Positions 1 to 64,000 of a stretch of DNA of 64,000 nt are shown here, in pieces (the first letter of the stretch is position 1; each line of letters opens with the position of its first letter). The DNA is from Cohaesibacter gelatinilyticus (GTDB taxonomy: Bacteria; Pseudomonadota; Alphaproteobacteria; Rhizobiales; Cohaesibacteraceae). The notes beneath the pieces are model-generated. The model was not told where the DNA came from, did no database searches, and saw nothing but the letters and a program-made list of their open reading frames with translations. The stretch lies in contig NZ_OBEL01000007.1 of the NCBI RefSeq assembly GCF_900215605.1, forward strand, positions 62,001-126,000. Reading direction: 5' to 3'. The position numbers were made by a program, and so were the translations under genes.

Positions 1-36
1 CCCGGAACTTCCAATCACTGCGATATTCCTGATCAT
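1..36 (-). CDS. Start of an NAD(P)-binding Rossmann protein (partial, probably SDR)
   Basis: The first 12 codons of a gene running off the left edge read MIRNIAVIGSSG, a beta-strand plus the start of a glycine-rich nucleotide-binding loop. A GGAGG ribosome binding site lies just upstream of the ATG (near 40-44 on the minus strand). Short-chain dehydrogenases often start this way, but only the N-terminus is visible, so the family is a guess. The gene is divergent from the photolyase. Confidence 0.6.
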   Translation of the reverse strand, partial: MIRNIAVIGSSG

Positions 37-85
37 CCTGCCTCCAATCAGCTGTGCAGGGCATGATCTGCCCTTCTGTATGATG

Positions 86-104
86 CGTATTTATAATTGA
101 TACG
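86..104. promoter_or_regulatory. Possible operator between SDR-like gene and photolyase
   Basis: CGTATTTATAATTGATACG has 5-bp inverted arms (CGTAT/ATACG) around an AT-rich centre, in the short divergent intergenic region. Photolyase genes are often light- or stress-regulated, but no regulator is encoded here. Weak evidence. Confidence 0.25.
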
Positions 105-139
105 TACAGGCAAACAACCAGATCACATCGAGCCTTTTC

Positions 140-1660
140 ATGACCACATTGCGACTGATTTTAGGAGATCAATTGAGCCCGTCCATATCGGCACTCGAGG
201 AATGCGACCCAGCCAAGGATGTCATCCTGATGTGTGAGGTTTGGGATGAAGCGACCTATGTGAAACATCACAAGAAGAAGATCGCCTTTCTCTTCTCGGC
301 CATGCGCCATTTTGCCAGGGACCTGACCGAGAACGGCTATCAGCTGGACTATGTAAAGCTGGATGATCCGGAGAATTCAGGCTCGCTACAAGCTGAGGTC
401 AGCCGTGCCCTGAAGCGTCATGCAATAGAGCGCATCGTCGTAACCTTTCCCGGCGAGTATCGTTTGCTGGAAGAATTTCTACGCTGGGAAAGCCTCTTCA
501 ATCTGCCTGTTGAGATCCGCCCGGATACGCGCTTTCTTTGCTCGCCTGATGGCTTTGCCAATTGGGCCAGGGGCCGCAAGCAATTGCGCATGGAATATTT
601 CTATCGCGAGATGCGAAAGCATTATTCCGTGCTAATTGAAGGCGATCAACCAGTTGGTGGGCAATGGAATTATGATGCAGAAAACAGAAAGCCGCCATCA
701 AGCGGGCTGAGCATTCCAGATCCTGCCAGCTTCGCCCCCGATGACATCACAAAAGAGGTGCTGAAGCTGGTGGCCGAACGCTTTGCCGATCACTTTGGTG
801 ATCTGGAGCCTTTTGCCTTTGCCGTCACCCGCGAAGACGCACTGAGAGTGCTGGGCCGTTTCATCGCCCAGCGCCTGCCCCATTTTGGTGATTATCAGGA
901 TGCCATGATTGAGGGAGAACCATGGATGTTCCATTCCCATATCAGCTTCTATCTCAATTCCGGCTTGTTACACCCCATGGAATGCATCAAAGCGGCCGAA
1001 CGCGCTTGGCATGAAGGTCGCGCGCCGCTGAATGCCGTGGAAGGGTTCACCCGCCAGATCCTTGGTTGGCGAGAATATATACGCGGCATCTATTGGCTGA
1101 AAATGCCCGATTATGGGCAAACCAATTTCCTTGAGGCCAAGCACGATCTGCCTGCTTTTTACTGGACTGCAAACACCCAGATGAATTGCCTGCGCCAATG
1201 TGTGCTGGAAACCAGGGCCAATGCCTATGCCCATCACATTCAGCGGCTGATGGTTCTGGGCAATTTCGCCCTTCTGGCCGGGATCGAGCCCAAGCAGGTC
1301 AATGAATGGTTCCTGATCGTCTATGCCGACGCCTATGAATGGGTCGAACTGCCAAATGTCTCGGGCATGATCCTCTATGCCGATGGTGGTCTTTTGGCCA
1401 GCAAGCCCTATGCAGCAGGCGGAGCTTACATCAACAAGATGTCCAACTATTGCAAATCCTGCCGCTTCAAGGTGAGCAAGAAAAACGGCGCTGATGCGTG
1501 CCCGTTCAATTATCTCTATTGGGATTTCCTCGCCCGCAATCGCGACAAACTGCAAGACAACCCGCGCATCGCCATGATGTATAGAAGCTATGACCGCATG
1601 AGCGAACAAAAACATCAGGCCATAGCGGATGATGCGAGACGTTTCTTCAAAACACTATGA
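140..1660 (+). CDS. phrB: Iron-sulfur bacterial (6-4) photolyase/cryptochrome, PhrB type
   Basis: A 506-residue protein of the FeS-BCP class, light-driven repair enzymes for UV (6-4) photoproducts that carry FAD, a lumazine-type antenna and a [4Fe-4S] cluster. Four cysteines at 350, 438, 441 and 454 sit at the same residue numbers as the cluster ligands of Agrobacterium PhrB, and the length matches closely. The HH pair at 365-366 lies in the catalytic FAD region. The ATG at 140 gives the conserved N-terminus MTTLRLILGDQL. It is a single gene, divergent from a Rossmann-type gene. Family assignment is strong; lesion specificity is taken from the family. Confidence 0.93.
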   Translation: MTTLRLILGDQLSPSISALEECDPAKDVILMCEVWDEATYVKHHKKKIAFLFSAMRHFARDLTENGYQLDYVKLDDPENSGSLQAEVSRALKRHAIERIVVTFPGEYRLLEEFLRWESLFNLPVEIRPDTRFLCSPDGFANWARGRKQLRMEYFYREMRKHYSVLIEGDQPVGGQWNYDAENRKPPSSGLSIPDPASFAPDDITKEVLKLVAERFADHFGDLEPFAFAVTREDALRVLGRFIAQRLPHFGDYQDAMIEGEPWMFHSHISFYLNSGLLHPMECIKAAERAWHEGRAPLNAVEGFTRQILGWREYIRGIYWLKMPDYGQTNFLEAKHDLPAFYWTANTQMNCLRQCVLETRANAYAHHIQRLMVLGNFALLAGIEPKQVNEWFLIVYADAYEWVELPNVSGMILYADGGLLASKPYAAGGAYINKMSNYCKSCRFKVSKKNGADACPFNYLYWDFLARNRDKLQDNPRIAMMYRSYDRMSEQKHQAIADDARRFFKTL

Positions 1661-1768
1661 TAGCTATACTCCCACGAAGCAACGTTGCAATTTCCTTGAG
1701 TACCAGACCTCACTACACTAGGTTCAAGTGGAGTATTTGGGGCGTTGGAACAGACAGGGCAGCGTGAG

Positions 1769-2509
1769 ATGATAATCAAAAAACTGTTTGGACTAATGTC
1801 ATCAAAGTCCAAACAGGAAACAAAAGAAGAAACAAGACAGCGCCAAAACAACTATATCAAAGCTCAGCACCGCACATGGCAATTGGCTTGGCATGATCTC
1901 TTCAATCAGGATCCCGGTCAGGCCAGCGCGGACAATGCGGCAAAAGACAGCCAGATCCCGGACGATCCCAATTGTGACTACAGGTTGATCTTCGGCTTTT
2001 GCGAAATCACAAAAGGCACCCGTGCTGCTTGTCTATCCCTGTTGCCACATGGTGATGAATTGACCAAACGGTTCGAGCAATTTTACAACACGCAAAACAC
2101 CCCCATTCCACCAGCCAAAGCCATGGATTTGGCCGGAAAACTGACCGAAACCATAAATAACTGCCATATCAATTTCGAAGCAGACTGGAACAACATAATC
2201 ATCGCTGAGATGAACGACAAAACAGCCCTTGACGCACTCGAAATCGAACATGATCTTCATGAGTTGTTTGAAGGATCTTTACTCGAACCACATCCTGAAG
2301 AAAAACTCGAAATGCTTGCTGCAGATCTGTTTCTGACAGAGCCATTTTACGTAGCGGCGGGCAATTATTATCAAGCCGGTCGCTGGATCACTGGCCTCTA
2401 TCATGAACCTGCTCGAGATAAATGTCTCGCCATCGTCTATGCGCTCTGGCTGGGCGGATGGGATCTCTCGGTCGGTCGCAAAGGCATTGCCCTTATCCCG
2501 CTTCGCTAG
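1769..2509 (+). CDS. Uncharacterised protein
   Basis: A protein of about 246 residues from the ATG at 1769; a TTG 24 bases upstream would add eight residues. The N-terminus is charged and hydrophilic (SSKSKQETKEETRQRQ) and the rest looks like a helical soluble domain. No signal peptide or membrane segment. I do not recognise the family. Codon use resembles the neighbours. It stands alone between the photolyase and a convergent oxidase gene. Confidence 0.65.
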   Translation: MIIKKLFGLMSSKSKQETKEETRQRQNNYIKAQHRTWQLAWHDLFNQDPGQASADNAAKDSQIPDDPNCDYRLIFGFCEITKGTRAACLSLLPHGDELTKRFEQFYNTQNTPIPPAKAMDLAGKLTETINNCHINFEADWNNIIIAEMNDKTALDALEIEHDLHELFEGSLLEPHPEEKLEMLAADLFLTEPFYVAAGNYYQAGRWITGLYHEPARDKCLAIVYALWLGGWDLSVGRKGIALIPLR

Positions 2510-2561
2510 ATCAAAAATCTGGTAGATTTGGCGCCAAAATGGCCAAGCCATTGTTTCCAAG

Positions 2562-2610
2562 AATATTCTTGTCCGAAAACCGCACACACTTTTCAGAAAT
2601 ATGCTCTAGA
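2562..2610 (-). repeat. Element A copy 1 (diverged)
   Basis: Reads CTTGTCCGAAAAC, a short loop, then ACTTTTC and a GC-poor tail ending in a CTCTAG-like block. It has the layout of the other A copies in this window (hairpin arms built on CCGAAAAGT/ACTTTTCGG, followed by ACAAGAATTCG), in minus orientation. It lies just past the stop of the upstream unknown gene. Confidence 0.6.
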
Positions 2611-2695
2611 TGTGATAGGAGCCCCTCTGGCAAGATGGAAAGACACCATCATGCCAGAGGGAGACACTCATTTTCTTCTTCTACCCCGATTTTGA

Positions 2696-5600
2696 TCAGG
2701 CCAGTTCATCCTGAATGACCACTGTCTGGTCATTGAAGGTCACTTCTTCAAAGCCATAGAGGAAATCGACTTTGTTCGTGGTCTGATTATAAACCGCGAC
2801 GCCATTGCCATCTTCCGTTCGGGCAAAGTTCCAGTCCGATGAGGTGCCGTCAATCACGAAGACATCCTTGCCATCCGTGCCACTGACATATTCGAGCTCA
2901 TCGGGATTATCCGTCACGATGGTCCGCCCCACATTGCTGGCGGTCAGATCGATTTCCGTATCATTGAAACGCAAGATTTCGAAGTCATAGACAATATCAA
3001 AGCCTGCATCATTCCAGATCAGAATACCTGCTCCATCATCTGATTTTGCCCAATTGTAATCCTTGGACGCCCCATCAATGACAAAGACGTCATTGCCGGC
3101 AGTGCCACCAATATATTCCTCGATGCCAGCTTCATCCTTCACCTTCATGGCTTCAGACCCGTCACCGGTCAGCTTCACACTCTTGTCGGTAAACTGGATA
3201 GTCTCGAAATCATAAAGGATGTCAAAGCCCTGATCATTCCAGATCATGGTGCCTTGGCCATCATCACTCGGCCCCCATTGATAATCGGTGGATTTGCCAT
3301 TGATGATGAAGGTATCTGTCCCGACCGTACCGGAAACATACTGCTCCTCACCAGCAATATCTGTGACATTGATCTGACCGACCTTGTCACCTGTTAGATC
3401 CACGCTCTTGTCAGAGAACTGAATGGCCTCGAAATCATAAAGAATATCAAAGCCATTGTTGTTCCAGACCAGCATGCCCTCACCATCATCGGACGGTGCC
3501 CAATTATAGTCCGAAGACTTGCCATTGATGACAAAGGTATCCTTATACTCGGTTCCACCAAGATATTGTGTCTCGGCAGGATCATCCTGTACGGTAATGC
3601 CCTTGGCCGTCACAGTCACCGTCACCGTTGCCGTGGTGGTCTTCTTGCCGTCACTCAGCACATAGGTGAAGCTATCCTCACCGACAAATCCGGAATTTGG
3701 CGTATAGACAATCTTGTCATCAGATGTGTCATTGGCTGTTCCGTTATTGTCGATCCTGACACTGCCATTGGCCGGGTTGGTCACGGACGCTATGGACAAT
3801 ATATCTCCATCCGGATCCGAGTCATTGGCCAGAACATCAAGAGTGAGCGCATCATCCATCTTGGTGCTGCCACTATCATCCTGAGCAACCGGGGCCTTGT
3901 TTGCATTGGCCTCCGCGTCGGGGATCAGCCTCACATTGTCCAGATCAATATCGTAATTCGCGCCAGACCCCGATGTCGTATCCGAAAATTTGATGGTGGT
4001 GCTGTCACTGGTAGCCGTAAAAGTGAACGTGAAATATTTCTTGTCGGCACTTGTGAAAGGCCCGCTTATTGTTTGCACAAAATCAGCACCACCCGCTCCA
4101 AGAGCCTCGATCTTGAGTTTCGCGGCAACACTGTCCAATCCCTTGGCCTGACCCACATCAAATGTCAGGATATAGGTCTTGCCTGTTTCGGTTTTGACGG
4201 TCTGGCTGATGGAACTTCCACCATATTGATTGCTCCAACCGCCAAGGGCAACGGATGCCTCCCCATCAGATGCCCGGGCAGGATCAATATGACGCCCTGT
4301 CGGGCCTTCAATTGTCCAGCCATGAGGGGCTTTGTTCAGCCCCGACGGCCCCATCTCGAAAGAACCATTGAGAAGCAGATTGTCAACAGCGCCATCAAAC
4401 GTCATCTGTTTGCGGTTGAAACCGGGACCAGACCAGTCAAGGTCCAGCCTGCCAGGGCCGCCGCCTTCAAAATAGCGCACTTCAATCTTGTGAAGACCGG
4501 CATCCAGATTCAGCGTGACGGTTTTCTGTGTCGGAGCTTGCATGCCATCATTATCAATGACCAGCTTGCCATCGATATAGAGTCTGGCTCCATCATCGCT
4601 GGTAAAATAGAAGGTATGTGAGCCATCCCGGGCGACATCGAAATCACCCGTGGCCCGCATGGCGAAATCATCTTTCGGACCGCCGGTATAATAGGCCTCG
4701 CTACCGCTATAATCGAGCTTGTCCAGCTGTTCGACATGCGCCGGATTGGCATTTTCAAAATCAATCTGGTCCAGACTGGTGACATTGGCCGGGATGCTGA
4801 AAAATTCAGCGCGCAGATCCCCTGTGCCGTCAAACAAAGGCTGGGTCGGCTCCACCGAGACCATCGGCGCAACAGATGGAACGCCAGCCTTGTTCCAGGC
4901 AAACAGCATCCAGCTACCGGCGGAAACCTCATTGGCATTTTCCGGCAGGGTCACTTCAATAGTGTTATTGGGGCCGAGCTTGAAGTCCAGCTTTACCATT
5001 CTGGCTTCCATATTGAAGGAATGGGTCGCAGCACCGGATTTCACAAAGGTCAACTTGGCGATATCGGCGGCATTGTCAGCTGTGATCGTGAATGTCTGGC
5101 CCGGCTTCAGGCTGTCAGGAACACCGGAAATGACCGGACGATCTGCCAGTGTACCATCTTCATTATACAGATAAGGCGGGCGATAGATCTGGCTGTCGAG
5201 ATAATTGTTTTCTGCAGATCCGGCAGCGCCACCACCAAGGGAAAGCACCGTGCCATCATTCAGCAGAACCGTCGCGGAATGATAGAGGCGCGGCTGGTCT
5301 TCATCGGCACCATAGGTGATCGTGCCGGTCTCCGGATCCCAGATGGCAGCGGTTTTATCCGCGCCGGATTCCTTGTTGCCCACCGATGTACCGCCATTGA
5401 CCAGAACGGTTCCGTCGGCCAGCACGGTCAGATCAGACCAGTTACGGTCCTGGCTGAGCGCACCGGATTTCTCAAAAACAGGTGTCGGACCATTGATATC
5501 CATGGTCCACAGATCACCATTGGACGCCATGACCAGCAGCTTTCCGGCTTCATACATGATGGCCGGAGCATCCCAGGAAAAAGCAAAGGGAAGCGTACCA

Positions 5601-6256
5601 ATCTCGGTCAGGCTGCCATTGCCGGACGGGTCCAGCGACATGACTTCGATCTTGTTGTCATTGCCCTTCGATGTGGCAAAATAGATGACCTGCCCGTCCT
5701 TGTTCAGAAAAGCACGAGGATAGAGAGAGGCCGCCCCCAGATCCGTGTCAGTCGCCCCATCCAGCTTGCGCCAGCCTTCACCGGGCGTGAAGATTTCCGG
5801 GGTAGAAACACCGCGGCCATTTTCATCGGTGCCACCCAGAATGACAATTTGCCCGGTTGGCAGCGACACCATGGACGGATACCAGCGGGCAAAATGCATG
5901 TCCCCGACCGCTGATGCCTCCAGAGAAAGATCACTGCTGTCAAATTCATTGACATCACTGACGCCCTTGTTCGTCCCACCGAGCGGACGGCGGTCCCCAC
6001 CACCAATCAGGATCTTGTCCGTTCCAGGAAGAATGATCGCCGCAGAGCAGAAAATATCCGTCGGCGTGGTATTGGCCAGCGTCTGATGGGTGCCGGTCAC
6101 AGGGTCATAAACATCATAGATGAATTGCCCGCCCTGCATGCCACGGCTGTCAGTGCCAAATGTCAGCACCTTGCCATCCTGTGTCACAATGGCATGAAGA
6201 CCAATCAACGGCCATGCTTTCAGATCGTCCCAACTTCCCTTGGTATTTCCCGTCAT
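2696..6256 (-). CDS. Galactose/glyoxal oxidase-like copper radical protein with PA14 and C-terminal repeats
   Basis: 1186 residues. Residues 1-470 form a kelch-type propeller plus a DUF1929-type C-terminal domain. The copper-radical residues all have counterparts: Cys70 (IFCSA) and Tyr126 (RWYPS) for the cross-linked Cys-Tyr, Tyr325-His326 (RLYHS) and His412 (ATHSF). A PA14 domain follows (about 480-620), then a carbohydrate-binding-like domain (about 625-780), a cadherin-like domain ending in TATVTVTVTA, and four repeats of about 75 residues with GGT..KDTFVINGKS..YNW cores resembling RTX-type repeats. There is no N-terminal signal peptide, so export by a type I system is likely but no transporter is nearby. 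Family enzymes oxidise alcohols or aldehydes to make H2O2; the substrate is unknown. Confidence 0.88.
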   Translation of the reverse strand: MTGNTKGSWDDLKAWPLIGLHAIVTQDGKVLTFGTDSRGMQGGQFIYDVYDPVTGTHQTLANTTPTDIFCSAAIILPGTDKILIGGGDRRPLGGTNKGVSDVNEFDSSDLSLEASAVGDMHFARWYPSMVSLPTGQIVILGGTDENGRGVSTPEIFTPGEGWRKLDGATDTDLGAASLYPRAFLNKDGQVIYFATSKGNDNKIEVMSLDPSGNGSLTEIGTLPFAFSWDAPAIMYEAGKLLVMASNGDLWTMDINGPTPVFEKSGALSQDRNWSDLTVLADGTVLVNGGTSVGNKESGADKTAAIWDPETGTITYGADEDQPRLYHSATVLLNDGTVLSLGGGAAGSAENNYLDSQIYRPPYLYNEDGTLADRPVISGVPDSLKPGQTFTITADNAADIAKLTFVKSGAATHSFNMEARMVKLDFKLGPNNTIEVTLPENANEVSAGSWMLFAWNKAGVPSVAPMVSVEPTQPLFDGTGDLRAEFFSIPANVTSLDQIDFENANPAHVEQLDKLDYSGSEAYYTGGPKDDFAMRATGDFDVARDGSHTFYFTSDDGARLYIDGKLVIDNDGMQAPTQKTVTLNLDAGLHKIEVRYFEGGGPGRLDLDWSGPGFNRKQMTFDGAVDNLLLNGSFEMGPSGLNKAPHGWTIEGPTGRHIDPARASDGEASVALGGWSNQYGGSSISQTVKTETGKTYILTFDVGQAKGLDSVAAKLKIEALGAGGADFVQTISGPFTSADKKYFTFTFTATSDSTTIKFSDTTSGSGANYDIDLDNVRLIPDAEANANKAPVAQDDSGSTKMDDALTLDVLANDSDPDGDILSIASVTNPANGSVRIDNNGTANDTSDDKIVYTPNSGFVGEDSFTYVLSDGKKTTTATVTVTVTAKGITVQDDPAETQYLGGTEYKDTFVINGKSSDYNWAPSDDGEGMLVWNNNGFDILYDFEAIQFSDKSVDLTGDKVGQINVTDIAGEEQYVSGTVGTDTFIINGKSTDYQWGPSDDGQGTMIWNDQGFDILYDFETIQFTDKSVKLTGDGSEAMKVKDEAGIEEYIGGTAGNDVFVIDGASKDYNWAKSDDGAGILIWNDAGFDIVYDFEILRFNDTEIDLTASNVGRTIVTDNPDELEYVSGTDGKDVFVIDGTSSDWNFARTEDGNGVAVYNQTTNKVDFLYGFEEVTFNDQTVVIQDELA

Positions 6257-6449
6257 TCCAATTCTCCCCCATAGAGCGCGTTAGAAAGGCCCGGAGGATC
6301 TGAAGACATCTCCCGGCACAAGTCATTCGCTCAATGGCAGCAATGGCCATGCCAGATTGATGGCCGAACGAGGAAACCTCATGGCAGAGTTAAAGAAGGG
6401 TAAAGGCTAAAAACACCTGGGTGAAAATTGAATGAGAACAGAGGAGCCT

Positions 6450-6650
6450 ATGGCAAAATGGATCAAACAAGATCCGATATACTTGCAAAAATCAAAGCAG
6501 CTTCAGGCAAGAAATCTTGGCTGTTCCGCCGTCTCGAACTGGATCAACAACACTCGGATGCGTCATCTTGGCACGGCCCAGATCAGAATCTTCAGCATCG
6601 GCAGGATCAGATGTGATACGACCATTCGCGAATTCATCAACCGATATTAG
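6450..6650 (+). CDS. Possible small protein (weak)
   Basis: A GAGGAG ribosome binding site precedes an ATG opening a 66-codon frame (MAKWIKQDPIYL...). A second overlapping frame starts at an internal ATG (MDQTRSDILAKIKAASG) and also looks protein-like, so the real frame is unclear. No family recognised. It may equally be non-coding sequence between the oxidase gene and the next small gene. Confidence 0.3.
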   Translation: MAKWIKQDPIYLQKSKQLQARNLGCSAVSNWINNTRMRHLGTAQIRIFSIGRIRCDTTIREFINRY

Positions 6651-6662
6651 GTCAGGGCACCA

Positions 6663-6953
6663 TTACAGGCGAGCATGAATAATATCGCCTGCTTGCTCCT
6701 GATCACAGATTTGAACGAAAGCCAGAACATCCTCGAATGATTCATCAGGATGTGACGTAGTACACATGAACCGATCCTCCTTGCTTCCGTCCCCAACGAT
6801 GATTTCATCGACAATGTCTTCAATCCGCCTGCTATCAGGGCCAAAGATCGCCAATAGCGAAACCTTCTCTGCCAAACACTGTTCGACAAAAGCATCCAGA
6901 CGGCTCTCATCCATGATCGGACAATAAAGAATATATTTAGGAGCACCATTCAT
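6663..6953 (-). CDS. Small uncharacterised acidic protein
   Basis: A 96-residue soluble protein with an alternating strand/helix pattern (KYILYCPIMDESRLDAFVEQ...KVSLLAIFGPDS), which suggests a small alpha/beta fold such as a flavodoxin-like or nucleotide-binding half-domain. No catalytic motif is visible and I cannot name the family. It is monocistronic and divergent from the hydrolase that follows. Confidence 0.6.
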   Translation of the reverse strand: MNGAPKYILYCPIMDESRLDAFVEQCLAEKVSLLAIFGPDSRRIEDIVDEIIVGDGSKEDRFMCTTSHPDESFEDVLAFVQICDQEQAGDIIHARL

Positions 6954-7068
6954 ACGAGAAATGATATCATCGTAAAATCAAACCAGACAAGCTGAAATCA
7001 ACAATTTGGAAATTGGGAAATCGCTTACAATTGGTGACCTTGTAAGAATAGCAAACTAAACTACAACC

Positions 7069-7755
7069 ATGAAAATTCTCACGCTCCCCGGACTGGATGG
7101 CACTGGCGCATTGTTAGCTGAGTTTCAGGCAGAGCTTGGCCAGAAACATGAGGTGTCTGTGCTGTCTTACCCCGCAGACCTCACCCGCTATTCCGATCTG
7201 ACAGATTGGATAGCAGAGCGCCTGCCAGAAGAAGAGTTCGTGCTGATTGCCGAGTCTTTTTCCGGACCGCTGGCCGCCATGATTGCTGCAGGAAAGCCCG
7301 CTCACTTGAAGGGTGTGATCTTTGTTGCCACCTTTGCCAAATCCCCTCGCCCAGCCCCTGCCTTTCTCGCTCATCTGCTTTGCGTCATGCCAACTCGATC
7401 AAGACTTCTATCAAAGTACGCGCAACCGCTTTTAATGGGACCATGGGCAAGCAAAACCTTTACCGCGCTCTTCTGCGATACTATGGAAAAAGTTCCACCG
7501 GCTACATTGTCCAAACGCTTGCATGAAGTCCTGCAGGTCAATGTCACCAAGCAATTGCATGAGATCAACGTCCCGATGCTTTATCTGCAAGCCAGCAATG
7601 ACTGGCTGGTGCCCAAAAGAATGGCCAAAGGCTTCGCCCAAGCCTCTTGCTCAATCCAAAACATCAAAGGGCCGCACTTCCTCCTCCAGGCCAACCCCAA
7701 AGATGCCTCACAGGTGATTGAGGATTTCATCGCCGAATTATCAAAATCGGAATAA
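7069..7755 (+). CDS. Alpha/beta hydrolase
   Basis: 228 residues with an alpha/beta-hydrolase layout. The N-terminus PGLDGTG provides the oxyanion-hole loop. The nucleophile elbow is AESFSG with Ser63, and Asp178 (ASNDW) and His203 (KGPHF) complete a plausible triad. The elbow lacks the first glycine of the usual GxSxG. Small cytoplasmic carboxylesterase or lipase-like enzymes have this form. Substrate unknown; no operon partner, as the next gene is convergent. Confidence 0.82.
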   Translation: MKILTLPGLDGTGALLAEFQAELGQKHEVSVLSYPADLTRYSDLTDWIAERLPEEEFVLIAESFSGPLAAMIAAGKPAHLKGVIFVATFAKSPRPAPAFLAHLLCVMPTRSRLLSKYAQPLLMGPWASKTFTALFCDTMEKVPPATLSKRLHEVLQVNVTKQLHEINVPMLYLQASNDWLVPKRMAKGFAQASCSIQNIKGPHFLLQANPKDASQVIEDFIAELSKSE

Positions 7756-7775
7756 ACGAGCCAATCTGAGACGCT

Positions 7776-8615
7776 TCACATCCCAGTCATCCAGTTCACA
7801 CTGTCCGCAAAGCATTGCTTTGCTTCATACCGGGTGTGGGGCCAGTCGCTGCCCCAGAGCAGGTGCTCGGGGCCGAGATGTTCAGCCAGATGGGTGAAGA
7901 CGGGTTTGATCTGCTCTGCGGCTTGCGCAACCGAGAGATCAGGAAAGACACGATAAGGTGCGGAGCATTTGACGAATAACTGCTCGGCTGGTGCGTAGGT
8001 CATCGCCGCCATCCCGTCACAAGACAGAGGGTTGCTTGCATCTGGCAGGCCAAAATGATCGACCACCACCTGCTGGCTCCAGGATAGCAATTGTGACAAA
8101 GGCTTTGCCAGACGCGGGCCTTCACAATGCAGCTCCACATGCCAGCCAAGCTGATCAGCCAAACGGACCAGACTTTCCCAATCTGATAAATCAGCGACCT
8201 CAGTATCGCTTTTGCCAACCACATTCAGGCGCAAACCAATAACCCCACGTGCAGAAAAGTCTTCCAACGCGGCCCGATCAAGGCTTTTATCCTGCGGGTC
8301 CAGCACCACGACAGCGCGGAAAGTCAGACCATCCTTGCCGTCCATCTGCACCATTTGATCCAGCATATAGCTGTTGTCAGCACCCAGAAAACTGGGCTGC
8401 ACCAGAATGGCCCCATCCAGATCATGCTCTTGCAGATGTTGGCAATAAGTCTTTGGTTCTGCGTGATAATCAGGCGTATAGCGGCGCGGGCTCGCCATGG
8501 GTAGATCAGAGCGAAAGATATGCGCGTGCCCGTCAAATCGGCCAGCCAATCCGCCCATGAGAGCATTGGCGCCTGACAAATTCGACAGCCATTCCGCCGC
8601 ACGTCCCTGATCCAT
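7776..8615 (-). CDS. Amidohydrolase-2 family (pyrone-dicarboxylate lactonase-like) hydrolase
   Basis: 279 residues of a TIM-barrel amidohydrolase. The opening metal motif is FDGHAHIF and the late conserved block is WGSDWPHT. The DGAILVQPSFLG region resembles lactonases such as 2-pyrone-4,6-dicarboxylate hydrolase and 4-sulfomuconolactonase, which open lactone rings. It is divergent from a GntR regulator and TRAP transporter, which suggests it acts on the imported carboxylic acid or a derivative. Substrate not determinable. Confidence 0.8.
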   Translation of the reverse strand: MDQGRAAEWLSNLSGANALMGGLAGRFDGHAHIFRSDLPMASPRRYTPDYHAEPKTYCQHLQEHDLDGAILVQPSFLGADNSYMLDQMVQMDGKDGLTFRAVVVLDPQDKSLDRAALEDFSARGVIGLRLNVVGKSDTEVADLSDWESLVRLADQLGWHVELHCEGPRLAKPLSQLLSWSQQVVVDHFGLPDASNPLSCDGMAAMTYAPAEQLFVKCSAPYRVFPDLSVAQAAEQIKPVFTHLAEHLGPEHLLWGSDWPHTRYEAKQCFADSVNWMTGM

Positions 8616-8653
8616 ATTGATGCCCCTTCAAAATGACCGGTCAATTTTCCGGC

Positions 8654-8684
8654 TTGACTTATCTACTTCTATATAGAACTATAG
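8654..8684 (+). promoter_or_regulatory. Promoter/operator of gntR (divergent region)
   Basis: TTGACT at 8654-8659 is a fair -35 box. Downstream lies CTATATAGAACTATAG (8669-8684), two adjacent self-complementary blocks (CTATATAG and CTATAG) overlapping the expected -10 zone. This is the most likely GntR binding site. Inference from position and symmetry only. Confidence 0.4.
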
Positions 8685-8709
8685 ATGCAACAGAAAGGCA
8701 AGCACGAAC

Positions 8710-9447
8710 ATGACTGCTCAAGAATTATCTGGTGATCAAAGACTTCCCATCTATCAGCGTCTGGCAGATGTCTTGCGTCGCGACGTGACCGAAGGCCGCC
8801 TGCGCCCCGGCGACCGCGTGCCATCAGACAATGAATTGTCCCAGACCTATCAACTGGCCCCCGGCACCGTGCGCAAGGCACTGGATCTGCTGGTCAGTGA
8901 GGAATTGTTCGAGCGCTTTCATGGCCGCGGCACCTTTGTCCGCCGCCCCAGCTTTGACAGCTCGCTCTTTCGCTTCTTTCGCTTCCGCTCATCGGACGGC
9001 ACCAGCGCCGTGCCAGAAGGCCGCATTCTGCGCCGGGTGACGGAAAATGTCCCCTCTTACATTGCCCGTCAACTGAAAATCGAGGAAGGCGCTTCTGCCA
9101 TTTCCATGAGCCGTCTGCGTTTGATCGATGATGTGCCGATCATTGCCGAGGAAATCTGGCTACCGCTTGATCGCTTTGAAGCCTTTCTGGACATCCCGAC
9201 CGGGGAAGTTGGCAATCTGCTTTACCCCGTCTATGACGAGGCCTGCGGCCAGTTGATCGCAAAGGCCGAAGAAACCCTTACTGCCGAAGCCGCCAGCGAA
9301 CAGACCGCGCGCCTTTTGCGGATCGAGACCGGAACACCGGTCATGATGATCGACCGTCTGGCCAAAGGCTATGACGGAACCCCCATGGAATGGCGTCGCT
9401 CTCGGGGACGAGCTGACCTCTTCCACTATCACACCGAAATTCGCTGA
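8710..9447 (+). CDS. GntR family regulator, HutC/UTRA type
   Basis: 245 residues. The N-terminal winged helix (about 10-75) has the GntR signature (LRPGDRVPSDNELSQTY...VRKALDLLVSEELFERFHGRGTFV). The C-terminal UTRA ligand domain (about 95-240) ends in a WRRSRGRADLFHY block. It probably senses the substrate of the downstream TRAP transporter and controls both that operon and the divergent amidohydrolase. Usually a repressor in this family. Confidence 0.9.
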   Translation: MTAQELSGDQRLPIYQRLADVLRRDVTEGRLRPGDRVPSDNELSQTYQLAPGTVRKALDLLVSEELFERFHGRGTFVRRPSFDSSLFRFFRFRSSDGTSAVPEGRILRRVTENVPSYIARQLKIEEGASAISMSRLRLIDDVPIIAEEIWLPLDRFEAFLDIPTGEVGNLLYPVYDEACGQLIAKAEETLTAEAASEQTARLLRIETGTPVMMIDRLAKGYDGTPMEWRRSRGRADLFHYHTEIR

Positions 9448-9474
9448 GTTCCAAAATGTCAAAGTCCTGAGCCA

Positions 9475-9541
9475 AGCCCTCTCCCCCACCCAAACCGCCC
9501 ACGAGGGTACCATTTCGGGTGGTTTGGGAGGGGGAGAGGGC
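9475..9541. repeat. Element B copy 1: long near-perfect palindrome
   Basis: Arms of about 26 bp (AGCCCTCTCCCCCACCCAAA... and its complement) surround a centre with a GGTACC core. Flanked on the left by AAAGTCCTGAGCCA (9461-9474). It sits in the leader between gntR and the TRAP binding-protein gene and would form a strong RNA hairpin. Other copies are at 56447-56514 and 63098-63165. Confidence 0.85.
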
Positions 9542-9589
9542 AGGAAATGCGGCTCCAAACAAAGACTCATTAAAATCCGGGAGGAAATT

Positions 9590-10564
9590 ATGAAATTCGT
9601 CAAATCTCTGGGCCTCGGCTTGCTCGCCGCGGTCCTGTCGTCCAGTGCTGCCTTCGCCAAACCGATTGAAGTGCGCATTGCCAGCCATGTGTCATCCTTT
9701 TCGCCCCTGCATGCACAGTCCGAACTGTTCGCAGCCGAGGTCGAAAAACGCCTGCCCGGTCAGTTTGAATTCAAACTGTTCCCCGGTGGTCAGCTGGGCA
9801 AGGAAAAGGACCTGATGACCAATGTTCAGGCCGGTTCCCTTGAAATGATCAATGTGGCATCGGGCGTGATGAAACTGGACAAGAAGCTTGGCGTTTTCGA
9901 TTTGCCTTGGCTCTTTTCTGATCGCGACCATGTCAAACGTGCCATGAAAGCCGGACTGGAAGACGCCATCCGCACCCGCATCGAAGAGGTTGGCTCGGTC
10001 AAAGTGATCGGCGTGTATGAAAATGGCTTCCGTCATGTCATCAATACCGAGCGCGCCATCGGCGAACCTTTCGATCTGGAAGGCCTGAAGATCCGCATTT
10101 CCGGCGGCAAATTCCGTCAGGGCGTTTTCCAGCAGATGGGCGCAACCCCGCAGAAAGTCTCCTGGGGTGAAACCTTCACTGCACTGCAAGCCGGTGTCGT
10201 GGATGGCGCAGAAGCCGCAACCTATGGCTTTTACGAGCAAAAGCATTTCGAGGTCGCCAAGCATCTCTCCCTCACCGGCCATGTCTATACGCCATCCTTC
10301 CTGCTGGCTTCGACCGACTTCTTCGACAGCCTGACCGATGAGCAGAAGAAGGTCTTCACTGAAGTTGGCAAGGAAATCACCGACGCGGCTTACGACGCTT
10401 CCGCCAGTCTGGAAGCCAAATATTTCGAAGAAATGAAAGGCAAGCTGAAGATCAATGACGTTGATCTGGATGCTTTCAAGAAGGCCACAGCCAAGAGCTA
10501 TGACACCTATGTCAAAAGCCAGGGTGATGATTATCTGACCATCATCCGCAACGCGGCCAAATAA
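9590..10564 (+). CDS. TRAP transporter substrate-binding protein (DctP family)
   Basis: 324 residues from the ATG at 9590, preceded by a GGGAGGA ribosome binding site. A Sec signal peptide (MKFVKSLGLGLLAAVLSSSAAFA) leads to a DctP fold with typical blocks (RIASHV, FPGGQLGKEKD, IRISGGKFRQ, PQKVSWGETFTALQAGVVDGAEA). It binds an organic acid in the periplasm and hands it to the two permease subunits encoded next. Ligand unknown. Confidence 0.92.
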   Translation: MKFVKSLGLGLLAAVLSSSAAFAKPIEVRIASHVSSFSPLHAQSELFAAEVEKRLPGQFEFKLFPGGQLGKEKDLMTNVQAGSLEMINVASGVMKLDKKLGVFDLPWLFSDRDHVKRAMKAGLEDAIRTRIEEVGSVKVIGVYENGFRHVINTERAIGEPFDLEGLKIRISGGKFRQGVFQQMGATPQKVSWGETFTALQAGVVDGAEAATYGFYEQKHFEVAKHLSLTGHVYTPSFLLASTDFFDSLTDEQKKVFTEVGKEITDAAYDASASLEAKYFEEMKGKLKINDVDLDAFKKATAKSYDTYVKSQGDDYLTIIRNAAK

Positions 10565-10566
10565 TC

Positions 10567-11109
10567 ATGCTGCGTCTTCTGGACAAGATCGTTGAGGCTA
10601 TGGCGGTGTTCACCTTCGCCATTTCCTCGGCCTTCGTTTTTCTCAATGTGGTCAATCGCTATCTGGTGCTTGGCCTGATGCGCGATTGGGCCAAGGCCAA
10701 TGAAGCCATGCGCCCGTTCTATTTCTGGGTGCGCGATCTGCTGGGCAATATCGTGGTCACAGCCGATGAAGTGCCCGGTCTGTTGCTGGTCTGGGTTGCC
10801 TTTCTCGGGGCCTATCTGACCATGCGCCGCGAAGGGCATATCGCCTTTGAACTGCTCGAGGAAAGCCTGCCGAAAGTCTGGCGCAAGATCCTGCGCGGCA
10901 TAAACACCGCTCTCATTTGCGGCTTTCTGGTGCTGCTCTTCTGGCAATCCATCCGCATGATCCGCGTCGCTGGCGCAACAGAGATCGAGACTGCGGAAAT
11001 TGCCCAAGGCTGGTTCATGCTCATCATGCCCCTTGCCGCTGTTCTATTGTTCATCGCCACCATCCAGCGGTTTCTGAGCCAAACCATGCAGGATAACGAA
11101 AGAAGCTGA
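10567..11109 (+). CDS. TRAP transporter small permease (DctQ family)
   Basis: 180 residues with four predicted membrane helices and the DctQ core (LLVWVAFLGAYLTMRREGHIAFELL). It lies 2 bases after the binding-protein gene and 2 bases before the large permease, so the three are translated together. A helix-loop insertion of about 30 residues lies after the first helix (RDWAKANEAMRPFYFWVRDLLG). Confidence 0.9.
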   Translation: MLRLLDKIVEAMAVFTFAISSAFVFLNVVNRYLVLGLMRDWAKANEAMRPFYFWVRDLLGNIVVTADEVPGLLLVWVAFLGAYLTMRREGHIAFELLEESLPKVWRKILRGINTALICGFLVLLFWQSIRMIRVAGATEIETAEIAQGWFMLIMPLAAVLLFIATIQRFLSQTMQDNERS

Positions 11110-11111
11110 CC

Positions 11112-12374
11112 ATGGCCTGGATTGTTGTTCTTCTTCTCCTGATGCTGATCCTGATTGGCACCCCCATCGGCTTTGCCCTGATGATCTCGGCCGCCATTGC
11201 CATGGCCATTTCCGATATCGATCTCATCATGGCTCCCATTCAGATGTTTTCCGGCGCAAACAAGGTGGTGCTGCTCGCCATTCCGCTCTTCATCTTCATG
11301 GGCGAATTGATGGGCGCCACCTCCATTTCCGAGCGCATCATCTCGCTGGCCCGCGCCCTTGTCGGCTGGATGCGCGGCGGCCTTGCCCATGTCAATGTGG
11401 TGACCTCCATGTTCATGGCCGAGATGTCCGGCTCTGCTGTCGCCGATGCTGCCGTCATGAGCAAAATCTTCGTGCCATCCATGGAAAAGCAGGGTTACCC
11501 GAAAAGCTTTGCCGCTGCGGTCACAGCCACCAGTGCAACGCTTGGCATCATCATTCCGCCCTCCATTCCCATGGTGCTGTATGGCGTCACCACCAATACT
11601 TCCATCAAGGATCTGTTCGTGGCGGGTATCATTCCAGGTTTGTTGCTAGGCGGGGCTTTCATGGTCACGTCCTACATCTTCGCACGCAAGGAAGGCCATC
11701 CGGTGGATGAACGCTTTGAGATGAAGCGCCTGAACAAAGCCTTCATCGGCGCGTTGGTGCCTTTGCTCATTCCTGTGCTGGTGGTTGGTGGTCTGATTGG
11801 CGGCTTTGTCACCCCAACCGAGGCTGCAACCCTTGGTGTGGTCGCAGCCCTTCTTTATGGCTGGCCCATTCGCAGGGATCTCAATCTCAAAGCCGTCTAT
11901 GAGCTTGGCTCCATCACCGTGCGCCAGACATCGGTGGTCATGATGATCATTGCAGGTTCTGCAGTGCTGGGGCAATTCCTCGCCAATGAGCAGATCCCGC
12001 AGCAGATTGCCTCCGGCCTTGGTGGACTGACCGAGAGCTTCGTGCTGCGCATGTTGCTGATCAATGTCTTCCTGCTGTTTTTGGGGATGTTCCTGCATGC
12101 CTCTGCCGCCATCATCGTGGTGGTGCCGATGCTTTTGCCATTGGCGCAGGAAATGGGCATCGATCCGGTGCATTTTGGCGTGATTGTCTGCCTCAATCTC
12201 GGCATTGGCCAGCAGACCCCACCCGTCGCCTCAGTTCTATTGACCGTTTGCTCGGTCACCGGCCTGAAGGTCGAAAATGTCATGGGCTATTGCAAATGGT
12301 TCATCCTGGCCATGTTCGTGACCTTGATGATCGTCGCCTTCATCCCGCAAACAGCCACATGGCTAGGCGGTTGA
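11112..12374 (+). CDS. TRAP transporter large permease (DctM family)
   Basis: 420 residues of a 12-helix DctM subunit, the Na+-coupled transport channel. Characteristic segments are MAEMSGSAVADAAVMSKIFVP, LGIIIPPSIPMVLYGV and LNLGIGQQTPPVASVLLTV. Last gene of the GntR-associated operon, followed by a hairpin. Confidence 0.93.
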   Translation: MAWIVVLLLLMLILIGTPIGFALMISAAIAMAISDIDLIMAPIQMFSGANKVVLLAIPLFIFMGELMGATSISERIISLARALVGWMRGGLAHVNVVTSMFMAEMSGSAVADAAVMSKIFVPSMEKQGYPKSFAAAVTATSATLGIIIPPSIPMVLYGVTTNTSIKDLFVAGIIPGLLLGGAFMVTSYIFARKEGHPVDERFEMKRLNKAFIGALVPLLIPVLVVGGLIGGFVTPTEAATLGVVAALLYGWPIRRDLNLKAVYELGSITVRQTSVVMMIIAGSAVLGQFLANEQIPQQIASGLGGLTESFVLRMLLINVFLLFLGMFLHASAAIIVVVPMLLPLAQEMGIDPVHFGVIVCLNLGIGQQTPPVASVLLTVCSVTGLKVENVMGYCKWFILAMFVTLMIVAFIPQTATWLGG

Positions 12375-12382
12375 TCAAAAGC

Positions 12383-12411
12383 TGCCATCCGGGGGAGATC
12401 TCCGGATGGCA
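12383..12411 (+). terminator. Hairpin after the TRAP operon
   Basis: A 10-bp perfect stem (TGCCATCCGG/CCGGATGGCA) with a 9-base loop lies 8 bases past the DctM stop, between convergent operons. No T-run follows, so termination may be factor-dependent or the hairpin may only stabilise the 3' end. Confidence 0.5.
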
Positions 12412-12443
12412 GGCTGCAGGATTGATAATCGATCCTGGAAGGG

Positions 12444-12863
12444 TCAATCATCATCCGGGCGCAGAATGAAAACGGCACAAGGAGCACGACGCGACACACG
12501 CGAGGCCGTTGAGCCAAGAAAATAGTCCTTCACGCCCGGCTTGTGCGATCCGACAACAATCAGATCGATTTGGTTTTGCCGGGCAAATTCCGCAATCTGC
12601 ACACCCGGCTTCCCTGACACTGTTTGAGTGGAGACATCTTTCGCACCATCTGCGGCAGCCTCCAGCTTCTCCTTGATCCGTGACGTGAGATGATTTTCCG
12701 AGCCACTATCGACAAACTCGGCCACAAAACCCGGAATCTCTTCAAGCACGGTGAGAAGAGTGATCTTGCCCCCTTCTGCAAGCAGGCGGCGCGCAACTGC
12801 AATCTTGCTGGAAACGATGCCTTCATGATCCAGAGCGACGGGAATTAGAATATGTTTATACAT
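12444..12863 (-). CDS. Universal stress protein (UspA family)
   Basis: 139 residues. The start at 12863 is preferred over an ATG four codons upstream because GGAG lies 7 bases before it and it gives the standard N-terminus MYKHILIPVALD. The C-terminal nucleotide-binding motif is VVGSHKPGVKDYFLGSTAS (G-2x-G-9x-G-S/T type). Last gene of the sulfonate operon. Usp proteins are often carried in TRAP operons; a regulatory role there is inferred. Confidence 0.88.
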   Translation of the reverse strand: MYKHILIPVALDHEGIVSSKIAVARRLLAEGGKITLLTVLEEIPGFVAEFVDSGSENHLTSRIKEKLEAAADGAKDVSTQTVSGKPGVQIAEFARQNQIDLIVVGSHKPGVKDYFLGSTASRVSRRAPCAVFILRPDDD

Positions 12864-12885
12864 GATCTGCTCCATACATGTTCAA

Positions 12886-13920
12886 TCAATTGACGGTTGA
12901 ATAGTCCAAAACACCAAGGGCAATGCCGACAAGCACCGCCAGAAAAGCCGTTTCCGCAACCAGCAGGGCGACAGCTGGAAAGCCCACATTCATCACTTCT
13001 TTCGGCATGGTTTTAAGCCCCACCGAAGCGATGGAGGTCAGCAGCAACCAACGCGAGGCTTGCGAGGCTGCTTCAACAACATTCTCAGGCACCCATCCCG
13101 CAGTCCGCAAAGCAGCCAGCACAATGAAACCGAGCACGAAAACCGGCACCAGAGGAGGCCGCTTGCCATCCACCTCGCTGGTTTTTGACAAGGACCGGAT
13201 CACAAGCGCCGCAATCACGACGATGGGAGCCAGCATCACCACTCTGAGAAGCTTGACCAGGGTCGCCACATTCCCCGTTTCCTCGGACACCGAAAATCCT
13301 GCTCCGACCACTTGAGCCACATCATGCACAGTGGCACCAATGAAAATCCCGGTCACACGGTCGTCGAATCCGAGCACGGCACCAAGAATTGGATAAACAA
13401 TCATGGCAAGGGTCGAGAGCAAGGTTACACCCACCACGGTGAAGATGAGATGCTCTTCCGAACGTTCGTCTTTTGGCAGGATGGCCGCAATCGCCATGGC
13501 AGCAGACGCCCCGCAGATGGCAACCGCTCCGGAGGAAAGAAACGCAAATCGATAACTGAACCCGAAAAAGCGCGAAATCACCAGACCGAAAGTGATGGTC
13601 GCGATGACGCCCAAAACCACAAGCAACACAACCTGCCAGCCAAGCAGGATAAGCAGATCTGCACTGATCCGCACACCAAGCAGAGCAACTCCGAGCCGCA
13701 GCAATGGCCTGGACCCAAACTCTATACCGGCCTTGCCCGGCCCTTCACGTCCGAGAAAATTAAGCGAAATACCAAAGAGCAATGCCAGCAGCATCGCTGG
13801 TGCACCGTAATGTTCGGCGATGAACTGACTGGCAAGGGCAATGATGCCTGCAATCAACAGTCCGGGCATCAAGGGTGTCACACGATCAAACAGAGCGCTG
13901 TGATAAGCGGCTTTTTCCAT
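12886..13920 (-). CDS. suyZ: YeiH/UPF0324-family membrane protein, likely sulfite/sulfate exporter (SuyZ-like)
   Basis: 344 residues from the ATG at 13920, with about ten membrane helices and family blocks SSGAVAICGASAAMAIAAI and GIFIGATVHDVAQVVGAGF. SuyZ/TauZ-type proteins, reported as sulfonate-linked anion exporters, belong to this family to my knowledge. In this operon it would remove sulfite (or sulfate) released by SuyAB. The role is inferred mainly from context. Confidence 0.75.
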   Translation of the reverse strand: MEKAAYHSALFDRVTPLMPGLLIAGIIALASQFIAEHYGAPAMLLALLFGISLNFLGREGPGKAGIEFGSRPLLRLGVALLGVRISADLLILLGWQVVLLVVLGVIATITFGLVISRFFGFSYRFAFLSSGAVAICGASAAMAIAAILPKDERSEEHLIFTVVGVTLLSTLAMIVYPILGAVLGFDDRVTGIFIGATVHDVAQVVGAGFSVSEETGNVATLVKLLRVVMLAPIVVIAALVIRSLSKTSEVDGKRPPLVPVFVLGFIVLAALRTAGWVPENVVEAASQASRWLLLTSIASVGLKTMPKEVMNVGFPAVALLVAETAFLAVLVGIALGVLDYSTVN

Positions 13921-13933
13921 ATTGTCCTCTGAA

Positions 13934-14944
13934 TTAGGCATGACGGCTGGCCAGTTCTTGTGCCAACTCAACATATTGCCGAGGAACAAGGATACCGTTC
14001 TCCTCGGCCTGCCTGATTGCATCAGCTCGCCGGGTGCCCGGCAGGCGAGCCCCTTCAAGATTGGCAATGACCTGCAAGACAGCTTCCATCCGATCAGCAA
14101 AGGCATCCATATCATGAGGACGGATCGCCAGAAGAAATTGCCCCGATCCCGGTGGTGGTCCATCCTGAGTGAAGAAGGATGAAACCTCTGCACTGGAATT
14201 GGCACCGGTAAAAACCGATGCAAGAATTTCGACCATCAAGGCCAGCACGGTTCCCTTGGCATCACCCGCTGGCAGCATCGATCCTGACAAGGCAGCTTCA
14301 GGGTCGGTTGTGGGATTTCCCTCCCGATCAAGCGCCCAGTCGGAAGGAATGGATTGCCCGGTTTTTCGCGCATGCATGACCTTGCCACGCGCCACACGAG
14401 AGAGCGAAAGATCGATCACCAGAGGCGCAGCATCTCGCCTTGGAGCGGCAAAGGCGATCGGGTTTGTTCCAAAAACAGGGGTAGAGGAACCCCATGGCGC
14501 AATCGCTGCTGGCGCATTGGCAACCATCAATCCGACAAGGCCTTTCCTCGCCAGCTTTTCCACCTGCACCGATAGCGCACCACAATGGTGAGAATTGGTA
14601 ATGGACATGGTGGCGGATCCATAGGAATGCGCCACATCCGCCCCACGTGCAATCGCCACATCAAGGGCAGGATAGGCAAAGCCGAAATCCGCATTGATCA
14701 ACAACGCGGTCTGGCTGGTATTGCGGCACGTGATGTACGCTTTGGCATTGACCTTGCCCGAACGCGCTTGCGCTGCATAATCTTCCAGTCGGGAGAAACC
14801 ATGCCCGGTCTGTCCCTCGGCTTCAGCCGAGATCAGCGCCAGCGCAACAGAGGCCGCATGCTCTCCAGATATGCCTTGGGCCATCAATGCAGAGGCAACA
14901 AGCGCCTTTGCTTCAACCAGTCCTATGCGTTCCATATGGTCCAT
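13934..14944 (-). CDS. comC: Ldh2/MDH2-family dehydrogenase, likely (R)-sulfolactate dehydrogenase (ComC-like)
   Basis: 336 residues. The start at 14944 is chosen because AAGGA lies upstream at good spacing; an earlier in-frame ATG lacks one. Family landmarks are EGQTGHGFSRL, the substrate histidine region TNSHHCGALS, and FGTNPIAFAAP. Members oxidise 2-hydroxy acids with NAD(P)+. ComC-type members interconvert (R)-sulfolactate and sulfopyruvate, which fits the adjacent sulfolactate sulfo-lyase genes. Malate, lactate or ureidoglycolate activity cannot be excluded from sequence alone. Confidence 0.7.
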   Translation of the reverse strand: MDHMERIGLVEAKALVASALMAQGISGEHAASVALALISAEAEGQTGHGFSRLEDYAAQARSGKVNAKAYITCRNTSQTALLINADFGFAYPALDVAIARGADVAHSYGSATMSITNSHHCGALSVQVEKLARKGLVGLMVANAPAAIAPWGSSTPVFGTNPIAFAAPRRDAAPLVIDLSLSRVARGKVMHARKTGQSIPSDWALDREGNPTTDPEAALSGSMLPAGDAKGTVLALMVEILASVFTGANSSAEVSSFFTQDGPPPGSGQFLLAIRPHDMDAFADRMEAVLQVIANLEGARLPGTRRADAIRQAEENGILVPRQYVELAQELASRHA

Positions 14945-14995
14945 GGCGATATTCCTTGAAAAAGGGCGATGCACAAGACACCGCCCAATTTTGCA

Positions 14996-16177
14996 TCAAG
15001 CACTGCGATAGAGCTTGGTCATGGAGAATTCACGATGGCCCAGAGCCTCAGCGGCGGTGTTGCGGCCATTGGCGGTGCGACGGATCATTTCAATCAGGGC
15101 ATCACCTGCTTCATCGATTGTCTGCTCACGACGCAGAATGCCGGACACGTCCACATCCACATGCTCGCTCATGGTCCGCACCGTACGTGGATTGGCCGTG
15201 ATCTTGATCACCGGAACAATCGGGTTACCCACCACATTGCCCTGCCCGGTTGGGAAGGTATGGATCACGGCTCCACCAGCTGCCATCAGGGTGACGCATT
15301 CAGCAGCAGCAGAAGAGCTGTCCATGAAATACAGACCATTGCCAGATTCAGGCTGTTCGGCTGGCTCGAGAATATCGATGAATTGTGAGGTCCGACCGAT
15401 TTTCTCCAGATTACCGAGGGCCTTCTCTTCGATGGTGGTCAAACCGCCTTCGATATTGCCTTTCGTGGGCTGGCTGTCTGACAGATCATCAGTCTGGTGC
15501 GCAAAAATCACATCATCCTGATAGGCCTTCCACATCTTGTACCAGCGCTCGCCAACCTCTTCGTTGATTGCACGCTTCTGACAGATATGCTCGGCCCCGG
15601 TGATCTCGGAAGTTTCGCCGAAGAAACCGGTAATGCCTTCCGGCAGCAGCTTGTCATACATATTGCCGACAGTCGGGCAGGACCCCAGACCGGTGGTGGT
15701 GTCGCTTTCACCACATTTGGTAGAGACCCAAAGCTCATTGATCGAGCATTCTTCGCGCTGCACTTCGGTCGCTTTGTGCACGAAGTCTTTTGCCGCCCAG
15801 GAAGCACGACGAATGGTTTCGAAATCACCATTCTGTTCGATTGAGAATTCGGCCACTTCCTTGCCGGTTTTGCGAATGCCATCAGCAATACGCTTGGTCC
15901 AACCCGGCTCGATACCGATGACCACAACCGAATGAACATTCGGGTTCGCACCGGTACCGATGATGGTACGGAAATGCAAATCCAGATCTTCACCAAATTG
16001 CAGACGGCCATAGGCATGAGGAATTGCCAATGTGCCTTTGACATTATTGGCAACCGCTTCACATGCGGCGTTGGAGATATCGTCAACCGGCAGGATCAGA
16101 ACGTGGTTGCGCACGCCCACACGACCATTTTCGCGCCGGAAGCCTTGAAAAGTGATATTGGAATATTTCGATGCCAT
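14996..16177 (-). CDS. suyB: (R)-sulfolactate sulfo-lyase large subunit
   Basis: 393 residues of the UxaA/altronate-dehydratase superfamily ([59 protein letters not shown]). The Cys-rich Fe-binding core is present. SuyB with SuyA eliminates sulfite from (R)-3-sulfolactate, giving pyruvate. Altronate or galactarate dehydratase would be the alternative, but SuyA, the HpsN homologue and the exporter in the same operon point to sulfolactate. Confidence 0.85.
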
Positions 16178-16189
16178 CGGAGCGACTCC

Positions 16190-16480
16190 TTACCAGCGCT
16201 TGGTTTTGCAATTATGGACGTGAACATGCGCGCCCTTGGGAATGTCAGCGATGATTTTTCCGATGTCTTCGCCATATTTGATGGCAGTATCGCCTTCGCT
16301 GAAATCTTTCAGCGCAATCTTGTGTCCGATGGGAACATCAGCGCCAGACGTGAGACGGAAAGTCGAATTGTCATGTGTGACACAGACCAGCATGTCGGTG
16401 CCGGCGGTCAGACCCTCTACCACGACTACGCCGACATTGTCCGCGTGCTCGTGTACCAAAAGGTGGGGGATTTCAGCCAT
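16190..16480 (-). CDS. suyA: (R)-sulfolactate sulfo-lyase small subunit
   Basis: 96 residues of a SAF-type small subunit (HLLVHEHADNVGVVVVEGL, IPIGHKIAL-like VPIGHKIALKD, then YGEDIGKIIADIPKGAHVHVHN). Twelve bases upstream of suyB, as in known suyAB pairs. It completes the two-subunit lyase that releases sulfite from sulfolactate in the cytoplasm. Confidence 0.87.
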   Translation of the reverse strand: MAEIPHLLVHEHADNVGVVVVEGLTAGTDMLVCVTHDNSTFRLTSGADVPIGHKIALKDFSEGDTAIKYGEDIGKIIADIPKGAHVHVHNCKTKRW

Positions 16481-16483
16481 TGT

Positions 16484-17473
16484 TCAGTCTCCTTGGATGG
16501 CAGGTTTCAAGATGATTTTTGGATTCGGTATCAGTCCGGCCCGAATATCGCGGAAAGCGGTGTTTCCATCGGACAAGGGTCGAATTTCCGTCCAATCGAG
16601 TGCACCAAGACGTCCGTCAAACATCGCTTGTGCGGTGTCGCGGAAGTCCTTTGCAGTGTAAGTGTAGGTTCCGATAAAACTGATCTCTTGCAGGGTCATC
16701 CGCCGGATATCCAATCCTCCGACATCTTCCCCCAGCCCGATATGAACAATGACGCCACCGGGGCTCGCCAGTTGTGAGGCCATGGCGCGGGTTGCCGCAT
16801 ATCCGACGGCATCAACGACCACCGCGAATAAACCTTCGGCTTCTGCTTTGGCCTCAACGCCACAATGATCATTCAGATAAGCCCTGCGTACATCGTTGGG
16901 CTCGATGACCACAATGTCGTCAATTTCCATCGCCTTGAGTGCAAGAGCCGCCGCCAGTCCGATGGCACCACCACCAATGACAACCGCACGACGATCCGCC
17001 CAGGGGTGCAAAGCTTCCAGCCCCAGTCGCGCAGCATGCCAACTCACGGCGAGCGGCTCCGCAAGCGCAGCCTTGTCCAAAGAAACCGCATCGGGAACAC
17101 TGACCAGATTGGTCTCGGGCATGGTAACAAAGTCTGCAAATGCCCCTTCACGCGGTGGCATCGAGATGATCTGTCGAGTCGAGCATAAATTGTCTCGTCC
17201 GGCAACACATGCCGGGCAAGTGCCGCAGGTGACCAACGGGTTGATTGTAACCCGCTCCCCATCCCGTGGACCGCCGATGATGACGCCAGCGGCTTCATGC
17301 CCCAGAATCAACGGCGCAGGACGGCGGTCATCATGGCCCAGATAGGCGTGCATATCCGATCCGCAAATGCCGCTGCTCTCCACCCGAATGAGAACTTCGC
17401 CCACATCAGGAGACGGATTTGGCACATCACGATAGGCGAGCGTCTCAACGCCTGTATAGACAAGTGCTTTCAT
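16484..17473 (-). CDS. hpsP: Zinc-type alcohol dehydrogenase, likely DHPS 2-dehydrogenase HpsP
   Basis: 329 residues of the medium-chain dehydrogenase family. The catalytic-zinc region is SGICGSDMHAYLG and LGHEAAG, and the structural-zinc cysteines are CGTCPACVAGRDNLC; the NAD loop is VIGGGAIGLAAAL. The ATG at 17473 overlaps the stop of the SDR gene by 4 bases (ATGA), indicating coupled translation. With HpsO it would interconvert DHPS enantiomers through the 2-keto form, by analogy with the hps clusters of Cupriavidus and Ruegeria. Confidence 0.75.
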   Translation of the reverse strand: MKALVYTGVETLAYRDVPNPSPDVGEVLIRVESSGICGSDMHAYLGHDDRRPAPLILGHEAAGVIIGGPRDGERVTINPLVTCGTCPACVAGRDNLCSTRQIISMPPREGAFADFVTMPETNLVSVPDAVSLDKAALAEPLAVSWHAARLGLEALHPWADRRAVVIGGGAIGLAAALALKAMEIDDIVVIEPNDVRRAYLNDHCGVEAKAEAEGLFAVVVDAVGYAATRAMASQLASPGGVIVHIGLGEDVGGLDIRRMTLQEISFIGTYTYTAKDFRDTAQAMFDGRLGALDWTEIRPLSDGNTAFRDIRAGLIPNPKIILKPAIQGD

Positions 17474-18228
17474 TTTGCTGTGAAGCCTCCGTCGAGCATC
17501 AGGGTCTGGCCGGTCACATATTTCGATGCGTCCGAACACAGAAAGAGAAGCGGACCATCAAGGTCTGCAAGTTCACCATTGCGACCAATGCAGGTCTGTG
17601 CCGCATTGCGTGCAGCCCGCTCAGGATCATCAAAGACCTTGGCCGTCAGCTCCGTTCGGAAAAAGCCAGGTGCGATGGCATTGGTCAGAATGCCGGAAGC
17701 AGACCAGGCCTCAGCCATGGCACGGGTCATCTGGGTAATGCCCCCTTTGGTCGCGCCATAGGAAATCCCGCCGGGAAATGCCCGATAAGACTGCAGGGAT
17801 GCAAAATTCACGATGCGTCCCCAGCCCCGTTGACGCATGGCTGGTACCAACCGTTGGCTGAGAAAGAAAGGAGCAGACAGATTGACCGCAAGGGTCGCGT
17901 CCCATCCCGCTTCTGTCACATCATCGGCAGCTTCCCGTGTATTCAGACCGGCGGCATGCACCACGATATCTGGAGATCCGAATGGCTCCTTGATCCGCTC
18001 GATCAGTGCCGGCAATCCATCACGCTCGGCAACATCCCCACCAACCGCAGCACAGCGACCATCGGTATTGTTGCGCCAGTCCTCCAACGTGGAGGCTCTG
18101 CGAGCCACCCCGACAACACTGGCCCCGGCCTGCGCCAGGACAGTGGCCGCATGACGGCCAAGTCCTGAACTGGCACCGGTGACACAGGCGACTTTGCCCT
18201 CAACACTGAAAAGATCACCAGGGATCAT
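17470..18228 (-). CDS. hpsO: Short-chain dehydrogenase, likely DHPS 2-dehydrogenase HpsO
   Basis: 252 residues of a classical SDR: cofactor motif TGASSGLGRHAA, NAG-equivalent VHAAGLN, catalytic Ser in NFASLQS and the YGATKGG tyrosine/lysine pair, ending LMLDGGFTAK. The start at 18228 gives the usual short N-terminus (MIPGDLFSVEGKVACVTG) and leaves 4 bases to hpsN. Partner of HpsP in DHPS racemisation by context; not provable from sequence. Confidence 0.77.
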   Translation of the reverse strand: MIPGDLFSVEGKVACVTGASSGLGRHAATVLAQAGASVVGVARRASTLEDWRNNTDGRCAAVGGDVAERDGLPALIERIKEPFGSPDIVVHAAGLNTREAADDVTEAGWDATLAVNLSAPFFLSQRLVPAMRQRGWGRIVNFASLQSYRAFPGGISYGATKGGITQMTRAMAEAWSASGILTNAIAPGFFRTELTAKVFDDPERAARNAAQTCIGRNGELADLDGPLLFLCSDASKYVTGQTLMLDGGFTAK

Positions 18229-18232
18229 TGGA

Positions 18233-19540
18233 TCAGGCCTCCCCGGCAAGATCGAAGGTCTCATCAGGGAAATATTTCTGCAGGCGAATATCCGCCGTGC
18301 GTGCATGGCCTTCCATGCCTTCCAGACGGGAGATGCGCGCAGTCGCCTCGGCTACCGGGCGCGATGCTTCTCTGGTCGCCTGTTGCCATGTGACAATCTT
18401 CATATATTTGTGCACGCTCAACCCGCCGGTATAGCTGGCAGCACCAGATGTCGGCAGCACGTGATTGGTCCCCGATGCCTTGTCACCAAAGGCAACGGTT
18501 GTTTCCTCACCCAGGAACAAAGAGCCATAGCAGCTCAGACGGTTCAGCCACCAATCCAGATCTTCAGCCTGAACGGTCAGATGTTCGGGGGCATATTCAT
18601 CCGAGGTCTGTGCCATTTCCTCACGATCGGAGCAGACGATAACCTCCGCATAATCGCGCCAGGCCGCTGTGGCATTGTCACGGTTCACTTCCGGCAGATC
18701 ATCGATAAGACCGGGCACCAGACGCATGACTTCTTCGGCCAGTGGCCGGTCATCCGTAACCAGCCAGACCGGAGAATTGTATCCATGCTCGGCCTGCCCC
18801 ACCAGATCGGCGGCAACAATCATCGGATCAGCGGTTTTGTCTGCCAGAACCAGACTATCGGTCGGACCCGCAATCATGTCGATACCCACACGCCCGAACA
18901 GCATGCGCTTGGCCTCGGCCACGAACTGGTTGCCCGGACCAACCAGAATATTGGCCTTTGGCAATCCGAACAATCCATAGGTCATGGCTGCAACGCCCTG
19001 AACCCCGCCCATGGCCAGAATCTTGTCTGCACCGCAAATATGAGCCGCATAAATGATGGCCGGAGCAATGCCGACGCCGGGGCGTGGCGGTGAACAGGCA
19101 ATGATATTCTTGCAGCCTGCCACCTTCGCCGTTGTAACGGTCATGATCGCACTTGCAATATGGCTATATCGTCCACCGGGCACGTAACATCCAGCAGCAT
19201 CCACCGGTATCGCCTTTTGTCCGGCAACAAATCCGGGAATGACCTCGACCTCGAAATCCTTCACAGTGCCCAGCTGTGCCTCGGCAAATCGCTTCACATT
19301 GGCGTGGCTGAACTTGATGTCCCGTTTGAGCTTCTCCGGCACCTTCGCACTGGCCGCCTCAATCGTCTCGGCCGAAAGGATGATTTCTCCCTCATACTTG
19401 TCGAACTTGTGGGCGTAATCCAGAGCTACCTTGTCGCCACCGGCCTCAATTTCGTCGAGAATGGTCCTGACGATCTTCTTGGTCTCCGAGGCATCACTCT
19501 TGGCTGTAAGGGGGGCTTTTTTGAGATATTCTCTCGACAT
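18233..19540 (-). CDS. hpsN: Histidinol-dehydrogenase homologue, sulfopropanediol 3-dehydrogenase HpsN
   Basis: 435 residues of the HisD family (PGGRYSHIASAIMTVTTAKVAG, ILVGPGNQFVAEAKR, IDMIAGPTDSLVLAD, YAPEHLTVQ, SGTNHVLPTSG). It is not in a histidine operon and sits with suyAB and a TRAP transporter, the hallmark of HpsN, which oxidises (R)-DHPS in two NAD+ steps to (R)-sulfolactate using a zinc site. The start at 19540 (MSREYLKKAPLTA) is chosen over an upstream hydrophobic extension that would overlap hpsM. Confidence 0.87.
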   Translation of the reverse strand: MSREYLKKAPLTAKSDASETKKIVRTILDEIEAGGDKVALDYAHKFDKYEGEIILSAETIEAASAKVPEKLKRDIKFSHANVKRFAEAQLGTVKDFEVEVIPGFVAGQKAIPVDAAGCYVPGGRYSHIASAIMTVTTAKVAGCKNIIACSPPRPGVGIAPAIIYAAHICGADKILAMGGVQGVAAMTYGLFGLPKANILVGPGNQFVAEAKRMLFGRVGIDMIAGPTDSLVLADKTADPMIVAADLVGQAEHGYNSPVWLVTDDRPLAEEVMRLVPGLIDDLPEVNRDNATAAWRDYAEVIVCSDREEMAQTSDEYAPEHLTVQAEDLDWWLNRLSCYGSLFLGEETTVAFGDKASGTNHVLPTSGAASYTGGLSVHKYMKIVTWQQATREASRPVAEATARISRLEGMEGHARTADIRLQKYFPDETFDLAGEA

Positions 19541-19550
19541 GATTACATTC

Positions 19551-20879
19551 CTATTTGTAGATGTCTGGAAGAAGAATGGTAGAAATCGTCGGCACATAGG
19601 CGATGAACAGCGTGACGATCAGCATGAAGATGACAAAGGGAATTGCCCGGTAGGCGATCTTGAGGATCGACTCGCCGGTTATTCCGGCTACCACGAACAG
19701 ATTCAGACCCAGCGGTGGTGTGATGAAACCCACACCCAGAGCGGTGATCATCATGATGCAGAACTGGATCTCGTTCATGCCGATATTGTCGGCCAACGGC
19801 TTCAGAATTGGGGCCAGGATCACGATATTCGGAGTGGTTTCCATCACGCAGCCAGCCGCGATCAGAATGCCAACGATCATCATGATCAGGATCAGCGGGT
19901 CATCGCTGACAGACGTGGCCGCTGCGACAAAGCCTTGCGGCACACCGATGATAGCCAGCGCTTCAGCCAGAGGGGCAGAGAAGGCGATGATGGGCAGGAT
20001 CACCCCATTCACCTTGGCCGAGCTCACCAGCATTGCCGGAAAGTCGCTCAAGCTTAGGGTTTTCAGAAGGAACCCCATGATGATGGTGACCACCACAGCC
20101 GTGGCACCCGCCTCGGTCGGCGTCAATTTGCCAGAGAAGATGCCGTAGAAGATGATCCCCGGCACAAGGAACGCATACCAACCGGATTTCAGAGTACTGC
20201 CCAGCCGCGAGAAATACTCGCCCATGCTGATATTTCCGCCGCTCTCCCAATTATATAGGCGGTTCATGATGATGTTTGTCGCAAGGATTGAGAGCAGAAT
20301 TGCGACACCTGGTATGAGGGCGGCCAGAAACAAGGTGGATGCCGAAATGCCCAGAACAAGACCGATGATGATATAGGCAATCGAAGGCGGGATCAGGATA
20401 CCGGTACAGGCACCCGCAGCAACAAGTGCGCAGGCATAGGGACGCGGATAGCCCGATTCCACCAACCGGTCGATGGTCATGCGGCCAACCGCGGCGGCCC
20501 CTGCGGCGTCCGAGCCTGAAATTGCAGCAAACATACCGCAAACCAGAACCGTTGCCGAGCCGAAGCCACCCTTGGTGAACTTGGTCAGGGCCTCAGCAAC
20601 ATCGAGGAATTTTCGACTGAGACCGGTGCGCACAAGCGCATCCCCGGTCAGGATGAAAAGCGGCACGGCGGTCAGCGCAAAGAAGTCGATCCCCGAAAAC
20701 AGCTTCTCTCCCACCAAACCAAGAGGCAGCGCTTCCGACCAGACAAGCATCATGATCGCGGAGGCACCAATGGCGGCCCAGACCGGAACGGCCAATGCGA
20801 TAAGAACGATAAACAGAATAACGGGGCCATAAAAATCCCAACCAAGGACCACGGCTTGCTCAAGTTGATTCCAAAGCAT
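19551..20879 (-). CDS. hpsM: TRAP transporter large permease, DHPS uptake
   Basis: 442 residues of the DctM family with 12-13 helices (MFAAISGSDAAGAAAVGRMTIDRL, CTGILIPPSIAYIIIG, LGVGFITPPLGLNLFVVAGI). Ten bases upstream of hpsN in the same operon. The substrate (DHPS, possibly also sulfolactate) is inferred from the operon. Confidence 0.87.
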   Translation of the reverse strand: MLWNQLEQAVVLGWDFYGPVILFIVLIALAVPVWAAIGASAIMMLVWSEALPLGLVGEKLFSGIDFFALTAVPLFILTGDALVRTGLSRKFLDVAEALTKFTKGGFGSATVLVCGMFAAISGSDAAGAAAVGRMTIDRLVESGYPRPYACALVAAGACTGILIPPSIAYIIIGLVLGISASTLFLAALIPGVAILLSILATNIIMNRLYNWESGGNISMGEYFSRLGSTLKSGWYAFLVPGIIFYGIFSGKLTPTEAGATAVVVTIIMGFLLKTLSLSDFPAMLVSSAKVNGVILPIIAFSAPLAEALAIIGVPQGFVAAATSVSDDPLILIMMIVGILIAAGCVMETTPNIVILAPILKPLADNIGMNEIQFCIMMITALGVGFITPPLGLNLFVVAGITGESILKIAYRAIPFVIFMLIVTLFIAYVPTISTILLPDIYK

Positions 20880-20891
20880 TGCGTCTACTCC

Positions 20892-21407
20892 TTAATCGAA
20901 TAGTTTGTCGCCTTCGTAGACAGGACGACCCGCACGAAGGTCCGCTATGTCGCGGAGGATGGATTGAAAGAGACGCAGCAACACAAGGGCAAAGCCGAAG
21001 GGCACGGCCATCAGAAACCAGACGCGACTGATACGCAGTCCGTCAGTCACGGAGCCGAATTTTGCGGAAACCAGAACGGTTTCAAACGAATAGTAAAGCG
21101 CGACAATCGACACTGCGACCATCACCAGATCGCCAAACAGATAAATCAGGGCCTTAAGGCGAGGGCTGACATAATGCATGATGACATCGATGCGGATGTG
21201 ACCCCGCTCGCGCACCGCCGCTGCCGCCCCGATCCAAACCAGATAGATAAACGCGTACCGAACAATCTCCTCTCCCCAGATGGAGGAGTAGGACAGCAAC
21301 TCACGCCGAAGAACTTCGATGAACATGGTGATTACGAGCACCGTGTAGAACACGAGCAACAACCAACGTTCAGCATTCCGGTTGAGTTCTTCAAGAACCC
21401 TTTGCAT
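20892..21407 (-). CDS. hpsL: TRAP transporter small permease, DHPS uptake
   Basis: 171 residues with four helices and DctQ features (WGEEIVRYAFIYLVWIGAAAAVRERGHIRIDVI). Sits between the binding-protein and large-permease genes. A strong hairpin separates it from the upstream binding-protein gene, which may raise binding-protein expression relative to the permeases. Confidence 0.87.
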   Translation of the reverse strand: MQRVLEELNRNAERWLLLVFYTVLVITMFIEVLRRELLSYSSIWGEEIVRYAFIYLVWIGAAAAVRERGHIRIDVIMHYVSPRLKALIYLFGDLVMVAVSIVALYYSFETVLVSAKFGSVTDGLRISRVWFLMAVPFGFALVLLRLFQSILRDIADLRAGRPVYEGDKLFD

Positions 21408-21477
21408 ACAAACCTCCCCTGTACCGGCGATGCAAAGGCATGCGGCAGTCGAGTTTCCATAGTTTGATCAGATGCTT

Positions 21478-21504
21478 GGGGCGTCGGCTGAAATGCGACG
21501 CCCC
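21478..21504 (-). promoter_or_regulatory. Intra-operon hairpin between hpsK and hpsL
   Basis: GGGGCGTCG and CGACGCCCC form a perfect 9-bp GC-rich stem with a 9-base loop. It lies just past the hpsK stop. Such hairpins after solute-binding-protein genes protect the upstream mRNA or partly terminate, giving excess binding protein. No T-run is seen. Confidence 0.6.
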
Positions 21505-21521
21505 TTTATCAACCGTGCGTA

Positions 21522-22667
21522 TCAAGCATCGTGGACGTAGTAACGTCCCATTGTGCCTGCGGCTTCTTCCAGTTTGGCAAATACATCCATGGAGCCAGCA
21601 AGTTCTTTCTTGAACTCATCCCACTCGGAGCGCTGATAGCCACCTGCGGCCTGCCATTCGCTGAGTTGATCATCGCTGAGGCTGTGGAACTCCACGCCGG
21701 CCTTAGCCAATTCCGACATCGCATAGGAACGCGCAGACGGTACTTTTGCAAGATTCTGTGCCGTGGTCATCTCGCCAGCCCATTCGATTCCGGCCTGAAC
21801 ATCCTCAGGCAAGCTGTTGAACCATTCCAGATTCATCGAGAAGACCTGACTGTCCGGTACAGCCTGGGTAAAGGTCACGTGGCTCAGGATATCCTTGAAG
21901 CCAAACACATATAATGCACCCACGGAAGGATCGAGAGCATCGGCAACCCCTTGCTTGATTGCCGACGGTGTTTCACCCCAGGCAACAGGTGTCGGGTTCG
22001 CACCAACCATGCGATAATATTGCTGCAGCATCTTGGAACCGGGAACGCGGAATTTGACGCCATCCAGATCACCAGGTGTGATGACCTTCTTGCCACCTTT
22101 GCGCACAGCAACAACCCGGGGGTCAATGACCACATAAAACAGCGCCTTGAATCCTGAGGCTTCAATTTTTGGATGGACTTCCGACTTCCATGCATCCGAT
22201 GAGACCAGATTGGTGAAACGCTGATTGGAGCCACAGAAATATGGCATGTTGATCAGATCAACCGCGCTTGCAAATGGTGCAAAGTTGGACAGGGAGTGCT
22301 GGGCACACTGGATTGTGCCGGTCTGAACAGCGGTAGCCAGAGCACCACCTGCTCCCAATTGACCACCAGGAGCCAGTTTCACATAGACCTTGCCGTTGGT
22401 TGCGTTTTGAATATTCTCTTTCAGATCCAGCTGCATGATTGGATAGCTGCGGGATGCGCCCAATACATAAGCTGTCGCCAAAGTCATGACATGATCTGCA
22501 GCCTTTTCGCGGCTTTTCTCTTCTTTGGCAGTTTGTGCGGCCGCCTCTTCCGACCATAATGTTCCTGCAGCACCGGCAACCAGCGCCGCTGTAAAGGCCC
22601 CGCTTCCTGTCAATTTCAGAAAGTTGCGGCGTGTTGCCGAAATCACTTCCAGTTTGTCACGATCCAT
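21522..22667 (-). CDS. hpsK: TRAP substrate-binding protein with twin-arginine signal, DHPS uptake
   Basis: 381 residues from the ATG at 22667, chosen because GGGAGG precedes it at good spacing; an upstream ATG would add ten residues. The N-terminus has a Tat motif (TRRNFLKLTG) before a hydrophobic stretch, so it is probably exported folded. The rest is DctP-like (LKENIQNATNGKVYVKLAPGGQLGAGG, KFRVPGSKMLQQYYRMVGANP, AWGETPSAIKQGVADALDPS). Presumed to capture DHPS in the periplasm. Confidence 0.85.
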   Translation of the reverse strand: MDRDKLEVISATRRNFLKLTGSGAFTAALVAGAAGTLWSEEAAAQTAKEEKSREKAADHVMTLATAYVLGASRSYPIMQLDLKENIQNATNGKVYVKLAPGGQLGAGGALATAVQTGTIQCAQHSLSNFAPFASAVDLINMPYFCGSNQRFTNLVSSDAWKSEVHPKIEASGFKALFYVVIDPRVVAVRKGGKKVITPGDLDGVKFRVPGSKMLQQYYRMVGANPTPVAWGETPSAIKQGVADALDPSVGALYVFGFKDILSHVTFTQAVPDSQVFSMNLEWFNSLPEDVQAGIEWAGEMTTAQNLAKVPSARSYAMSELAKAGVEFHSLSDDQLSEWQAAGGYQRSEWDEFKKELAGSMDVFAKLEEAAGTMGRYYVHDA

Positions 22668-22689
22668 TTTTTCCTCCCTATGGGTCATG

Positions 22690-22872
22690 TCAGTCATTTC
22701 TATTCTTCGAATGTGCCTCCTGCTTCAACATCACGACCACAAAGGCCAGCGATGCGCCAACAAGGACAAGCATCTCTCCCGTTTCACTCAGGAATTGTGC
22801 ATTCCCGAATGCGCCTGCCAGAACGTTGGCTATAAAAACCAGAAACAGCGCAATGGATGCAGAAATAAACAT
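22690..22872 (-). CDS. Small two-helix membrane protein, first gene of the sulfonate operon
   Basis: 60 residues with two hydrophobic segments (SASIALFLVFIANVLAGA and MLVLVGASLAFVVVML) and a charged tail. A purine-rich AGGAAAGGA site precedes the ATG. It is the first frame after the LacI-controlled promoter and 22 bases before hpsK. No known hps component matches; a transporter accessory role is only a suggestion. Confidence 0.68.
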   Translation of the reverse strand: MFISASIALFLVFIANVLAGAFGNAQFLSETGEMLVLVGASLAFVVVMLKQEAHSKNRND

Positions 22873-22905
22873 CGAAGATCCTTTCCTGAAGTCTATTTGC
22901 GCAAT

Positions 22906-22957
22906 TGTAAGCGCTTACATTTTGCAGCACTGTAAGCGCTTACAATTTGCAATGCAA
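22906..22957 (-). promoter_or_regulatory. hps operon promoter with twin LacI-type operators
   Basis: Two identical 14-bp palindromes TGTAAGCGCTTACA lie at 22906-22919 and 22931-22944, centres 25 bp apart. On the minus strand a TTGCAT -35 (22952-22957) and TACAGT -10 (22929-22934) are separated by exactly 17 bp, so the upstream operator overlaps the promoter core. The core is the classic GCGC-centred LacI/GalR-family site. The divergent regulator gene starts about 115 bp away. Confidence 0.82.
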
Positions 22958-23058
22958 GTTTTTTTTGTTATAGCGTTTTTGAAAACATCGAGTCATCCTT
23001 GGGAGTTGAGCCCATAATCAGATTCCCCCGCGTCAGGCCATGTGATAAGTAATTATAA

Positions 23059-24120
23059 ATGAAAAAGGCACCAATCTCTTCGTCGAACGGTCATGAAACC
23101 GCAGCTTCGCCCACTTTGGAAGATGTGGCAAGGACTGCCGGTGTCTCGACAGCAACCGTTTCACGATGCCTGAACAATCCCTCGGTCGTTTCAGACAAAA
23201 CCAGAAAGCGCGTGCTTGATGCAGTCAAGTCATTGGGATATGCACCCAATTTCGGAGCTCAAGCCCTCGCTGCAAAGCGCACCAGAACATTTGGCGCAAT
23301 CGTTCCCACAATGGAAAATGCGATTTTTGCGCGTGGCCTTCAAGCATTTCAGGAAGAACTGCAACGCTGCGGGATCACCTTGCTCGTCTCCAGCTCCTCC
23401 TATAGCCCCGAACTGGAAGAAGAGCAGATACGCGGCCTTGTTGCGCGTGGCGCTGATGCTCTGCTTCTCATTGGCTTCGACCGGTCACCGCAAATATATG
23501 AATTTCTGGAAAAGCAGCAGGTTCCCTATGTCATTGCCTGGGTTTATGACCCGGATCAACCGATGCTTTCAATCGGGTTTGACAACCGCAGGGCCATGCA
23601 ATCCCTCGTCACTCAGGTTCTGGAACTGGGGCATCGATCCGTGGCACTCATCACCGCAGAGCGCAATGGCAATGATCGCGCGCAACAGAGATATGAAGGT
23701 CTGTTGAATGCCATGAAAGCGCATGGATTGGATCCAAAGACACTTCATGTTATCGAGACGACCTATTCCATTACAAATGGTGCAGAGGCTCTGAAAACCC
23801 TGATGCAATCCGATCAAAAGCCAACGGCTGTCATTTGCGGCAACGATGTGCTGGCTGCAGGTGCCATGGTTCAAGCCCGTAAGATGGGCCTTAAAGTCCC
23901 TGATGACTTATCAATCACCGGGTTTGATGACATAGAAATAGCAGAAATCGTCACTCCTACGCTCACAACGGTCCATGTTCCCCATCGAAAAATGGGCAAA
24001 GGAGCAGCACAGATGCTGGTCGCTCTGAGAAATGGCCAAAATCCGGACCAAAGTATCGAATTGGAAGCCGTAACAATCTTGAGGGAGTCGCTTGGCCCGG
24101 TTCCCAAATCCGAAACGTAA
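23059..24120 (+). CDS. LacI/GalR family regulator of the sulfonate operon
   Basis: 353 residues. The HTH begins at about residue 19 (TLEDVARTAGVSTATVSRCLNNPSVVSDKTRKRVLDAVKSLGY) with the hinge NFGAQALAAKRT, followed by a periplasmic-binding-protein-like ligand domain (GAIVPTMENAIFARGLQAF...ICGNDVLAAGAM...ITGFDDIEIAE). It is divergent from the DHPS operon, whose promoter carries two matching operators, so it is very likely the operon's repressor, responding to DHPS or an intermediate. Confidence 0.9.
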   Translation: MKKAPISSSNGHETAASPTLEDVARTAGVSTATVSRCLNNPSVVSDKTRKRVLDAVKSLGYAPNFGAQALAAKRTRTFGAIVPTMENAIFARGLQAFQEELQRCGITLLVSSSSYSPELEEEQIRGLVARGADALLLIGFDRSPQIYEFLEKQQVPYVIAWVYDPDQPMLSIGFDNRRAMQSLVTQVLELGHRSVALITAERNGNDRAQQRYEGLLNAMKAHGLDPKTLHVIETTYSITNGAEALKTLMQSDQKPTAVICGNDVLAAGAMVQARKMGLKVPDDLSITGFDDIEIAEIVTPTLTTVHVPHRKMGKGAAQMLVALRNGQNPDQSIELEAVTILRESLGPVPKSET

Positions 24121-24149
24121 GCCGGATGGCAAATACGACATCATGAACC

Positions 24150-24695
24150 TCAAGCGCGTTTGAGAATCCAATCCAGACCGGACAGATAATCTTTCATGGT
24201 CAGCGGATTATCCTTACCGCAAGAAGCCGACAGAACCCAACCGTGAGTATAATCGACAAGCAGAAAGACCAGCACATCATCCTGCTCCCCCAAAGCTTGC
24301 GCCTCGGCTCGCAGCATCTGGGTGATGGTGTGCATTTCCTCGCACATCAGCGAAGTATCTTCCAGGACCGCTCGCAGCAAATTGGCGTTGATCACCGCCC
24401 GCGCACAATAGGCCTGCAGAATGATCCGTACGCGGTCAGTTGGCTCGCTCGCTTCTGTTCTAACAAGTGTATTCGCAAAAGCCATATCCACCAGGCCAGC
24501 CAGTAACTCTTTCCGACTGCCCGCATGATATTTGACCGCCATGGCGGTGACGCCCAAACGCTCGGCCAATAGCCGAAAGGAAATGGCCTCGATGCCATAT
24601 TCCTGCACCAGCGGCAATGCCGTATGAAGAATGCCTTGCTTGGTCAGGCTTTGCGCCGCTTTGGACGGACGACCGGGAATGATAGATCGGCTCAT
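24150..24695 (-). CDS. TetR family regulator
   Basis: 181 residues. The N-terminal TetR HTH is LVQEYGIEAISFRLLAERLGVTAMAVKYHAGSRKELL; the C-terminal ligand domain is TetR_C-like (ARAVINANLLRAVLEDTSLMCEEMHTITQML). It starts 2 bases after the reductase gene upstream, forming a two-gene operon, so it probably controls that operon. Ligand unknown. Confidence 0.87.
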   Translation of the reverse strand: MSRSIIPGRPSKAAQSLTKQGILHTALPLVQEYGIEAISFRLLAERLGVTAMAVKYHAGSRKELLAGLVDMAFANTLVRTEASEPTDRVRIILQAYCARAVINANLLRAVLEDTSLMCEEMHTITQMLRAEAQALGEQDDVLVFLLVDYTHGWVLSASCGKDNPLTMKDYLSGLDWILKRA

Positions 24696-24697
24696 GA

Positions 24698-25243
24698 TTA
24701 TCCGGGCTCTTCGGGAAGACGATAAGTCAGGGTGACGAGACCGGAAGAAAACGGCTCGACTTTCTCAAGGCTCAGATCGATATCTCTATCCAGCTCACCG
24801 AACATGCGAATGCCATCACCAATCAGGATCGGAACAATCGTAATCTTCATGCTCTTGACGAAATCGAGCGTCAAGAACGAGCGGATGATGGCCCCGCCAT
24901 CCACATAAACCCGTCCATGGCCAAGCTCGGTCAATCTTGCTATCAGCTCAATCGGGCTTTCCGAAGAAATCTCAACCTTGTCTTTCAAATGCTCGGGAAT
25001 GTCCGCATCATTCATGGATTGGCTCAGCACAATCACCGGCTTGGTATAGGGCCAGCCAGCAAAACCAAGAATTGTACGAAACGAGCCCGACCCCATCACG
25101 ATCACATCGACACTCTCCAAAAATGCCTCAAACCCGTGATTTTCCCCCTCTGTTGGCTGCTTGTTCAACCAATCAAGTGTGTGATCTGACCTCGCCACAA
25201 AGCCATCCAGAGACATGGCCATCATGATATGTCCGCTTGTCAT
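24698..25243 (-). CDS. Dihydrofolate-reductase-like (RibD C-terminal domain) protein
   Basis: 181 residues. Starts GHIMMAMSLDGFVARSD and includes DVIVMGSGSFRTIL and GRVYVDGGAIIRSFL, the pattern of the RibD_C/DHFR-like family. These NADPH-binding proteins often lack DHFR activity. First gene of an operon with a TetR regulator, a frequent pairing. Biological substrate unknown. Confidence 0.85.
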   Translation of the reverse strand: MTSGHIMMAMSLDGFVARSDHTLDWLNKQPTEGENHGFEAFLESVDVIVMGSGSFRTILGFAGWPYTKPVIVLSQSMNDADIPEHLKDKVEISSESPIELIARLTELGHGRVYVDGGAIIRSFLTLDFVKSMKITIVPILIGDGIRMFGELDRDIDLSLEKVEPFSSGLVTLTYRLPEEPG

Positions 25244-25320
25244 ACCGAACTCCGTATGGCGCGTTTGCTAGAAAGGTTCAGCATTTTTCTAACAAGAACA
25301 CGCATCAGAAAAGGATAGAT

Positions 25321-25335
25321 TTATACAGTGTATAA
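25321..25335. promoter_or_regulatory. Possible TetR operator upstream of the reductase gene
   Basis: TTATACAGTGTATAA is a perfect palindrome (6-bp arms, 3-base centre) about 78 bp before the reductase start. The size and position suit an operator for the TetR protein encoded in the same operon. Inference. Confidence 0.45.
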
Positions 25336-25434
25336 TAAAATCAAAGATCATTGACAAGACCAAAGAAAATCAGGACTGGCATGCAATTCCATCCCCAGAA
25401 GCTGGTTGACATATTATAGCCACAGATCCAAAGT

Positions 25435-25451
25435 ACTTTGCGTTACAAAGT
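25435..25451. promoter_or_regulatory. Operator copy 1 (ACTTTG...CAAAGT) for the winged-helix regulator
   Basis: ACTTTGCGTTACAAAGT is an inverted repeat (ACTTTG/CAAAGT). Its reverse complement matches the site at 26564-26580 in 16 of 17 bases. It lies about 80 bp before the first gene of this cluster, downstream of a TTGACA at 25406-25411 that may be the -35 box. Confidence 0.55.
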
Positions 25452-25457
25452 GTTTTG

Positions 25458-25512
25458 ACGCGTTCCTGAAAAATTACAGACTTTTCGGACAAGAACTCGT
25501 TTCAAAACAAAA
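25458..25512 (+). repeat. Element A copy 2
   Basis: Begins GCGTTCCTGAAAA, carries the ACTTTTCGGACAAGAACTCG half, then TTTCAAAAC. Plus orientation. It occupies the leader between the putative operator and the start of the following membrane-protein gene. Confidence 0.8.
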
Positions 25513-25533
25513 TCATTTGAATGAGTGATTGTA

Positions 25534-26148
25534 ATGCATGATTTGAACCAGGCCCTGGCAGACATTGCCGACATACGCAGCCAGATGGCCGCTGGCACAA
25601 TATTTCAGGGATTTGGGCCAGCCGTCATCGCCATTTCGGGCTTTCTGGCGCTTGGTACCTTATCAGGGCAATTGCTCTGGCCCGAATTATTGGCATCATC
25701 AGAGCAGACCATGCTGTTCCTTTGGGTGACGGTGGCCATTCTGTCCTTCCTGATGATTGCCTATGAAACCCGCGCCCGATCTCGGCGCATACATGGCGGC
25801 CTAGCGGATGAGATGGTGCAGAATATGCTATTGCAATTCATGCCTATCGGCTTTGCCGGAACCGCCATTGGCGCAGTCATTCTGCTTTTCACACCATCCG
25901 ATCTCTGGCTGTTGCCTGGCCTGTGGCAAATACTGGTCGCCCTTGGGCTGTTTGCCTCACAAAAGGCTCTGCCACAGCAAATCATGTTTGCCGCAGCCTG
26001 GTATTTCCTCGCTGGCGTCGTTGTGCTGATCATCGGAGCCAAAAGCGGCGCCGCAGATTCCCTGATGATGGGTATTCCCTTCATCATCGGCCAGTTTCTG
26101 CTTGCAGGGCTTCTTCATTTTGCTCAAGGAACCATCGAGAATGACTGA
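25534..26148 (+). CDS. Membrane protein, uncharacterised
   Basis: 204 residues from the ATG at 25534; a GTG three codons earlier is possible and neither has a clear ribosome binding site. It has an N-terminal amphipathic stretch (ALADIADIRSQMAAGTIFQGFGP) and about six membrane helices. Family not recognised. Its stop overlaps the next gene's start by 8 bases, so it and the regulator are co-translated. Confidence 0.75.
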   Translation: MHDLNQALADIADIRSQMAAGTIFQGFGPAVIAISGFLALGTLSGQLLWPELLASSEQTMLFLWVTVAILSFLMIAYETRARSRRIHGGLADEMVQNMLLQFMPIGFAGTAIGAVILLFTPSDLWLLPGLWQILVALGLFASQKALPQQIMFAAAWYFLAGVVVLIIGAKSGAADSLMMGIPFIIGQFLLAGLLHFAQGTIEND

Positions 26149-26533
26149 TCAACCAGACGGACCTTATGCCTTTGATGGATTGGACAGGGTCCTGCATGAA
26201 AAGGCGCGCCTTGGCTTGCTCACCTCTCTGGTCGCCCACCCCAAGGGACTGGCCTTTGGTGATCTGAAGAAACTATGCGGCCTGACCGATGGTAATCTGT
26301 CTCGCCATCTCAAGGTGCTGAGCGAAGCCGATATCGTCAAGATCGAAAAGACCTTCGTCAAGAACCGTCCTCACACCACCTGCCGCTTGACCAACGAGGG
26401 CCGACAGCGCTTTCTGGATTATCTGGCGGTGCTGGAACAGGTCGTCAAAAACGCCACCGAATTGATGGAAACAAACCCATCTGACGACATGCCCCAATCT
26501 CCTTCTCCCACCCCTGTGCCAAAGCCTGTCTAG
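26141..26533 (+). CDS. Winged-helix transcriptional regulator
   Basis: 130 residues. A winged helix at about residues 15-90 (LGLLTSLVAHPKGLAFGDLKKLCGLTDGNLSRHLKVLSEADIVKIEK) resembles the MarR/ArsR-like group that pairs with small membrane proteins. The C-terminal tail is proline-rich (SPSPTPVPKPV). Near-identical palindromes before the first gene and at the uppS start suggest that it autoregulates the cluster. Confidence 0.82.
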   Translation: MTDQPDGPYAFDGLDRVLHEKARLGLLTSLVAHPKGLAFGDLKKLCGLTDGNLSRHLKVLSEADIVKIEKTFVKNRPHTTCRLTNEGRQRFLDYLAVLEQVVKNATELMETNPSDDMPQSPSPTPVPKPV

Positions 26534-26552
26534 AACAGGCTTTCTCCCTTTT
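26521..26552 (+). terminator. Intrinsic terminator inside the cluster
   Basis: A 9-bp perfect stem AAAGCCTGT/ACAGGCTTT with a 5-base loop is followed by CTCCC and a run of T. The regulator's TAG stop lies in the loop. It separates the regulator from the prenyltransferase gene and may act as a partial terminator. Confidence 0.75.
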
Positions 26553-26563
26553 TTTACAAGGAT

Positions 26564-26580
26564 ACTTTGTAATGCAAAGT
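26564..26580. promoter_or_regulatory. Operator copy 2 overlapping the uppS start codon
   Basis: ACTTTGTAATGCAAAGT, an inverted repeat whose reverse complement matches the site at 25435-25451 with one difference. It contains the ATG (26572) of the prenyltransferase gene, so a bound regulator would block transcription entry or initiation there. Confidence 0.55.
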
Positions 26581-27321
26581 AATTTGCAATTAGATGTAAA
26601 GCGCTTTGATCCCGAAGCTTTCAGCCCTTCACCAAACTCGAGCAAGGAACCATCCGGTCTGCATGTCGCCCTGATCATGGATGGCAATGGCCGCTGGGCA
26701 ACCCAGCGTAAAATGCCGCGCCTTTATGGCCACAAGATGGGCGTCGAAGCGGTGCGCAAGGTCATCGAAAAAGCCCCGTCCCTGAAGATTGGCATGCTGA
26801 CCCTTTATGCGTTTTCCAGCGATAATTGGGCGAGACCGCAAGAAGAAACCGATCATCTCTTCTCACTGCTGGAGCGCTATTTGAAAGCAGAGATTGACAC
26901 CTTCATCCGGCAGGGCATTCGCCTTGTCTTCATCGGCAGGCGAGATCGCATCCCTCAAAAACTGCGCCGCCAGATCGAGTTGGCCGAACATAGATCCCGC
27001 CAGGGCAAGAAGCTGGTCGTTCGCATCGCACTGGATTATTCCGCCCGCCATCAAATCCTCACCGCACTTGCCGCTCAGCCCCACGCCACCGAAGAAAGTC
27101 TCTCCCGTGCCTTGAGCGGCATCGATCAGGCCTGGCCGGTAGATCTGCTCATCCGCACATCTGGCGAACAGCGCCTCTCGGACTTCCTTCTCTGGGAATG
27201 CGCCTATGCAGAGTTTCTTTTCTCGCCCATTCACTGGCCCGATTTCGACGGACAGGCACTCGCAGACGCCATTGAGACTTTCACCCATCGCGACCGTCGC
27301 TTTGGGGCAATCAAGCCCTGA
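26572..27321 (+). CDS. uppS: Cis-prenyltransferase (UppS-like)
   Basis: 249 residues of the undecaprenyl diphosphate synthase family: HVALIMDGNGRWA with the catalytic Asp, LTLYAFSSDNWARP, the ALDYSARHQI block and DLLIRTSGEQRLSDFLLWECAYAEF. It condenses isopentenyl diphosphate onto an allylic primer to make a cis-polyprenyl carrier. A 30-residue N-terminal extension precedes the core. It is not next to cdsA/dxr/rseP as the housekeeping uppS usually is, so it is probably a second, regulated paralogue. An AAGGA site precedes the ATG. Confidence 0.88.
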   Translation: MQSNLQLDVKRFDPEAFSPSPNSSKEPSGLHVALIMDGNGRWATQRKMPRLYGHKMGVEAVRKVIEKAPSLKIGMLTLYAFSSDNWARPQEETDHLFSLLERYLKAEIDTFIRQGIRLVFIGRRDRIPQKLRRQIELAEHRSRQGKKLVVRIALDYSARHQILTALAAQPHATEESLSRALSGIDQAWPVDLLIRTSGEQRLSDFLLWECAYAEFLFSPIHWPDFDGQALADAIETFTHRDRRFGAIKP

Positions 27322-27356
27322 ACACCTTCCTTGATTATCTGCAAGATTTTTGAAAC

Positions 27357-28934
27357 ATGACTGAAACCACAAGCACTTTGCTCCAGAAACCCTCTCCTTT
27401 TCGCCTGATCAGCAATCATCGGCGCTTCACGCACGCCCTATTGCTGGCTCCAATTCTTATTCTGTTATTTGATTGGTTCTTCCATGATCAGGAGATCGGC
27501 CTGACTGTTCCTGCGGCCTTTTTTGCGCTCGGCATTGCAGTTCTTCTCACAGGCCGAAACATGCACGGCAATCACAAGATCAACAGCAGCGTAATCATAT
27601 TCTTTTTGCTGGCACTGCTCCCAGCAATCGAAGATCTGACCCCGCTCTCCTTCCTGCTTGCCATGATCGGGCTGATCATTCTGACCTTTGCCGCCAATCA
27701 TGCCAGCCGCAAAGATCCTCTTTCATGGCTTGATGCCATCTGGGGCTTTGTCTGGCGGATACCCTTGCGCCTGTTTCAAGATCTGGCCCGCCTGCCGCGT
27801 GCCTCTCGCCGCAAGGGCAAAGGCATCAATTTGCGCGGTCTGGAACGGACATGGCTGGTACCAATCCTCTTCACCCTGATCTTTCTGGCCATTTTTCAAA
27901 GTGCCAATCCACTGCTGGATCAATGGCTGAAAAGTCTGGACCCGGGACACTGGTTTCAGGTATCCAGCCTCACCCACCTGTTGGTCTGGGGTTTCTATCT
28001 GATCCTCATCTGGCCCTTCCTGCACCTGTCCCGCAAGCTCTATCGCCCGGCAACGAGACAGGTAAAATCCCAACCCTCAAAGATCATTGAAATTCTCAAA
28101 ACTTATAGCCTGAATGACAAATCCACTTTGCTCTCACTGGCGCTGTTCAATCTGCTCTTCATCCTGCAAAATGCCAGTGATATTCACTTGCTGAACAATG
28201 GCTATGAATTGCCAGCTGGTTACAGCTTTTCGGAATTTGCCCATCAGGGCGCTTATGCTCTGATCATGGCAACATTGCTGGCTGCCGCTTTCATCCTTGC
28301 CTTTGACAGCTCGAAAGCCAGCCCGAAAGACAGCTCAAAGGATAGCCCGGAAGACGGCACTGAAAAGAGCAATGACAAGCCAGTCCTGATCCGGCCTCTG
28401 CTCTATCTATGGGTCACACAAACCATGCTGCTTGTCTGTTTCGCCATGTTGCGCCTCAAAATCTATATCGATGCCTATAGCCTGACATATTTGCGCCTCT
28501 GGTTGCTTATCTGGATGGCACTGGTGCTAACCGGGCTGGTCCTCATCCTCATCAAGCTCCTACGCAAGCGCTCCGCTCGCTGGCTGATCAATGCCAATAT
28601 CATCGCCACGCTTGTGATACTCTATGGTGCAAGCCTTACCAATTTCCCGCTTTTCATTGCCAACCATAATATCGAAGCGGCAAAAGCCGACCCCGACAAA
28701 CATCTCGATGCTCGTTATCTGGTGGAGTTGGGCCCATACGCCTTGCCAGCTCTCAGAAATCTGGAGTCTAATCCCGACTATGCAGACGTCAAAAGACGAC
28801 TGAACTGGCACGGACAGCATCCCGCCAACCTATCAATCTGGATCAATGGATTCGAGAGAGAGATCAAACGGGAGCAGGCCAATTGGAGACAATGGAATTT
28901 CCGCCGCGCCCGCCTGATCTCAGACACTGAATAA
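27357..28934 (+). CDS. Large polytopic membrane protein (DUF4173/DUF4153-like)
   Basis: 525 residues with about 11-12 membrane helices and a soluble C-terminus with HLDARYLVELGPYALPALRNLESN and WRQWNFRRARLI, as in DUF4173-type proteins. A low-complexity charged loop of Ser/Lys/Asp (SSKASPKDSSKDSPEDG) lies in the middle. Starts 36 bases after uppS and is presumably co-transcribed. Function unknown; an envelope role is suggested by the prenyltransferase neighbour. Confidence 0.8.
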   Translation: MTETTSTLLQKPSPFRLISNHRRFTHALLLAPILILLFDWFFHDQEIGLTVPAAFFALGIAVLLTGRNMHGNHKINSSVIIFFLLALLPAIEDLTPLSFLLAMIGLIILTFAANHASRKDPLSWLDAIWGFVWRIPLRLFQDLARLPRASRRKGKGINLRGLERTWLVPILFTLIFLAIFQSANPLLDQWLKSLDPGHWFQVSSLTHLLVWGFYLILIWPFLHLSRKLYRPATRQVKSQPSKIIEILKTYSLNDKSTLLSLALFNLLFILQNASDIHLLNNGYELPAGYSFSEFAHQGAYALIMATLLAAAFILAFDSSKASPKDSSKDSPEDGTEKSNDKPVLIRPLLYLWVTQTMLLVCFAMLRLKIYIDAYSLTYLRLWLLIWMALVLTGLVLILIKLLRKRSARWLINANIIATLVILYGASLTNFPLFIANHNIEAAKADPDKHLDARYLVELGPYALPALRNLESNPDYADVKRRLNWHGQHPANLSIWINGFEREIKREQANWRQWNFRRARLISDTE

Positions 28935-28955
28935 CACCCCACCAAGTTCCCCGGT

Positions 28956-30389
28956 TCAGCTCGCTGGTCCGGGTGCCGCACGAGAGCGCTTACCCATTGC
29001 GCCGTAAGCAGCCAGTCCCAGCGTGATCATTGCCAATATAGCAGCCCCACTGAAGGTCATGGAAAAGGCATGGGCAACATCTGTTGCCGGGGCTTCTGCT
29101 GCATCTCCTGTTCCCAGCATTATGACGAACAGGCTGGACATGGCAGAAGCTCCGGTCATCAGGCCCAGATTGCGCGACAGGCCAAGCAATCCGGACAATC
29201 GCCCGCGCTGATCAGAGGGTGCATCCATCAGCACAGATGTGTTATTGGCCGCCAGAAACATCTGAAAGGCCGGGGTCAGCAAGATCAAAGCCATCACATA
29301 TCCGCCCACGCCAAAGACAAGCGGCAGGAAGGCCAGACAAAGCAGGCCGATCATGGTTTGAAGCAAGCCAAAGATCATCACCCGATCAGCGCCAAAGCGG
29401 TCCACCAGCCAGCCAGCCGGAATACCCGCCAAAGCTGCCACTGCGGGCCCGACAGCCAGAACCAAACCAATCAATGCTTCGTTCAACCCCAACGAGAAAG
29501 CCAGAAAGAAGGGCCCAACCACCAGCGTCGACATCATGATGGTGCCAACCAACCAATTCATGGCAAAACCGATCCCGGTTGTGCGATCCATCAGCAAGGT
29601 CATGGGCACCAAAGGAGATGTGGCTGACCGTTCGATGAAGACAAACAAAGCCAGTGCGCCCAAGGTCAGCAAGACAAGAGCGCCCATATCCAGAGGCAGC
29701 ACTGCCACACCCCCGCTGGTGGCCAGCGCATAGGCAACAAGCGCAACCACCAGCACGAGAGTCCCCCACAAATCCAGATCTTTCAATGAGCTTTTGTGGC
29801 CTTCTTCATCTCTTGCCAAGGCACTGAGAGAGAGAAGGAATGTCAACACAGCAATCCCGGCCAAGAGCCAGAAAGCCATCCGCCAATCCCCCCAGCTGAG
29901 CAACAAACCACCAAGTGATGGTCCCAAAGCCGTCCCCACGGCAGAGGTAGTGCCAATCAGTCCCATGGCGGCACCAAGGCGCTCGGCGGGTATACGATCC
30001 CGGGCCAAAGACATGGGCAAGGCAATCAAGATAGCCCCACCAAATCCTTGAACGGAGCGACCCAAAATCAGCCAGCCAAGGCTGGGTGCCATGGCACAAA
30101 GACCAGAGGCAAGGATGAAGAGAGAAAGCCCCCAGAGAAGCACGCGGCGGCGACCAAACAGATCCCCCAACCGCCCGGCAGAGACGATGGTCACCGTCAC
30201 CGACATCAAATAGGCAAGCACCACCCATTGCACATCGGACACACTGACCGAGAAGACATTGGAAAGCGCAGGCAACAGAACCGATGCCACCGAAATGCCA
30301 AGGGAGGCCGTCAGTGTCGCAGCAGACAGACTGATCAAAATGGGCAAGGGCAATCGGGCTTGCGTAATGTCGCTCGCTATAGGACTCAT
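28956..30389 (-). CDS. MFS drug-exporter family protein (DHA2, 14 helices)
   Basis: 477 residues with about 14 helices. The DHA2 pattern is visible: motif A GRLGDLFGRRRVLLWGL and the helix-5 antiporter motif region GTTSAVGTALGPSLGGLLLSWGDWRMAF. Such proteins expel hydrophobic compounds using protons. Divergent from a MerR regulator with a dyad operator between them. Confidence 0.88.
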   Translation of the reverse strand: MSPIASDITQARLPLPILISLSAATLTASLGISVASVLLPALSNVFSVSVSDVQWVVLAYLMSVTVTIVSAGRLGDLFGRRRVLLWGLSLFILASGLCAMAPSLGWLILGRSVQGFGGAILIALPMSLARDRIPAERLGAAMGLIGTTSAVGTALGPSLGGLLLSWGDWRMAFWLLAGIAVLTFLLSLSALARDEEGHKSSLKDLDLWGTLVLVVALVAYALATSGGVAVLPLDMGALVLLTLGALALFVFIERSATSPLVPMTLLMDRTTGIGFAMNWLVGTIMMSTLVVGPFFLAFSLGLNEALIGLVLAVGPAVAALAGIPAGWLVDRFGADRVMIFGLLQTMIGLLCLAFLPLVFGVGGYVMALILLTPAFQMFLAANNTSVLMDAPSDQRGRLSGLLGLSRNLGLMTGASAMSSLFVIMLGTGDAAEAPATDVAHAFSMTFSGAAILAMITLGLAAYGAMGKRSRAAPGPAS

Positions 30390-30434
30390 GGGGAAAATCT
30401 CTTGTTTTGAAAACTATCTAGAGATATTCTGCCA

Positions 30435-30454
30435 CTTCAAGTCAACTTTAAGTC
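30435..30454 (-). promoter_or_regulatory. MerR-type dyad operator in the MFS promoter
   Basis: On the minus strand ACTTAAAGTTGACTTGAAGT is a 20-bp dyad with two mismatched pairs, lying 46 bp upstream of the MFS start. MerR regulators bind such sites between an over-spaced -35 and -10. It is the best candidate for the divergent MerR protein. Confidence 0.55.
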
Positions 30455-30483
30455 AAGAGGATCCTCCCGATCTCATATGCATC

Positions 30484-30648
30484 ATGAGGATTTTTGTGAT
30501 CTGACGCGGAAATGTGATGCCGAGGATCGCAACATAGGTGGAGCTAAAGCGCGTTCCCGAAAAGTTGCAGACTTTTCGCATAAGAATTCGCTCAAAAAAT
30601 GAGAACCGGAGGCGAGCATTGACAAAGTCAGAGCGCAAAAAGACCATG
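30484..30648 (+). repeat. Element D copy 1, interrupted by an A element
   Basis: Left block 30484-30537 (starts ATGAGGATTTTTGTGATCTG) and right block 30600-30648 (starts TGAGAACCGGAGGCGAGC) match the copy at 55375-55487 almost base for base. The 62-bp interval between them here is replaced by 10 bp in the other copy, and most of it is an A element. The right block carries the GGAGG and TTG that start the MerR gene. Confidence 0.85.
30547..30600 (+). repeat. Element A copy 3, inside element D
   Basis: AAGCGCGTTCCCGAAAAGT...ACTTTTCGCATAAGAATTCG, a close match to the consensus half of element A, plus orientation. It lacks the second hairpin seen in the riboswitch copy. It accounts for most of the length difference between the two D copies. 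Confidence 0.8.
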
Positions 30649-31068
30649 ATGCAGGGATCGGTGAAATTGCTCGATATCGGTGTGTTATCCAAGGAAAGTG
30701 GAATTCCGCCTTCGACCCTGCGCTATTATGAAGAAATCGGATTGATCCAGTCCGTGGGACGCAATGGCCTGCGCCGTCAGTTCGACCAACCGGTCGTCAC
30801 CAAGCTGGCGCTGATCTCGTTGGGCAAGTTGGCAGGTTTTTCGCTGGAAGATATCAAGGGCATGTTTGCCGACGATGGCACCCCGCAATTGCCTAGAGCC
30901 GAACTGCATTTGCGAGCCGATGCGTTGGATCAGCAGATCCGCAGCCTGACCAAACTGCGCGATGCCATCCGCCATGTCGCCGATTGCCCGGCCGACACTC
31001 ATATGGATTGCCCCAAATTCCAACGCTTAATGGACGTCGCTGCCCGCACCACCAGCATGAAACGGTAG
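30619..31068 (+). CDS. MerR family regulator
   Basis: 149 residues if the TTG at 30619 is used; GGAGG lies 6 bases upstream of it. ATG codons at 30646 and 30649 are alternatives without a good binding site. The MerR HTH (LLDIGVLSKESGIPPSTLRYYEEIGLIQSVGRNGLRRQF) is followed by a helical dimerisation region and a Cys-containing tail (DCPADTHMDCPKF) that might sense metal or oxidant. Presumed activator of the divergent MFS exporter. The leader and first nine codons lie in the duplicated element D. Confidence 0.87.
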   Translation: MTKSERKKTMMQGSVKLLDIGVLSKESGIPPSTLRYYEEIGLIQSVGRNGLRRQFDQPVVTKLALISLGKLAGFSLEDIKGMFADDGTPQLPRAELHLRADALDQQIRSLTKLRDAIRHVADCPADTHMDCPKFQRLMDVAARTTSMKR

Positions 31069-31078
31069 GAAGATCACA

Positions 31079-31621
31079 TCATTGTTGTTCTAAGAGAAGG
31101 CTGTGGGGTTGATCCACTGCATACCATGACGAGGCTTCAACTGTTTCTGGATCATCATTCTCTGCCAAGATGAAATGGAACGATGGACTGCGACATCTAC
31201 CCAGATTGGACAGCCGCAATTTCATTGATTGTTCGCCATATTCAATAGCCAGTTTGTTTTTCAGCTTCAGCCCCGGAAAGCGATGACTCAAACACTCTTC
31301 ATCTTCAGTTCCCACAGTCACCGAACATCCATTCTCACCCCATTCCAGAGCATCAAGACCTTGCCCTGAGCATGGAGAAGCCAAAGCTTTGGTTTCGATT
31401 GAGAGGTCCATCTTCACTTCATCCAAGGCAATCAGACCCTCAACGACCAAAAGAATGGCCGAGCACTTTCTAACGTCATAACCTTCCGGAAGGTTTGGCT
31501 CAAACTCAAAGGCCTTGAATGAAATCTGCTCATCAGTAAGATCATGAGCACTAACGGAACCAGTGATACGGGCTACTCCAATACCTGTTTCGACACTCAG
31601 GTCTCTTGCAAATTCAGGCAT
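31079..31621 (-). CDS. Uncharacterised protein, partner of the HELGH protein
   Basis: 180 residues, soluble, mostly beta-like pattern with acidic character; no signal peptide or membrane segment. Family not recognised. Its start lies 3 bases after the stop of the HELGH-motif gene, so the two form a tight operon and probably work together. An immunity or modulator role is possible but unproven. Confidence 0.65.
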   Translation of the reverse strand: MPEFARDLSVETGIGVARITGSVSAHDLTDEQISFKAFEFEPNLPEGYDVRKCSAILLVVEGLIALDEVKMDLSIETKALASPCSGQGLDALEWGENGCSVTVGTEDEECLSHRFPGLKLKNKLAIEYGEQSMKLRLSNLGRCRSPSFHFILAENDDPETVEASSWYAVDQPHSLLLEQQ

Positions 31622-31624
31622 TGT

Positions 31625-32446
31625 CTACTCCTGCATTCTCTCAGGCAGCTCGAATGGTTCTGGGGCAAAAGGGATCTCACCCGCATTTTTCAAGCGTTTA
31701 CGGTATTTATCCGCAAAGGCATGGGCATAGACTTCCCGCTCGGATGTGGGTCTGGCGAAATACAAATCCTCAGCAGTATCGTTGTCATACTCGCCATCAA
31801 TTGCCGAGTTTCCAAAGATGACTTTATAGGAATAATCCGCCCAATGTCCCAACTCGTGCAAGAATGTGCGAAACAGCAAAGTGCTGCGAATGGCATCTTC
31901 GGTCAGCTCCGCGCGAAAATCCCGCTTGGTCTCTACAAAGCGATGCCCGTCGTCATTGAGACGATTATACTCATCCCGGTCCTCCAAGCTCATGCGCCTT
32001 GGCCAGATGAGACTATCTCCAATCTTTTGCGCTTCCAGCACAATCGCCGAGCCTTTATGTTTGCCAAACTCGGAATAATAGAAGAACCGCCCCCATACAG
32101 GATTTTGCTGGCGCTGCTTTCTGGTCGGTTGCCTGAAAACAATGATATCAGGCAGCGGAGGCACATCGATTGCCACCAGTTTCAAGAGCTTGATAACATC
32201 AGCCGGAGAGCATCCATAAGAAAAGCCTTCCTTGGGTGTCTCATACAGGATGGTAATATCACAGCCATAAATGATGGCTTCCATCTCATAGGGTCGCTCA
32301 AGCAGCTCGTGGAACAATGTGAGCTTGCCGGTTTTGTCGCACCAGCTGGAGGGAATGCGCATATCATTCGACTGGGAATAACCCGAACTCTTTGTGCCAA
32401 TGCGTCTGTTCCGCCGCTCTGGTCTCCAAAATTTACTCACATTCAC
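31625..32446 (-). CDS. Zincin-like protein with HELGH motif
   Basis: 273 residues. A zinc-protease motif FLHELGHWADY (HELGH at 197-201) is followed about 35 residues later by SEREVYAHAFADKYRKRL, where Glu236 or Glu238 could be the third ligand as in minigluzincins. The N-terminal 190 residues match no domain I know. No signal peptide, so probably cytoplasmic or delivered by another route. Substrate unknown; operon with the downstream unknown gene. Confidence 0.72.
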   Translation of the reverse strand: MNVSKFWRPERRNRRIGTKSSGYSQSNDMRIPSSWCDKTGKLTLFHELLERPYEMEAIIYGCDITILYETPKEGFSYGCSPADVIKLLKLVAIDVPPLPDIIVFRQPTRKQRQQNPVWGRFFYYSEFGKHKGSAIVLEAQKIGDSLIWPRRMSLEDRDEYNRLNDDGHRFVETKRDFRAELTEDAIRSTLLFRTFLHELGHWADYSYKVIFGNSAIDGEYDNDTAEDLYFARPTSEREVYAHAFADKYRKRLKNAGEIPFAPEPFELPERMQE

Positions 32447-32575
32447 ACCTTTCTCAATTTTTCTCCACCATAGATTGAGACAAATAAATTAACAAACAAA
32501 AATAGAAAAGCCGCCCTAGAAATGAGAGGGGCTTATTCATTTGCAGATCCGAGCTTCGACTGAATCTCTCACTCC

Positions 32576-33634
32576 CTATCTCGAGCGGCCAAGCAGCCAG
32601 ATGAAGAAGAGGCCGCCGATGAAGCCGGTGACGATGCCGATGGGCATGTCTTCCGGGGCCATGATGATGCGGGCAACGGTATCGGCCCAGACAAGAAAGA
32701 TAGCTCCGAACAAAGCAGACAGCGGCAACACCCGGCGATAATCACCGCCCACAATGGCGCGCACGATGTGAGGGACCATCAATCCCACAAAGCCGATCAT
32801 ACCGGAAAATGCCACCATCACGCCGGTGATCAGCGCCCCGACCACAAAGATGATCAGACGGAAGCGCTCCACCTCAATGCCGAGGGTGGTAGCGGTCTCA
32901 TCGCCAATGGTCATGGCATTGAGCTTAGCTGACTGCATACCCAACCAGATGCCACACAGTATCAGGATGATCAGCGGATAGACCAGATGCGACCATTGCG
33001 CCAAACCGAGCCCACCCAGCATCCAGAAGATCACCGTATGGGTGGCCCGTGGATCACCGAGAAAGATCAGGATATTGGCACAGGCCATGATGACAAAGGA
33101 GACAGCAACACCGGTGAGAACCAATCGGTCTGCACTGGTGGAGCTGGCAAATTTGGCGATCAGCAATACCAAAAGCGTCGCCAGCAATGCCCCGCCAAAG
33201 GCAAGCAAAGGCACGGTCAGAAGCCCTAGAAACAACCCGGTATGAAGCAAAGCCAGGATAGCCCCGAAGGCTCCACCGGATGAGATGCCCAATAGATGCG
33301 GATCGGCCAGCGGGTTGCGGGTCACGGCCTGCAAACAGGCACCGACCATCGCAAGTCCGGCCCCGACCATGGCGGCTAGAAGCGCCCGTGGGAAACGAAT
33401 ATCCCAGACAATGGCCTCTCGCCCTTTGGACCAGAATGGCTCAACCAGCTCGGGGAAGGCGCGACCGGCAAGTATGCTCCATACCGTACCAGTGGGGATT
33501 GACACGGCCCCGACGCTGATTGAGACCGAAACCGAGGCAATCAACAGCAAACCACCCAGCAACAGGGACAATTTCAGCCGGGACTGGTAAGTCGATTTAT
33601 GGTGCGGAAAACCCCTCTCAACTGCCTCGGTCAT
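32576..33634 (-). CDS. ABC transporter permease, FecCD/BtuC family
   Basis: 352 residues with about ten helices and FecCD blocks (RFPRALLAAMVGAGLAMVGACLQAVTRNPLADPHLLGISSGGAFGAI, GMIGFVGLMVPHIVRAIVGGDYRRVLPLSALFGAIFLVWADTVAR). It forms the membrane channel for vitamin B12 or iron chelates. Last gene of the cobalamin-riboswitch operon, 3 bases after the binding-protein gene. The riboswitch favours B12 or a related cobalt compound as cargo. Confidence 0.9.
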   Translation of the reverse strand: MTEAVERGFPHHKSTYQSRLKLSLLLGGLLLIASVSVSISVGAVSIPTGTVWSILAGRAFPELVEPFWSKGREAIVWDIRFPRALLAAMVGAGLAMVGACLQAVTRNPLADPHLLGISSGGAFGAILALLHTGLFLGLLTVPLLAFGGALLATLLVLLIAKFASSTSADRLVLTGVAVSFVIMACANILIFLGDPRATHTVIFWMLGGLGLAQWSHLVYPLIILILCGIWLGMQSAKLNAMTIGDETATTLGIEVERFRLIIFVVGALITGVMVAFSGMIGFVGLMVPHIVRAIVGGDYRRVLPLSALFGAIFLVWADTVARIIMAPEDMPIGIVTGFIGGLFFIWLLGRSR

Positions 33635-33637
33635 TCC

Positions 33638-34576
33638 TTAAGCTCCCCGGAAAGCCTTGGCCAATTTCTTGATGGCCTTGATGTTGCGAGGGCCGGGCGT
33701 TGCTTCCACATAATCCAGAACAACAAAGCGATCATTCTTCACCGCATCGAGATTGGCAAAGGCAGGATTGTTCATCATATAGGCGCGCTTTTCTTCGGCG
33801 GTGACCTTGCCGTAATTGACGATGACGATCATTTCCGGGTTGGCCTCGACAACCTTTTCCCAGCCGACCTTGGTCCAGCTCTTCTCCACATCATCCATGA
33901 CATTGCGGCCACCTGCGGCCTCGATCATGGCTGTCGGCATGGCGTATTTGCCTGCAGTGAATGGCGTATCTTCACCACTGTCATAGACAAAGACACGCAA
34001 TGGGGTGTCAGCGGTTTTCAGCTTGGATTTGAACTCGTCCAATTCAGCCTTGTAGCCATCAACCAGTTTCTGCGCCTTGTCTTCGACATCAAAGATACGG
34101 CCCAAATTCAGCAGATCATTATACATATCCTGCATGGAAACCTTGGCTTTCTCGCCAATATGGATGCAGCTTTCGGTCAACTCGTAAACCTTGATGCCAA
34201 ATGGCTCCAGGGTTTCTGGCGTCACTTCACCGCCAACCTTCATGCCGTAATTCCAGCCAGCAAAATAGAAGTCGGCATCGGCACCGATCAGCACTTCCTT
34301 GGTTGGATATTTTGGGGACAGCTCAGGTAGTTCCTTGATGCCTTCACGCATTTCTTCATCCAGTGTTTTCCAGCCGGAAATACCGGTGAAACCAGCCATG
34401 CGGTCGCGCAGGCCAAGCACCAGCATCATCTCGGTCAGATTGACATCGTTGGAAATGGCGCGCTGTGGCGGAGTATCAAAGCTCACAGAGCGATCACAGG
34501 ACTGAACCTTGGTCTCGGCCATGGCCGCACCGGACAGAAGGGTGAGCGCAAGCGCAGTTGTAGCAAGAAGTTTCAT
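33638..34576 (-). CDS. ABC transporter periplasmic binding protein (BtuF/FepB type)
   Basis: 312 residues with a signal peptide (MKLLATTALALTLLSGAAMA) and a helical-backbone binding-protein fold (RAISNDVNLTEMMLVLGLRDRMAG...EVLIGADADFYFAGWNYGM...VVEANPEMIVIVNYG). Presents cobalamin or a metal chelate to the permease. Separated from the upstream ATPase gene by 116 bp that holds an A element and a hairpin. Confidence 0.88.
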   Translation of the reverse strand: MKLLATTALALTLLSGAAMAETKVQSCDRSVSFDTPPQRAISNDVNLTEMMLVLGLRDRMAGFTGISGWKTLDEEMREGIKELPELSPKYPTKEVLIGADADFYFAGWNYGMKVGGEVTPETLEPFGIKVYELTESCIHIGEKAKVSMQDMYNDLLNLGRIFDVEDKAQKLVDGYKAELDEFKSKLKTADTPLRVFVYDSGEDTPFTAGKYAMPTAMIEAAGGRNVMDDVEKSWTKVGWEKVVEANPEMIVIVNYGKVTAEEKRAYMMNNPAFANLDAVKNDRFVVLDYVEATPGPRNIKAIKKLAKAFRGA

Positions 34577-34593
34577 GGGGTGTTCCTTTTATA

Positions 34594-34647
34594 ACGTGTT
34601 CCCGAAAAGTTGAAGCACTTTTCGGACAAGAATTCGTTTCAAAACAA
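34594..34647 (+). repeat. Element A copy 4
   Basis: CGTGTTCCCGAAAAGT, a loop, CACTTTTCGGACAAGAATTCG, then TTTCAAAAC. Plus orientation, inside the ABC operon between the ATPase and binding-protein genes. Confidence 0.82.
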
Positions 34648-34648
34648 A

Positions 34649-34699
34649 GTCTTAATTCGCTCCATACGATCTCCGAGATCGCAAGAAGCGAATTAAGAA
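34649..34699 (-). promoter_or_regulatory. Hairpin at the 3' end of the ABC ATPase gene
   Basis: CTTAATTCGCT pairs with AGCGAATTAAG across an inner CGATCTC/GAGATCG stem, giving a long two-part hairpin that begins at the ATPase stop codon. No T-run follows. It may tune expression between the ATPase and the downstream binding-protein gene. Confidence 0.6.
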
Positions 34700-35475
34700 G
34701 GCAGATGAAAAGTGAAATGAGAACGGTCACTGACGCTCAGATGCTCAAGGCGCGCCGAGACCGAGAAAGAAGAGGAGACATGCTGTTCTGACAGCACCTC
34801 AAACGGGTCGCCATAGGCCAGCATTTGCCCGTCCTTCAGCAACAGGACGCTATCGCACACCTCAGCTGCCATATTCAGATCATGCAAACTGGTGACGATG
34901 GTCAGATCCAGCTCCCGGATCAGCGAGACAATTTCCAGCTGATGGCGGATATCCAGATGGTTGGTTGGCTCATCCAGTATGAGAAGCTGTGGCCGTTGGG
35001 CCAGAGCCCGCGCCACCATCACTCGTTGCCGCTCACCACCAGAAAGCGAGCCGAACAAACGATCCTGAAACCCTTGCAAACCCATCTGCTGCAATGAACC
35101 ATCAATGATGTCACTGTCCCGCGCACCGGACGAGGCAAAGCCACGCTGATGCGGCGTGCGGCCAAGGGCAACAATCTCACGCACGGTCAGCGCAAAGTCT
35201 GTTGGCTGTTCCTGCAACACAGCTGCCACCCGGCGGGCCGCCTGCCTTGGCCGCAGCGACCAAAGATCCTCGCCACCGACATAGATATTGCCGGACAGCG
35301 GACGATTATAGCGATAGAGCAAACGCAAAAGGGTGGATTTGCCCGCGCCATTGGCCCCGATAATGCCAAGGGTCTTGCCTGCATCCAACGAGAAAGAAAG
35401 CGGATGCAGCACATAGGGAGCGCGTGAGCCGGGAGCCCAGCTCACATTCTCCACCACCAGATCAGAGGAACTCAT
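34693..35475 (-). CDS. ABC transporter ATPase, FecE/BtuD family
   Basis: 260 residues. Walker A GANGAGKSTLL, Q-loop VAAVLQEQPTDF, signature LSGGERQRVMVARALAQ, Walker B LLILDEPTNHLD and H-loop TSLHDLNMA are all intact. It powers the FecCD-type permease. Its ATG overlaps the stop of the DUF1636-like gene by 4 bases. Confidence 0.92.
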   Translation of the reverse strand: MSSSDLVVENVSWAPGSRAPYVLHPLSFSLDAGKTLGIIGANGAGKSTLLRLLYRYNRPLSGNIYVGGEDLWSLRPRQAARRVAAVLQEQPTDFALTVREIVALGRTPHQRGFASSGARDSDIIDGSLQQMGLQGFQDRLFGSLSGGERQRVMVARALAQRPQLLILDEPTNHLDIRHQLEIVSLIRELDLTIVTSLHDLNMAAEVCDSVLLLKDGQMLAYGDPFEVLSEQHVSSSFSVSARLEHLSVSDRSHFTFHLPS

Positions 35476-35864
35476 GCAGCCAATACTCTATTCAGCACAT
35501 CCTGGGTTTCCAGAGCCAGCATGAAGGCAGGCACTTCCACCGGCCGGGGGGGGCCTTTGGCACTGTTCGGCGAGCCCAGAATTTGCCGGGCCAGACCAAG
35601 CAATTCATCCAGATCCTGATCCATGTCGACATCGCCAAAGACAAAGGTCTCGTCCTTGCTGCAATGCCAGCCAATCGTGCAGGGCTGATCGCTGCATCTG
35701 ATTTCAGCAAAGCCCGAAGTCGAAAAATCATCACCGACAATGGCATGAGCCTTGCCGACCGACTGCGCCAATGTCAGCGCAAAAACATAGCTGGCCTCGC
35801 ATACCTTACCGGTATGTCGACAGGGAATGGAAGATGAGAATGGGTAAGAAATATGCCGGTCCAT
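35472..35864 (-). CDS. DUF1636-like small metal-binding protein
   Basis: 130 residues. C-terminal half (DETFVFGDVDMDQDLDELLGLARQILGSP) matches the DUF1636 pattern; cysteines occur in PCRHTGKVC and RCSDQPCTIGWHC. Such proteins are often found with cobalamin-regulated genes and may bind metal. GGAGG five bases before the ATG at 35864 supports the start. First clear gene of the riboswitch operon. Family assignment is from memory of the pattern. Confidence 0.68.
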   Translation of the reverse strand: MDRHISYPFSSSIPCRHTGKVCEASYVFALTLAQSVGKAHAIVGDDFSTSGFAEIRCSDQPCTIGWHCSKDETFVFGDVDMDQDLDELLGLARQILGSPNSAKGPPRPVEVPAFMLALETQDVLNRVLAA

Positions 35865-35941
35865 AACGCCCTCCGCGCAAATGCGGGGGCGGAAGCAAGA
35901 CCGATCATGTCAAAGGCACATATATGGGCCAGATTTGGCAT
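35774..35941 (-). CDS. Possible leader ORF between riboswitch and DUF1636-like gene
   Basis: A 55-codon frame (MPNLAHICAFDMIGLASAP...) begins with ATG after an AAGGAG site 7 bases upstream, just downstream of the riboswitch core, and overlaps the next gene in another frame. The strong binding site suggests it is translated and could couple riboswitch control to the next gene. The protein resembles nothing known, so it may be a leader peptide or chance. Confidence 0.35.
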   Translation of the reverse strand: MPNLAHICAFDMIGLASAPAFARRALWTGIFLTHSHLPFPVDIPVRYARPAMFLR

Positions 35942-35985
35942 CTTCAGGCTCCTTTCCGAGGCACCCCGCCCGGGTTGAGTGAACA

Positions 35986-36290
35986 AGAAGATGGCAGGTC
36001 TCCTGACTTGCGGGTCAACGCTCAACCAGCCTTCCCGGATCTTCACTGACGATTGGGTCAGCATCCAGTGGTCTTCTGGTCTTGCTCTCCGCCTACAGTT
36101 GCGGGGGCAGTCACGGAATTGGCGTCTACAGCGCGTCCCCGAAAAGTTGCAGTACTTTTCGGACAAGGCCTCGCGATAGAATAAAATTCAAAGCATTTCT
36201 TATGATTCAGCAATCGTCAAAAGTGCTTTGGATCTACACCGCACCGTGTTCCCTTTTCATCCAGAGGCCCGCTTGGCCTCTTAGAACCAT
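35986..36290 (-). ncRNA. Cobalamin riboswitch, interrupted by an inserted element
   Basis: On the minus strand the 5' part has GATGAAAAGGGAACACGGTG (36244-36263). After the insertion come CCGTGACTGCCCCCGCAACT, the AGACCACTGGATG-type block, and the B12 box AAGTCAGGAGACCTGCCATC near 35990-36009. CACGG and CCGTG form a riboswitch stem. Removing 36131-36238 joins GGTGCGG to TGTAGACGCCAATT and gives a normal compact aptamer. It controls the downstream DUF1636-like and ABC genes, normally off when B12 is plentiful. Confidence 0.9.
36131..36238. mobile_element. Element A copy 5 (full-length), inserted in the riboswitch
   Basis: A 102-bp unit (36131-36232) followed by TCTACA, which also occurs immediately before it (36125-36130) as a probable 6-bp target duplication. 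It has two hairpins: CGAAAAGT/ACTTTTCG, then CAAAGCATTT paired with AAAAGTGCTTTG. No coding capacity; a MITE- or REP-like element that would need outside enzymes to move. Confidence 0.8.
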
Positions 36291-36507
36291 CGCCATGAAT
36301 AATGAGCAGCAAGTTCAGAAATAGCAAGCCCCTCATTTGGCATGAGATGTGGACAGAAGATTTCTCAGAATAAAAGCAATGACATAACAGACAATCCACC
36401 AATGATTGAGATCAAGGCAGGTACGGAGAGCAAACCAGCCCACCAAGTGGCAAGACATTTGGCTTTCCTCTATAGTCAAATGAAGCAAAAACAGATCGGG
36501 ATATATC

Positions 36508-36759
36508 ATGTTGAGGTTCTTTTTATACTTTCTGAGCTTCGTATTTCTCTTCGGGCCCGTCATAATCTGGGCGCTCCTCTCGTCCATGAGCTGTGCCTAT
36601 GTCACCAGTGCGCAGTCTTGCAGCATCCGCTGGAGCAGCTTTCTGGACCCTGAATTCTATACGCTTTCAATCTGGCCCTGGCTGATCGGTGCCCTTTGCC
36701 TCTATTTCGCGATGCGCAAACCCCAAACAGATCCGGCAATAAAAAATCACATGGAATGA
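36508..36759 (+). CDS. Small membrane protein
   Basis: 83 residues with an N-terminal helix (LRFFLYFLSFVFLFGPVIIWALL), a cysteine-containing extracytoplasmic loop (SCAYVTSAQSCSIRW) and a second helix (WPWLIGALCLYFAM). The composition is convincing for a real membrane protein, but the ribosome binding site is weak. Family not recognised. Confidence 0.6.
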   Translation: MLRFFLYFLSFVFLFGPVIIWALLSSMSCAYVTSAQSCSIRWSSFLDPEFYTLSIWPWLIGALCLYFAMRKPQTDPAIKNHME

Positions 36760-36820
36760 ATTCGATTGCCCGACTCAAATGTTCTTGTTATGTTTCTCTT
36801 AACCGGGGAGAATATTGCAA

Positions 36821-37237
36821 ATGACAAGCGAGCAATTTCAAACACATGTGAAAGAGCAAATCGCCCTTCTGAATGAGGGCAAACCCTTGGAGGCCTTTGA
36901 TCGATATTTTGCATCAGACGGCATCATGTTTGCCAATGGTCTGGTCTTCGCCACAGGGGCAAAGGCCTGCCGCGAAAAACAGGAACCCTATATCGCATCA
37001 GCGCGCTCCATTGACGGAAGGATTCTTGATCTGGTGATCTCGCCGGAGAAAAGCGTCTGTGCCTTTCGCAATCGAACATCCTTCACCACTCATGAGGGCA
37101 AGACATTTCGGATCGATGGCGTATGTTGGCAGCGCTGGCAGGATGACAAGATCATCGAAGAGCATTATTTCGAAGGAGAGGAGATGCACAAGATGATCCA
37201 TAGGGGCATCCTGAAATCACCGCAGAATTTTGTCTGA
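36821..37237 (+). CDS. SnoaL-like (NTF2-fold) protein
   Basis: 138 residues from the ATG at 36821 with GGGGAG about 12 bases before it. Pattern FQTHVKEQIALLNEGKPLEAFDRYFASDGIMF...GKTFRIDGVCWQRWQDDKIIEEHYF matches SnoaL/NTF2-like cone folds, which bind small hydrophobic ligands or act as isomerases. No partner gene; function unknown. Confidence 0.72.
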   Translation: MTSEQFQTHVKEQIALLNEGKPLEAFDRYFASDGIMFANGLVFATGAKACREKQEPYIASARSIDGRILDLVISPEKSVCAFRNRTSFTTHEGKTFRIDGVCWQRWQDDKIIEEHYFEGEEMHKMIHRGILKSPQNFV

Positions 37238-37427
37238 AACCAGCCCTCCCGCCTGAACGACACAGAGAGCTTTCCTTCCCGGCACTCAAAACCAAAACAG
37301 ATCAAACTTTGCAAGCAAGGCCGCATCATCACTGCCTTGGGCTTCCCTTACCCTCATGCTGTCAGTCCCCAAAGCAGAGAAAGTTTCTGAAAAGGCTTTT
37401 CTGTATGTCATAAATTTGACAAAAAAT

Positions 37428-37444
37428 TTCTGTTTTACAGAAAC
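37428..37444. promoter_or_regulatory. Candidate operator before the DUF2975 gene
   Basis: TTTCTGTTTTACAGAAA is an inverted repeat (6-bp arms, 5-base spacer) just after TTGACA (37417-37422) in a very AT-rich leader. A site for the small Cro/CI-like protein of the same operon is plausible. Confidence 0.4.
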
Positions 37445-37498
37445 AAATTATCATATAAACCAATATAAAAGATGAATTGGTCAAAGATAAGGTGACTC

Positions 37499-38008
37499 AT
37501 GGCGATTTTAGCCCGAATGGTAATGGTCGTGTTATGGCTGGCTCTGGCCCTGCTCATCCTGCTTGGGTGGGGGTTCGCATGGATTGGTGAAAAGGAACTG
37601 ATTTTCGATCTCTTTGATCTTCCAGCACCATATCCTGACCTGACAGGTTGGGTGATTGCGGTCGGTTTCACCACAATGGCAATGACACTCGTTTTTTTAG
37701 GATGGGCATTTTTGCAAATGAGCCAAATGCTGCGCCCAACTCACCTGAACCCGTTCTTTTATCTCTCCCGAAAACTCAGACATGCCGCCTGGGGGTTGCT
37801 TGGTTTTTGGGTCGGCACGGCCTTGATCTGGACGATCATGCCGATCTTGCTGACACTCAATGCCAAGACCAAATATCAAATCCCCTATGGATGGAATGTC
37901 CTTGACACGGAAGTCATTCTATTGGCTGTTGCAATTGTTTTCCTTGCGCTTTCAAGATCTCTGGCCCGTGCCCAGGAAATTGAAGACGATAACAAAACAA
38001 TTGTGTGA
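37499..38008 (+). CDS. DUF2975-type membrane protein
   Basis: 169 residues with four hydrophobic segments and the DUF2975 feel (LARMVMVVLWLALALLILLGW, FFYLSRKLRHAAWGLLGFW, ARAQEIEDDNKTIV tail). These proteins are typically encoded just before a small Cro/CI-like HTH gene, as here (7 bases). Function unknown; often regarded as a membrane partner of the regulator. Confidence 0.78.
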   Translation: MAILARMVMVVLWLALALLILLGWGFAWIGEKELIFDLFDLPAPYPDLTGWVIAVGFTTMAMTLVFLGWAFLQMSQMLRPTHLNPFFYLSRKLRHAAWGLLGFWVGTALIWTIMPILLTLNAKTKYQIPYGWNVLDTEVILLAVAIVFLALSRSLARAQEIEDDNKTIV

Positions 38009-38015
38009 GGTCGGA

Positions 38016-38249
38016 ATGCCCATTGAAGTCCGTCTAAAAATACTTCTGGCGGAAAGAAAGAAGACCGCACGGGAACTGGCTGAATATGTTGGCATCACAC
38101 CCTCCAATCTGTCTCTGCTCAGCTCTGGAAAGGTGAATGGCATCCGCTTCAACACCTTGCAAGCAATTTGCGAATTTCTGGATTGCCAGCCTGGCGATTT
38201 GTTGGTGAACATCCATAAACCTGAAAAACACAAGGAAAACCAGGAATGA
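38016..38249 (+). CDS. Small Cro/CI-type HTH regulator (HTH_26/YozG-like)
   Basis: 77 residues, almost entirely an HTH: MPIEVRLKILLAERKKTARELAEYVGITPSNLSLLSSGKVNGIRFNTLQAICEFLDCQPGDLL. This is the usual companion of DUF2975 proteins. Preceded by GAGGTCGG. Its TGA overlaps the next gene's ATG. Confidence 0.87.
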   Translation: MPIEVRLKILLAERKKTARELAEYVGITPSNLSLLSSGKVNGIRFNTLQAICEFLDCQPGDLLVNIHKPEKHKENQE

Positions 38250-38572
38250 ACATGCCCAACCGGCTCATTCTTCTCGGCCCTGTCATCGCCATGACAACAC
38301 TCGGCGCCTGTACATCCTCGGACAATAGCCTGGAAGACGCTCGCTATATGAGCTGCACGGAACTTGCCCGCAATATTGGACGTCAGGAACAACGCAAGGA
38401 AGATGCCCTCATTGACGGCATCGGCGACGATATCGATATGATCATCAGTAAAACCGATGAAGACAAAACAGCTTCCACGATATCAGGCATGATCAATGAT
38501 CTCGATGAACACGACGCTGATCAATCTCTCAAACAGCTCAATCAGATCTTCCGACAAAAGGGATGTGTATAA
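38246..38572 (+). CDS. Small lipoprotein
   Basis: 108 residues. A signal peptide with lipobox TTLGAC precedes a lipidated Cys at about residue 22; the mature part is acidic and helical (RQEQRKEDALIDGIGDDIDMII). Its ATG overlaps the regulator stop by 4 bases, so it belongs to the DUF2975/HTH operon. Function unknown. Confidence 0.75.
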   Translation: MNMPNRLILLGPVIAMTTLGACTSSDNSLEDARYMSCTELARNIGRQEQRKEDALIDGIGDDIDMIISKTDEDKTASTISGMINDLDEHDADQSLKQLNQIFRQKGCV

Positions 38573-39192
38573 GTGCCCGATTTAAAAGTCTCTAAACAAG
38601 ACTTTCAGGCTCCATGCCCCGCCGCCCCAGACACACAAGCCCGATAAATCGGCTTTAGCCGCAATAGCCCGGACGACAGGCCCGTTTATCCTGCCATTTT
38701 CCGCTTCTACGGCTCTCATTCTTTGCGCCTGCTTCCCACTGGCAGACTATCCTGCCCGTCACAATTTCCAATTCCATGCAGGTGCGTTTGTTCTGGCAAG
38801 CCAGGACCAGAAGAAAAATATGGAATTAAAAATATTGTTATAAATCAATAACAAAATAAAAAACCAGAGCTCATAGAGCTTTGACAGGACAACAATTCCC
38901 AGTATTTGAAAATAATCGCAACCCATGAAAACACAGATTGCTTGATCTTCTTTTGAAGAGGAATATTAGGTTACAAATTCTCTGTATACAATTTTGTTGC
39001 AATGCATGAACAATACACGCCAAAAGCGTTTTTATTGATCCATAACATCATAAACTACGAATATTAAAACAGACATTCAAATCACAAAAATAAGCATGAA
39101 ATACAGGGTAAACAACAGAATAAATATTAGTCATATTTTTACTTACTTTGATTTACTCATAATGTATATGTCCCCCAATTCCAGGAAAAACT
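38573..39192. other. 620-bp AT-rich intergenic region before the chemoreceptor
   Basis: Starts with an element C hairpin (AAAGTCT/AGACTTT within 38580-38607), followed by a second small hairpin near 38636-38655 (AAGCC.GAT/ATC.GGCTT). From 38820 it becomes very AT-rich, with an inverted repeat TTGTTAT/ATAACAA at 38835-38854. I see no gene. It probably carries the chemoreceptor promoter, but I cannot place a convincing one. Confidence 0.6.
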
Positions 39193-41166
39193 ATGTCGAT
39201 AAATCCGGCACAATCTGAAATTCAATTGTCAAAAGGAATTTTGACAAAGGTCTTGGCCATCGCTGCTACAACAGTGTTAGTGGTTTTCGCCCTGTTTGCC
39301 TTCTACAACGATTCTCTGCAGAGAGACTCCATCAGGCATGAAGTTGCCGCACTGATGGACAATACAGGCAAAACCACTGCCAACAGCATCAATAACTGGT
39401 TGCAGGGCCGGATCATGATGATCACCTCTGCAGCGGATTTCGCAGCTGTGCTGGAAGATGGCAAGGACCCGAAATCTCTCTTCAACAACAAGACCTATGT
39501 CGACAATTTTGACGCCACTTACCTTGGCGTGCAGGAAACAGGTGCCATGCATATGTGGCCGGAGGCCGATCTACCGGAAGGGTATGATCCGCGCAAACGT
39601 CCATGGTACAAGGGAGCGGTCGCGAAAAATCACTCTGTCCTGACCAATCCCTATGCCGATGCCTCCACAAACCGGCTTATCATTTCCGTCGCAGCTCCGG
39701 TGCAATCCGGCGGCACTTTGCTTGGCGTCATAGGAGCCGATTTCGATCTCGATACATTGGTCAACATGCTTGCCCAGACCGATCTTGATGGCAAGGGAGA
39801 AGCCTTCCTGGTGAATAGCGAAGGCAAAATTCTGGTCCATAATAACAAGGATCTGGTCGACAAGACTCTGGCGGATGCCTACCCAGTCAATACGCCCGCC
39901 ATAAGCGCGAAAATGACAGAGGTAGAAGCAACTGACGGTCAATCCCTGATCACCTTCATCCCGATTCAGGGTTTGCCGGTAGACTGGTATGTTGCTCTAT
40001 CCATGGACAAGAAACTGGCTTATGCGAACCTCGCCACATTCCGTCTGTCTGCAGCAATTGCAACCACACTCGCCGCAATCATCATGATCGGTGTACTTGG
40101 CTTCTTCCTGACCAAACTTGTTGCAAATCCAATCCGCAACATTACCTCTGCCATGAGACAACTGGCCCATGGCGATAACAACGTTCAGGTCGAGGGTGTG
40201 GATCGCGAAGATGAAATCGGCGCCATGGCAAATGCCGTTCTGGTCTTCAAGCAAAATGCCATCGAACAAGAGCGCCTGCGCGCCGAGCAGAGCGCCGCAG
40301 AACAAGACAAACAAGCGCGTGTCGAACTGGTCGAACGCCTCATCCATGAATTTGATGGCGAAGTGAAGGATATTCTGGTGACCATTTCGGAATCGTCATC
40401 CGATTTGGAAGTCACTGCTGAAAATCTGAATTCAACGGCTGAATCCTCTGCTTCAAGCGCGACAACCGTGGCGGCAGCTTCAGAAGAAGCTTCCATCAAT
40501 GTCCGCTCCGTTGCCGCAGCATCAGAAGAATTGGCTGCCTCCATTTCTGAAATCGGCCGCAGTGTGAACCAGTCACGTGAAATTGCCGAGCGCGCAAGTG
40601 GTGCGGCCCAGCAGACCGACGAGACGGTGCAGAGTCTGGTCTCCACGACCGAGCGTATCAGCCAGATCGTCAGCCTCATCAATGACATTGCGGCCCAAAC
40701 CAATCTGCTTGCCCTCAATGCAACCATTGAGGCAGCCCGTGCCGGAGAAGCAGGCAAAGGTTTTGCGGTTGTCGCATCCGAGGTCAAGTCTCTTGCCGAT
40801 CAAACATCAAAGGCAACAGATGAAATTGCAACACAAATCAACGCAATGCAGACAGTCTCGCACGACACGGCCAGCGCCATTCGTGGCATTGGCGATGTGA
40901 TTGTGGAGATCAATGACATTGCCTCTCAAATTGCGACATCTGTGGACCAGCAAGGCGATGCTACCCGCGAAATCGCGCACAATGTGAACGAAGCAGCCAA
41001 AGGCACCCAGGAAGTGAGCGAAAGCACCATTCTGGTAACAAATGGTGCCAATGACACAGAGGAAAGCGCCTCGAAAGTGCTGTCTGCGGCTCAGGATCTT
41101 TCCGGCAAATCCACCGCACTGCGTGACACGGTTCAGAATTTCGTCAACAAGATCCGCGCAGCGTGA
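39193..41166 (+). CDS. Methyl-accepting chemotaxis protein with dCache-type sensor
   Basis: 657 residues. TM1 (about 17-37), a periplasmic dCache-like domain (about 40-285, with [10 protein letters not shown] and [15 protein letters not shown]), TM2 (about 283-310), HAMP, then a long signalling domain with hairpin tip [43 protein letters not shown]. The RKRPWYK motif is typical of dCache domains that bind amino acids or other small ligands. AGGAAAAA precedes the start. No C-terminal CheR pentapeptide. Confidence 0.93.
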
Positions 41167-41190
41167 TAAAAACACGCCACCAAATCCAGA

Positions 41191-41219
41191 AAGCCGCCTT
41201 TTTTTAAGGCGGCTTTTTT
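41191..41219. terminator. Intrinsic terminator between convergent genes
   Basis: AAGCCGCCTT and AAGGCGGCTT form a perfect stem followed by a T-run, with a matching A/T arrangement on the other strand. It probably serves both the chemoreceptor and the convergent histidine kinase gene. Confidence 0.9.
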
Positions 41220-41232
41220 ATTGCATCACTAT

Positions 41233-43806
41233 TCAGGATGAAAAATCCTGACCACCCGCTTGTGCCACAATCACCTCCCGCATCAGCTCCTCACGCAGAG
41301 GTTTGTCGAGACAGATGACAGGATTGTCGATCATATCCTTTGAGAAAGGGTGATGCTTGGGCATATGGCCAGAAACAACAATGATGTTTGTACCAGTCCG
41401 TTGATCAAGACAGAGCTGAACCAAGGGCCAGGCTTCCTTGCCATTGTCCAGATGCAAATCCGAGAGCAGCAGGTCGAAGGAAAGATCCGAACGAATGGCT
41501 TTCTCAGCCTCCTCATAATTGGCAACTGAATGCGCCTCTATACCCAGATTGCCAAGGATCCTCAGGGCGGCTTGCCGATCTGTTGCGTCATCTTCAATCA
41601 CCAAAGCCCGGCAAAGCCCGGCAGGCAATGGCTCGCTTACGGTGTCTTCCGCAATCGGCGGCAAGATCATTCGGATGGCAGTGCCCTTATTGGGCGCACT
41701 TTCAATTTCGATATCACCACCAGATTGCTTGATGAAGCCATAAACCATGGCAAGGCCCAGTCCGGTGCCGGATGAGCCATCAGAGCGATCGGAATAGAAG
41801 GGCTCAAACGCCCGCTCCTGAATGCTTTCATTCATGCCGACGCCATTATCGGAGACTTCAATCACCGCATTGCCATGCACATCGCGCTTTGTGGTCAGGG
41901 TGATTTTGCCGATCCCATCAATCGCCTGATTGCTGTTCAGGCAGAGGTTGAGAATGGCATTTTCCATCTGCCCCGGATCGACCTTGGCGATCAGCGCCTC
42001 GGAGCCAAGATTGATCTCCAGCTCCACCTCATCTTTCAGGCCAATGCCGATCAGATCTGACAGACCATCAATCAGAAAATTCAAATCCACCAATTCCGGC
42101 GACAAAGCCTGCTTGCGGGCAAAAGCCAAAAGTCGCTGCACCAGAGACGTTCCCATCTCGGTCGCATTGCTGATGCGGTCAACGAACTTGGCCGATGCTT
42201 CATCTCGGGCATGTTGCTCGAACAAATGAATATTGGCGGTGATGCTTGAGAGGATATTGCCAAAGTCATGGGCCACCTCGCCACTAACCTTGCCCAGCCC
42301 TTCAATATGGCGGATCTGGGTCAGGCGCTCCTCAACCTTCCTGCGTTCGGTCGCATCGGAAAACAGCCAGACACCGCCGCCATCAGCCAAAGGCGAATAA
42401 CGCATCTCAACGATCGAACCATCACTCCCCACCAGATTGGAGAAAGCCCCGAGCCCTTGCTGACTATCAAACTTATGCATATCCGCAGCAAAGACGGAAC
42501 TGGACAGCACTTCTTCCAGCGTTTTGTTGCGAAGGGGCTGATGGGCAGGCAATTTCAGCACCGTGCGGAAGCTGGCATTCACCGCTTCCATATGTCCCTC
42601 ATCGGACGTTATCGCCACGCCGTCGGTAATATTGTCAAACACCCGCTCAAACAGGGCATTCTTTCGGTTCAGCTGACGGTTGCTTCGGTCCAGCCGCAAG
42701 GTATTGGCGCGGAACATGCGAAAGGATTGAATGAGCTTGGCAATCTCATCATTGGCCGAAATCTTCAAGGTCAGCTTGGAGCTTCGATCCCCTTGCGCCA
42801 ACCGTGCCATCGCATCGGTAATCGCCTCGATATTGGCCGTGATATAGCGCGAAACAAAAAAAGCCGAAGCCAGCGCAATGCTGATACTGACAAGGCCGCT
42901 CAGCACAATCAGTACTTTGGTAACATTGAGCTGACTGGATGTTTCCAACCGCCCACGAGAGAGAAAATCCTCGGCATTCTTGGCAAAGCGCGCCGAGAGA
43001 TCACTGATAAAAACCGCCTGCTGGCGAATGCGAAACAGCGCATTTTGCGCATCCAACCGATGGGTCAGTTCCCGCCGGCGGATCTCGAACAACCCCTGCG
43101 ACCCCGCAGCCATATTTTCCAGCTCATTCACAAAGCCCTGAGGCTCAGAAGAAAGCAATACCGCCTTCATTCGCGCCCGCAACGCCTGATAGCGGCGGTG
43201 ATATTCCCCCACACCCAGAAGGTTCTTGGAATGTGCAGCACCGGAGAGCGCATTGCTCATGGCTTGTAGCGAAAACCATGTCTGGCGAGAGGAGGCCGCC
43301 AGATCCGGATCAGTCGAGCGGCCATAGAATTCACGTTCAAGCTTGCGAATTTCTTCCAGACGGCCTTGGGTGATATTGCGCTCTTCATTCTGTCCATTGG
43401 CCGCACCAATCAGGTCTTCCACCGCCTTGCGCATCCGACCAATGGCATCGGTGATCTCGGACTCAAAGGCGTAAACAGCAGACGATGATCCATCGCGCAA
43501 CGACGGCCAATTGCTCTCCACATGCTCCAGCGTCTCAATCAATGCCTTGCCTTCGCGGTCGATCAGATATTGCGAGCGATAATTGAGTAGGAAAGGCGCG
43601 GAGGTCGCGATGCCCGAGGATTGCTTGGACAATTCCAAAGATTGCGCCACTTGTGCCAAAGTCTGGCGATGCAGCACCTGGAGATGACTATCAGCCCGAT
43701 CCAGCGAATACCAGCCGATCATGCCGACACTAATGGTCGAAAGGGTCAACAGGGCCAAGGCAATCCAGAGCCGACCTTTGACATCCAGATGGCGAAGAAA
43801 AGCCAT
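41233..43806 (-). CDS. Hybrid sensor histidine kinase
   Basis: 857 residues. TM1 (about 13-33), a helical periplasmic region (about 35-290), TM2 (about 297-325), HAMP, PAS (about 385-490), HisKA with VAHDFGNILSS, HATPase with NLCLNSNQA, SDNGVGM and GTGLGLAMVYG, and a C-terminal receiver with acidic pair IEDD and phospho-Asp in LLLSDLHLD. It lies 2 bases after the response-regulator gene. It probably senses, directly or through the binding protein encoded divergently, the substrate of the ABC importer. Confidence 0.92.
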   Translation of the reverse strand: MAFLRHLDVKGRLWIALALLTLSTISVGMIGWYSLDRADSHLQVLHRQTLAQVAQSLELSKQSSGIATSAPFLLNYRSQYLIDREGKALIETLEHVESNWPSLRDGSSSAVYAFESEITDAIGRMRKAVEDLIGAANGQNEERNITQGRLEEIRKLEREFYGRSTDPDLAASSRQTWFSLQAMSNALSGAAHSKNLLGVGEYHRRYQALRARMKAVLLSSEPQGFVNELENMAAGSQGLFEIRRRELTHRLDAQNALFRIRQQAVFISDLSARFAKNAEDFLSRGRLETSSQLNVTKVLIVLSGLVSISIALASAFFVSRYITANIEAITDAMARLAQGDRSSKLTLKISANDEIAKLIQSFRMFRANTLRLDRSNRQLNRKNALFERVFDNITDGVAITSDEGHMEAVNASFRTVLKLPAHQPLRNKTLEEVLSSSVFAADMHKFDSQQGLGAFSNLVGSDGSIVEMRYSPLADGGGVWLFSDATERRKVEERLTQIRHIEGLGKVSGEVAHDFGNILSSITANIHLFEQHARDEASAKFVDRISNATEMGTSLVQRLLAFARKQALSPELVDLNFLIDGLSDLIGIGLKDEVELEINLGSEALIAKVDPGQMENAILNLCLNSNQAIDGIGKITLTTKRDVHGNAVIEVSDNGVGMNESIQERAFEPFYSDRSDGSSGTGLGLAMVYGFIKQSGGDIEIESAPNKGTAIRMILPPIAEDTVSEPLPAGLCRALVIEDDATDRQAALRILGNLGIEAHSVANYEEAEKAIRSDLSFDLLLSDLHLDNGKEAWPLVQLCLDQRTGTNIIVVSGHMPKHHPFSKDMIDNPVICLDKPLREELMREVIVAQAGGQDFSS

Positions 43807-43808
43807 GA

Positions 43809-44558
43809 TCAGGCCTCTGTCTCGACATCGGTGACGAAGATATAGCCTTGGCCACGTCTGGTTTGCAGATGCATCGGCTTGGAGGGCACACTCTCGATCT
43901 TGCGGCGGAGTCTCAGGATCATCACATCAATGGTGCGGTCTACATAATTGGAAAGATCGCTGCCAATCTCGGCCAGCAGACGTGGTCGGGGAATGATCTC
44001 ATTGGGGTGGACGAGAAAATATTCCAAAAGACGATATTCGGAATTGGTCAGATGCACTTCCTCACCCGCTGCATCAAACAATTGGCGATGTTCGCGGTCC
44101 AGCATCATGTCACCAAATTGCATACTGTCAGTAGAAGCATCGGCCACCGGTGCGGCCATAACCTGCGCCATTGGATGCCCTTTGCGACGCAACACGGCCC
44201 GTACCCGGGCCACCAGTTCGCGAGGATTGAAAGGCTTCAAAATATAATCGTCAGCCCCGGTTTCCAACCCCAAAATCTTGTCGGTGTCATCGCCAACACC
44301 TGTCAGCATGACAATGGGCAAGGCCAAATTCTGATGAATGGATCGCGTCAGGGTCAGGCCGGATTCCCCATCCAGCCGCAGATCGATCAAAGCCAGATCC
44401 AGCTTCACATCATCGCCAAGAGCAAAGAAATCCTGACTGCCGCGCAAAGGTACGGGCTCGAAGCCATTTTCAAAGAGAAGGTCATAAAGGGATTGCCGCA
44501 TGGCCGCATCATCATCGATGATGGCAATACGAGGCTTCCTTTCCATGAAATCTTCCAC
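43809..44558 (-). CDS. OmpR-family response regulator
   Basis: 249 residues. The receiver domain has IAIIDDDAAM, phospho-Asp in LIDLRLDGESG and the Lys in YILKPFNP; the OmpR-type winged helix is LTNSEYRLLEYFLVHPNEIIPRPRLLAEI...LRRKIE. The GTG at 44558 is chosen as start because GGGAGG lies 8 bases upstream; an ATG four codons later is possible. Operon with the hybrid kinase, divergent from the ABC importer whose promoter region has 9-bp tandem repeats. Confidence 0.92.
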   Translation of the reverse strand: MEDFMERKPRIAIIDDDAAMRQSLYDLLFENGFEPVPLRGSQDFFALGDDVKLDLALIDLRLDGESGLTLTRSIHQNLALPIVMLTGVGDDTDKILGLETGADDYILKPFNPRELVARVRAVLRRKGHPMAQVMAAPVADASTDSMQFGDMMLDREHRQLFDAAGEEVHLTNSEYRLLEYFLVHPNEIIPRPRLLAEIGSDLSNYVDRTIDVMILRLRRKIESVPSKPMHLQTRRGQGYIFVTDVETEA

Positions 44559-44697
44559 TTCACTTCCTCCCGAAAAATGGCCCGATATATGGAAAAATCT
44601 TGGGTACTGTCCTCCAGACGAGCAGATTTTGATCCATTTTGCATCAATCTCCGCAGCCTGTCGTCAGCAATTTGGTTTCAACTTCCGCCCGGTTCGG

Positions 44698-44724
44698 TAA
44701 CACTTGTAACATTCTTAACATTAA
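44698..44724. promoter_or_regulatory. Tandem repeats, probable response-regulator box
   Basis: Three head-to-tail 9-bp units TAACACTTG, TAACATTCT and TAACATTAA start at 44698, 44707 and 44716, in the divergent region about 100 bp before the binding-protein gene. OmpR-family regulators bind tandem direct repeats, though usually spaced 10-11 bp. Confidence 0.5.
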
Positions 44725-44823
44725 AAGTGCCAAAGCGTAGAATTGTTAACCGCCAAATGCTCGCAGGAACAGCAAGGATGAAGCTAGGGTCAAGGCGCAT
44801 AATTTCTTGATCGGGAGGATCAT

Positions 44824-45843
44824 ATGAAAAACAAGATGTTGCTTGGTGTCGCCACCTTGACCCTCGGCCTGTATGCTGGCAGCGCGCTTGCGGCTGGCAA
44901 ACTCAGCGTCGTCTGCTCCAACGAGCAGGATTGGTGCGATCTGATGGCCAATAATTTCGAAGAGGCAACTGGCATTGATGTCTCCATGGTGCGCAAATCA
45001 ACAGGAGAAACCCTTGCTCAGGTTCGCGCCGAAGCGGGCAATCCAAAGATTGATGTCTGGTGGGGAGGTACCGGCGATCCGCACCTCATCGCCGCAGCCG
45101 AAGATCTGACGCAGCCATCTGGCCTGGAGCCACAAGATCTGCTGGGCTGGGCCATGAACATGGCTGACATTTCCGGTGGCAAGACCATCGGCATTCATGC
45201 TGGTGCATTGGGCATCGCTTACAATGCAGACGTCCTGAAGAAAAAAGGCGTCAAACCACCTGCATGCTGGCACGATCTGAAAGACGCAGCTTATAAAGGC
45301 GAAATTCAGGTGGCCAACCCGAACAGCTCCGGCACCGCCTATACGGAACTGGCAACTCTGGTGCAGCTCTTTGGTGAAGATGATGCCTTCAAGCTGCTGG
45401 CTGATATCGGCGAAAATGTGAACCAATATACCAAGTCCGGTTCTGCTCCGTCCAAGGCGGCAGCCCGTGGCGAAACCGGCATCTCCATCGGCTTCATGCA
45501 TGACATGGTCAAGCTGGCCAAGGCTGGTTTCCCTTTGAAAATCGTCTCTCCTTGCGAAGGCACCGGCTATGAAGTGGGCGGCGTCAGCATCATCAAGGGT
45601 GCACGCAATGTCGATGCCGCCAAGAAGTGGGTGGAATTCGTGCTCAGTGCTGAAGCCCAGTCTCGCGGCCCGGAGGTGGGTGTTTATAACGTACCATCCA
45701 ACAGCAAGGCGACCGTTCCTCCAGAATCTCCAGCTTTGGAGACCATCAAGCTGATCGACTATGACTTTGCCACCTATGGCGCATCCGAAACCCGAAAGCG
45801 TCTCTTGAAGCGTTGGGACAAGGACGTGAAGCCGCAAGGCTAA
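44824..45843 (+). CDS. ABC importer binding protein, AfuA/FbpA family
   Basis: 339 residues with a signal peptide (MKNKMLLGVATLTLGLYAGSALAA) and the FbpA-like fold (VVCSNEQDWCDLMANNFEEATGIDVSMVRKSTGETLAQVRAEAGNPKIDVWWGGTGDPHLIAAAED). The iron-ligand tyrosine pair of true ferric-binding proteins is not obvious. AfuA proteins in this family bind sugar phosphates. The adjacent two-component system and HAD phosphatase favour an organophosphate ligand. GGGAGG precedes the start. Confidence 0.85.
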   Translation: MKNKMLLGVATLTLGLYAGSALAAGKLSVVCSNEQDWCDLMANNFEEATGIDVSMVRKSTGETLAQVRAEAGNPKIDVWWGGTGDPHLIAAAEDLTQPSGLEPQDLLGWAMNMADISGGKTIGIHAGALGIAYNADVLKKKGVKPPACWHDLKDAAYKGEIQVANPNSSGTAYTELATLVQLFGEDDAFKLLADIGENVNQYTKSGSAPSKAAARGETGISIGFMHDMVKLAKAGFPLKIVSPCEGTGYEVGGVSIIKGARNVDAAKKWVEFVLSAEAQSRGPEVGVYNVPSNSKATVPPESPALETIKLIDYDFATYGASETRKRLLKRWDKDVKPQG

Positions 45844-45955
45844 GTCAAGCTGATCCAATAAACCTCCAGCTATTGATACGCAAAGTTCAGGGCGCCATTC
45901 GTGACGCCCTGAACAGATAATGCGCCCGAAAAGCTCGATAAAGAGGAAGAGAAAC

Positions 45956-48133
45956 ATGTCACGCACAAGCGGCCTTTGGCTGATTGTGGGACTGATCGGC
46001 TATTGCCTGTTCCCATGGTACAGTTTGGACGATCCCTTTTGGTCCTTTGACTGGATCGGCATCTATCCCGATGCCGATACCGCTCCAGCCCTTTTGCAGG
46101 TTGCCACTTATGGCAAGCTCTATCTTCTGCCGCCTTTGATCGCCTTTGGCTTGATCGGCGCGCTGCTATTTACCTCTCTCAATGTGGTGAGCAAAGCCCG
46201 TGCCATGGGTGCTATTGCCCTGGCCGGGCTGTTGCTTACCGCGATACAGGGCTTGTCCGTTGTGCGCGCCGGACCAAGAGCATTCTCTGCTATTTTAGAA
46301 CCTCTTGGCGGTGCATCAGGTCAGGTCGGATTTGGTGCCGGTGCGATGATAGCACTCTTGGCGCTTCTCTTCATCCTGACCACTTGCATCTCATCCATGG
46401 GCAAGGGACGAGGCGATGCTTTCATCGTCGGCCTGATCGGCCTGATCATCACCCTCGTCGGCATCTTTGTCTTCTTTCCCGTTCTGCATATCCTCATTCG
46501 CGCATTCGAGATGGAAGGCGGCGGCTTCTCCATTGCGGAATTCGGCCCACGCTTTTTTGATAGCAAGATCTGGGGTCTTGGCTGCCTTGCTGGCGGTTCC
46601 TGTGGTTCGGCCATCAATTCGGTCCTGCTGGGCATTGCCACGGGCGCAGGCACAACCCTGCTGGGATTGGCCTTTGCACTGATCTTCACCCGCACCGACT
46701 TCAAGGCCAAGAAGCTGCTGCGGGTGCTGACCATCATTCCGATCATCACCCCGCCTTTCGTGATTGGTCTGGCTCTGATCCTTCTGTTCGGCCGAACAGG
46801 CACCCTCACCCAATTCATGGCCGATATGCTAAATATCGAACCTGCTCGCTGGATTTATGGCTTTGGCGGCATCTATCTGGCCCAGCTTCTCTCTTTTACA
46901 CCCATCGCCTTTTTGGTATTGATCGGCGTGGTAGAGGGCATCAGCCCCTCCATGGAAGAAGCGTCCCAAACGCTGAATGCCAATCGCTGGCATACCTTCC
47001 GCTATGTCTCGCTGCCTTTGATGCGTCCCGGTCTTGCCAATGCCTTTCTTCTTGGATTCATCGAATCCATTGCCGACTTTGGCAACCCCTTGGTGCTGGG
47101 CGGCAACTTCAATGTGCTTTCCACCGAGATCTATTTCGCCATCGTCGGCGCCGTTGCGGACCCGGCCAAGGCCGCCATTCTGGCCATTGCCCTTCTCACA
47201 CTCACCCTGTCGGCCTTTCTGGTTCAGCGCACCTGGCTTGGCAAGAAATCCTACGCCACAGTCACCGGAAAAGCCGATTCCGGCCGTCATGCTGCGCTTA
47301 GCAAAGGCCTGAAATGGACCTGTTATGCCACCGCTCTGCCATGGGCTTTGTTCACGGCGATCGTCTATTCCATGATTGTCTTTGGCAGCTTCGTGAAATT
47401 GTGGGGTTATGATCACAGCTTCACTCTGCATCATTATCTGCGTGGATTCGCCATCAGCTTCACCAATGGCATTCGCTTCAGCGGTGTGGCATGGGATAGC
47501 TATTTCACCACCCTGACCATCTCGACCATCGCCGCACCTTTGACGGCTCTGGTTGGCCTGGCCACGGCCTATCTTCTGGTACGGCAGAAATTTGCAGGCA
47601 AAAGCGCCTTTGAATTCAGCACCATGCTCAGCTTTGCCATTCCCGGCACGGTGATCGGCGTTAGTTATATCATGGCCTTCAATTTCCCGCCCATCGAGCT
47701 GACAGGCACCAGCATCATCCTGATCATCGTCTTTGTCTTTCGCAACATGCCGGTGGGCGTGCGTGGTGGCATCGCGGCCATGTCACAGCTGGACAAAAGT
47801 CTGGATGAGGCCTCCATCACCCTTGGGGCCAACAGTTTCACCACTGTCAAACGAGTGATCGCACCTTTGCTTGGCCCGGCCATTCTGGCAGCACTCACCT
47901 ACAGCTTCGTGCGGGCCATTACCTCGGTCAGTGCGGTAATCTTCCTGGTCAGTGCCGATCATAACATGGCGACATCCTTCATCGTTGGCCGCGTTGAAAA
48001 TGGCGAATTCGGTCTGGCTATCGCTTATTCGGCTGTCCTCATCGTCACAATGCTCGTCGCAATCCTGTTGCTACAACTCGCCATCGGCAGACGTAAATTG
48101 CGCCGCTCCGACCGCGTCGAAGCCGCTGTTTAA
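45956..48133 (+). CDS. Fused ABC permease, AfuB type
   Basis: 725 residues from the ATG at 45956, preceded by a purine-rich AAGAGGAAGAG site. Two BPD-type permease halves are fused; EAA loops are GISPSMEEASQTLNANRWHTF and QLDKSLDEASITLGANSFTTV. An extra N-terminal membrane region of about 190 residues precedes the first half, similar to the long AfuB permeases. Channel of the importer. Confidence 0.87.
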   Translation: MSRTSGLWLIVGLIGYCLFPWYSLDDPFWSFDWIGIYPDADTAPALLQVATYGKLYLLPPLIAFGLIGALLFTSLNVVSKARAMGAIALAGLLLTAIQGLSVVRAGPRAFSAILEPLGGASGQVGFGAGAMIALLALLFILTTCISSMGKGRGDAFIVGLIGLIITLVGIFVFFPVLHILIRAFEMEGGGFSIAEFGPRFFDSKIWGLGCLAGGSCGSAINSVLLGIATGAGTTLLGLAFALIFTRTDFKAKKLLRVLTIIPIITPPFVIGLALILLFGRTGTLTQFMADMLNIEPARWIYGFGGIYLAQLLSFTPIAFLVLIGVVEGISPSMEEASQTLNANRWHTFRYVSLPLMRPGLANAFLLGFIESIADFGNPLVLGGNFNVLSTEIYFAIVGAVADPAKAAILAIALLTLTLSAFLVQRTWLGKKSYATVTGKADSGRHAALSKGLKWTCYATALPWALFTAIVYSMIVFGSFVKLWGYDHSFTLHHYLRGFAISFTNGIRFSGVAWDSYFTTLTISTIAAPLTALVGLATAYLLVRQKFAGKSAFEFSTMLSFAIPGTVIGVSYIMAFNFPPIELTGTSIILIIVFVFRNMPVGVRGGIAAMSQLDKSLDEASITLGANSFTTVKRVIAPLLGPAILAALTYSFVRAITSVSAVIFLVSADHNMATSFIVGRVENGEFGLAIAYSAVLIVTMLVAILLLQLAIGRRKLRRSDRVEAAV

Positions 48134-48155
48134 CAGCAGATTTCTGGAGATAATC

Positions 48156-49223
48156 ATGGAACAGTTTAAAAAAGGCTCCGTCCATTTCAAAGGTGTGGTC
48201 AAAAAATATGGCAGTGTAACCGCACTGAAGAAACTCGATCTCGCCATTGATCCCGGCCAATTGGTCACCCTGCTTGGTCCCAGTGGTTGCGGTAAAACCA
48301 CAACCTTGCGCCTGATTGCCGGGCTGGAAAGCGCCACAAACGGCAAGATCATCATCGGCGGTGAGGATGTCACCCATCTCTCCGCCACCTATCGCAAGGT
48401 CTCGATGGTCTTTCAATCCTATGCGCTCTTCCCGCATATGAGCGTCGCAGAGAATGTCGCCTATGGCCTGACTGTTCAATCCATGCCCAAAAGACAAGCC
48501 ATGGAAAAGGCAGAGCAAGGGCTGGAGATGGTGGGCCTTACAGGCTTTGGCTCGCGCCTTCCCAGCGAATTGTCCGGCGGTCAGCAACAGCGTGTTGCCG
48601 TGGCCCGCGCCGTGGTACTGGAGCCAGAGGTCCTCTTGCTGGATGAGCCACTCTCCAATCTGGACGCCAAATTGCGCCGTCATGTGCGCGAGAAAATCCG
48701 CCAGATCCAGCAGGAGCTGAAACTCACCGCCGTCTATGTGACCCATGATCAGGAAGAAGCCATGGCCGTCTCTGATCGCATCATTGTCATGAAGAATTCC
48801 GAGATTGCCCAGGAAGGCACGCCGCATGATCTCTATGAGCGGCCCAATTCCGCCTTCATTGCCGACTTCATCGGCGATTCCAACCTGATCGATTGCGATA
48901 TTGTCAGCTCCAATGAAGATGGTACGAACATCCAACTGGGCGATAAACAGCTCCGCATTGCCAGCCAGACGGAGCTGAGCGGTCGGGCAAAAGCTGTTCT
49001 GCGTCCTCATCATGTCAGCTTGCGCCCGGCAAATAGGGATGCTGCCTTTATCGGCGAGGTCAGCTATGCCGCTTATCTTGGCAATGAGATCCAATATAGC
49101 GTGCAGAGCGATCTCGGCGAATTATTCGTCATTGCCCAAGCAACGGCACAGCCAATCAGCGTCGGACAATCCGTCGGCATTGATATGCCGACCGATAAAA
49201 TGCGCCTCGTACCAATGGATTGA
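48156..49223 (+). CDS. ABC importer ATPase, AfuC/FbpC type
   Basis: 355 residues. Walker A GPSGCGKTTTL, Q-loop MVFQSYALFPHM, signature LSGGQQQRVAVARAV, Walker B VLLLDEPLSNLD and H-loop VTHDQEEA are complete, followed by a TOBE-like C-terminal domain. GGAGATAATC precedes the ATG. Energises the fused permease. Confidence 0.92.
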   Translation: MEQFKKGSVHFKGVVKKYGSVTALKKLDLAIDPGQLVTLLGPSGCGKTTTLRLIAGLESATNGKIIIGGEDVTHLSATYRKVSMVFQSYALFPHMSVAENVAYGLTVQSMPKRQAMEKAEQGLEMVGLTGFGSRLPSELSGGQQQRVAVARAVVLEPEVLLLDEPLSNLDAKLRRHVREKIRQIQQELKLTAVYVTHDQEEAMAVSDRIIVMKNSEIAQEGTPHDLYERPNSAFIADFIGDSNLIDCDIVSSNEDGTNIQLGDKQLRIASQTELSGRAKAVLRPHHVSLRPANRDAAFIGEVSYAAYLGNEIQYSVQSDLGELFVIAQATAQPISVGQSVGIDMPTDKMRLVPMD

Positions 49224-49240
49224 CGGAACAGACAAAGCAG

Positions 49241-49903
49241 ATGGATAACAACATCACATTCAACCATTACAAGGCCGCTATTTTTGATCTGGACGGAACC
49301 CTCATTCATTCCGAACATGTCTGGGAAGCGGCCAAGGTCGAGGTGCTGGGACGATATGGCATCACCCCGACCAAAGATCTGCTGGATGCCTTCGTCGGTC
49401 GTGGTTTGGCAGACTTCTTTACCGCTCTGCCGGAGGCCCCACTGCCCAAGGAGATAAAAACAGACATCGCCAATCAGATCGGAGCTTACGCCGATATCCA
49501 TCTGCCCAGATTGCGCACGCCGGTGGAAGGTGCATCTGAGCTTTTGAAAAGCCTGCATCGCGAGGGCCTTCACATTGCCATCTGCTCCTCCTCCCCACGC
49601 CGTTATATCGAAAGCGCCATGGCGGATCTGAAAATCGAGAACTATGTGAAGGCCGTCATTTCCGGGGCAGAATTACCGAGAGGCAAGCCCGATCCCCTGC
49701 CCTTTGCCACCACATTGCAAGCTTTGGACATTGCCCCCCATGAGGCTTGCGCTTTTGAGGATTCCCTGCCCGGCGCCAGATCGGCCCATGACGCTGGCAT
49801 GCCCGTCTTCGCCGTCGGCGAAGGCTGTACCGGCCCTGCCTTCAGCTTCTGCCACCACAGAACGGAGAGCTTTCTGGAGCTAACCAAGACAATCAGAGCA
49901 TAG
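49241..49903 (+). CDS. HAD-family phosphatase (beta-phosphoglucomutase-like)
   Basis: 220 residues. Motif I DLDGTLIHSE, motif II SSSPRRY, motif III Lys in GKPDPLPF and motif IV EDSLPGARSAHDAGM are intact, with a helical C1 cap. Soluble and last in the ABC operon, 17 bases after the ATPase. It probably dephosphorylates the imported phospho-compound in the cytoplasm. A mutase role is the alternative. Confidence 0.87.
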   Translation: MDNNITFNHYKAAIFDLDGTLIHSEHVWEAAKVEVLGRYGITPTKDLLDAFVGRGLADFFTALPEAPLPKEIKTDIANQIGAYADIHLPRLRTPVEGASELLKSLHREGLHIAICSSSPRRYIESAMADLKIENYVKAVISGAELPRGKPDPLPFATTLQALDIAPHEACAFEDSLPGARSAHDAGMPVFAVGEGCTGPAFSFCHHRTESFLELTKTIRA

Positions 49904-49905
49904 TT

Positions 49906-50739
49906 TCAGCCGGGCTCAATCGGGTTGGGGCCGTCATAGCTCCAACGATAGACCGGTGGGGTCGGGCCCTTGTTGCGACCTCCCTGCTGCATTTGCTCCC
50001 AGGCATGAGACATGGCCCCGACGGAGCGAGAAAGACAAAACAGACCCCGTGCCAGTGGTCCGGCAAAGCCCAGTTCTGCATAGATGACCGCCGTCGCCCC
50101 ATCGATATTCATCGGCACCGGCTTGCCTTTGCGATCATTCAAGACCTTCTGGATCGCCCGCCCGATCTGAGCAAACTCACCGCTCACAAAGCCTTCACTT
50201 GCAGCCTCATCTACCAGCCCCAAGAGACGCGGCGCGCGGGGGTCTTCGGGCTTATGAAAGCGATGGCCAAAGCCGGGAATGAATTTGCTGCCTGTTGCCT
50301 GCCACTCATCAATCTTGCTGGCGGCTGCTTCCTCGATAGTCATGCCGTCGACAACAGCTGCACGAATGGAATGATAAAGCTCCACCGCTTGCTCCCCTGC
50401 CCCGCCATGCACATCGTCCAGCATATTCACCGCATTGGCCATGGCCCCGTTTAGCGACAGGCCGCAGGTCACCGCCATGCGAGCCGCAGCGATGGATGGC
50501 GCTTGCGGGCCATGATCCACCGCTGCCACCAAAGCACATTCCAGGAGCTTGGCTTGCGGGGCACCTGGCAAATCACCACGTGTCATCAACCAGATCATTT
50601 GCGCAAAGCTGGCATTGCCAATCAGCTCTTCAATCGGATGGCCCCGAAAGCGGATCTGACCCGGGGCCATATCAATGATGGATGTGGTCCACCAGTCAGA
50701 GACATCATTATTCTGACCGGGCACAACGGCCTTGCTCAT
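49906..50739 (-). CDS. Citryl-CoA lyase / citrate-synthase-like protein
   Basis: 277 residues, shorter than citrate synthase (about 430) and lacking its small-domain N-terminus. Catalytic elements are present: His in DDVHGGAGEQ, GFGHRFHKPEDPRA, and the Asp in MNIDGATAVIYAELGF. Members cleave citryl-CoA-type thioesters to acetyl-CoA plus an oxoacid. The 4-base overlap with the CoA-transferase gene upstream suggests that enzyme makes the CoA thioester cleaved here. Confidence 0.8.
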   Translation of the reverse strand: MSKAVVPGQNNDVSDWWTTSIIDMAPGQIRFRGHPIEELIGNASFAQMIWLMTRGDLPGAPQAKLLECALVAAVDHGPQAPSIAAARMAVTCGLSLNGAMANAVNMLDDVHGGAGEQAVELYHSIRAAVVDGMTIEEAAASKIDEWQATGSKFIPGFGHRFHKPEDPRAPRLLGLVDEAASEGFVSGEFAQIGRAIQKVLNDRKGKPVPMNIDGATAVIYAELGFAGPLARGLFCLSRSVGAMSHAWEQMQQGGRNKGPTPPVYRWSYDGPNPIEPG

Positions 50740-51929
50740 ATCACGCCCTCCTCTTGCAGAGCGGCAATCTTGCTTGGGGACAGGCCTAACTCTGCCCAGA
50801 TCCTTTCATTATCCTGCCCCAGCAAAGGCGGCGGCGCGTCCACACTTGGCGCTTCTCCATCCAGCTTGATGCCCGTCGTCACCACCTCGATATCACGCCC
50901 GACGCCCGGCACATTTTCAAAGCTGGACAGAAAACCGCGCTCAGATATCTGCGGCTGCTTCAAAATTTCCGGCACGCTCAAAACGGCCCCGGCAGGCACC
51001 CCAATGGCATTCAGCTCCTTGGCCCAGCCTCGCGCCGAGCGAGTGGTGAGCACCTTTTCCAGCTCGGCTTTCAACGCCAGACGATTGCACTTTCTATCTT
51101 CTCGGGTCAAATAGTCTTTGTGGCTTTGCAAGGCGCTGAGCCCCAGATGATCGGAGAGCAAAACCCATTGCTCATCCTTGTTGGCCGCAATGTTCAAAAG
51201 CCCATCTTTGGCCGCAAAGGTACCAGAAGGTGCAGAGGTTGGGTTCTCATTGCCATTGGCGCTTGGCTCCACCCCGGCAATCAAATGGTTGGACACCACC
51301 CAGCCCATGGTCGCAAGCACGCTCTCCAGCATGGAAACATCCAGAAATGCGCCGCGTGGCCGCGCATTCAGCGCCGCCGCAATGGCAAAGGCCGCGGTCA
51401 TGCCACCGACCGTATCCGCCACCGGATAACCAACGCGCAAGGGTGCGCTGTTCTCATCGCCAGTGATCGACATCACCCCCGATGCCCCTTGAATGATCTG
51501 ATCATAGGCCGGGCGATGGATCCATGGCCCTTCCTGTCCAAAGCCGGAAATGGCGCAATAGATCAGATCGGGCTTGATCTCCTTCAACCGGTCATAGCCA
51601 ACCCCAAGACGGGTCATCACACCGGGGCGAAAATTCTCGACCAGCACATCGGCACTTTCCACCAGCCGCCCGAACAGAGCTTTGCCTCGCTCAGATTTCA
51701 GATTGATCGTGACGCTTTTCTTGCCCGCATTCTGCGCCAGAAAAGACACGCCCATGCCAGCCTCATTCAGCTCGGCATCTGCCCCCAATTGCCGCGCCAA
51801 ATCACCCCGTCCGGTTGCTTCAACCTTGATGACCTCTGCCCCCAAATGCACCAGCTGATGACAACAAAACGGCCCGGCCAGCACATTGGTCAGATCCAGC
51901 ACCCGAATGCTCTCAAGCGGTTTGACCAT
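50736..51929 (-). CDS. CaiB/BaiF (family III) CoA-transferase
   Basis: 397 residues from the ATG at 51929, preceded by GGAGAAG. Family III landmarks: IRVLDLTNVLAGPFCCHQLVHLGAEVIKVE, NAGKKSVTINLKSERGK, the ADVLVENFRPGVMTRLG block with the Asp of the active site near DADVLVENFRP-type sequence, and ISGFGQEGPW. It transfers CoA between carboxylic acids. With the citryl-CoA-lyase-like partner it would activate and cleave a citrate-like acid (citrate, citramalate or similar); substrate unknown. Confidence 0.85.
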   Translation of the reverse strand: MVKPLESIRVLDLTNVLAGPFCCHQLVHLGAEVIKVEATGRGDLARQLGADAELNEAGMGVSFLAQNAGKKSVTINLKSERGKALFGRLVESADVLVENFRPGVMTRLGVGYDRLKEIKPDLIYCAISGFGQEGPWIHRPAYDQIIQGASGVMSITGDENSAPLRVGYPVADTVGGMTAAFAIAAALNARPRGAFLDVSMLESVLATMGWVVSNHLIAGVEPSANGNENPTSAPSGTFAAKDGLLNIAANKDEQWVLLSDHLGLSALQSHKDYLTREDRKCNRLALKAELEKVLTTRSARGWAKELNAIGVPAGAVLSVPEILKQPQISERGFLSSFENVPGVGRDIEVVTTGIKLDGEAPSVDAPPPLLGQDNERIWAELGLSPSKIAALQEEGVI

Positions 51930-51994
51930 GTTGCTTCTCCAAGGACATGCAATCGGCAGGGCGAACCATGCCGGGTGAAAGGATTTCCACAAAT

Positions 51995-52013
51995 CGTTCT
52001 ATTAAATAGAACG
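51995..52013. promoter_or_regulatory. IclR-type operator between caiB-like and iclR genes
   Basis: CGTTCTATTAAATAGAACG is a perfect 19-bp palindrome 66 bp before the CoA-transferase start. A further half-site AGAACG occurs at 52028-52033. Position and form suit the divergent IclR regulator. Confidence 0.7.
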
Positions 52014-52066
52014 TAGTTGCCTTTATTAGAACGATATGCCATAAGAGGAGAAATTGTCAACCAGAA

Positions 52067-52169
52067 CCAAACCACTGCACATGATCACTGAATCAAGGAC
52101 AGCGCTTTCGTTCTTTATTTTGACGCGAATTCTTGTCCGAAAAGTCTGCAACTTTTCTTCGAATGCGCG
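52067..52169 (-). repeat. Element A copy 6 (near full-length)
   Basis: Minus orientation. It has the first hairpin (CCGAAAAGTCTGCAACTTTTC) plus the AAAGCGCT...TGATTCAG second half seen in the riboswitch copy, about 103 bp in total. It fills the leader directly upstream of the IclR gene. Confidence 0.75.
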
Positions 52170-52185
52170 GTAGGAGCAATCACGC

Positions 52186-52869
52186 ATGTCTGAAAGCAAG
52201 GGCGTCGAGGCCGTGGAACGCGCGTTATCCATTCTGGATTGTTTTCGAACAGACAAGACCGAGCTCAGCCTGGCAGAAATCTCAAAGACAACAGGGCTTT
52301 ACAAAAGCACCATCCTGCGTCTTGGCGTCTCATTGGAAAAATATGGATATGTGATCCGCAGCGAAGGCAGCCGTTTTCGCCTTGGCCCATCCGCATGGCA
52401 TCTCGGGGCCATCTATCGCCAGGGATTTGATCTCAGCACCCTGTTGCGACCGGAGCTGAAGCGTTTGTCGGAAGCCACCTTTGAGACCGCATCCTATTAT
52501 GTGCGCGAAGGCAATGCCCGCATCTGCCTGTTTCGCAGCGAACCCATCCGCGCCATTCGTCATTCCATCGATGAAGGACGCAGCATGCCACTGGAACTCG
52601 GCGCATCCGGCCGGGTGCTGCTGGCATTCTCAAACAACGAGGAAGAGGGGCAACGAGAGGTGCGCGAAAAAGGCTTTGCCCTTTCAATGGGCGAGCGGGA
52701 CGAAGACGTCGCCGCCATGGCCGTGCCCATCCTCACTCCGTCAGGCCACCTGCTCGGCGCGCTGACTGTCTCCGGCCTCATCACGCGCTTCACCCCGGAC
52801 AAACACGCACCGATCCTGACCGCCCTGAAAGCCAGCCAGCAACGCCTGATGAACCAGATTTCGGAATAA
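52186..52869 (+). CDS. IclR family regulator
   Basis: 227 residues. The winged HTH (GVEAVERALSILDCFRTDKTELSLAEISKTTGLYKSTILRLGVSLEKYGYV) is followed by the IclR effector domain (LKRLSEATFETASYYVREGNARICLFRSEPIRAIRHSIDEGRSMPLELGASGRVLLAF...VPILTPSGHLLGALTVSGL). Divergent from the CoA-transferase/lyase operon, with a perfect palindrome between them; presumably its repressor or activator. Confidence 0.92.
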   Translation: MSESKGVEAVERALSILDCFRTDKTELSLAEISKTTGLYKSTILRLGVSLEKYGYVIRSEGSRFRLGPSAWHLGAIYRQGFDLSTLLRPELKRLSEATFETASYYVREGNARICLFRSEPIRAIRHSIDEGRSMPLELGASGRVLLAFSNNEEEGQREVREKGFALSMGERDEDVAAMAVPILTPSGHLLGALTVSGLITRFTPDKHAPILTALKASQQRLMNQISE

Positions 52870-52927
52870 AGCCACCGATGACTGATGACGCCTAAGCATG
52901 AAGGCATTGAGAGAAGAAATGTGAGGA

Positions 52928-53957
52928 TTACTTTTTGTTCCGCAACGCGCGTTTGACGATATAGGCTGTGGCATCGCTATCGCTTTGATCCAGCCAGTTG
53001 GCACAGAGAGCTTCGACCCAATCAGGCTGGGATTTATAGGCATCATTCAGCCAATTGGCGACTGAATCCTGCACATAGCGGGACGGATCGGCTTTCAATG
53101 GCTCAATCACGACCAGCCCCTCTTCAGGTGTGTCTTTCAAAAGCTTGATATGGTCAGGCTCAGCACCCATTAATTCTGCCCATTCTGTTTGCCGTGAAGT
53201 ATTCATATAGATGAACCAATGACAAAAACAGGATGGTTCCCTTTTTGCGGTCATTGGTTCGATAGATGGGTACTTCATGGCAAACCCGAAGGGCGAGGCA
53301 CTTTTGCCCATTGGCTGCGTCGGAAAATCTTGAAAATGGACCACATTGTCGCGGCTTTCCTCCTTGCCAATGAGCAAAATTGCTCTCGCAGAATGCGCTT
53401 AATTAGTGGGTGCTGAGCCTAAACCAAACCCCGCGCGGACGAAGGGCCTCAGACGCAAAACGGCGAAGATAGTCGGACGGATCAGAGGCCAACGGCGTAA
53501 ATTTGGCAATGGCCGTTTTCGGATCCGCCACAATGCCCGGACGCAAGGAAAGCCAGGCCCATTCCCGCACACCAAAATGCGGATCATCGGCCAGTGGACG
53601 CATCAATTTGATCTTGTCAGCAAGGGAAATTGCCGGATCTTTTGCGATCAGATAAGCCGCCCAGCCACGGAGCAGGTCGGAAGGGTGAGACGACAGCCAA
53701 TCGAGCTTGGTCATGCCAAAGCGATCAAAGATAATCTCTGCCGCTTTCGCCATGCGTTTGGTCACCCCGGCTTTGGGGTCGATTGCTTTCGCGTCCTCTG
53801 CCAGCTCGGGCATGGTCGCTGTCATGAGTGTCGCAAAATCAGTCGCAAGATTTTCCGAAAGAGTCGCCGCTTCAATCTCGCCGGCATTCAATTGCGCCAG
53901 AATATCGGCCGGGATATCCGCCACACGCGCCGCCCCTTTGCGCTGAACCTTGGCCAT
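52928..53957 (-). pseudogene. DNA alkylation repair (AlkD-like HEAT) gene split by a 265-bp insertion
   Basis: The N-terminal part reads MAKVQRKGAARVADIPADI...HFGVREWAWLSLRPGI...RRFASEALRPRGVWF down to 53421. The C-terminal part resumes at 53155 with [14 protein letters not shown]...[22 protein letters not shown]...[11 protein letters not shown]. Removing 53156-53420 joins TTT to GAC in frame and restores the family's GVW.HI junction. As it stands translation stops at 53403 after seven foreign codons. The family excises or processes alkylated bases. The C-terminal part has stayed open, so the insertion is probably recent. Confidence 0.85.
53156..53420. mobile_element. 265-bp palindrome-ended element in the alkylation repair gene
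   Basis: Ends are 32-bp inverted repeats with four mismatches, starting AGGCTCAGCACCCA and ending TGGGTGCTGAGCCT. Inside is a second inverted pair of about 27 bp (53194-53221 and 53251-53277). No transposase; a MITE-like unit. No target duplication is visible at the insertion point. Not related to element A. Confidence 0.8.
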
Positions 53958-53969
53958 GCTGCTACTCCA

Positions 53970-54581
53970 TCAAAGCTGTGGAACCGTTAATTCAAATGCA
54001 GGAACACTCTTGGCGAAGTCTTGCAGCCATTTGGCCAGAACGGGATGGCCCGCTTTCCAGCTGTCGCCAATCATGAAATCCAGATAGCCAAGCGCGCTTG
54101 CCATGAAAATCTGATCTGCACTTGGCAGAGGTGCGAAATCTGACGAGAGAGGAGTTTGTTCCAGATAGGCCAAAGCCCGCATGACCTTGCCCTCCTGCCG
54201 CTCAATCCATTGGACATTCTGACATGCGTCCTCATGATTGCGCTTTTCAACCGCCGCCGCGATGGTACAATCCATCAGGCCGGTTGCCAGCGCCATATTG
54301 GTCTGCCCCTGAAAGCGATCAGCCCCACGAAACAGATACTCGGACTTTCCCTGAAAAGCATAGAGATAGTCAACAACAACCCGGCTATCAAACAGCACAG
54401 TGCCATCTTCCAAGGTCAGGGTCGGCACCTTTCCCAAGGGGTTCTGCGAGAGCAAGGCATCATCAAACCCGCGATGGTTCACGGTCTGCATATCGACCTG
54501 AGTTTCAAGCTCCAGCGCGGCGACGGCAAGCCTTGCACTTCTGGCATAGGGAGAGGTCAAACTGATCAGCAGTTTCATCAT
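53970..54581 (-). CDS. Glutathione S-transferase family protein
   Basis: 203 residues. Thioredoxin-like N-terminal domain (MKLLISLTSPYARSARLAVAALEL, NPLGKVPTLTLEDGTVLFDSRVVVDYL) and an all-helical C-terminal domain (LPSADQIFMASALGYLDF). The SPYAR active-site region and DSR glutathione site are as in many bacterial GSTs. Lies 12 bases upstream of the split repair gene, same strand. Substrate unknown. Confidence 0.88.
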   Translation of the reverse strand: MMKLLISLTSPYARSARLAVAALELETQVDMQTVNHRGFDDALLSQNPLGKVPTLTLEDGTVLFDSRVVVDYLYAFQGKSEYLFRGADRFQGQTNMALATGLMDCTIAAAVEKRNHEDACQNVQWIERQEGKVMRALAYLEQTPLSSDFAPLPSADQIFMASALGYLDFMIGDSWKAGHPVLAKWLQDFAKSVPAFELTVPQL

Positions 54582-54824
54582 GATGTTTTTAATCCGGGGA
54601 CGTGAAGTGGGTCACAAAAAAGGTGGGATAAGCAGCCTCTTACGATTCTGATCGGCAAACAAGTCTTTCCCGGTTTCATCCAAACTCTTTGTGAAGTCGG
54701 ATAACAAAGCATCACATGTACGTCAAAGCGCCAAAGGAGGCTAAATCTGTGCCTATTTATGGTCTATGACTATCGCCAAGATTGAATTCAGATCCCAAGA
54801 CACACCAAACAAGAGGAACCCGAC

Positions 54825-55280
54825 ATGTTGCGCAGATTTATTGTCTATATTGCCCTGACCCTTGCCTCCATGGGCTTGATCTCCACTTCCGCTTGGGCGG
54901 CGAAAGACCCTGTTTATCAGAGCTTCCTTGGCACCGCGATTGATGGCACCGACCCGGTTTCCTACTTCACCGATGGTCGCCCGATTGCAGGTAAATCCAG
55001 CATCACACACAAATGGAATGGCGCGACATGGCGCTTCAAGAGCAAAGCAAACCGCGATCTCTTTGCGGCCAACCCAAAGAAATATGCCCCTCAATATGGA
55101 GGCTATTGCGCATGGGCCGTGTCCCAGGGCTATACCGCGTCGACCGACCCGGACGCCTGGACCATCGTCGATGGCAAGCTCTATCTCAACTACAGCAAAT
55201 CCGTGCGCAGCCAATGGGAGAAAGACATCCCGGGCAATATCAAGTCTGGCAACAAAAACTGGCCAAGCGTGCTGAAATAA
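54825..55280 (+). CDS. Exported YHS-domain protein
   Basis: 151 residues. A signal peptide (ending SAWA) precedes a YHS domain (TDPVSYFTDGRPIAGKSSITHKWNGATWRFKSKANRDLFAANPKKYAPQYGGYCAWAVSQGY). Such periplasmic proteins may handle metal ions. Single gene followed by a terminator hairpin. Confidence 0.85.
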   Translation: MLRRFIVYIALTLASMGLISTSAWAAKDPVYQSFLGTAIDGTDPVSYFTDGRPIAGKSSITHKWNGATWRFKSKANRDLFAANPKKYAPQYGGYCAWAVSQGYTASTDPDAWTIVDGKLYLNYSKSVRSQWEKDIPGNIKSGNKNWPSVLK

Positions 55281-55315
55281 TCTCAGCGCACGATCTATCC
55301 AGTGGTCCTCAAAAA

Positions 55316-55345
55316 ATGAGCCGCCTCAAACCTGAAGCGGCTCAT
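55316..55345 (+). terminator. Hairpin terminator after the YHS gene
   Basis: ATGAGCCGC and GCGGCTCAT form a perfect 9-bp stem with a 12-base loop, preceded by an A-run and followed by ATATATTT. Likely bidirectional. Confidence 0.72.
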
Positions 55346-55374
55346 ATATTTGCGATCATGAAAGACTTCCTCAT

Positions 55375-55487
55375 AATGAGGATTTTTGTGATCTGACGCG
55401 AAAATGCGAAGCCGAGGATCGCAACATAGCAGCCCTATTTGAGAACCGGAGGCGAGCATTGACAAAGTCAGAGCGCAAAAAGACCAT
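55375..55487 (+). repeat. Element D copy 2 (uninterrupted)
   Basis: Matches 30484-30537 plus 30600-30648 with only a few differences, but with just 10 bp between the two blocks. It keeps GGAGG and the TTG start, which here opens a frame of 17 codons (MTKSERKKTIRSSDALH, then TAG). It ends 8 bases from the stop of the convergent aspartoacylase-type gene. Looks like a duplicated gene-start fragment or a small mobile unit. Confidence 0.83.
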
Positions 55488-55494
55488 TAGGAGC

Positions 55495-56349
55495 TCAGAT
55501 GCTCTGCATTAGATAGTAGGCCCCACGCGAAATCCGTTTATCGACATGCTCTTGCGTGCTTGGCATCAGCATCATGAAGCCATCTTCGCTTGGTGCGATA
55601 TAGTCGCCGTCCTTGTCCTTGGCGATCAGCTCGCCCGGCTTCAAGGCTTCAAAGCTTGAATATTGCTTCTCGAATTTGAAGCTCTCATGATCGCCAATCA
55701 TCACGCGCTCAACCACCTTATATTGCGGTGGCTTCTCGAAACTCACCGGCTCTTCTGGCGTGATCAAACCGAAATACGACAGGATCGATAGCAGCGTCTG
55801 CTCTGCCACATCGATGGAGTTTTCCGCCTCATGCTGCCCGGCTTCCACCACAACGGCAGGCACGCCCTGCTCGCACAGCCATTCGATCAGCGAGCCGACA
55901 ACAACGCCGGTCCAACCAAAAATCTGCGGCACCGGGCACAGCGATGTCATTTCCTCGGTACCGGGAAAGCTCACGGTGAAGGGAAACGGTGTTTCGCTGG
56001 TGGTGGAATGAAAATCAATCACCTGATCAAGGCCAAGCTTTGGCAGCTCCTGCGCCAGATATTGTGCCCGTTGCAGATCCTGCTCAGGATTTTCCTGGGT
56101 CAGCTGATCCTTGGTGAACATGCGGTTCATGTCCGAGGCCACATAGCGCTTGCCCAGCAAGGCCGCATTCGGGTTGCCATCAATCAGCACAAGGGTGCCG
56201 CTCTCGATCTCATATTTGGCCAGAACCCGATGCACCGCCTTGCGCCCGCACAGCTCATTGCCATGCACATTGCAGACGACACCAATGGTCGGCCCTTCTT
56301 TTTCTGCCGTCAGGCGAACAATGCCTTGGCCTACCACTTCAGACTTCAT
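55495..56349 (-). CDS. Succinylglutamate desuccinylase/aspartoacylase-family zinc hydrolase
   Basis: 284 residues from the ATG at 56349, which has GGAGAGG at proper spacing; an ATG two codons upstream overlaps that site too closely. Zinc ligands are in CNVHGNELCG and the later DFHSTTS; the ligand-binding region is DGNPNAALLGKRYVASDMNRMF, and the catalytic Glu is likely VVEAGQHE. Family members cleave N-acyl amino acids. Substrate unknown. Confidence 0.85.
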   Translation of the reverse strand: MKSEVVGQGIVRLTAEKEGPTIGVVCNVHGNELCGRKAVHRVLAKYEIESGTLVLIDGNPNAALLGKRYVASDMNRMFTKDQLTQENPEQDLQRAQYLAQELPKLGLDQVIDFHSTTSETPFPFTVSFPGTEEMTSLCPVPQIFGWTGVVVGSLIEWLCEQGVPAVVVEAGQHEAENSIDVAEQTLLSILSYFGLITPEEPVSFEKPPQYKVVERVMIGDHESFKFEKQYSSFEALKPGELIAKDKDGDYIAPSEDGFMMLMPSTQEHVDKRISRGAYYLMQSI

Positions 56350-56406
56350 GGTCATCCTCTCCAGTATTGAATTATTGTTTTTGGCTTAGCGGCTATCCTA
56401 GCTGCC

Positions 56407-56435
56407 CGATTTAAAAGTCTCTAACGAGACTTTTA
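56407..56435. repeat. Element C hairpin
   Basis: CGATTTAAAAGTCTC, a TAAC loop and GAGACTTTTAGGC form a perfect 9-bp stem. Related sequences lie at 38578-38610 and, as a left half only, at 63007-63021. Here it directly precedes element B copy 2. Confidence 0.75.
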
Positions 56436-56446
56436 GGCGCATCACC

Positions 56447-56528
56447 AGCCCTCTCCCCCTCCCAAACCGCCCACGAGGGTACCATGACGGGTGGTTTGGG
56501 AGGGGGAGAGGGCTTGGCTCAGGACTTT
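56447..56528. repeat. Element B copy 2 with right flank
   Basis: AGCCCTCTCCCCCTCCCAAA and its complement form 26-bp arms with one mismatch around a 16-base centre containing GGTACC. The flank TGGCTCAGGACTTT (56515-56528) is the reverse complement of the left flank of copy 1, yet the centre is in the same orientation in both. Confidence 0.87.
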
Positions 56529-56538
56529 AAATCAAGCT

Positions 56539-57168
56539 CTAAGTAATCATCCCTGCTTCACGAACCGCTTGCACCGACGGCCGCTTTTCCATTTCTGCCA
56601 TGAAGGCGCGGATTTTCGGGAATTGCGACAGATCCACCCCGTCGCCTTCCACCCAGGTACAGATCATATAGAGATAGGGATCGGCGAGGGAAAAACGCTC
56701 ACCCAGCAGGTAAGGCCCTTTGAGCAAAGAGTGCTCCACATAATCGCAAGATGCCGTCATGGTTTCCGGCACTTTGGCTTGCATGTCATCCCAGCTCTCT
56801 TGCTTGTCGGCCCATCTGGCCCCGCGCAATTTATGGGCATGATTGACGTGCATGGTGGAGGCAAAATAGAACATGGCCTCGCGCATCTTCGCCGCATCCA
56901 CCGCCCCGGCTGGCACAAGGCCCTTGTCCGGGTTCAGCCCATGGGCAAATTCCAAAAGCGCCCCGGTCTCGGTCAACGGCACATCATCACTCACCAGCGT
57001 CGGCACGCGCCCCTTCGGGTTCAACACCGCATAAGCCTCGCTGGTCTGCTCAGAGGCAGAAAAGTCGATCCGTCGGGTTACATAATCCGCCCCCACCTCT
57101 TCCAAAGCGATGGCAACAGCAACAGAAATCGTGTTTGGGGCAAAATACAATTCAAGCAAATCACACAC
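56539..57168 (-). CDS. Glutathione S-transferase family protein
   Basis: 209 residues. N-terminal thioredoxin-like domain (LELYFAPNTISVAVAIALEEVGADY, LNPKGRVPTLVSDDVPLTETGALLEFAHG) and helical C-terminal domain (YLLGERFSLADPYLYMICTWVEG). The start is a GTG at 57168, or possibly the TTG three codons later, which would give the commoner N-terminus. Monocistronic; not closely similar to the other GST in this window. Confidence 0.87.
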   Translation of the reverse strand: MCDLLELYFAPNTISVAVAIALEEVGADYVTRRIDFSASEQTSEAYAVLNPKGRVPTLVSDDVPLTETGALLEFAHGLNPDKGLVPAGAVDAAKMREAMFYFASTMHVNHAHKLRGARWADKQESWDDMQAKVPETMTASCDYVEHSLLKGPYLLGERFSLADPYLYMICTWVEGDGVDLSQFPKIRAFMAEMEKRPSVQAVREAGMIT

Positions 57169-57548
57169 TCACTTTTGAAAATGGCTCATTGGGAAACCGG
57201 TTCAGGAATCTGAACCGTCAAAAAGGCGCAGGCAAACCACCCGCAGACGGCAAGAGTGCAGGTAATGGGATCCAATTTCAAGAGATTGGTGAAAGACGCA
57301 ATGAAAAATCCCCAGAGGGCATAAGGGGTATGGATTAGACCAGATAAAATACTTCTTAAGTTTAGTTCACTTTAGATAACTTGAATTACCAATAGAATTT
57401 CATGCAATTTACACCCTAAACTTAAAGTGGTGCACCTGCACCACCACATACCAGCTTCCGCGCATTGGGCCAAGTTCTCATCGCAACATTGACAAAAATC
57501 TCAATCAACTGGTTGTAAGAGACCTTATACAGATTTGGTGAAAGATTA
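57169..57548. other. 380-bp intergenic region with inverted repeats
   Basis: Composition turns AT-rich from about 57340. Contains a 10-bp inverted pair (TTAAGTTTAG at 57356-57365, CTAAACTTAA at 57416-57425) and then a perfect hairpin GTGGTGCA/TGCACCAC at 57427-57444. No gene seen. It may mark the left edge of a transferred segment. Confidence 0.5.
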
Positions 57549-58655
57549 ATGGTGTTCATGATCCGATTGTTATTAATAACAGCTACGTGCATGCTTTTTT
57601 CAATCAACGCTGGTTTCTCTGAAGAGAAAAAGAAAACGGCTCTTGGGTCTGCCGGTCCATTCACAATTGACTCCCAAGGAAATGGGGGAAATTGTCTAGG
57701 CTGTCAATGGATCGCAATTCAAGGAATACTACCGCCGAATGCTGGAGAACTATTCAAGCAATTTGTTAGAACCCAAGGTCTGGAAGAACACTCAATTCAG
57801 GTTATACTTCATTCAAACGGCGGATCACTTTTGGGAGGTGTCCGCCTCGGCAGAGCCATTCGAAGCCAAGGTTCGGACACACAAGTTGGGAAATCTGTCA
57901 AGCAAGGCTATTTTCACGCCTTGGAAAAAGGTCAATGCTTATCAGCATGTGCCTATGCATTTTTGGGCGGCGTAACACGGTTTGCAGAAGCAGGGGAAAT
58001 AGGAATTCATCAGTTCTACACGAACGAATTCTTTAGAAATCCCGACGGCAAAGTTTTTACACCAAAGGATTTTTCGAGCCAACAAGCATTAAACGGTCTT
58101 TTGCTATCATACGTTACAGAAATGGGAGCGAAGCCAGACCTTGTAATCAAGGCGAGCAGCGTAGGCCCAGATGACATGTTATTGCTAAACGAGCAACAGC
58201 TTACGGAATTCTCCGTTACATTTATCGCCAATGAATATCAACAATGGAACCTTGAAGCCTATGGGACCGGATTGATTTCCTATAGTCGAACAAAGGATCG
58301 GGCATCGCAGATGACGCTCATGTGCTCATCTTTCAACAAAGGAACTTTGCTAATAACCAAGAAAGTTGATGATGCAAAAGAGTATCTGAGTTTTTTGAAT
58401 CGAATACAAAAGTTTTCATGGTTTGGGCAAACCATTCTCCTGTCTGAAATATCGATAAGAACGAGTGGAAATGTAATATATATTTCGGTCCCTCTAAATG
58501 AAAAAAGACTTGAGGCAATGCGTACAAACAAAAAGCAAGCACTGTTTATTCACCATTCCGATGAACCCCATGTAAATTGGTACATCATACAAGAAGAGGT
58601 GAATTTCGAAAATTTTACAAAGAACTTCAGATTGGTGCGAAAAAACTGCTTGTAG
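57549..58655 (+). CDS. Exported ClpP/crotonase-fold-like protein
   Basis: 368 residues. A signal peptide (MIRLLLITATCMLFSINAGFSEE) precedes a domain resembling periplasmic ClpP-like proteins: ILHSNGGSLLGGVRLGRAIRSQG and the serine region CLSACAYAFLGGVTRFAE, then GEIGIHQFY where the His may complete the active site. The C-terminal 150 residues match nothing I know. Codon use is AT-rich compared with neighbours, suggesting transfer. Start at 57549, with an ATG three codons later as an alternative. Confidence 0.75.
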   Translation: MVFMIRLLLITATCMLFSINAGFSEEKKKTALGSAGPFTIDSQGNGGNCLGCQWIAIQGILPPNAGELFKQFVRTQGLEEHSIQVILHSNGGSLLGGVRLGRAIRSQGSDTQVGKSVKQGYFHALEKGQCLSACAYAFLGGVTRFAEAGEIGIHQFYTNEFFRNPDGKVFTPKDFSSQQALNGLLLSYVTEMGAKPDLVIKASSVGPDDMLLLNEQQLTEFSVTFIANEYQQWNLEAYGTGLISYSRTKDRASQMTLMCSSFNKGTLLITKKVDDAKEYLSFLNRIQKFSWFGQTILLSEISIRTSGNVIYISVPLNEKRLEAMRTNKKQALFIHHSDEPHVNWYIIQEEVNFENFTKNFRLVRKNCL

Positions 58656-58714
58656 CCTCAGCAATTATTAGCCTTGAAGCACTATTCAGAGATTGCCCAT
58701 AAGGACCACTCGGA

Positions 58715-59296
58715 TCAAAGTAAACTAGGCGAACATAGAACAAATACACTTTGATCCGCTATTGAAGCCCCTCGCTCCAATAGTGCATTCAGATAGCGAC
58801 GGCGTTTGTGCCCCTCGACCAAGAAATATTTTGCTTGGATGTGAACTCCAATACAATCGATGAAGCCCTCAGGGGTTTCCAAGACCACTACCGGATAGTC
58901 CCAACGACCTGAATCCATGGCCTTTGCAGTCAAAAGTTTCTCACCAGTTTTCCGCCCACTGAACACATCGAAATCATGTTTTGGATCCAGCGGTTCGTTA
59001 CCCCTCACCGTTCCAACTTTTGACACGAAGTCAATCGCAGGCCAGTTTTCCTCCCGACATTGGAGGTCTTCAATAGGGATAAAAGAAGCAACGGAGTCAT
59101 GCCAATGGCGGAAAATCCACTGCTCGGCGAGTGCTTCGGGCAGATGCTTAAGCTTCTCTCCATTTCGTCCCCACCAACTTGCGAAATCTTCAACATGGAG
59201 ATCATCGTAACCTACTGGCTTGAAGTGACTAGGCCAAACGCATTCTTCACCAATTTTCCGCAGATCAATCATAGGGTTAACCCTTACCACACACAT
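58715..59296 (-). CDS. Uncharacterised protein in an AT-richer segment
   Basis: 193 residues (or 185 from the ATG at 59272, MIDLRKIGEECVWPSHF). Soluble, rich in Trp and His (WPSHFKPVGYDDLHVEDFASWWGRNGEKL; EQWIFRHWHDSVASF). The C-terminal half (VVVLETPEGFIDCIGVHIQAKYFLVEGHKRRRYLNALLERG) looks ParB/sulfiredoxin-like in its EGHKRRRYLNAL motif, only a resemblance. Convergent with the ClpP-like gene; no family assigned. Confidence 0.65.
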   Translation of the reverse strand: MCVVRVNPMIDLRKIGEECVWPSHFKPVGYDDLHVEDFASWWGRNGEKLKHLPEALAEQWIFRHWHDSVASFIPIEDLQCREENWPAIDFVSKVGTVRGNEPLDPKHDFDVFSGRKTGEKLLTAKAMDSGRWDYPVVVLETPEGFIDCIGVHIQAKYFLVEGHKRRRYLNALLERGASIADQSVFVLCSPSLL

Positions 59297-59499
59297 AGAG
59301 ATTCACCTATGTAAATTTAATTGAGCATACATTGAAATTTACTTTGAAGAAGCTGCGCTGCAGCATCAATATACCATACAAAAAATTACGCTGCTCCATT
59401 CTCGCTATTCTCTATTCCACCGCCTCCCTCCTCCCCCATTGCATCTGCACCCAATCGCCCTAGATTAACCTCAGACCTTTTTGGCCACGGAGTTTCGGA

Positions 59500-61509
59500 G
59501 TGATTGGGGTGCTTGAGCACGACGGAAATGGATTGAACGACCTGCCCCTGGTGCTGGCCGGGCCGATTGTTCGGCGCGTACAGGCGGAGCGGTTGGCGAT
59601 TTGGCTGGCGGTGAAAGAGCCAGCAATAGCTCGTCTGGATCTGTTCCCCCTATCCATGGACAGCCGCTCTTTTGAGCTGGAGCCGGGGTCTGACAGCCTG
59701 CTTTGGCTGAAAGCGGGCGAGCATCTGCATTATCTGATGATCGATTTGGCGCTGGACCAGCCCTTGCCGCAAGAAGTGATGGTCCCCTATCGATTAAGCC
59801 TGCGTCCAATTGATGCGGCTGCGGCTGACCAATGGCTTGATCACAGTGATTGGGCACCGGATCTTTGCTATCCGGGAGCCGAGCTTCCTTTCATTCGCAT
59901 CCCGCGCAATATTTCCTCGGTCATGCATGGCTCTTGCCGAAAGCCCCATAGCGCCTGCAGCGATGGGCTGGTGGCAGCGGATAACCGCGTTGCGCAATCC
60001 CTAACCGAACATGAAGATGGGACCTCGCTGCCCGAGCTATTGGTGCTGAGCGGCGATCAGGTCTATGTCGATGATGTGGCCGGCCCCATGCTGCAATCCA
60101 TTACAGAGCTGGCCCATATTCTGAAGCTTCCCGACGAGCATTTGCCAGGGACTGAGAGCGGTTTTTCTGTCAGCGGCAAGGATCTGCGCGAAGCAGGCGG
60201 CAAGCTTTATAAGCGCGATCAGTTGCTGCCCGAAATCGACCAAAGCCCGTCCGTCTTTGATGTGCTCTTTGGTGGCACCAGCAAGCCGATCTTTACCTCG
60301 CTCCATGCCAAGAACCATCTGCTGACCTTGGCCGAAATGCTGGCCATGTATCTGCTGGTCTGGTCGCCCACCTGCTGGTCCTTGCTGTCAAAACCCAAAG
60401 CACCAAAAGACATCGCCGACGCCACCCGCAAGATGTATGACGCGGAAGTGGATGAGATAGCATCCTTCGTCGAGGGACTGTCCAAGGCGCGCCGCCTGCT
60501 GGCGCATTTGCCAACGGCCATGATCTTTGATGATCATGATGTGACCGATGATTGGAACCTGTCCCTCGCCTGGGAAGAAGCGGCCTATGACCACCCCCTG
60601 TCGCGCCGGGTGATCGGCAATGCCCTCATCGCTTATGGCATCAATCAGGGCTGGGGCAACAGGCCCGGAGCCATTGGCCGCGATCTGATGCCCATCTTCA
60701 AAGACGCGCTGGAACAGCCGGGAGCCGATGCCCATGATGAGGCCATCGACACCATTTTGAATTATCAGAAATGGGATTTTGAATGGCCGACCAATCCGCC
60801 GCTCATCGCCTTGGATACGCGCACGCGCCGCTGGCGATCTGAGCGCAACAGCCATTATCCGTCCGGCCTTTTGGACTGGGAAGCCGCAACGGACCTGCAA
60901 GCCCGCTTACGCGATAAGGATGCAGTGCTGCTTGTCTCAGCCGCACCAATCTTTGGCGTGAAGCTGATCGAGGTGGTGCAGAAATTCTTCACCCTCATCG
61001 GCAAGCCACTGATGGTGGATGCAGAATATTGGATGGCCCATCCCGGCACCGCCAGTGCCATTCTCAGCATCTTTCAGCATCGCAACACGCCCCGCCACTT
61101 CGTCATCCTGTCGGGCGATGTGCATTATTCCTTTGTGTATGATGTGCAATTGCGCAATGGCCGACGCTCGCGCACCGGGCAGAAGGGGCATAACCCGGAA
61201 ATCTGGCAAATCTGTTCCAGCGGTATCAAGAATAAATGGCCGGACAAGCTCCTGGCCTTTCTCGATCACAGCAATCGCTGGGCCTTTTCGCCCCGCTCAC
61301 CCCTCAATTGGCTGACGCGGCGCAGAGGCATGCGCATCGTCCCGCGAAAGCCGGTCGGCACACCCCATGGCAGGCGCATCCTCAACGCCTCCGGCATCGG
61401 ACTGGTGGAACTAAGCGACGATGGAACCCCGCAACGCATCAGTCAACTGACCGCAGACGGCACAATCTATGACTTCGAACGAAGAGAAGGCGAAGCGCGT
61501 CTGGATTAG
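59500..61509 (+). CDS. PhoD-like metallophosphatase
   Basis: 669 residues from a GTG. Metal-binding blocks typical of PhoD-type phosphatases: HGSCRKPH, LSGDQVYVDDVAG, FDDHDVTDDWN, and LSGDVHYSFVYD. No signal peptide is evident, unlike secreted PhoD, so it may be cytoplasmic. An N-terminal domain of about 140 residues precedes the catalytic core. Hydrolyses phosphate esters or diesters by family; substrate unknown. Start uncertain. Confidence 0.8.
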   Translation: MIGVLEHDGNGLNDLPLVLAGPIVRRVQAERLAIWLAVKEPAIARLDLFPLSMDSRSFELEPGSDSLLWLKAGEHLHYLMIDLALDQPLPQEVMVPYRLSLRPIDAAAADQWLDHSDWAPDLCYPGAELPFIRIPRNISSVMHGSCRKPHSACSDGLVAADNRVAQSLTEHEDGTSLPELLVLSGDQVYVDDVAGPMLQSITELAHILKLPDEHLPGTESGFSVSGKDLREAGGKLYKRDQLLPEIDQSPSVFDVLFGGTSKPIFTSLHAKNHLLTLAEMLAMYLLVWSPTCWSLLSKPKAPKDIADATRKMYDAEVDEIASFVEGLSKARRLLAHLPTAMIFDDHDVTDDWNLSLAWEEAAYDHPLSRRVIGNALIAYGINQGWGNRPGAIGRDLMPIFKDALEQPGADAHDEAIDTILNYQKWDFEWPTNPPLIALDTRTRRWRSERNSHYPSGLLDWEAATDLQARLRDKDAVLLVSAAPIFGVKLIEVVQKFFTLIGKPLMVDAEYWMAHPGTASAILSIFQHRNTPRHFVILSGDVHYSFVYDVQLRNGRRSRTGQKGHNPEIWQICSSGIKNKWPDKLLAFLDHSNRWAFSPRSPLNWLTRRRGMRIVPRKPVGTPHGRRILNASGIGLVELSDDGTPQRISQLTADGTIYDFERREGEARLD

Positions 61510-61521
61510 GTTGGGGACTCA

Positions 61522-61971
61522 TCACCCCAGCAGCGGCGGTAATCTGTCCTTGAAGATGTTCGACTTCACGATGGAGGTATGGGTTTCGGCGCGGTCATGG
61601 AAGGGCATGAGGATGTCATCCAGCTCGGCAACATCGCGCAAGGCAAGACGGGCGACATAGCAATCCTCTCCGGTGACCCGGTCACAGGACATGAAGCGGG
61701 GTTGATCATTGATCATCTGTTCCACCCGATGCAATTGACCACTGCGGGGTTTGATCCGCACCAGAGCTTGCAATGTGTAACCAAGAGCGCGCAGATCCAG
61801 CCGCACACCAGTTCCCTCAATGACACCAATATCGCGCAAGCGGCGCAGACGCTCACCAACAGCGGGGCCAGACAGGCCGACATCCATTCCAATCGCCGCG
61901 AGGCTTGCCCGACTGTCAGCATCGAGACATTCGATGATGGCACAGTCTGTTTGATCCAGCTCTTTTGACAT
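61522..61971 (-). CDS. Lrp/AsnC family regulator
   Basis: 149 residues. HTH (LDQTDCAIIECLDADSRASLAAIGMDVGLSGPAVGERLRRLRDIGVIEG) and C-terminal RAM domain (ALVRIKPRSGQLHRVEQMINDQPRFMSCDRVTGEDCYVARLALRDVAELDDIL). Divergent from a PhzF-family gene, a common pairing, so it probably controls that gene in response to an amino acid. Confidence 0.92.
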   Translation of the reverse strand: MSKELDQTDCAIIECLDADSRASLAAIGMDVGLSGPAVGERLRRLRDIGVIEGTGVRLDLRALGYTLQALVRIKPRSGQLHRVEQMINDQPRFMSCDRVTGEDCYVARLALRDVAELDDILMPFHDRAETHTSIVKSNIFKDRLPPLLG

Positions 61972-62090
61972 GAGGGCAGTTTGGCGAAATCAACCCACTT
62001 TGTGAAGGCATTTTTGCCAAATCACCTTCCAAATGCTTGGGACGAGGCCCCTCACTCCAAATATCATAAGGGTAGATATAAATATGACAG

Positions 62091-62137
62091 CGCGTTCTGA
62101 GAAAAGTTGCAGACTTTTCGGATAAGAATTCGCTGCA
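62091..62137 (+). repeat. Element A copy 7
   Basis: CGCGTTCTGAGAAAAGTTGC, then AGACTTTTCGGATAAGAATTCG. Plus orientation, ending about 21 bases before the PhzF start, so it forms much of that gene's leader. Confidence 0.8.
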
Positions 62138-62157
62138 GGAAGAGACGGAGCCCGATC

Positions 62158-62997
62158 ATGGATATTCAAAGAATTGCAGCTTTCAGCCGTGGTGAGCAAG
62201 GCGGCAACCCGGCTGGTGTAGTGCTGCTGGATCAGCCAGCGTTGGACACTGACATGGCACGCATTGCAGCCGAGGTGGGCTATTCGGAGACTGCCTTTGC
62301 CGTTCGCGAAGATGACAGCGGCAAAAACTGGCGCGTGCGGTATTTCTCGCCAGAGTCTGAAGTGCCTTTCTGCGGCCATGCCACCATCGCCCTTGGCGCG
62401 GCCTTGGGCCAACATGTGGGCGAAGGCAGCTTCAATCTCGCGCTGAATGAAGCCGCGATCAGCGTGTCCGCCGCGCCAAAGGATGGCGGCATGACGGCCA
62501 CCCTCTCCTCGCCACCGACCAAAAGCAAGGCCCTGCCAGAAGCTGATCTTGCAGACATTCTGGCACTCTTTGATCTATCAGCCAAGGATCTGGATGAGCA
62601 ATTGGCCCCGGCCCATATTCATGGCGGAGCAGATCACGCCGTTTTGGCGCTGAAGAACCGCACCAAACTGGCAGACATGCATTATGACCTGGATGAAGGG
62701 CGCACACTGATGCGCAAGCTCGGCCTTGTCACCATCATGCTTGTGTATATAGAGAGCAATCAAAGCTTTGACGTGCGCAATGCCTTTGCTTCAGGCGGCG
62801 TGCTGGAAGACCCGGCCACAGGTGCTGCCGCTGCCGCCTTTGCCGGATATCTGCGCGATCAGACCTGGCCCCATGGCGGCAAGATCACGATCCGTCAGGG
62901 CGAGGATATGGGCAGTCCGTCCCTCATCACCGTCGAGTTGAGCGAAGAGCGCGGCGCACCGGTCAAGGTCACCGGCCATGCCCGGAATATCAAATAG
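62158..62997 (+). CDS. PhzF-family isomerase/epimerase-like protein
   Basis: 279 residues with the PhzF fold: FSRGEQGGNPAGVVLLDQP, catalytic Glu in GYSETAF, ESEVPFCGHATIALG and EDPATGAAAAAFAGYL. Family enzymes isomerise small acids such as phenazine precursors or epimerise amino acids. GGAAGAGACGGAG lies upstream of the ATG at 62158. Probably controlled by the divergent Lrp-type regulator. Substrate unknown. Confidence 0.88.
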   Translation: MDIQRIAAFSRGEQGGNPAGVVLLDQPALDTDMARIAAEVGYSETAFAVREDDSGKNWRVRYFSPESEVPFCGHATIALGAALGQHVGEGSFNLALNEAAISVSAAPKDGGMTATLSSPPTKSKALPEADLADILALFDLSAKDLDEQLAPAHIHGGADHAVLALKNRTKLADMHYDLDEGRTLMRKLGLVTIMLVYIESNQSFDVRNAFASGGVLEDPATGAAAAAFAGYLRDQTWPHGGKITIRQGEDMGSPSLITVELSEERGAPVKVTGHARNIK

Positions 62998-63002
62998 ATC
63001 TG

Positions 63003-63165
63003 GCCCTATTTAAAAGTCTCTGGATGAAACTGGTTGGAACGAGTTCTGATCCGAAAAATCTGCAACTTTTCGGGAACGCGCTACCGGCTGTATGGCCAGC
63101 CCTCTCCCCTCCCAAACTGCCCATGAGAGTACCATGACGGGTGGGATGCAAAGGAGGAGAGGGCT
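63003..63165. repeat. Composite of elements C (half), A copy 8 and B copy 3
   Basis: Three repeat types in a row: ATTTAAAAGTCTCT (63007-63021, left half of C), a minus-strand A element (63040-63082, ending CTTTTCGGGAACGCG), and a decayed B palindrome (63098-63165, ending GAGAGGGCT). In copy 2 C and B are adjacent with no A between them. Confidence 0.75.
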
Positions 63166-63190
63166 TGGTGTTGAATTCCAAGCAACATTA

Positions 63191-63727
63191 TCAGGCATTG
63201 AGGCCAATCGCCTGGTTGATCTCGATGCCTCTATTCGCCGCGCAATAGGTGGGGAATGGCACACGGGCAGAGACATCGATCTCACGCTGGATCCAGTCAA
63301 ACTCTTCCAGCTTATAGAGCGAAGCCGACAAAGCCCGGTCGGTAATAGGCGCAAGGTCGCACCGAATGCCGGAAAAACGGCGCGGCGCACTGGTCAGCGC
63401 CAAAATCGGCACCGTCCAGCTTTTGCGAAGCAGCGAAAACTCCCCCTCATCCGGCACAGCTTTTACCAGACGACTGGCAATTTCAGCCGCTTCCACGCCC
63501 AATGGCGTCAGGCGAAATTCCGGCCGCAAGGGATGGCCATGGCCGGGATTGCGCTCCAAAAGCTTCAAACCAACCAGATGCTCCAGACTGAGAGAGAAAG
63601 AGCTACGGCTCGCCCCGGTCGCAGACAGCAAGGCAGCCTGCCGCCCGGCGACACCGGAATGCAGGACAGCAAGGATATTCAAAGACCAGGCGCGGGATGT
63701 AAGCTTGACAAGCGTTTTAATGTCCAT
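63191..63727 (-). CDS. HxlR-like winged-helix regulator
   Basis: 178 residues with two winged-helix-like halves: LTSRAWSLNILAVLHSGVAGRQAALLSATGASRSSFSLSLEHLVGLKLLERNPGHGHPLRPEFRLTPLG and a second, RKSWTVPILALTSAPRRFSGIRCDLAPITDRALSASLYKLEEFDWIQ. The pattern resembles HxlR-type regulators fused in tandem. Divergent from a glyoxalase-fold gene with a dyad between them. Confidence 0.75.
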   Translation of the reverse strand: MDIKTLVKLTSRAWSLNILAVLHSGVAGRQAALLSATGASRSSFSLSLEHLVGLKLLERNPGHGHPLRPEFRLTPLGVEAAEIASRLVKAVPDEGEFSLLRKSWTVPILALTSAPRRFSGIRCDLAPITDRALSASLYKLEEFDWIQREIDVSARVPFPTYCAANRGIEINQAIGLNA

Positions 63728-63743
63728 AAAGTATAGTTACTTT
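63728..63743. promoter_or_regulatory. Possible operator between the HxlR-like and VOC genes
   Basis: AAAGTATAGTTACTTT has 6-bp inverted arms (AAAGTA/TACTTT) and a 4-base centre, right at the start of the HxlR-like gene and 25 bp before the VOC gene. Likely autoregulatory site. Confidence 0.5.
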
Positions 63744-63767
63744 ATTTATTGACAAAAGGGAAGCACA

Positions 63768-64000
63768 ATGGCGCTCGTCTCACTGGAAAATACCATCACC
63801 CTTGCCATCTCGGTTAAGGATCGCCATGCCAGCGCTGCCTGGTATGAGGAAAAGCTGGGCTTTGATCTGATCTATCATCTGGATGATGCAGGCTGGAGCG
63901 AATTGCAGACCAAGACAGAAGGCGTCACCCTGGGCCTTGGCGAACAGAATGATCCCAATCCGGGCAACAGCGTCCCGGTCTTTGGCGTCGCCAATCTGGC
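63768..64000 (+). CDS. Glyoxalase/VOC superfamily protein (partial, runs off the right end)
   Basis: The visible 77 residues (MALVSLENTITLAISVKDRHASAAWYEEKLGFDLIYHLDDAGWSELQTK...GVTLGLGEQ) match the beta-alpha-beta-beta-beta unit of VOC enzymes such as glyoxalase I or extradiol dioxygenase relatives. AAAGGGAAG precedes the ATG. Probably regulated by the divergent HxlR-like protein. Confidence 0.85.
   Translation, partial: MALVSLENTITLAISVKDRHASAAWYEEKLGFDLIYHLDDAGWSELQTKTEGVTLGLGEQNDPNPGNSVPVFGVANL

Follow-up and report, generated by a model that had tools for sequence, protein, structure and literature searches.

A dispersed two-hairpin repeat occupies the L4 loop of a cobalamin riboswitch that retains its conserved core

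A cobalamin (B12) riboswitch in the window, as we call the whole 64,000-nt stretch of DNA analyzed here, contains one copy of a dispersed, MITE-like repeat within the loop of its P4 hairpin (L4). The insertion, the identity of the insert as a dispersed repeat and the conservation of the aptamer core are well supported, and we assign a probability of roughly 0.72 to the reading that a TA-targeting MITE-like repeat has been tolerated as an extra L4 arm of a riboswitch that is predicted to be still working. The repeat is of an ordinary kind and its place is unusual. An initial annotation had described a mobile-type element inserted in this riboswitch and flanked by a 6-bp target duplication, TCTACA; the dispersed repeat, the accessory loop and the foldable core withstood our analysis, and the target duplication did not.

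Results

The extra sequence lies wholly within L4

Analysis with cmscan placed a Cobalamin riboswitch (RF00174) at positions 36306-35976 on the minus strand, as a single, complete match to model positions 1-189 that scored 105.3 bits against a gathering score of 31.5. The Rfam alignment treats the extra bases as a single insertion, which separates model positions 58 and 59 and lies entirely inside L4, an accessory hairpin loop. These results agree with the earlier description of extra sequence in a variable hairpin loop between the conserved blocks of a standard riboswitch; they also place both aptamer halves at this locus. The Cobalamin match alone reached its gathering score in the Rfam search of the window, and no known Rfam family matched the repeat at that level.

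To express the length of L4 in other riboswitches, we used 81 distinct riboswitch sequences that were found by pattern, excluding one sequence (L151) without a P4 box. From GGTG to the CCCCGC box, L4 measured 136 nt in the window riboswitch vs 28-46 nt in the 80 others, and exactly 35 nt in 50 of the 81. Long sequences are thus absent from this position in all 80 of the other riboswitches measured. At 331 nt, the window riboswitch was also the longest among the matches listed in 18 genus genomes (102 matches by per-genome counts); a riboswitch of 264 nt was found in the same genome, and the remaining ones listed for the genus did not exceed 230 nt.

The genome that contains the window has three further Cobalamin riboswitches. 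One of these, L052 (G000:C7:171463-171726), carries a palindrome of ~49 nt inserted further 3' in the aptamer. This palindrome is not the repeat described here, and a genome search with it matched only itself.

Removal of the insert and one TCTACA leaves 28 nt in L4, and the nearest relatives have 35 nt. The same type of L4 arm, GTGTAGCC...GGCGC, was present in 22 of the 80 other riboswitches, which come from several alphaproteobacterial genera (L035, L050, L052, L109, L110 and L113, among others), and L057 has a variant in which GAGTAGCC replaces GTGTAGCC. In L052, from the same genome as the window, this arm is empty. The recurrence of the arm across genera suggests that it may have a role of its own. 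Furthermore, its apical GCC...GGC was present in all 22 of the printed sequences, and its loss in the window riboswitch may therefore be costly.

The aptamer core is conserved and can form in silico with the insert present

We aligned the window riboswitch with 99 others, dropping L151, and determined which residues are retained at the 64 columns that are at least 95% conserved in those 99. The window riboswitch kept 63 of the 64. Among the 99 others, 86 had no mismatch at these columns, 10 had one, 2 had two and 1 had four. The only changed column of the window riboswitch is a G beside the insertion that has become A, and this A pairs with U in the predicted base of the arm. Inspection of the sequence downstream of the aptamer revealed GCGGGG (35964..35969, minus strand), a candidate L13 kissing-loop partner of the L5 sequence CCCCGC, and the seven printed relatives have RCGGGG at the candidate L13 position.

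The earlier suggestion that the riboswitch may still fold was borne out in silico. With the insert present, the 5' strand of P4 (CACGG, 36244..36248, minus strand) was predicted to pair with its 3' strand (CCGTG, 36112..36116) with probabilities of 0.97-0.98. The base of the L4 arm was predicted to form between GGTGT (36236..36240) and ACGCC (36121..36125), both on the minus strand, with probabilities of 0.97, 0.97, 0.97, 0.96 and 0.65; in relatives with this type of arm, GCGCC or GCGCT stands in place of ACGCC. The GGUGC and AAUUCC sequences that flank the arm agree with the Rfam model. When the whole RNA was folded, ~33 pairs were expected within the repeat and ~3 between the repeat and other RNA, and the summed pair probabilities of the core differed by 1.93 of 65.76 between the filled RNA and an RNA with joined flanks. 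Minimum free energies were mildly below those of shuffled sequences (z of -1.9 and -1.7). Searches of the folded RNA by string for P3 and P5 returned 0, and the predicted fold thus does not vouch for these two helices. Altogether, the folding models support a repeat that would fold mostly by itself within the riboswitch RNA, which speaks for insulation of the repeat and not for function of the riboswitch.

The insert belongs to a family of dispersed repeats

The initial annotation called the insert a mobile-type element, and its copy number agrees with this. A BLAST search with positions 36110-36250 yielded 41 matches in the same genome, the query included. We aligned 20 near-full-length copies, picked by eye from 40 loci, and built from them a covariance model, R1, which matched this genome at least 130 times at E<=0.01 (150 of 1396 candidates scored). 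The riboswitch copy, one of the 20 from which the model was built, matched R1 at 36125-36231 with 101.9 bits. From this match and the boundaries of 42 copies, the element extends over 36126..36231 (minus strand) from the first to the last family-conserved base, YTA...TAR. The consensus of its termini in the 42 copies is YTAAAGC...GCTNTAR, with the first Y in 38 and the last R in 40 of them and mixed bases beyond. A length of ~106 nt, the lack of coding capacity and many dispersed copies are as expected of an IS630-type MITE.

The 20 aligned copies share a consensus fold in which a linker connects two hairpins. Of its 29 pairs, 11 showed double changes with pairing preserved in at least one sequence. 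In the riboswitch copy, hairpin 1 (CAAAGCA...TGCTTTG, 36189..36230, minus strand) is backed by covariation and has pair probabilities of 0.98-1.0, and hairpin 2 (36131..36174, minus strand), which was taken from the alignment fold, has a CCGAAAAGT...ACTTTTCGG core with pair probabilities of 0.94-1.0. The loop of hairpin 1 contains GAATC (36204-36208, minus strand), a GANTC site. An exact GANTC was found in 19 of 44 aligned rows, with two rows repeating copies already counted, and in the window copy. The total of 20 GANTC sites does not stand out from shuffled sequences, whose mean is 16.9, but 19 of the 20 lie in this one loop column.

Elsewhere in the genus, R1 had 92 matches in one genome (G007), 12 in a fragmented one (G006) and 0-6 in each of the remaining fifteen. 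In a draw of 150 genomes from the order, with at most 25 candidates scored per genome and stricter filters, 41 genomes, this one included, had a match at E<=1e-6, and these represented 28 of 89 genera. The window itself has five R1 matches above 45 bits, the riboswitch copy and four more, besides weaker ones; they include matches at 52067-52174 (plus strand, 57.4 bits), 25452-25546 (minus strand, 47.4 bits) and 30543-30615 (minus strand, 47.1 bits). We also observed a second, composite type of repeat, in which the right hairpin is common to both types, the left part is different and the shared tail is longer (L015, L016, L019, L062, L065, L072, L074 and L079). The repeats thus look modular.

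In a rough estimate that used 130 copies, four riboswitches of ~215 nt and an assumed 0.6 Mb of intergenic DNA, ~0.2 copies were expected inside a riboswitch by chance. A single riboswitch insertion therefore requires no special targeting.

A second copy of the repeat lies in the operon downstream

The riboswitch is followed on the same strand by four open reading frames, all of them open: gene 1 (35472..35864, 130 aa), which has no Pfam or NCBIfam match and has relatives in 7 of the 17 other genus genomes; an ABC importer ATPase, of the corrinoid/siderophore/haem kind (34693..35475, PF00005; the listed NCBIfam importer models were all below their cut-offs); a periplasmic substrate-binding protein (33638..34576, PF01497); and a FecCD/BtuC-type permease (32576..33634, PF01032). 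Between the aptamer and gene 1, we observed a 55-codon ORF (35774-35941, minus strand) that is preceded by AAGGAG and overlaps the start of gene 1; the seven printed relatives have ATG at the position where it starts. A CCGCA..TGCGGAGG-like hairpin may mask the ribosome site of gene 1.

A second copy of the repeat is located between the ATPase and binding-protein genes of this operon (34589..34696, minus strand; R1 match 34588-34696, 96.5 bits). The stop codon of the ATPase gene lies at the start of this copy, which fills the gap before the binding-protein gene, and relatives have empty sites there. We compared this junction in 28 relatives, 25 from the 80 loci and three from the genus. The window reads TCT-TAA, the repeat and then TAA-AAGGA, vs TCT-TGA-AAGGA in L060 and TCG-TGA-AAGGA in L057; L114 reads GAC-TAA-AGGAAC, L059 has no stop codon there, and many other relatives differ in sequence at this point. 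Among the rows of relatives that align with the window here, the duplication amounts to TA or TAA and no more.

The TCTACA pair is explained without a target duplication

TCTACA is present at both edges of the insert (36125-36130 and 36233-36238), as the initial annotation had noticed. On the 5' side, GTGTAG already occurs in the empty riboswitches of the same arm type (22 of 80), which makes the TGTAG on this side ancestral. The TGTAG at the 3' edge belongs to the repeat, as a variant of its GCTNTAR end; CTGTAG ends 4 of the 42 copies, and TGTAG is absent from the 25 nt to the left of the other three. The pair is thus a coincidence of an ancestral stretch with an element end. A scan of the flanks of the 42 copies, which covered boundary shifts and lengths of 2-6 and 8-10 with 60 shuffles each, did not reveal any direct repeat that clearly exceeded shuffled pairings; the best z was 2.8, from a total of 1040 combinations. 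Based on these flanks, the empty riboswitches and the TA or TAA duplicated at the second copy, the interpretation of TCTACA as a target duplication was rejected.

The 3' junction of the riboswitch insert, TAG-ACGCC, fits insertion at TA into the paralogue loop TAG-GCGCC with one change. At the 5' junction, GTGTAG-ATC-CA vs GTGTAGCCATTA in the paralogue, several changes are needed and a clean TA insertion is not obtained; the 5' TA of the repeat reads CA in the riboswitch copy.

Candidate sources of mobility

The DDE_3 domain of IS630 transposases (PF13358) had no match in the genome that contains the window, and an IS630 partner inside this genome was accordingly rejected. In the genus, PF13358 was found in 3 of 18 genomes, with 63 matches in G008, 2 in G007 and 1 in G006; G008 has one R1 match. 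One group of G008 IS630 elements (L191, L205 and L206) ends in TA-AAGC...GCTT-TA, and L210 of G007 may end in TA-GAGC...GCTC-TA, with 3 mismatches in 14, as one of three candidate end pairs from a single copy. The ends of a second G008 group (L202-L204) and of another G007 copy (L209) read TACCA and do not resemble the repeat. Compared with the best of the four AAGC/GAGC IS ends, the repeat agrees in its 5' consensus at 7 of the 9 positions that follow TA (P of 0.005 by shuffling) and at its 3' end at 6 of 9 (P of 0.03), but the ends were picked after the likeness had been seen, and both P values are therefore too good. These terminal similarities would link the repeat to IS630 elements, weakly to moderately, by way of IS ends from other species of the genus.

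Mobilization of the repeat by a RAYT, in the manner of REP elements, was also considered and rejected. The genome has five Y1_Tnp matches, and R1 matches were absent (E<=1) from the five loci around them, so that repeats flanking a Y1 transposase gene were not found.

Discussion

The riboswitch described here shares with other RF00174 members a complete model match, the conserved core, a candidate L13 partner and importer genes downstream; it differs from them in an L4 of 136 nt that holds a dispersed repeat. We propose that a small, CIR-like, non-autonomous repeat with two linked hairpins, belonging to the TA-targeting MITEs in kind, has entered the apical loop of the L4 hairpin in a Cobalamin riboswitch that precedes an operon for a B12-type ABC importer, perhaps mobilized by an IS630-type transposase. 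The riboswitch has retained P4, an arm base (GGUGU/ACGCC) and almost every other conserved residue of the aptamer. In the RNA, two mostly self-contained repeat hairpins would cap a lengthened L4 arm, an arrangement that would leave room for the four-way-junction core and the kissing loop. Continued B12 switching is likely, and we infer that it would follow the usual route of ligand binding, L5-L13 docking and control of translation start.

An unlikely alternative is that the insertion broke the riboswitch, leaving the operon unregulated and the aptamer a decaying relic. In support of this, the L4 arm has lost its apical part, L4 takes part in an L4-L6 T-loop contact that organizes the aptamer core (PMC10907184), and the score of 105.3 bits is below the 114.5-122 bits of the seven orthologues. 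However, 63 of the 64 conserved columns are intact, although the riboswitch copy shares no more than 78% identity with its best near-full-length match in the genome, a hint that the insertion is old. P4 and the arm base are also kept in the predicted fold, and the downstream ORFs are open. P6 peripheries are known to differ between riboswitches (PMC9600662).

It is quite unlikely that the mobile repeat has become a structural part of a working metabolite riboswitch, with a branched arm of transposon origin standing in for the apical L4 hairpin, which many relatives keep, and tuning the switch or mRNA stability. Similarly, we consider it very doubtful that the repeat was adopted and not merely tolerated, with its hairpins acting in the switch or the mRNA as an RNase III entry, through stability or by a CcrM-dependent effect. 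Both hairpins are intact in the riboswitch copy, a second copy lies within the same operon and a GANTC site is present in the loop of hairpin 1, all of which would suit adoption; however, hairpins and GANTC column alike belong to the family as a whole, and we found no special mark on the riboswitch copy. Finally, transposition with a 6-bp TCTACA target duplication, for which the hexamer on both sides speaks, is extremely improbable: one TGTAG is the element end and the other ancestral, no direct repeat stands out in the 42 copies and the duplication at the second copy is limited to TA or TAA.

Among known repeats, the element resembles CIR (CcrM-associated intergenic) repeats and, less surely, IS630-type MITEs; we do not claim that it is a CIR. 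As described in PMC2229807, CIRs are alphaproteobacterial repeats of ~110 bp with two arms and a linker, TA termini and GANTC at the loop of one arm, and the window family is alike in its ~110 bp, two arms with a linker and TA termini, by comparison with this description. It differs in that an exact GANTC is limited to 19 of its 44 aligned rows and that the same source reports no intragenic CIRs. RUP is likewise a non-coding repeat, of 107 bp, with a TA target and IS630-like ends (PMC2229807 and PMC3049150); it is pneumococcal, and the genome studied here has no IS630 transposase match. RIME, the Sm-repeats, the AB and C motifs and Br-REP of rhizobia (PMC2573895 and PMC5082802) are likewise dispersed structured repeats of related bacteria.

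Of the printed precedents that we found for repeats within riboswitch leaders, the nearest comes from pneumococcus, where a BOX element, likewise a small repeat, lies between two T-box riboswitches in a leader RNA read by the authors as still working (PMC3049150). BOX lies between two riboswitches, whereas the window repeat lies inside one aptamer loop. A search of the open-licence literature, which takes in few subscription papers, turned up no case of a repeat lodged within the aptamer of a riboswitch.

The peripheral arms are the most variable parts of structured RNAs, and the origin of a new arm can seldom be observed. In this riboswitch the arm has an identifiable source, a dispersed repeat with many known copies, and the empty site is known from relatives. 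The locus allows a direct test of the tolerance for foreign RNA in an aptamer loop, and it bears on the question of whether self-folding repeats are tolerated in regulatory RNAs through self-insulation. If adoption of the repeat proved true, riboswitch peripheries could grow by the capture of mobile repeats.
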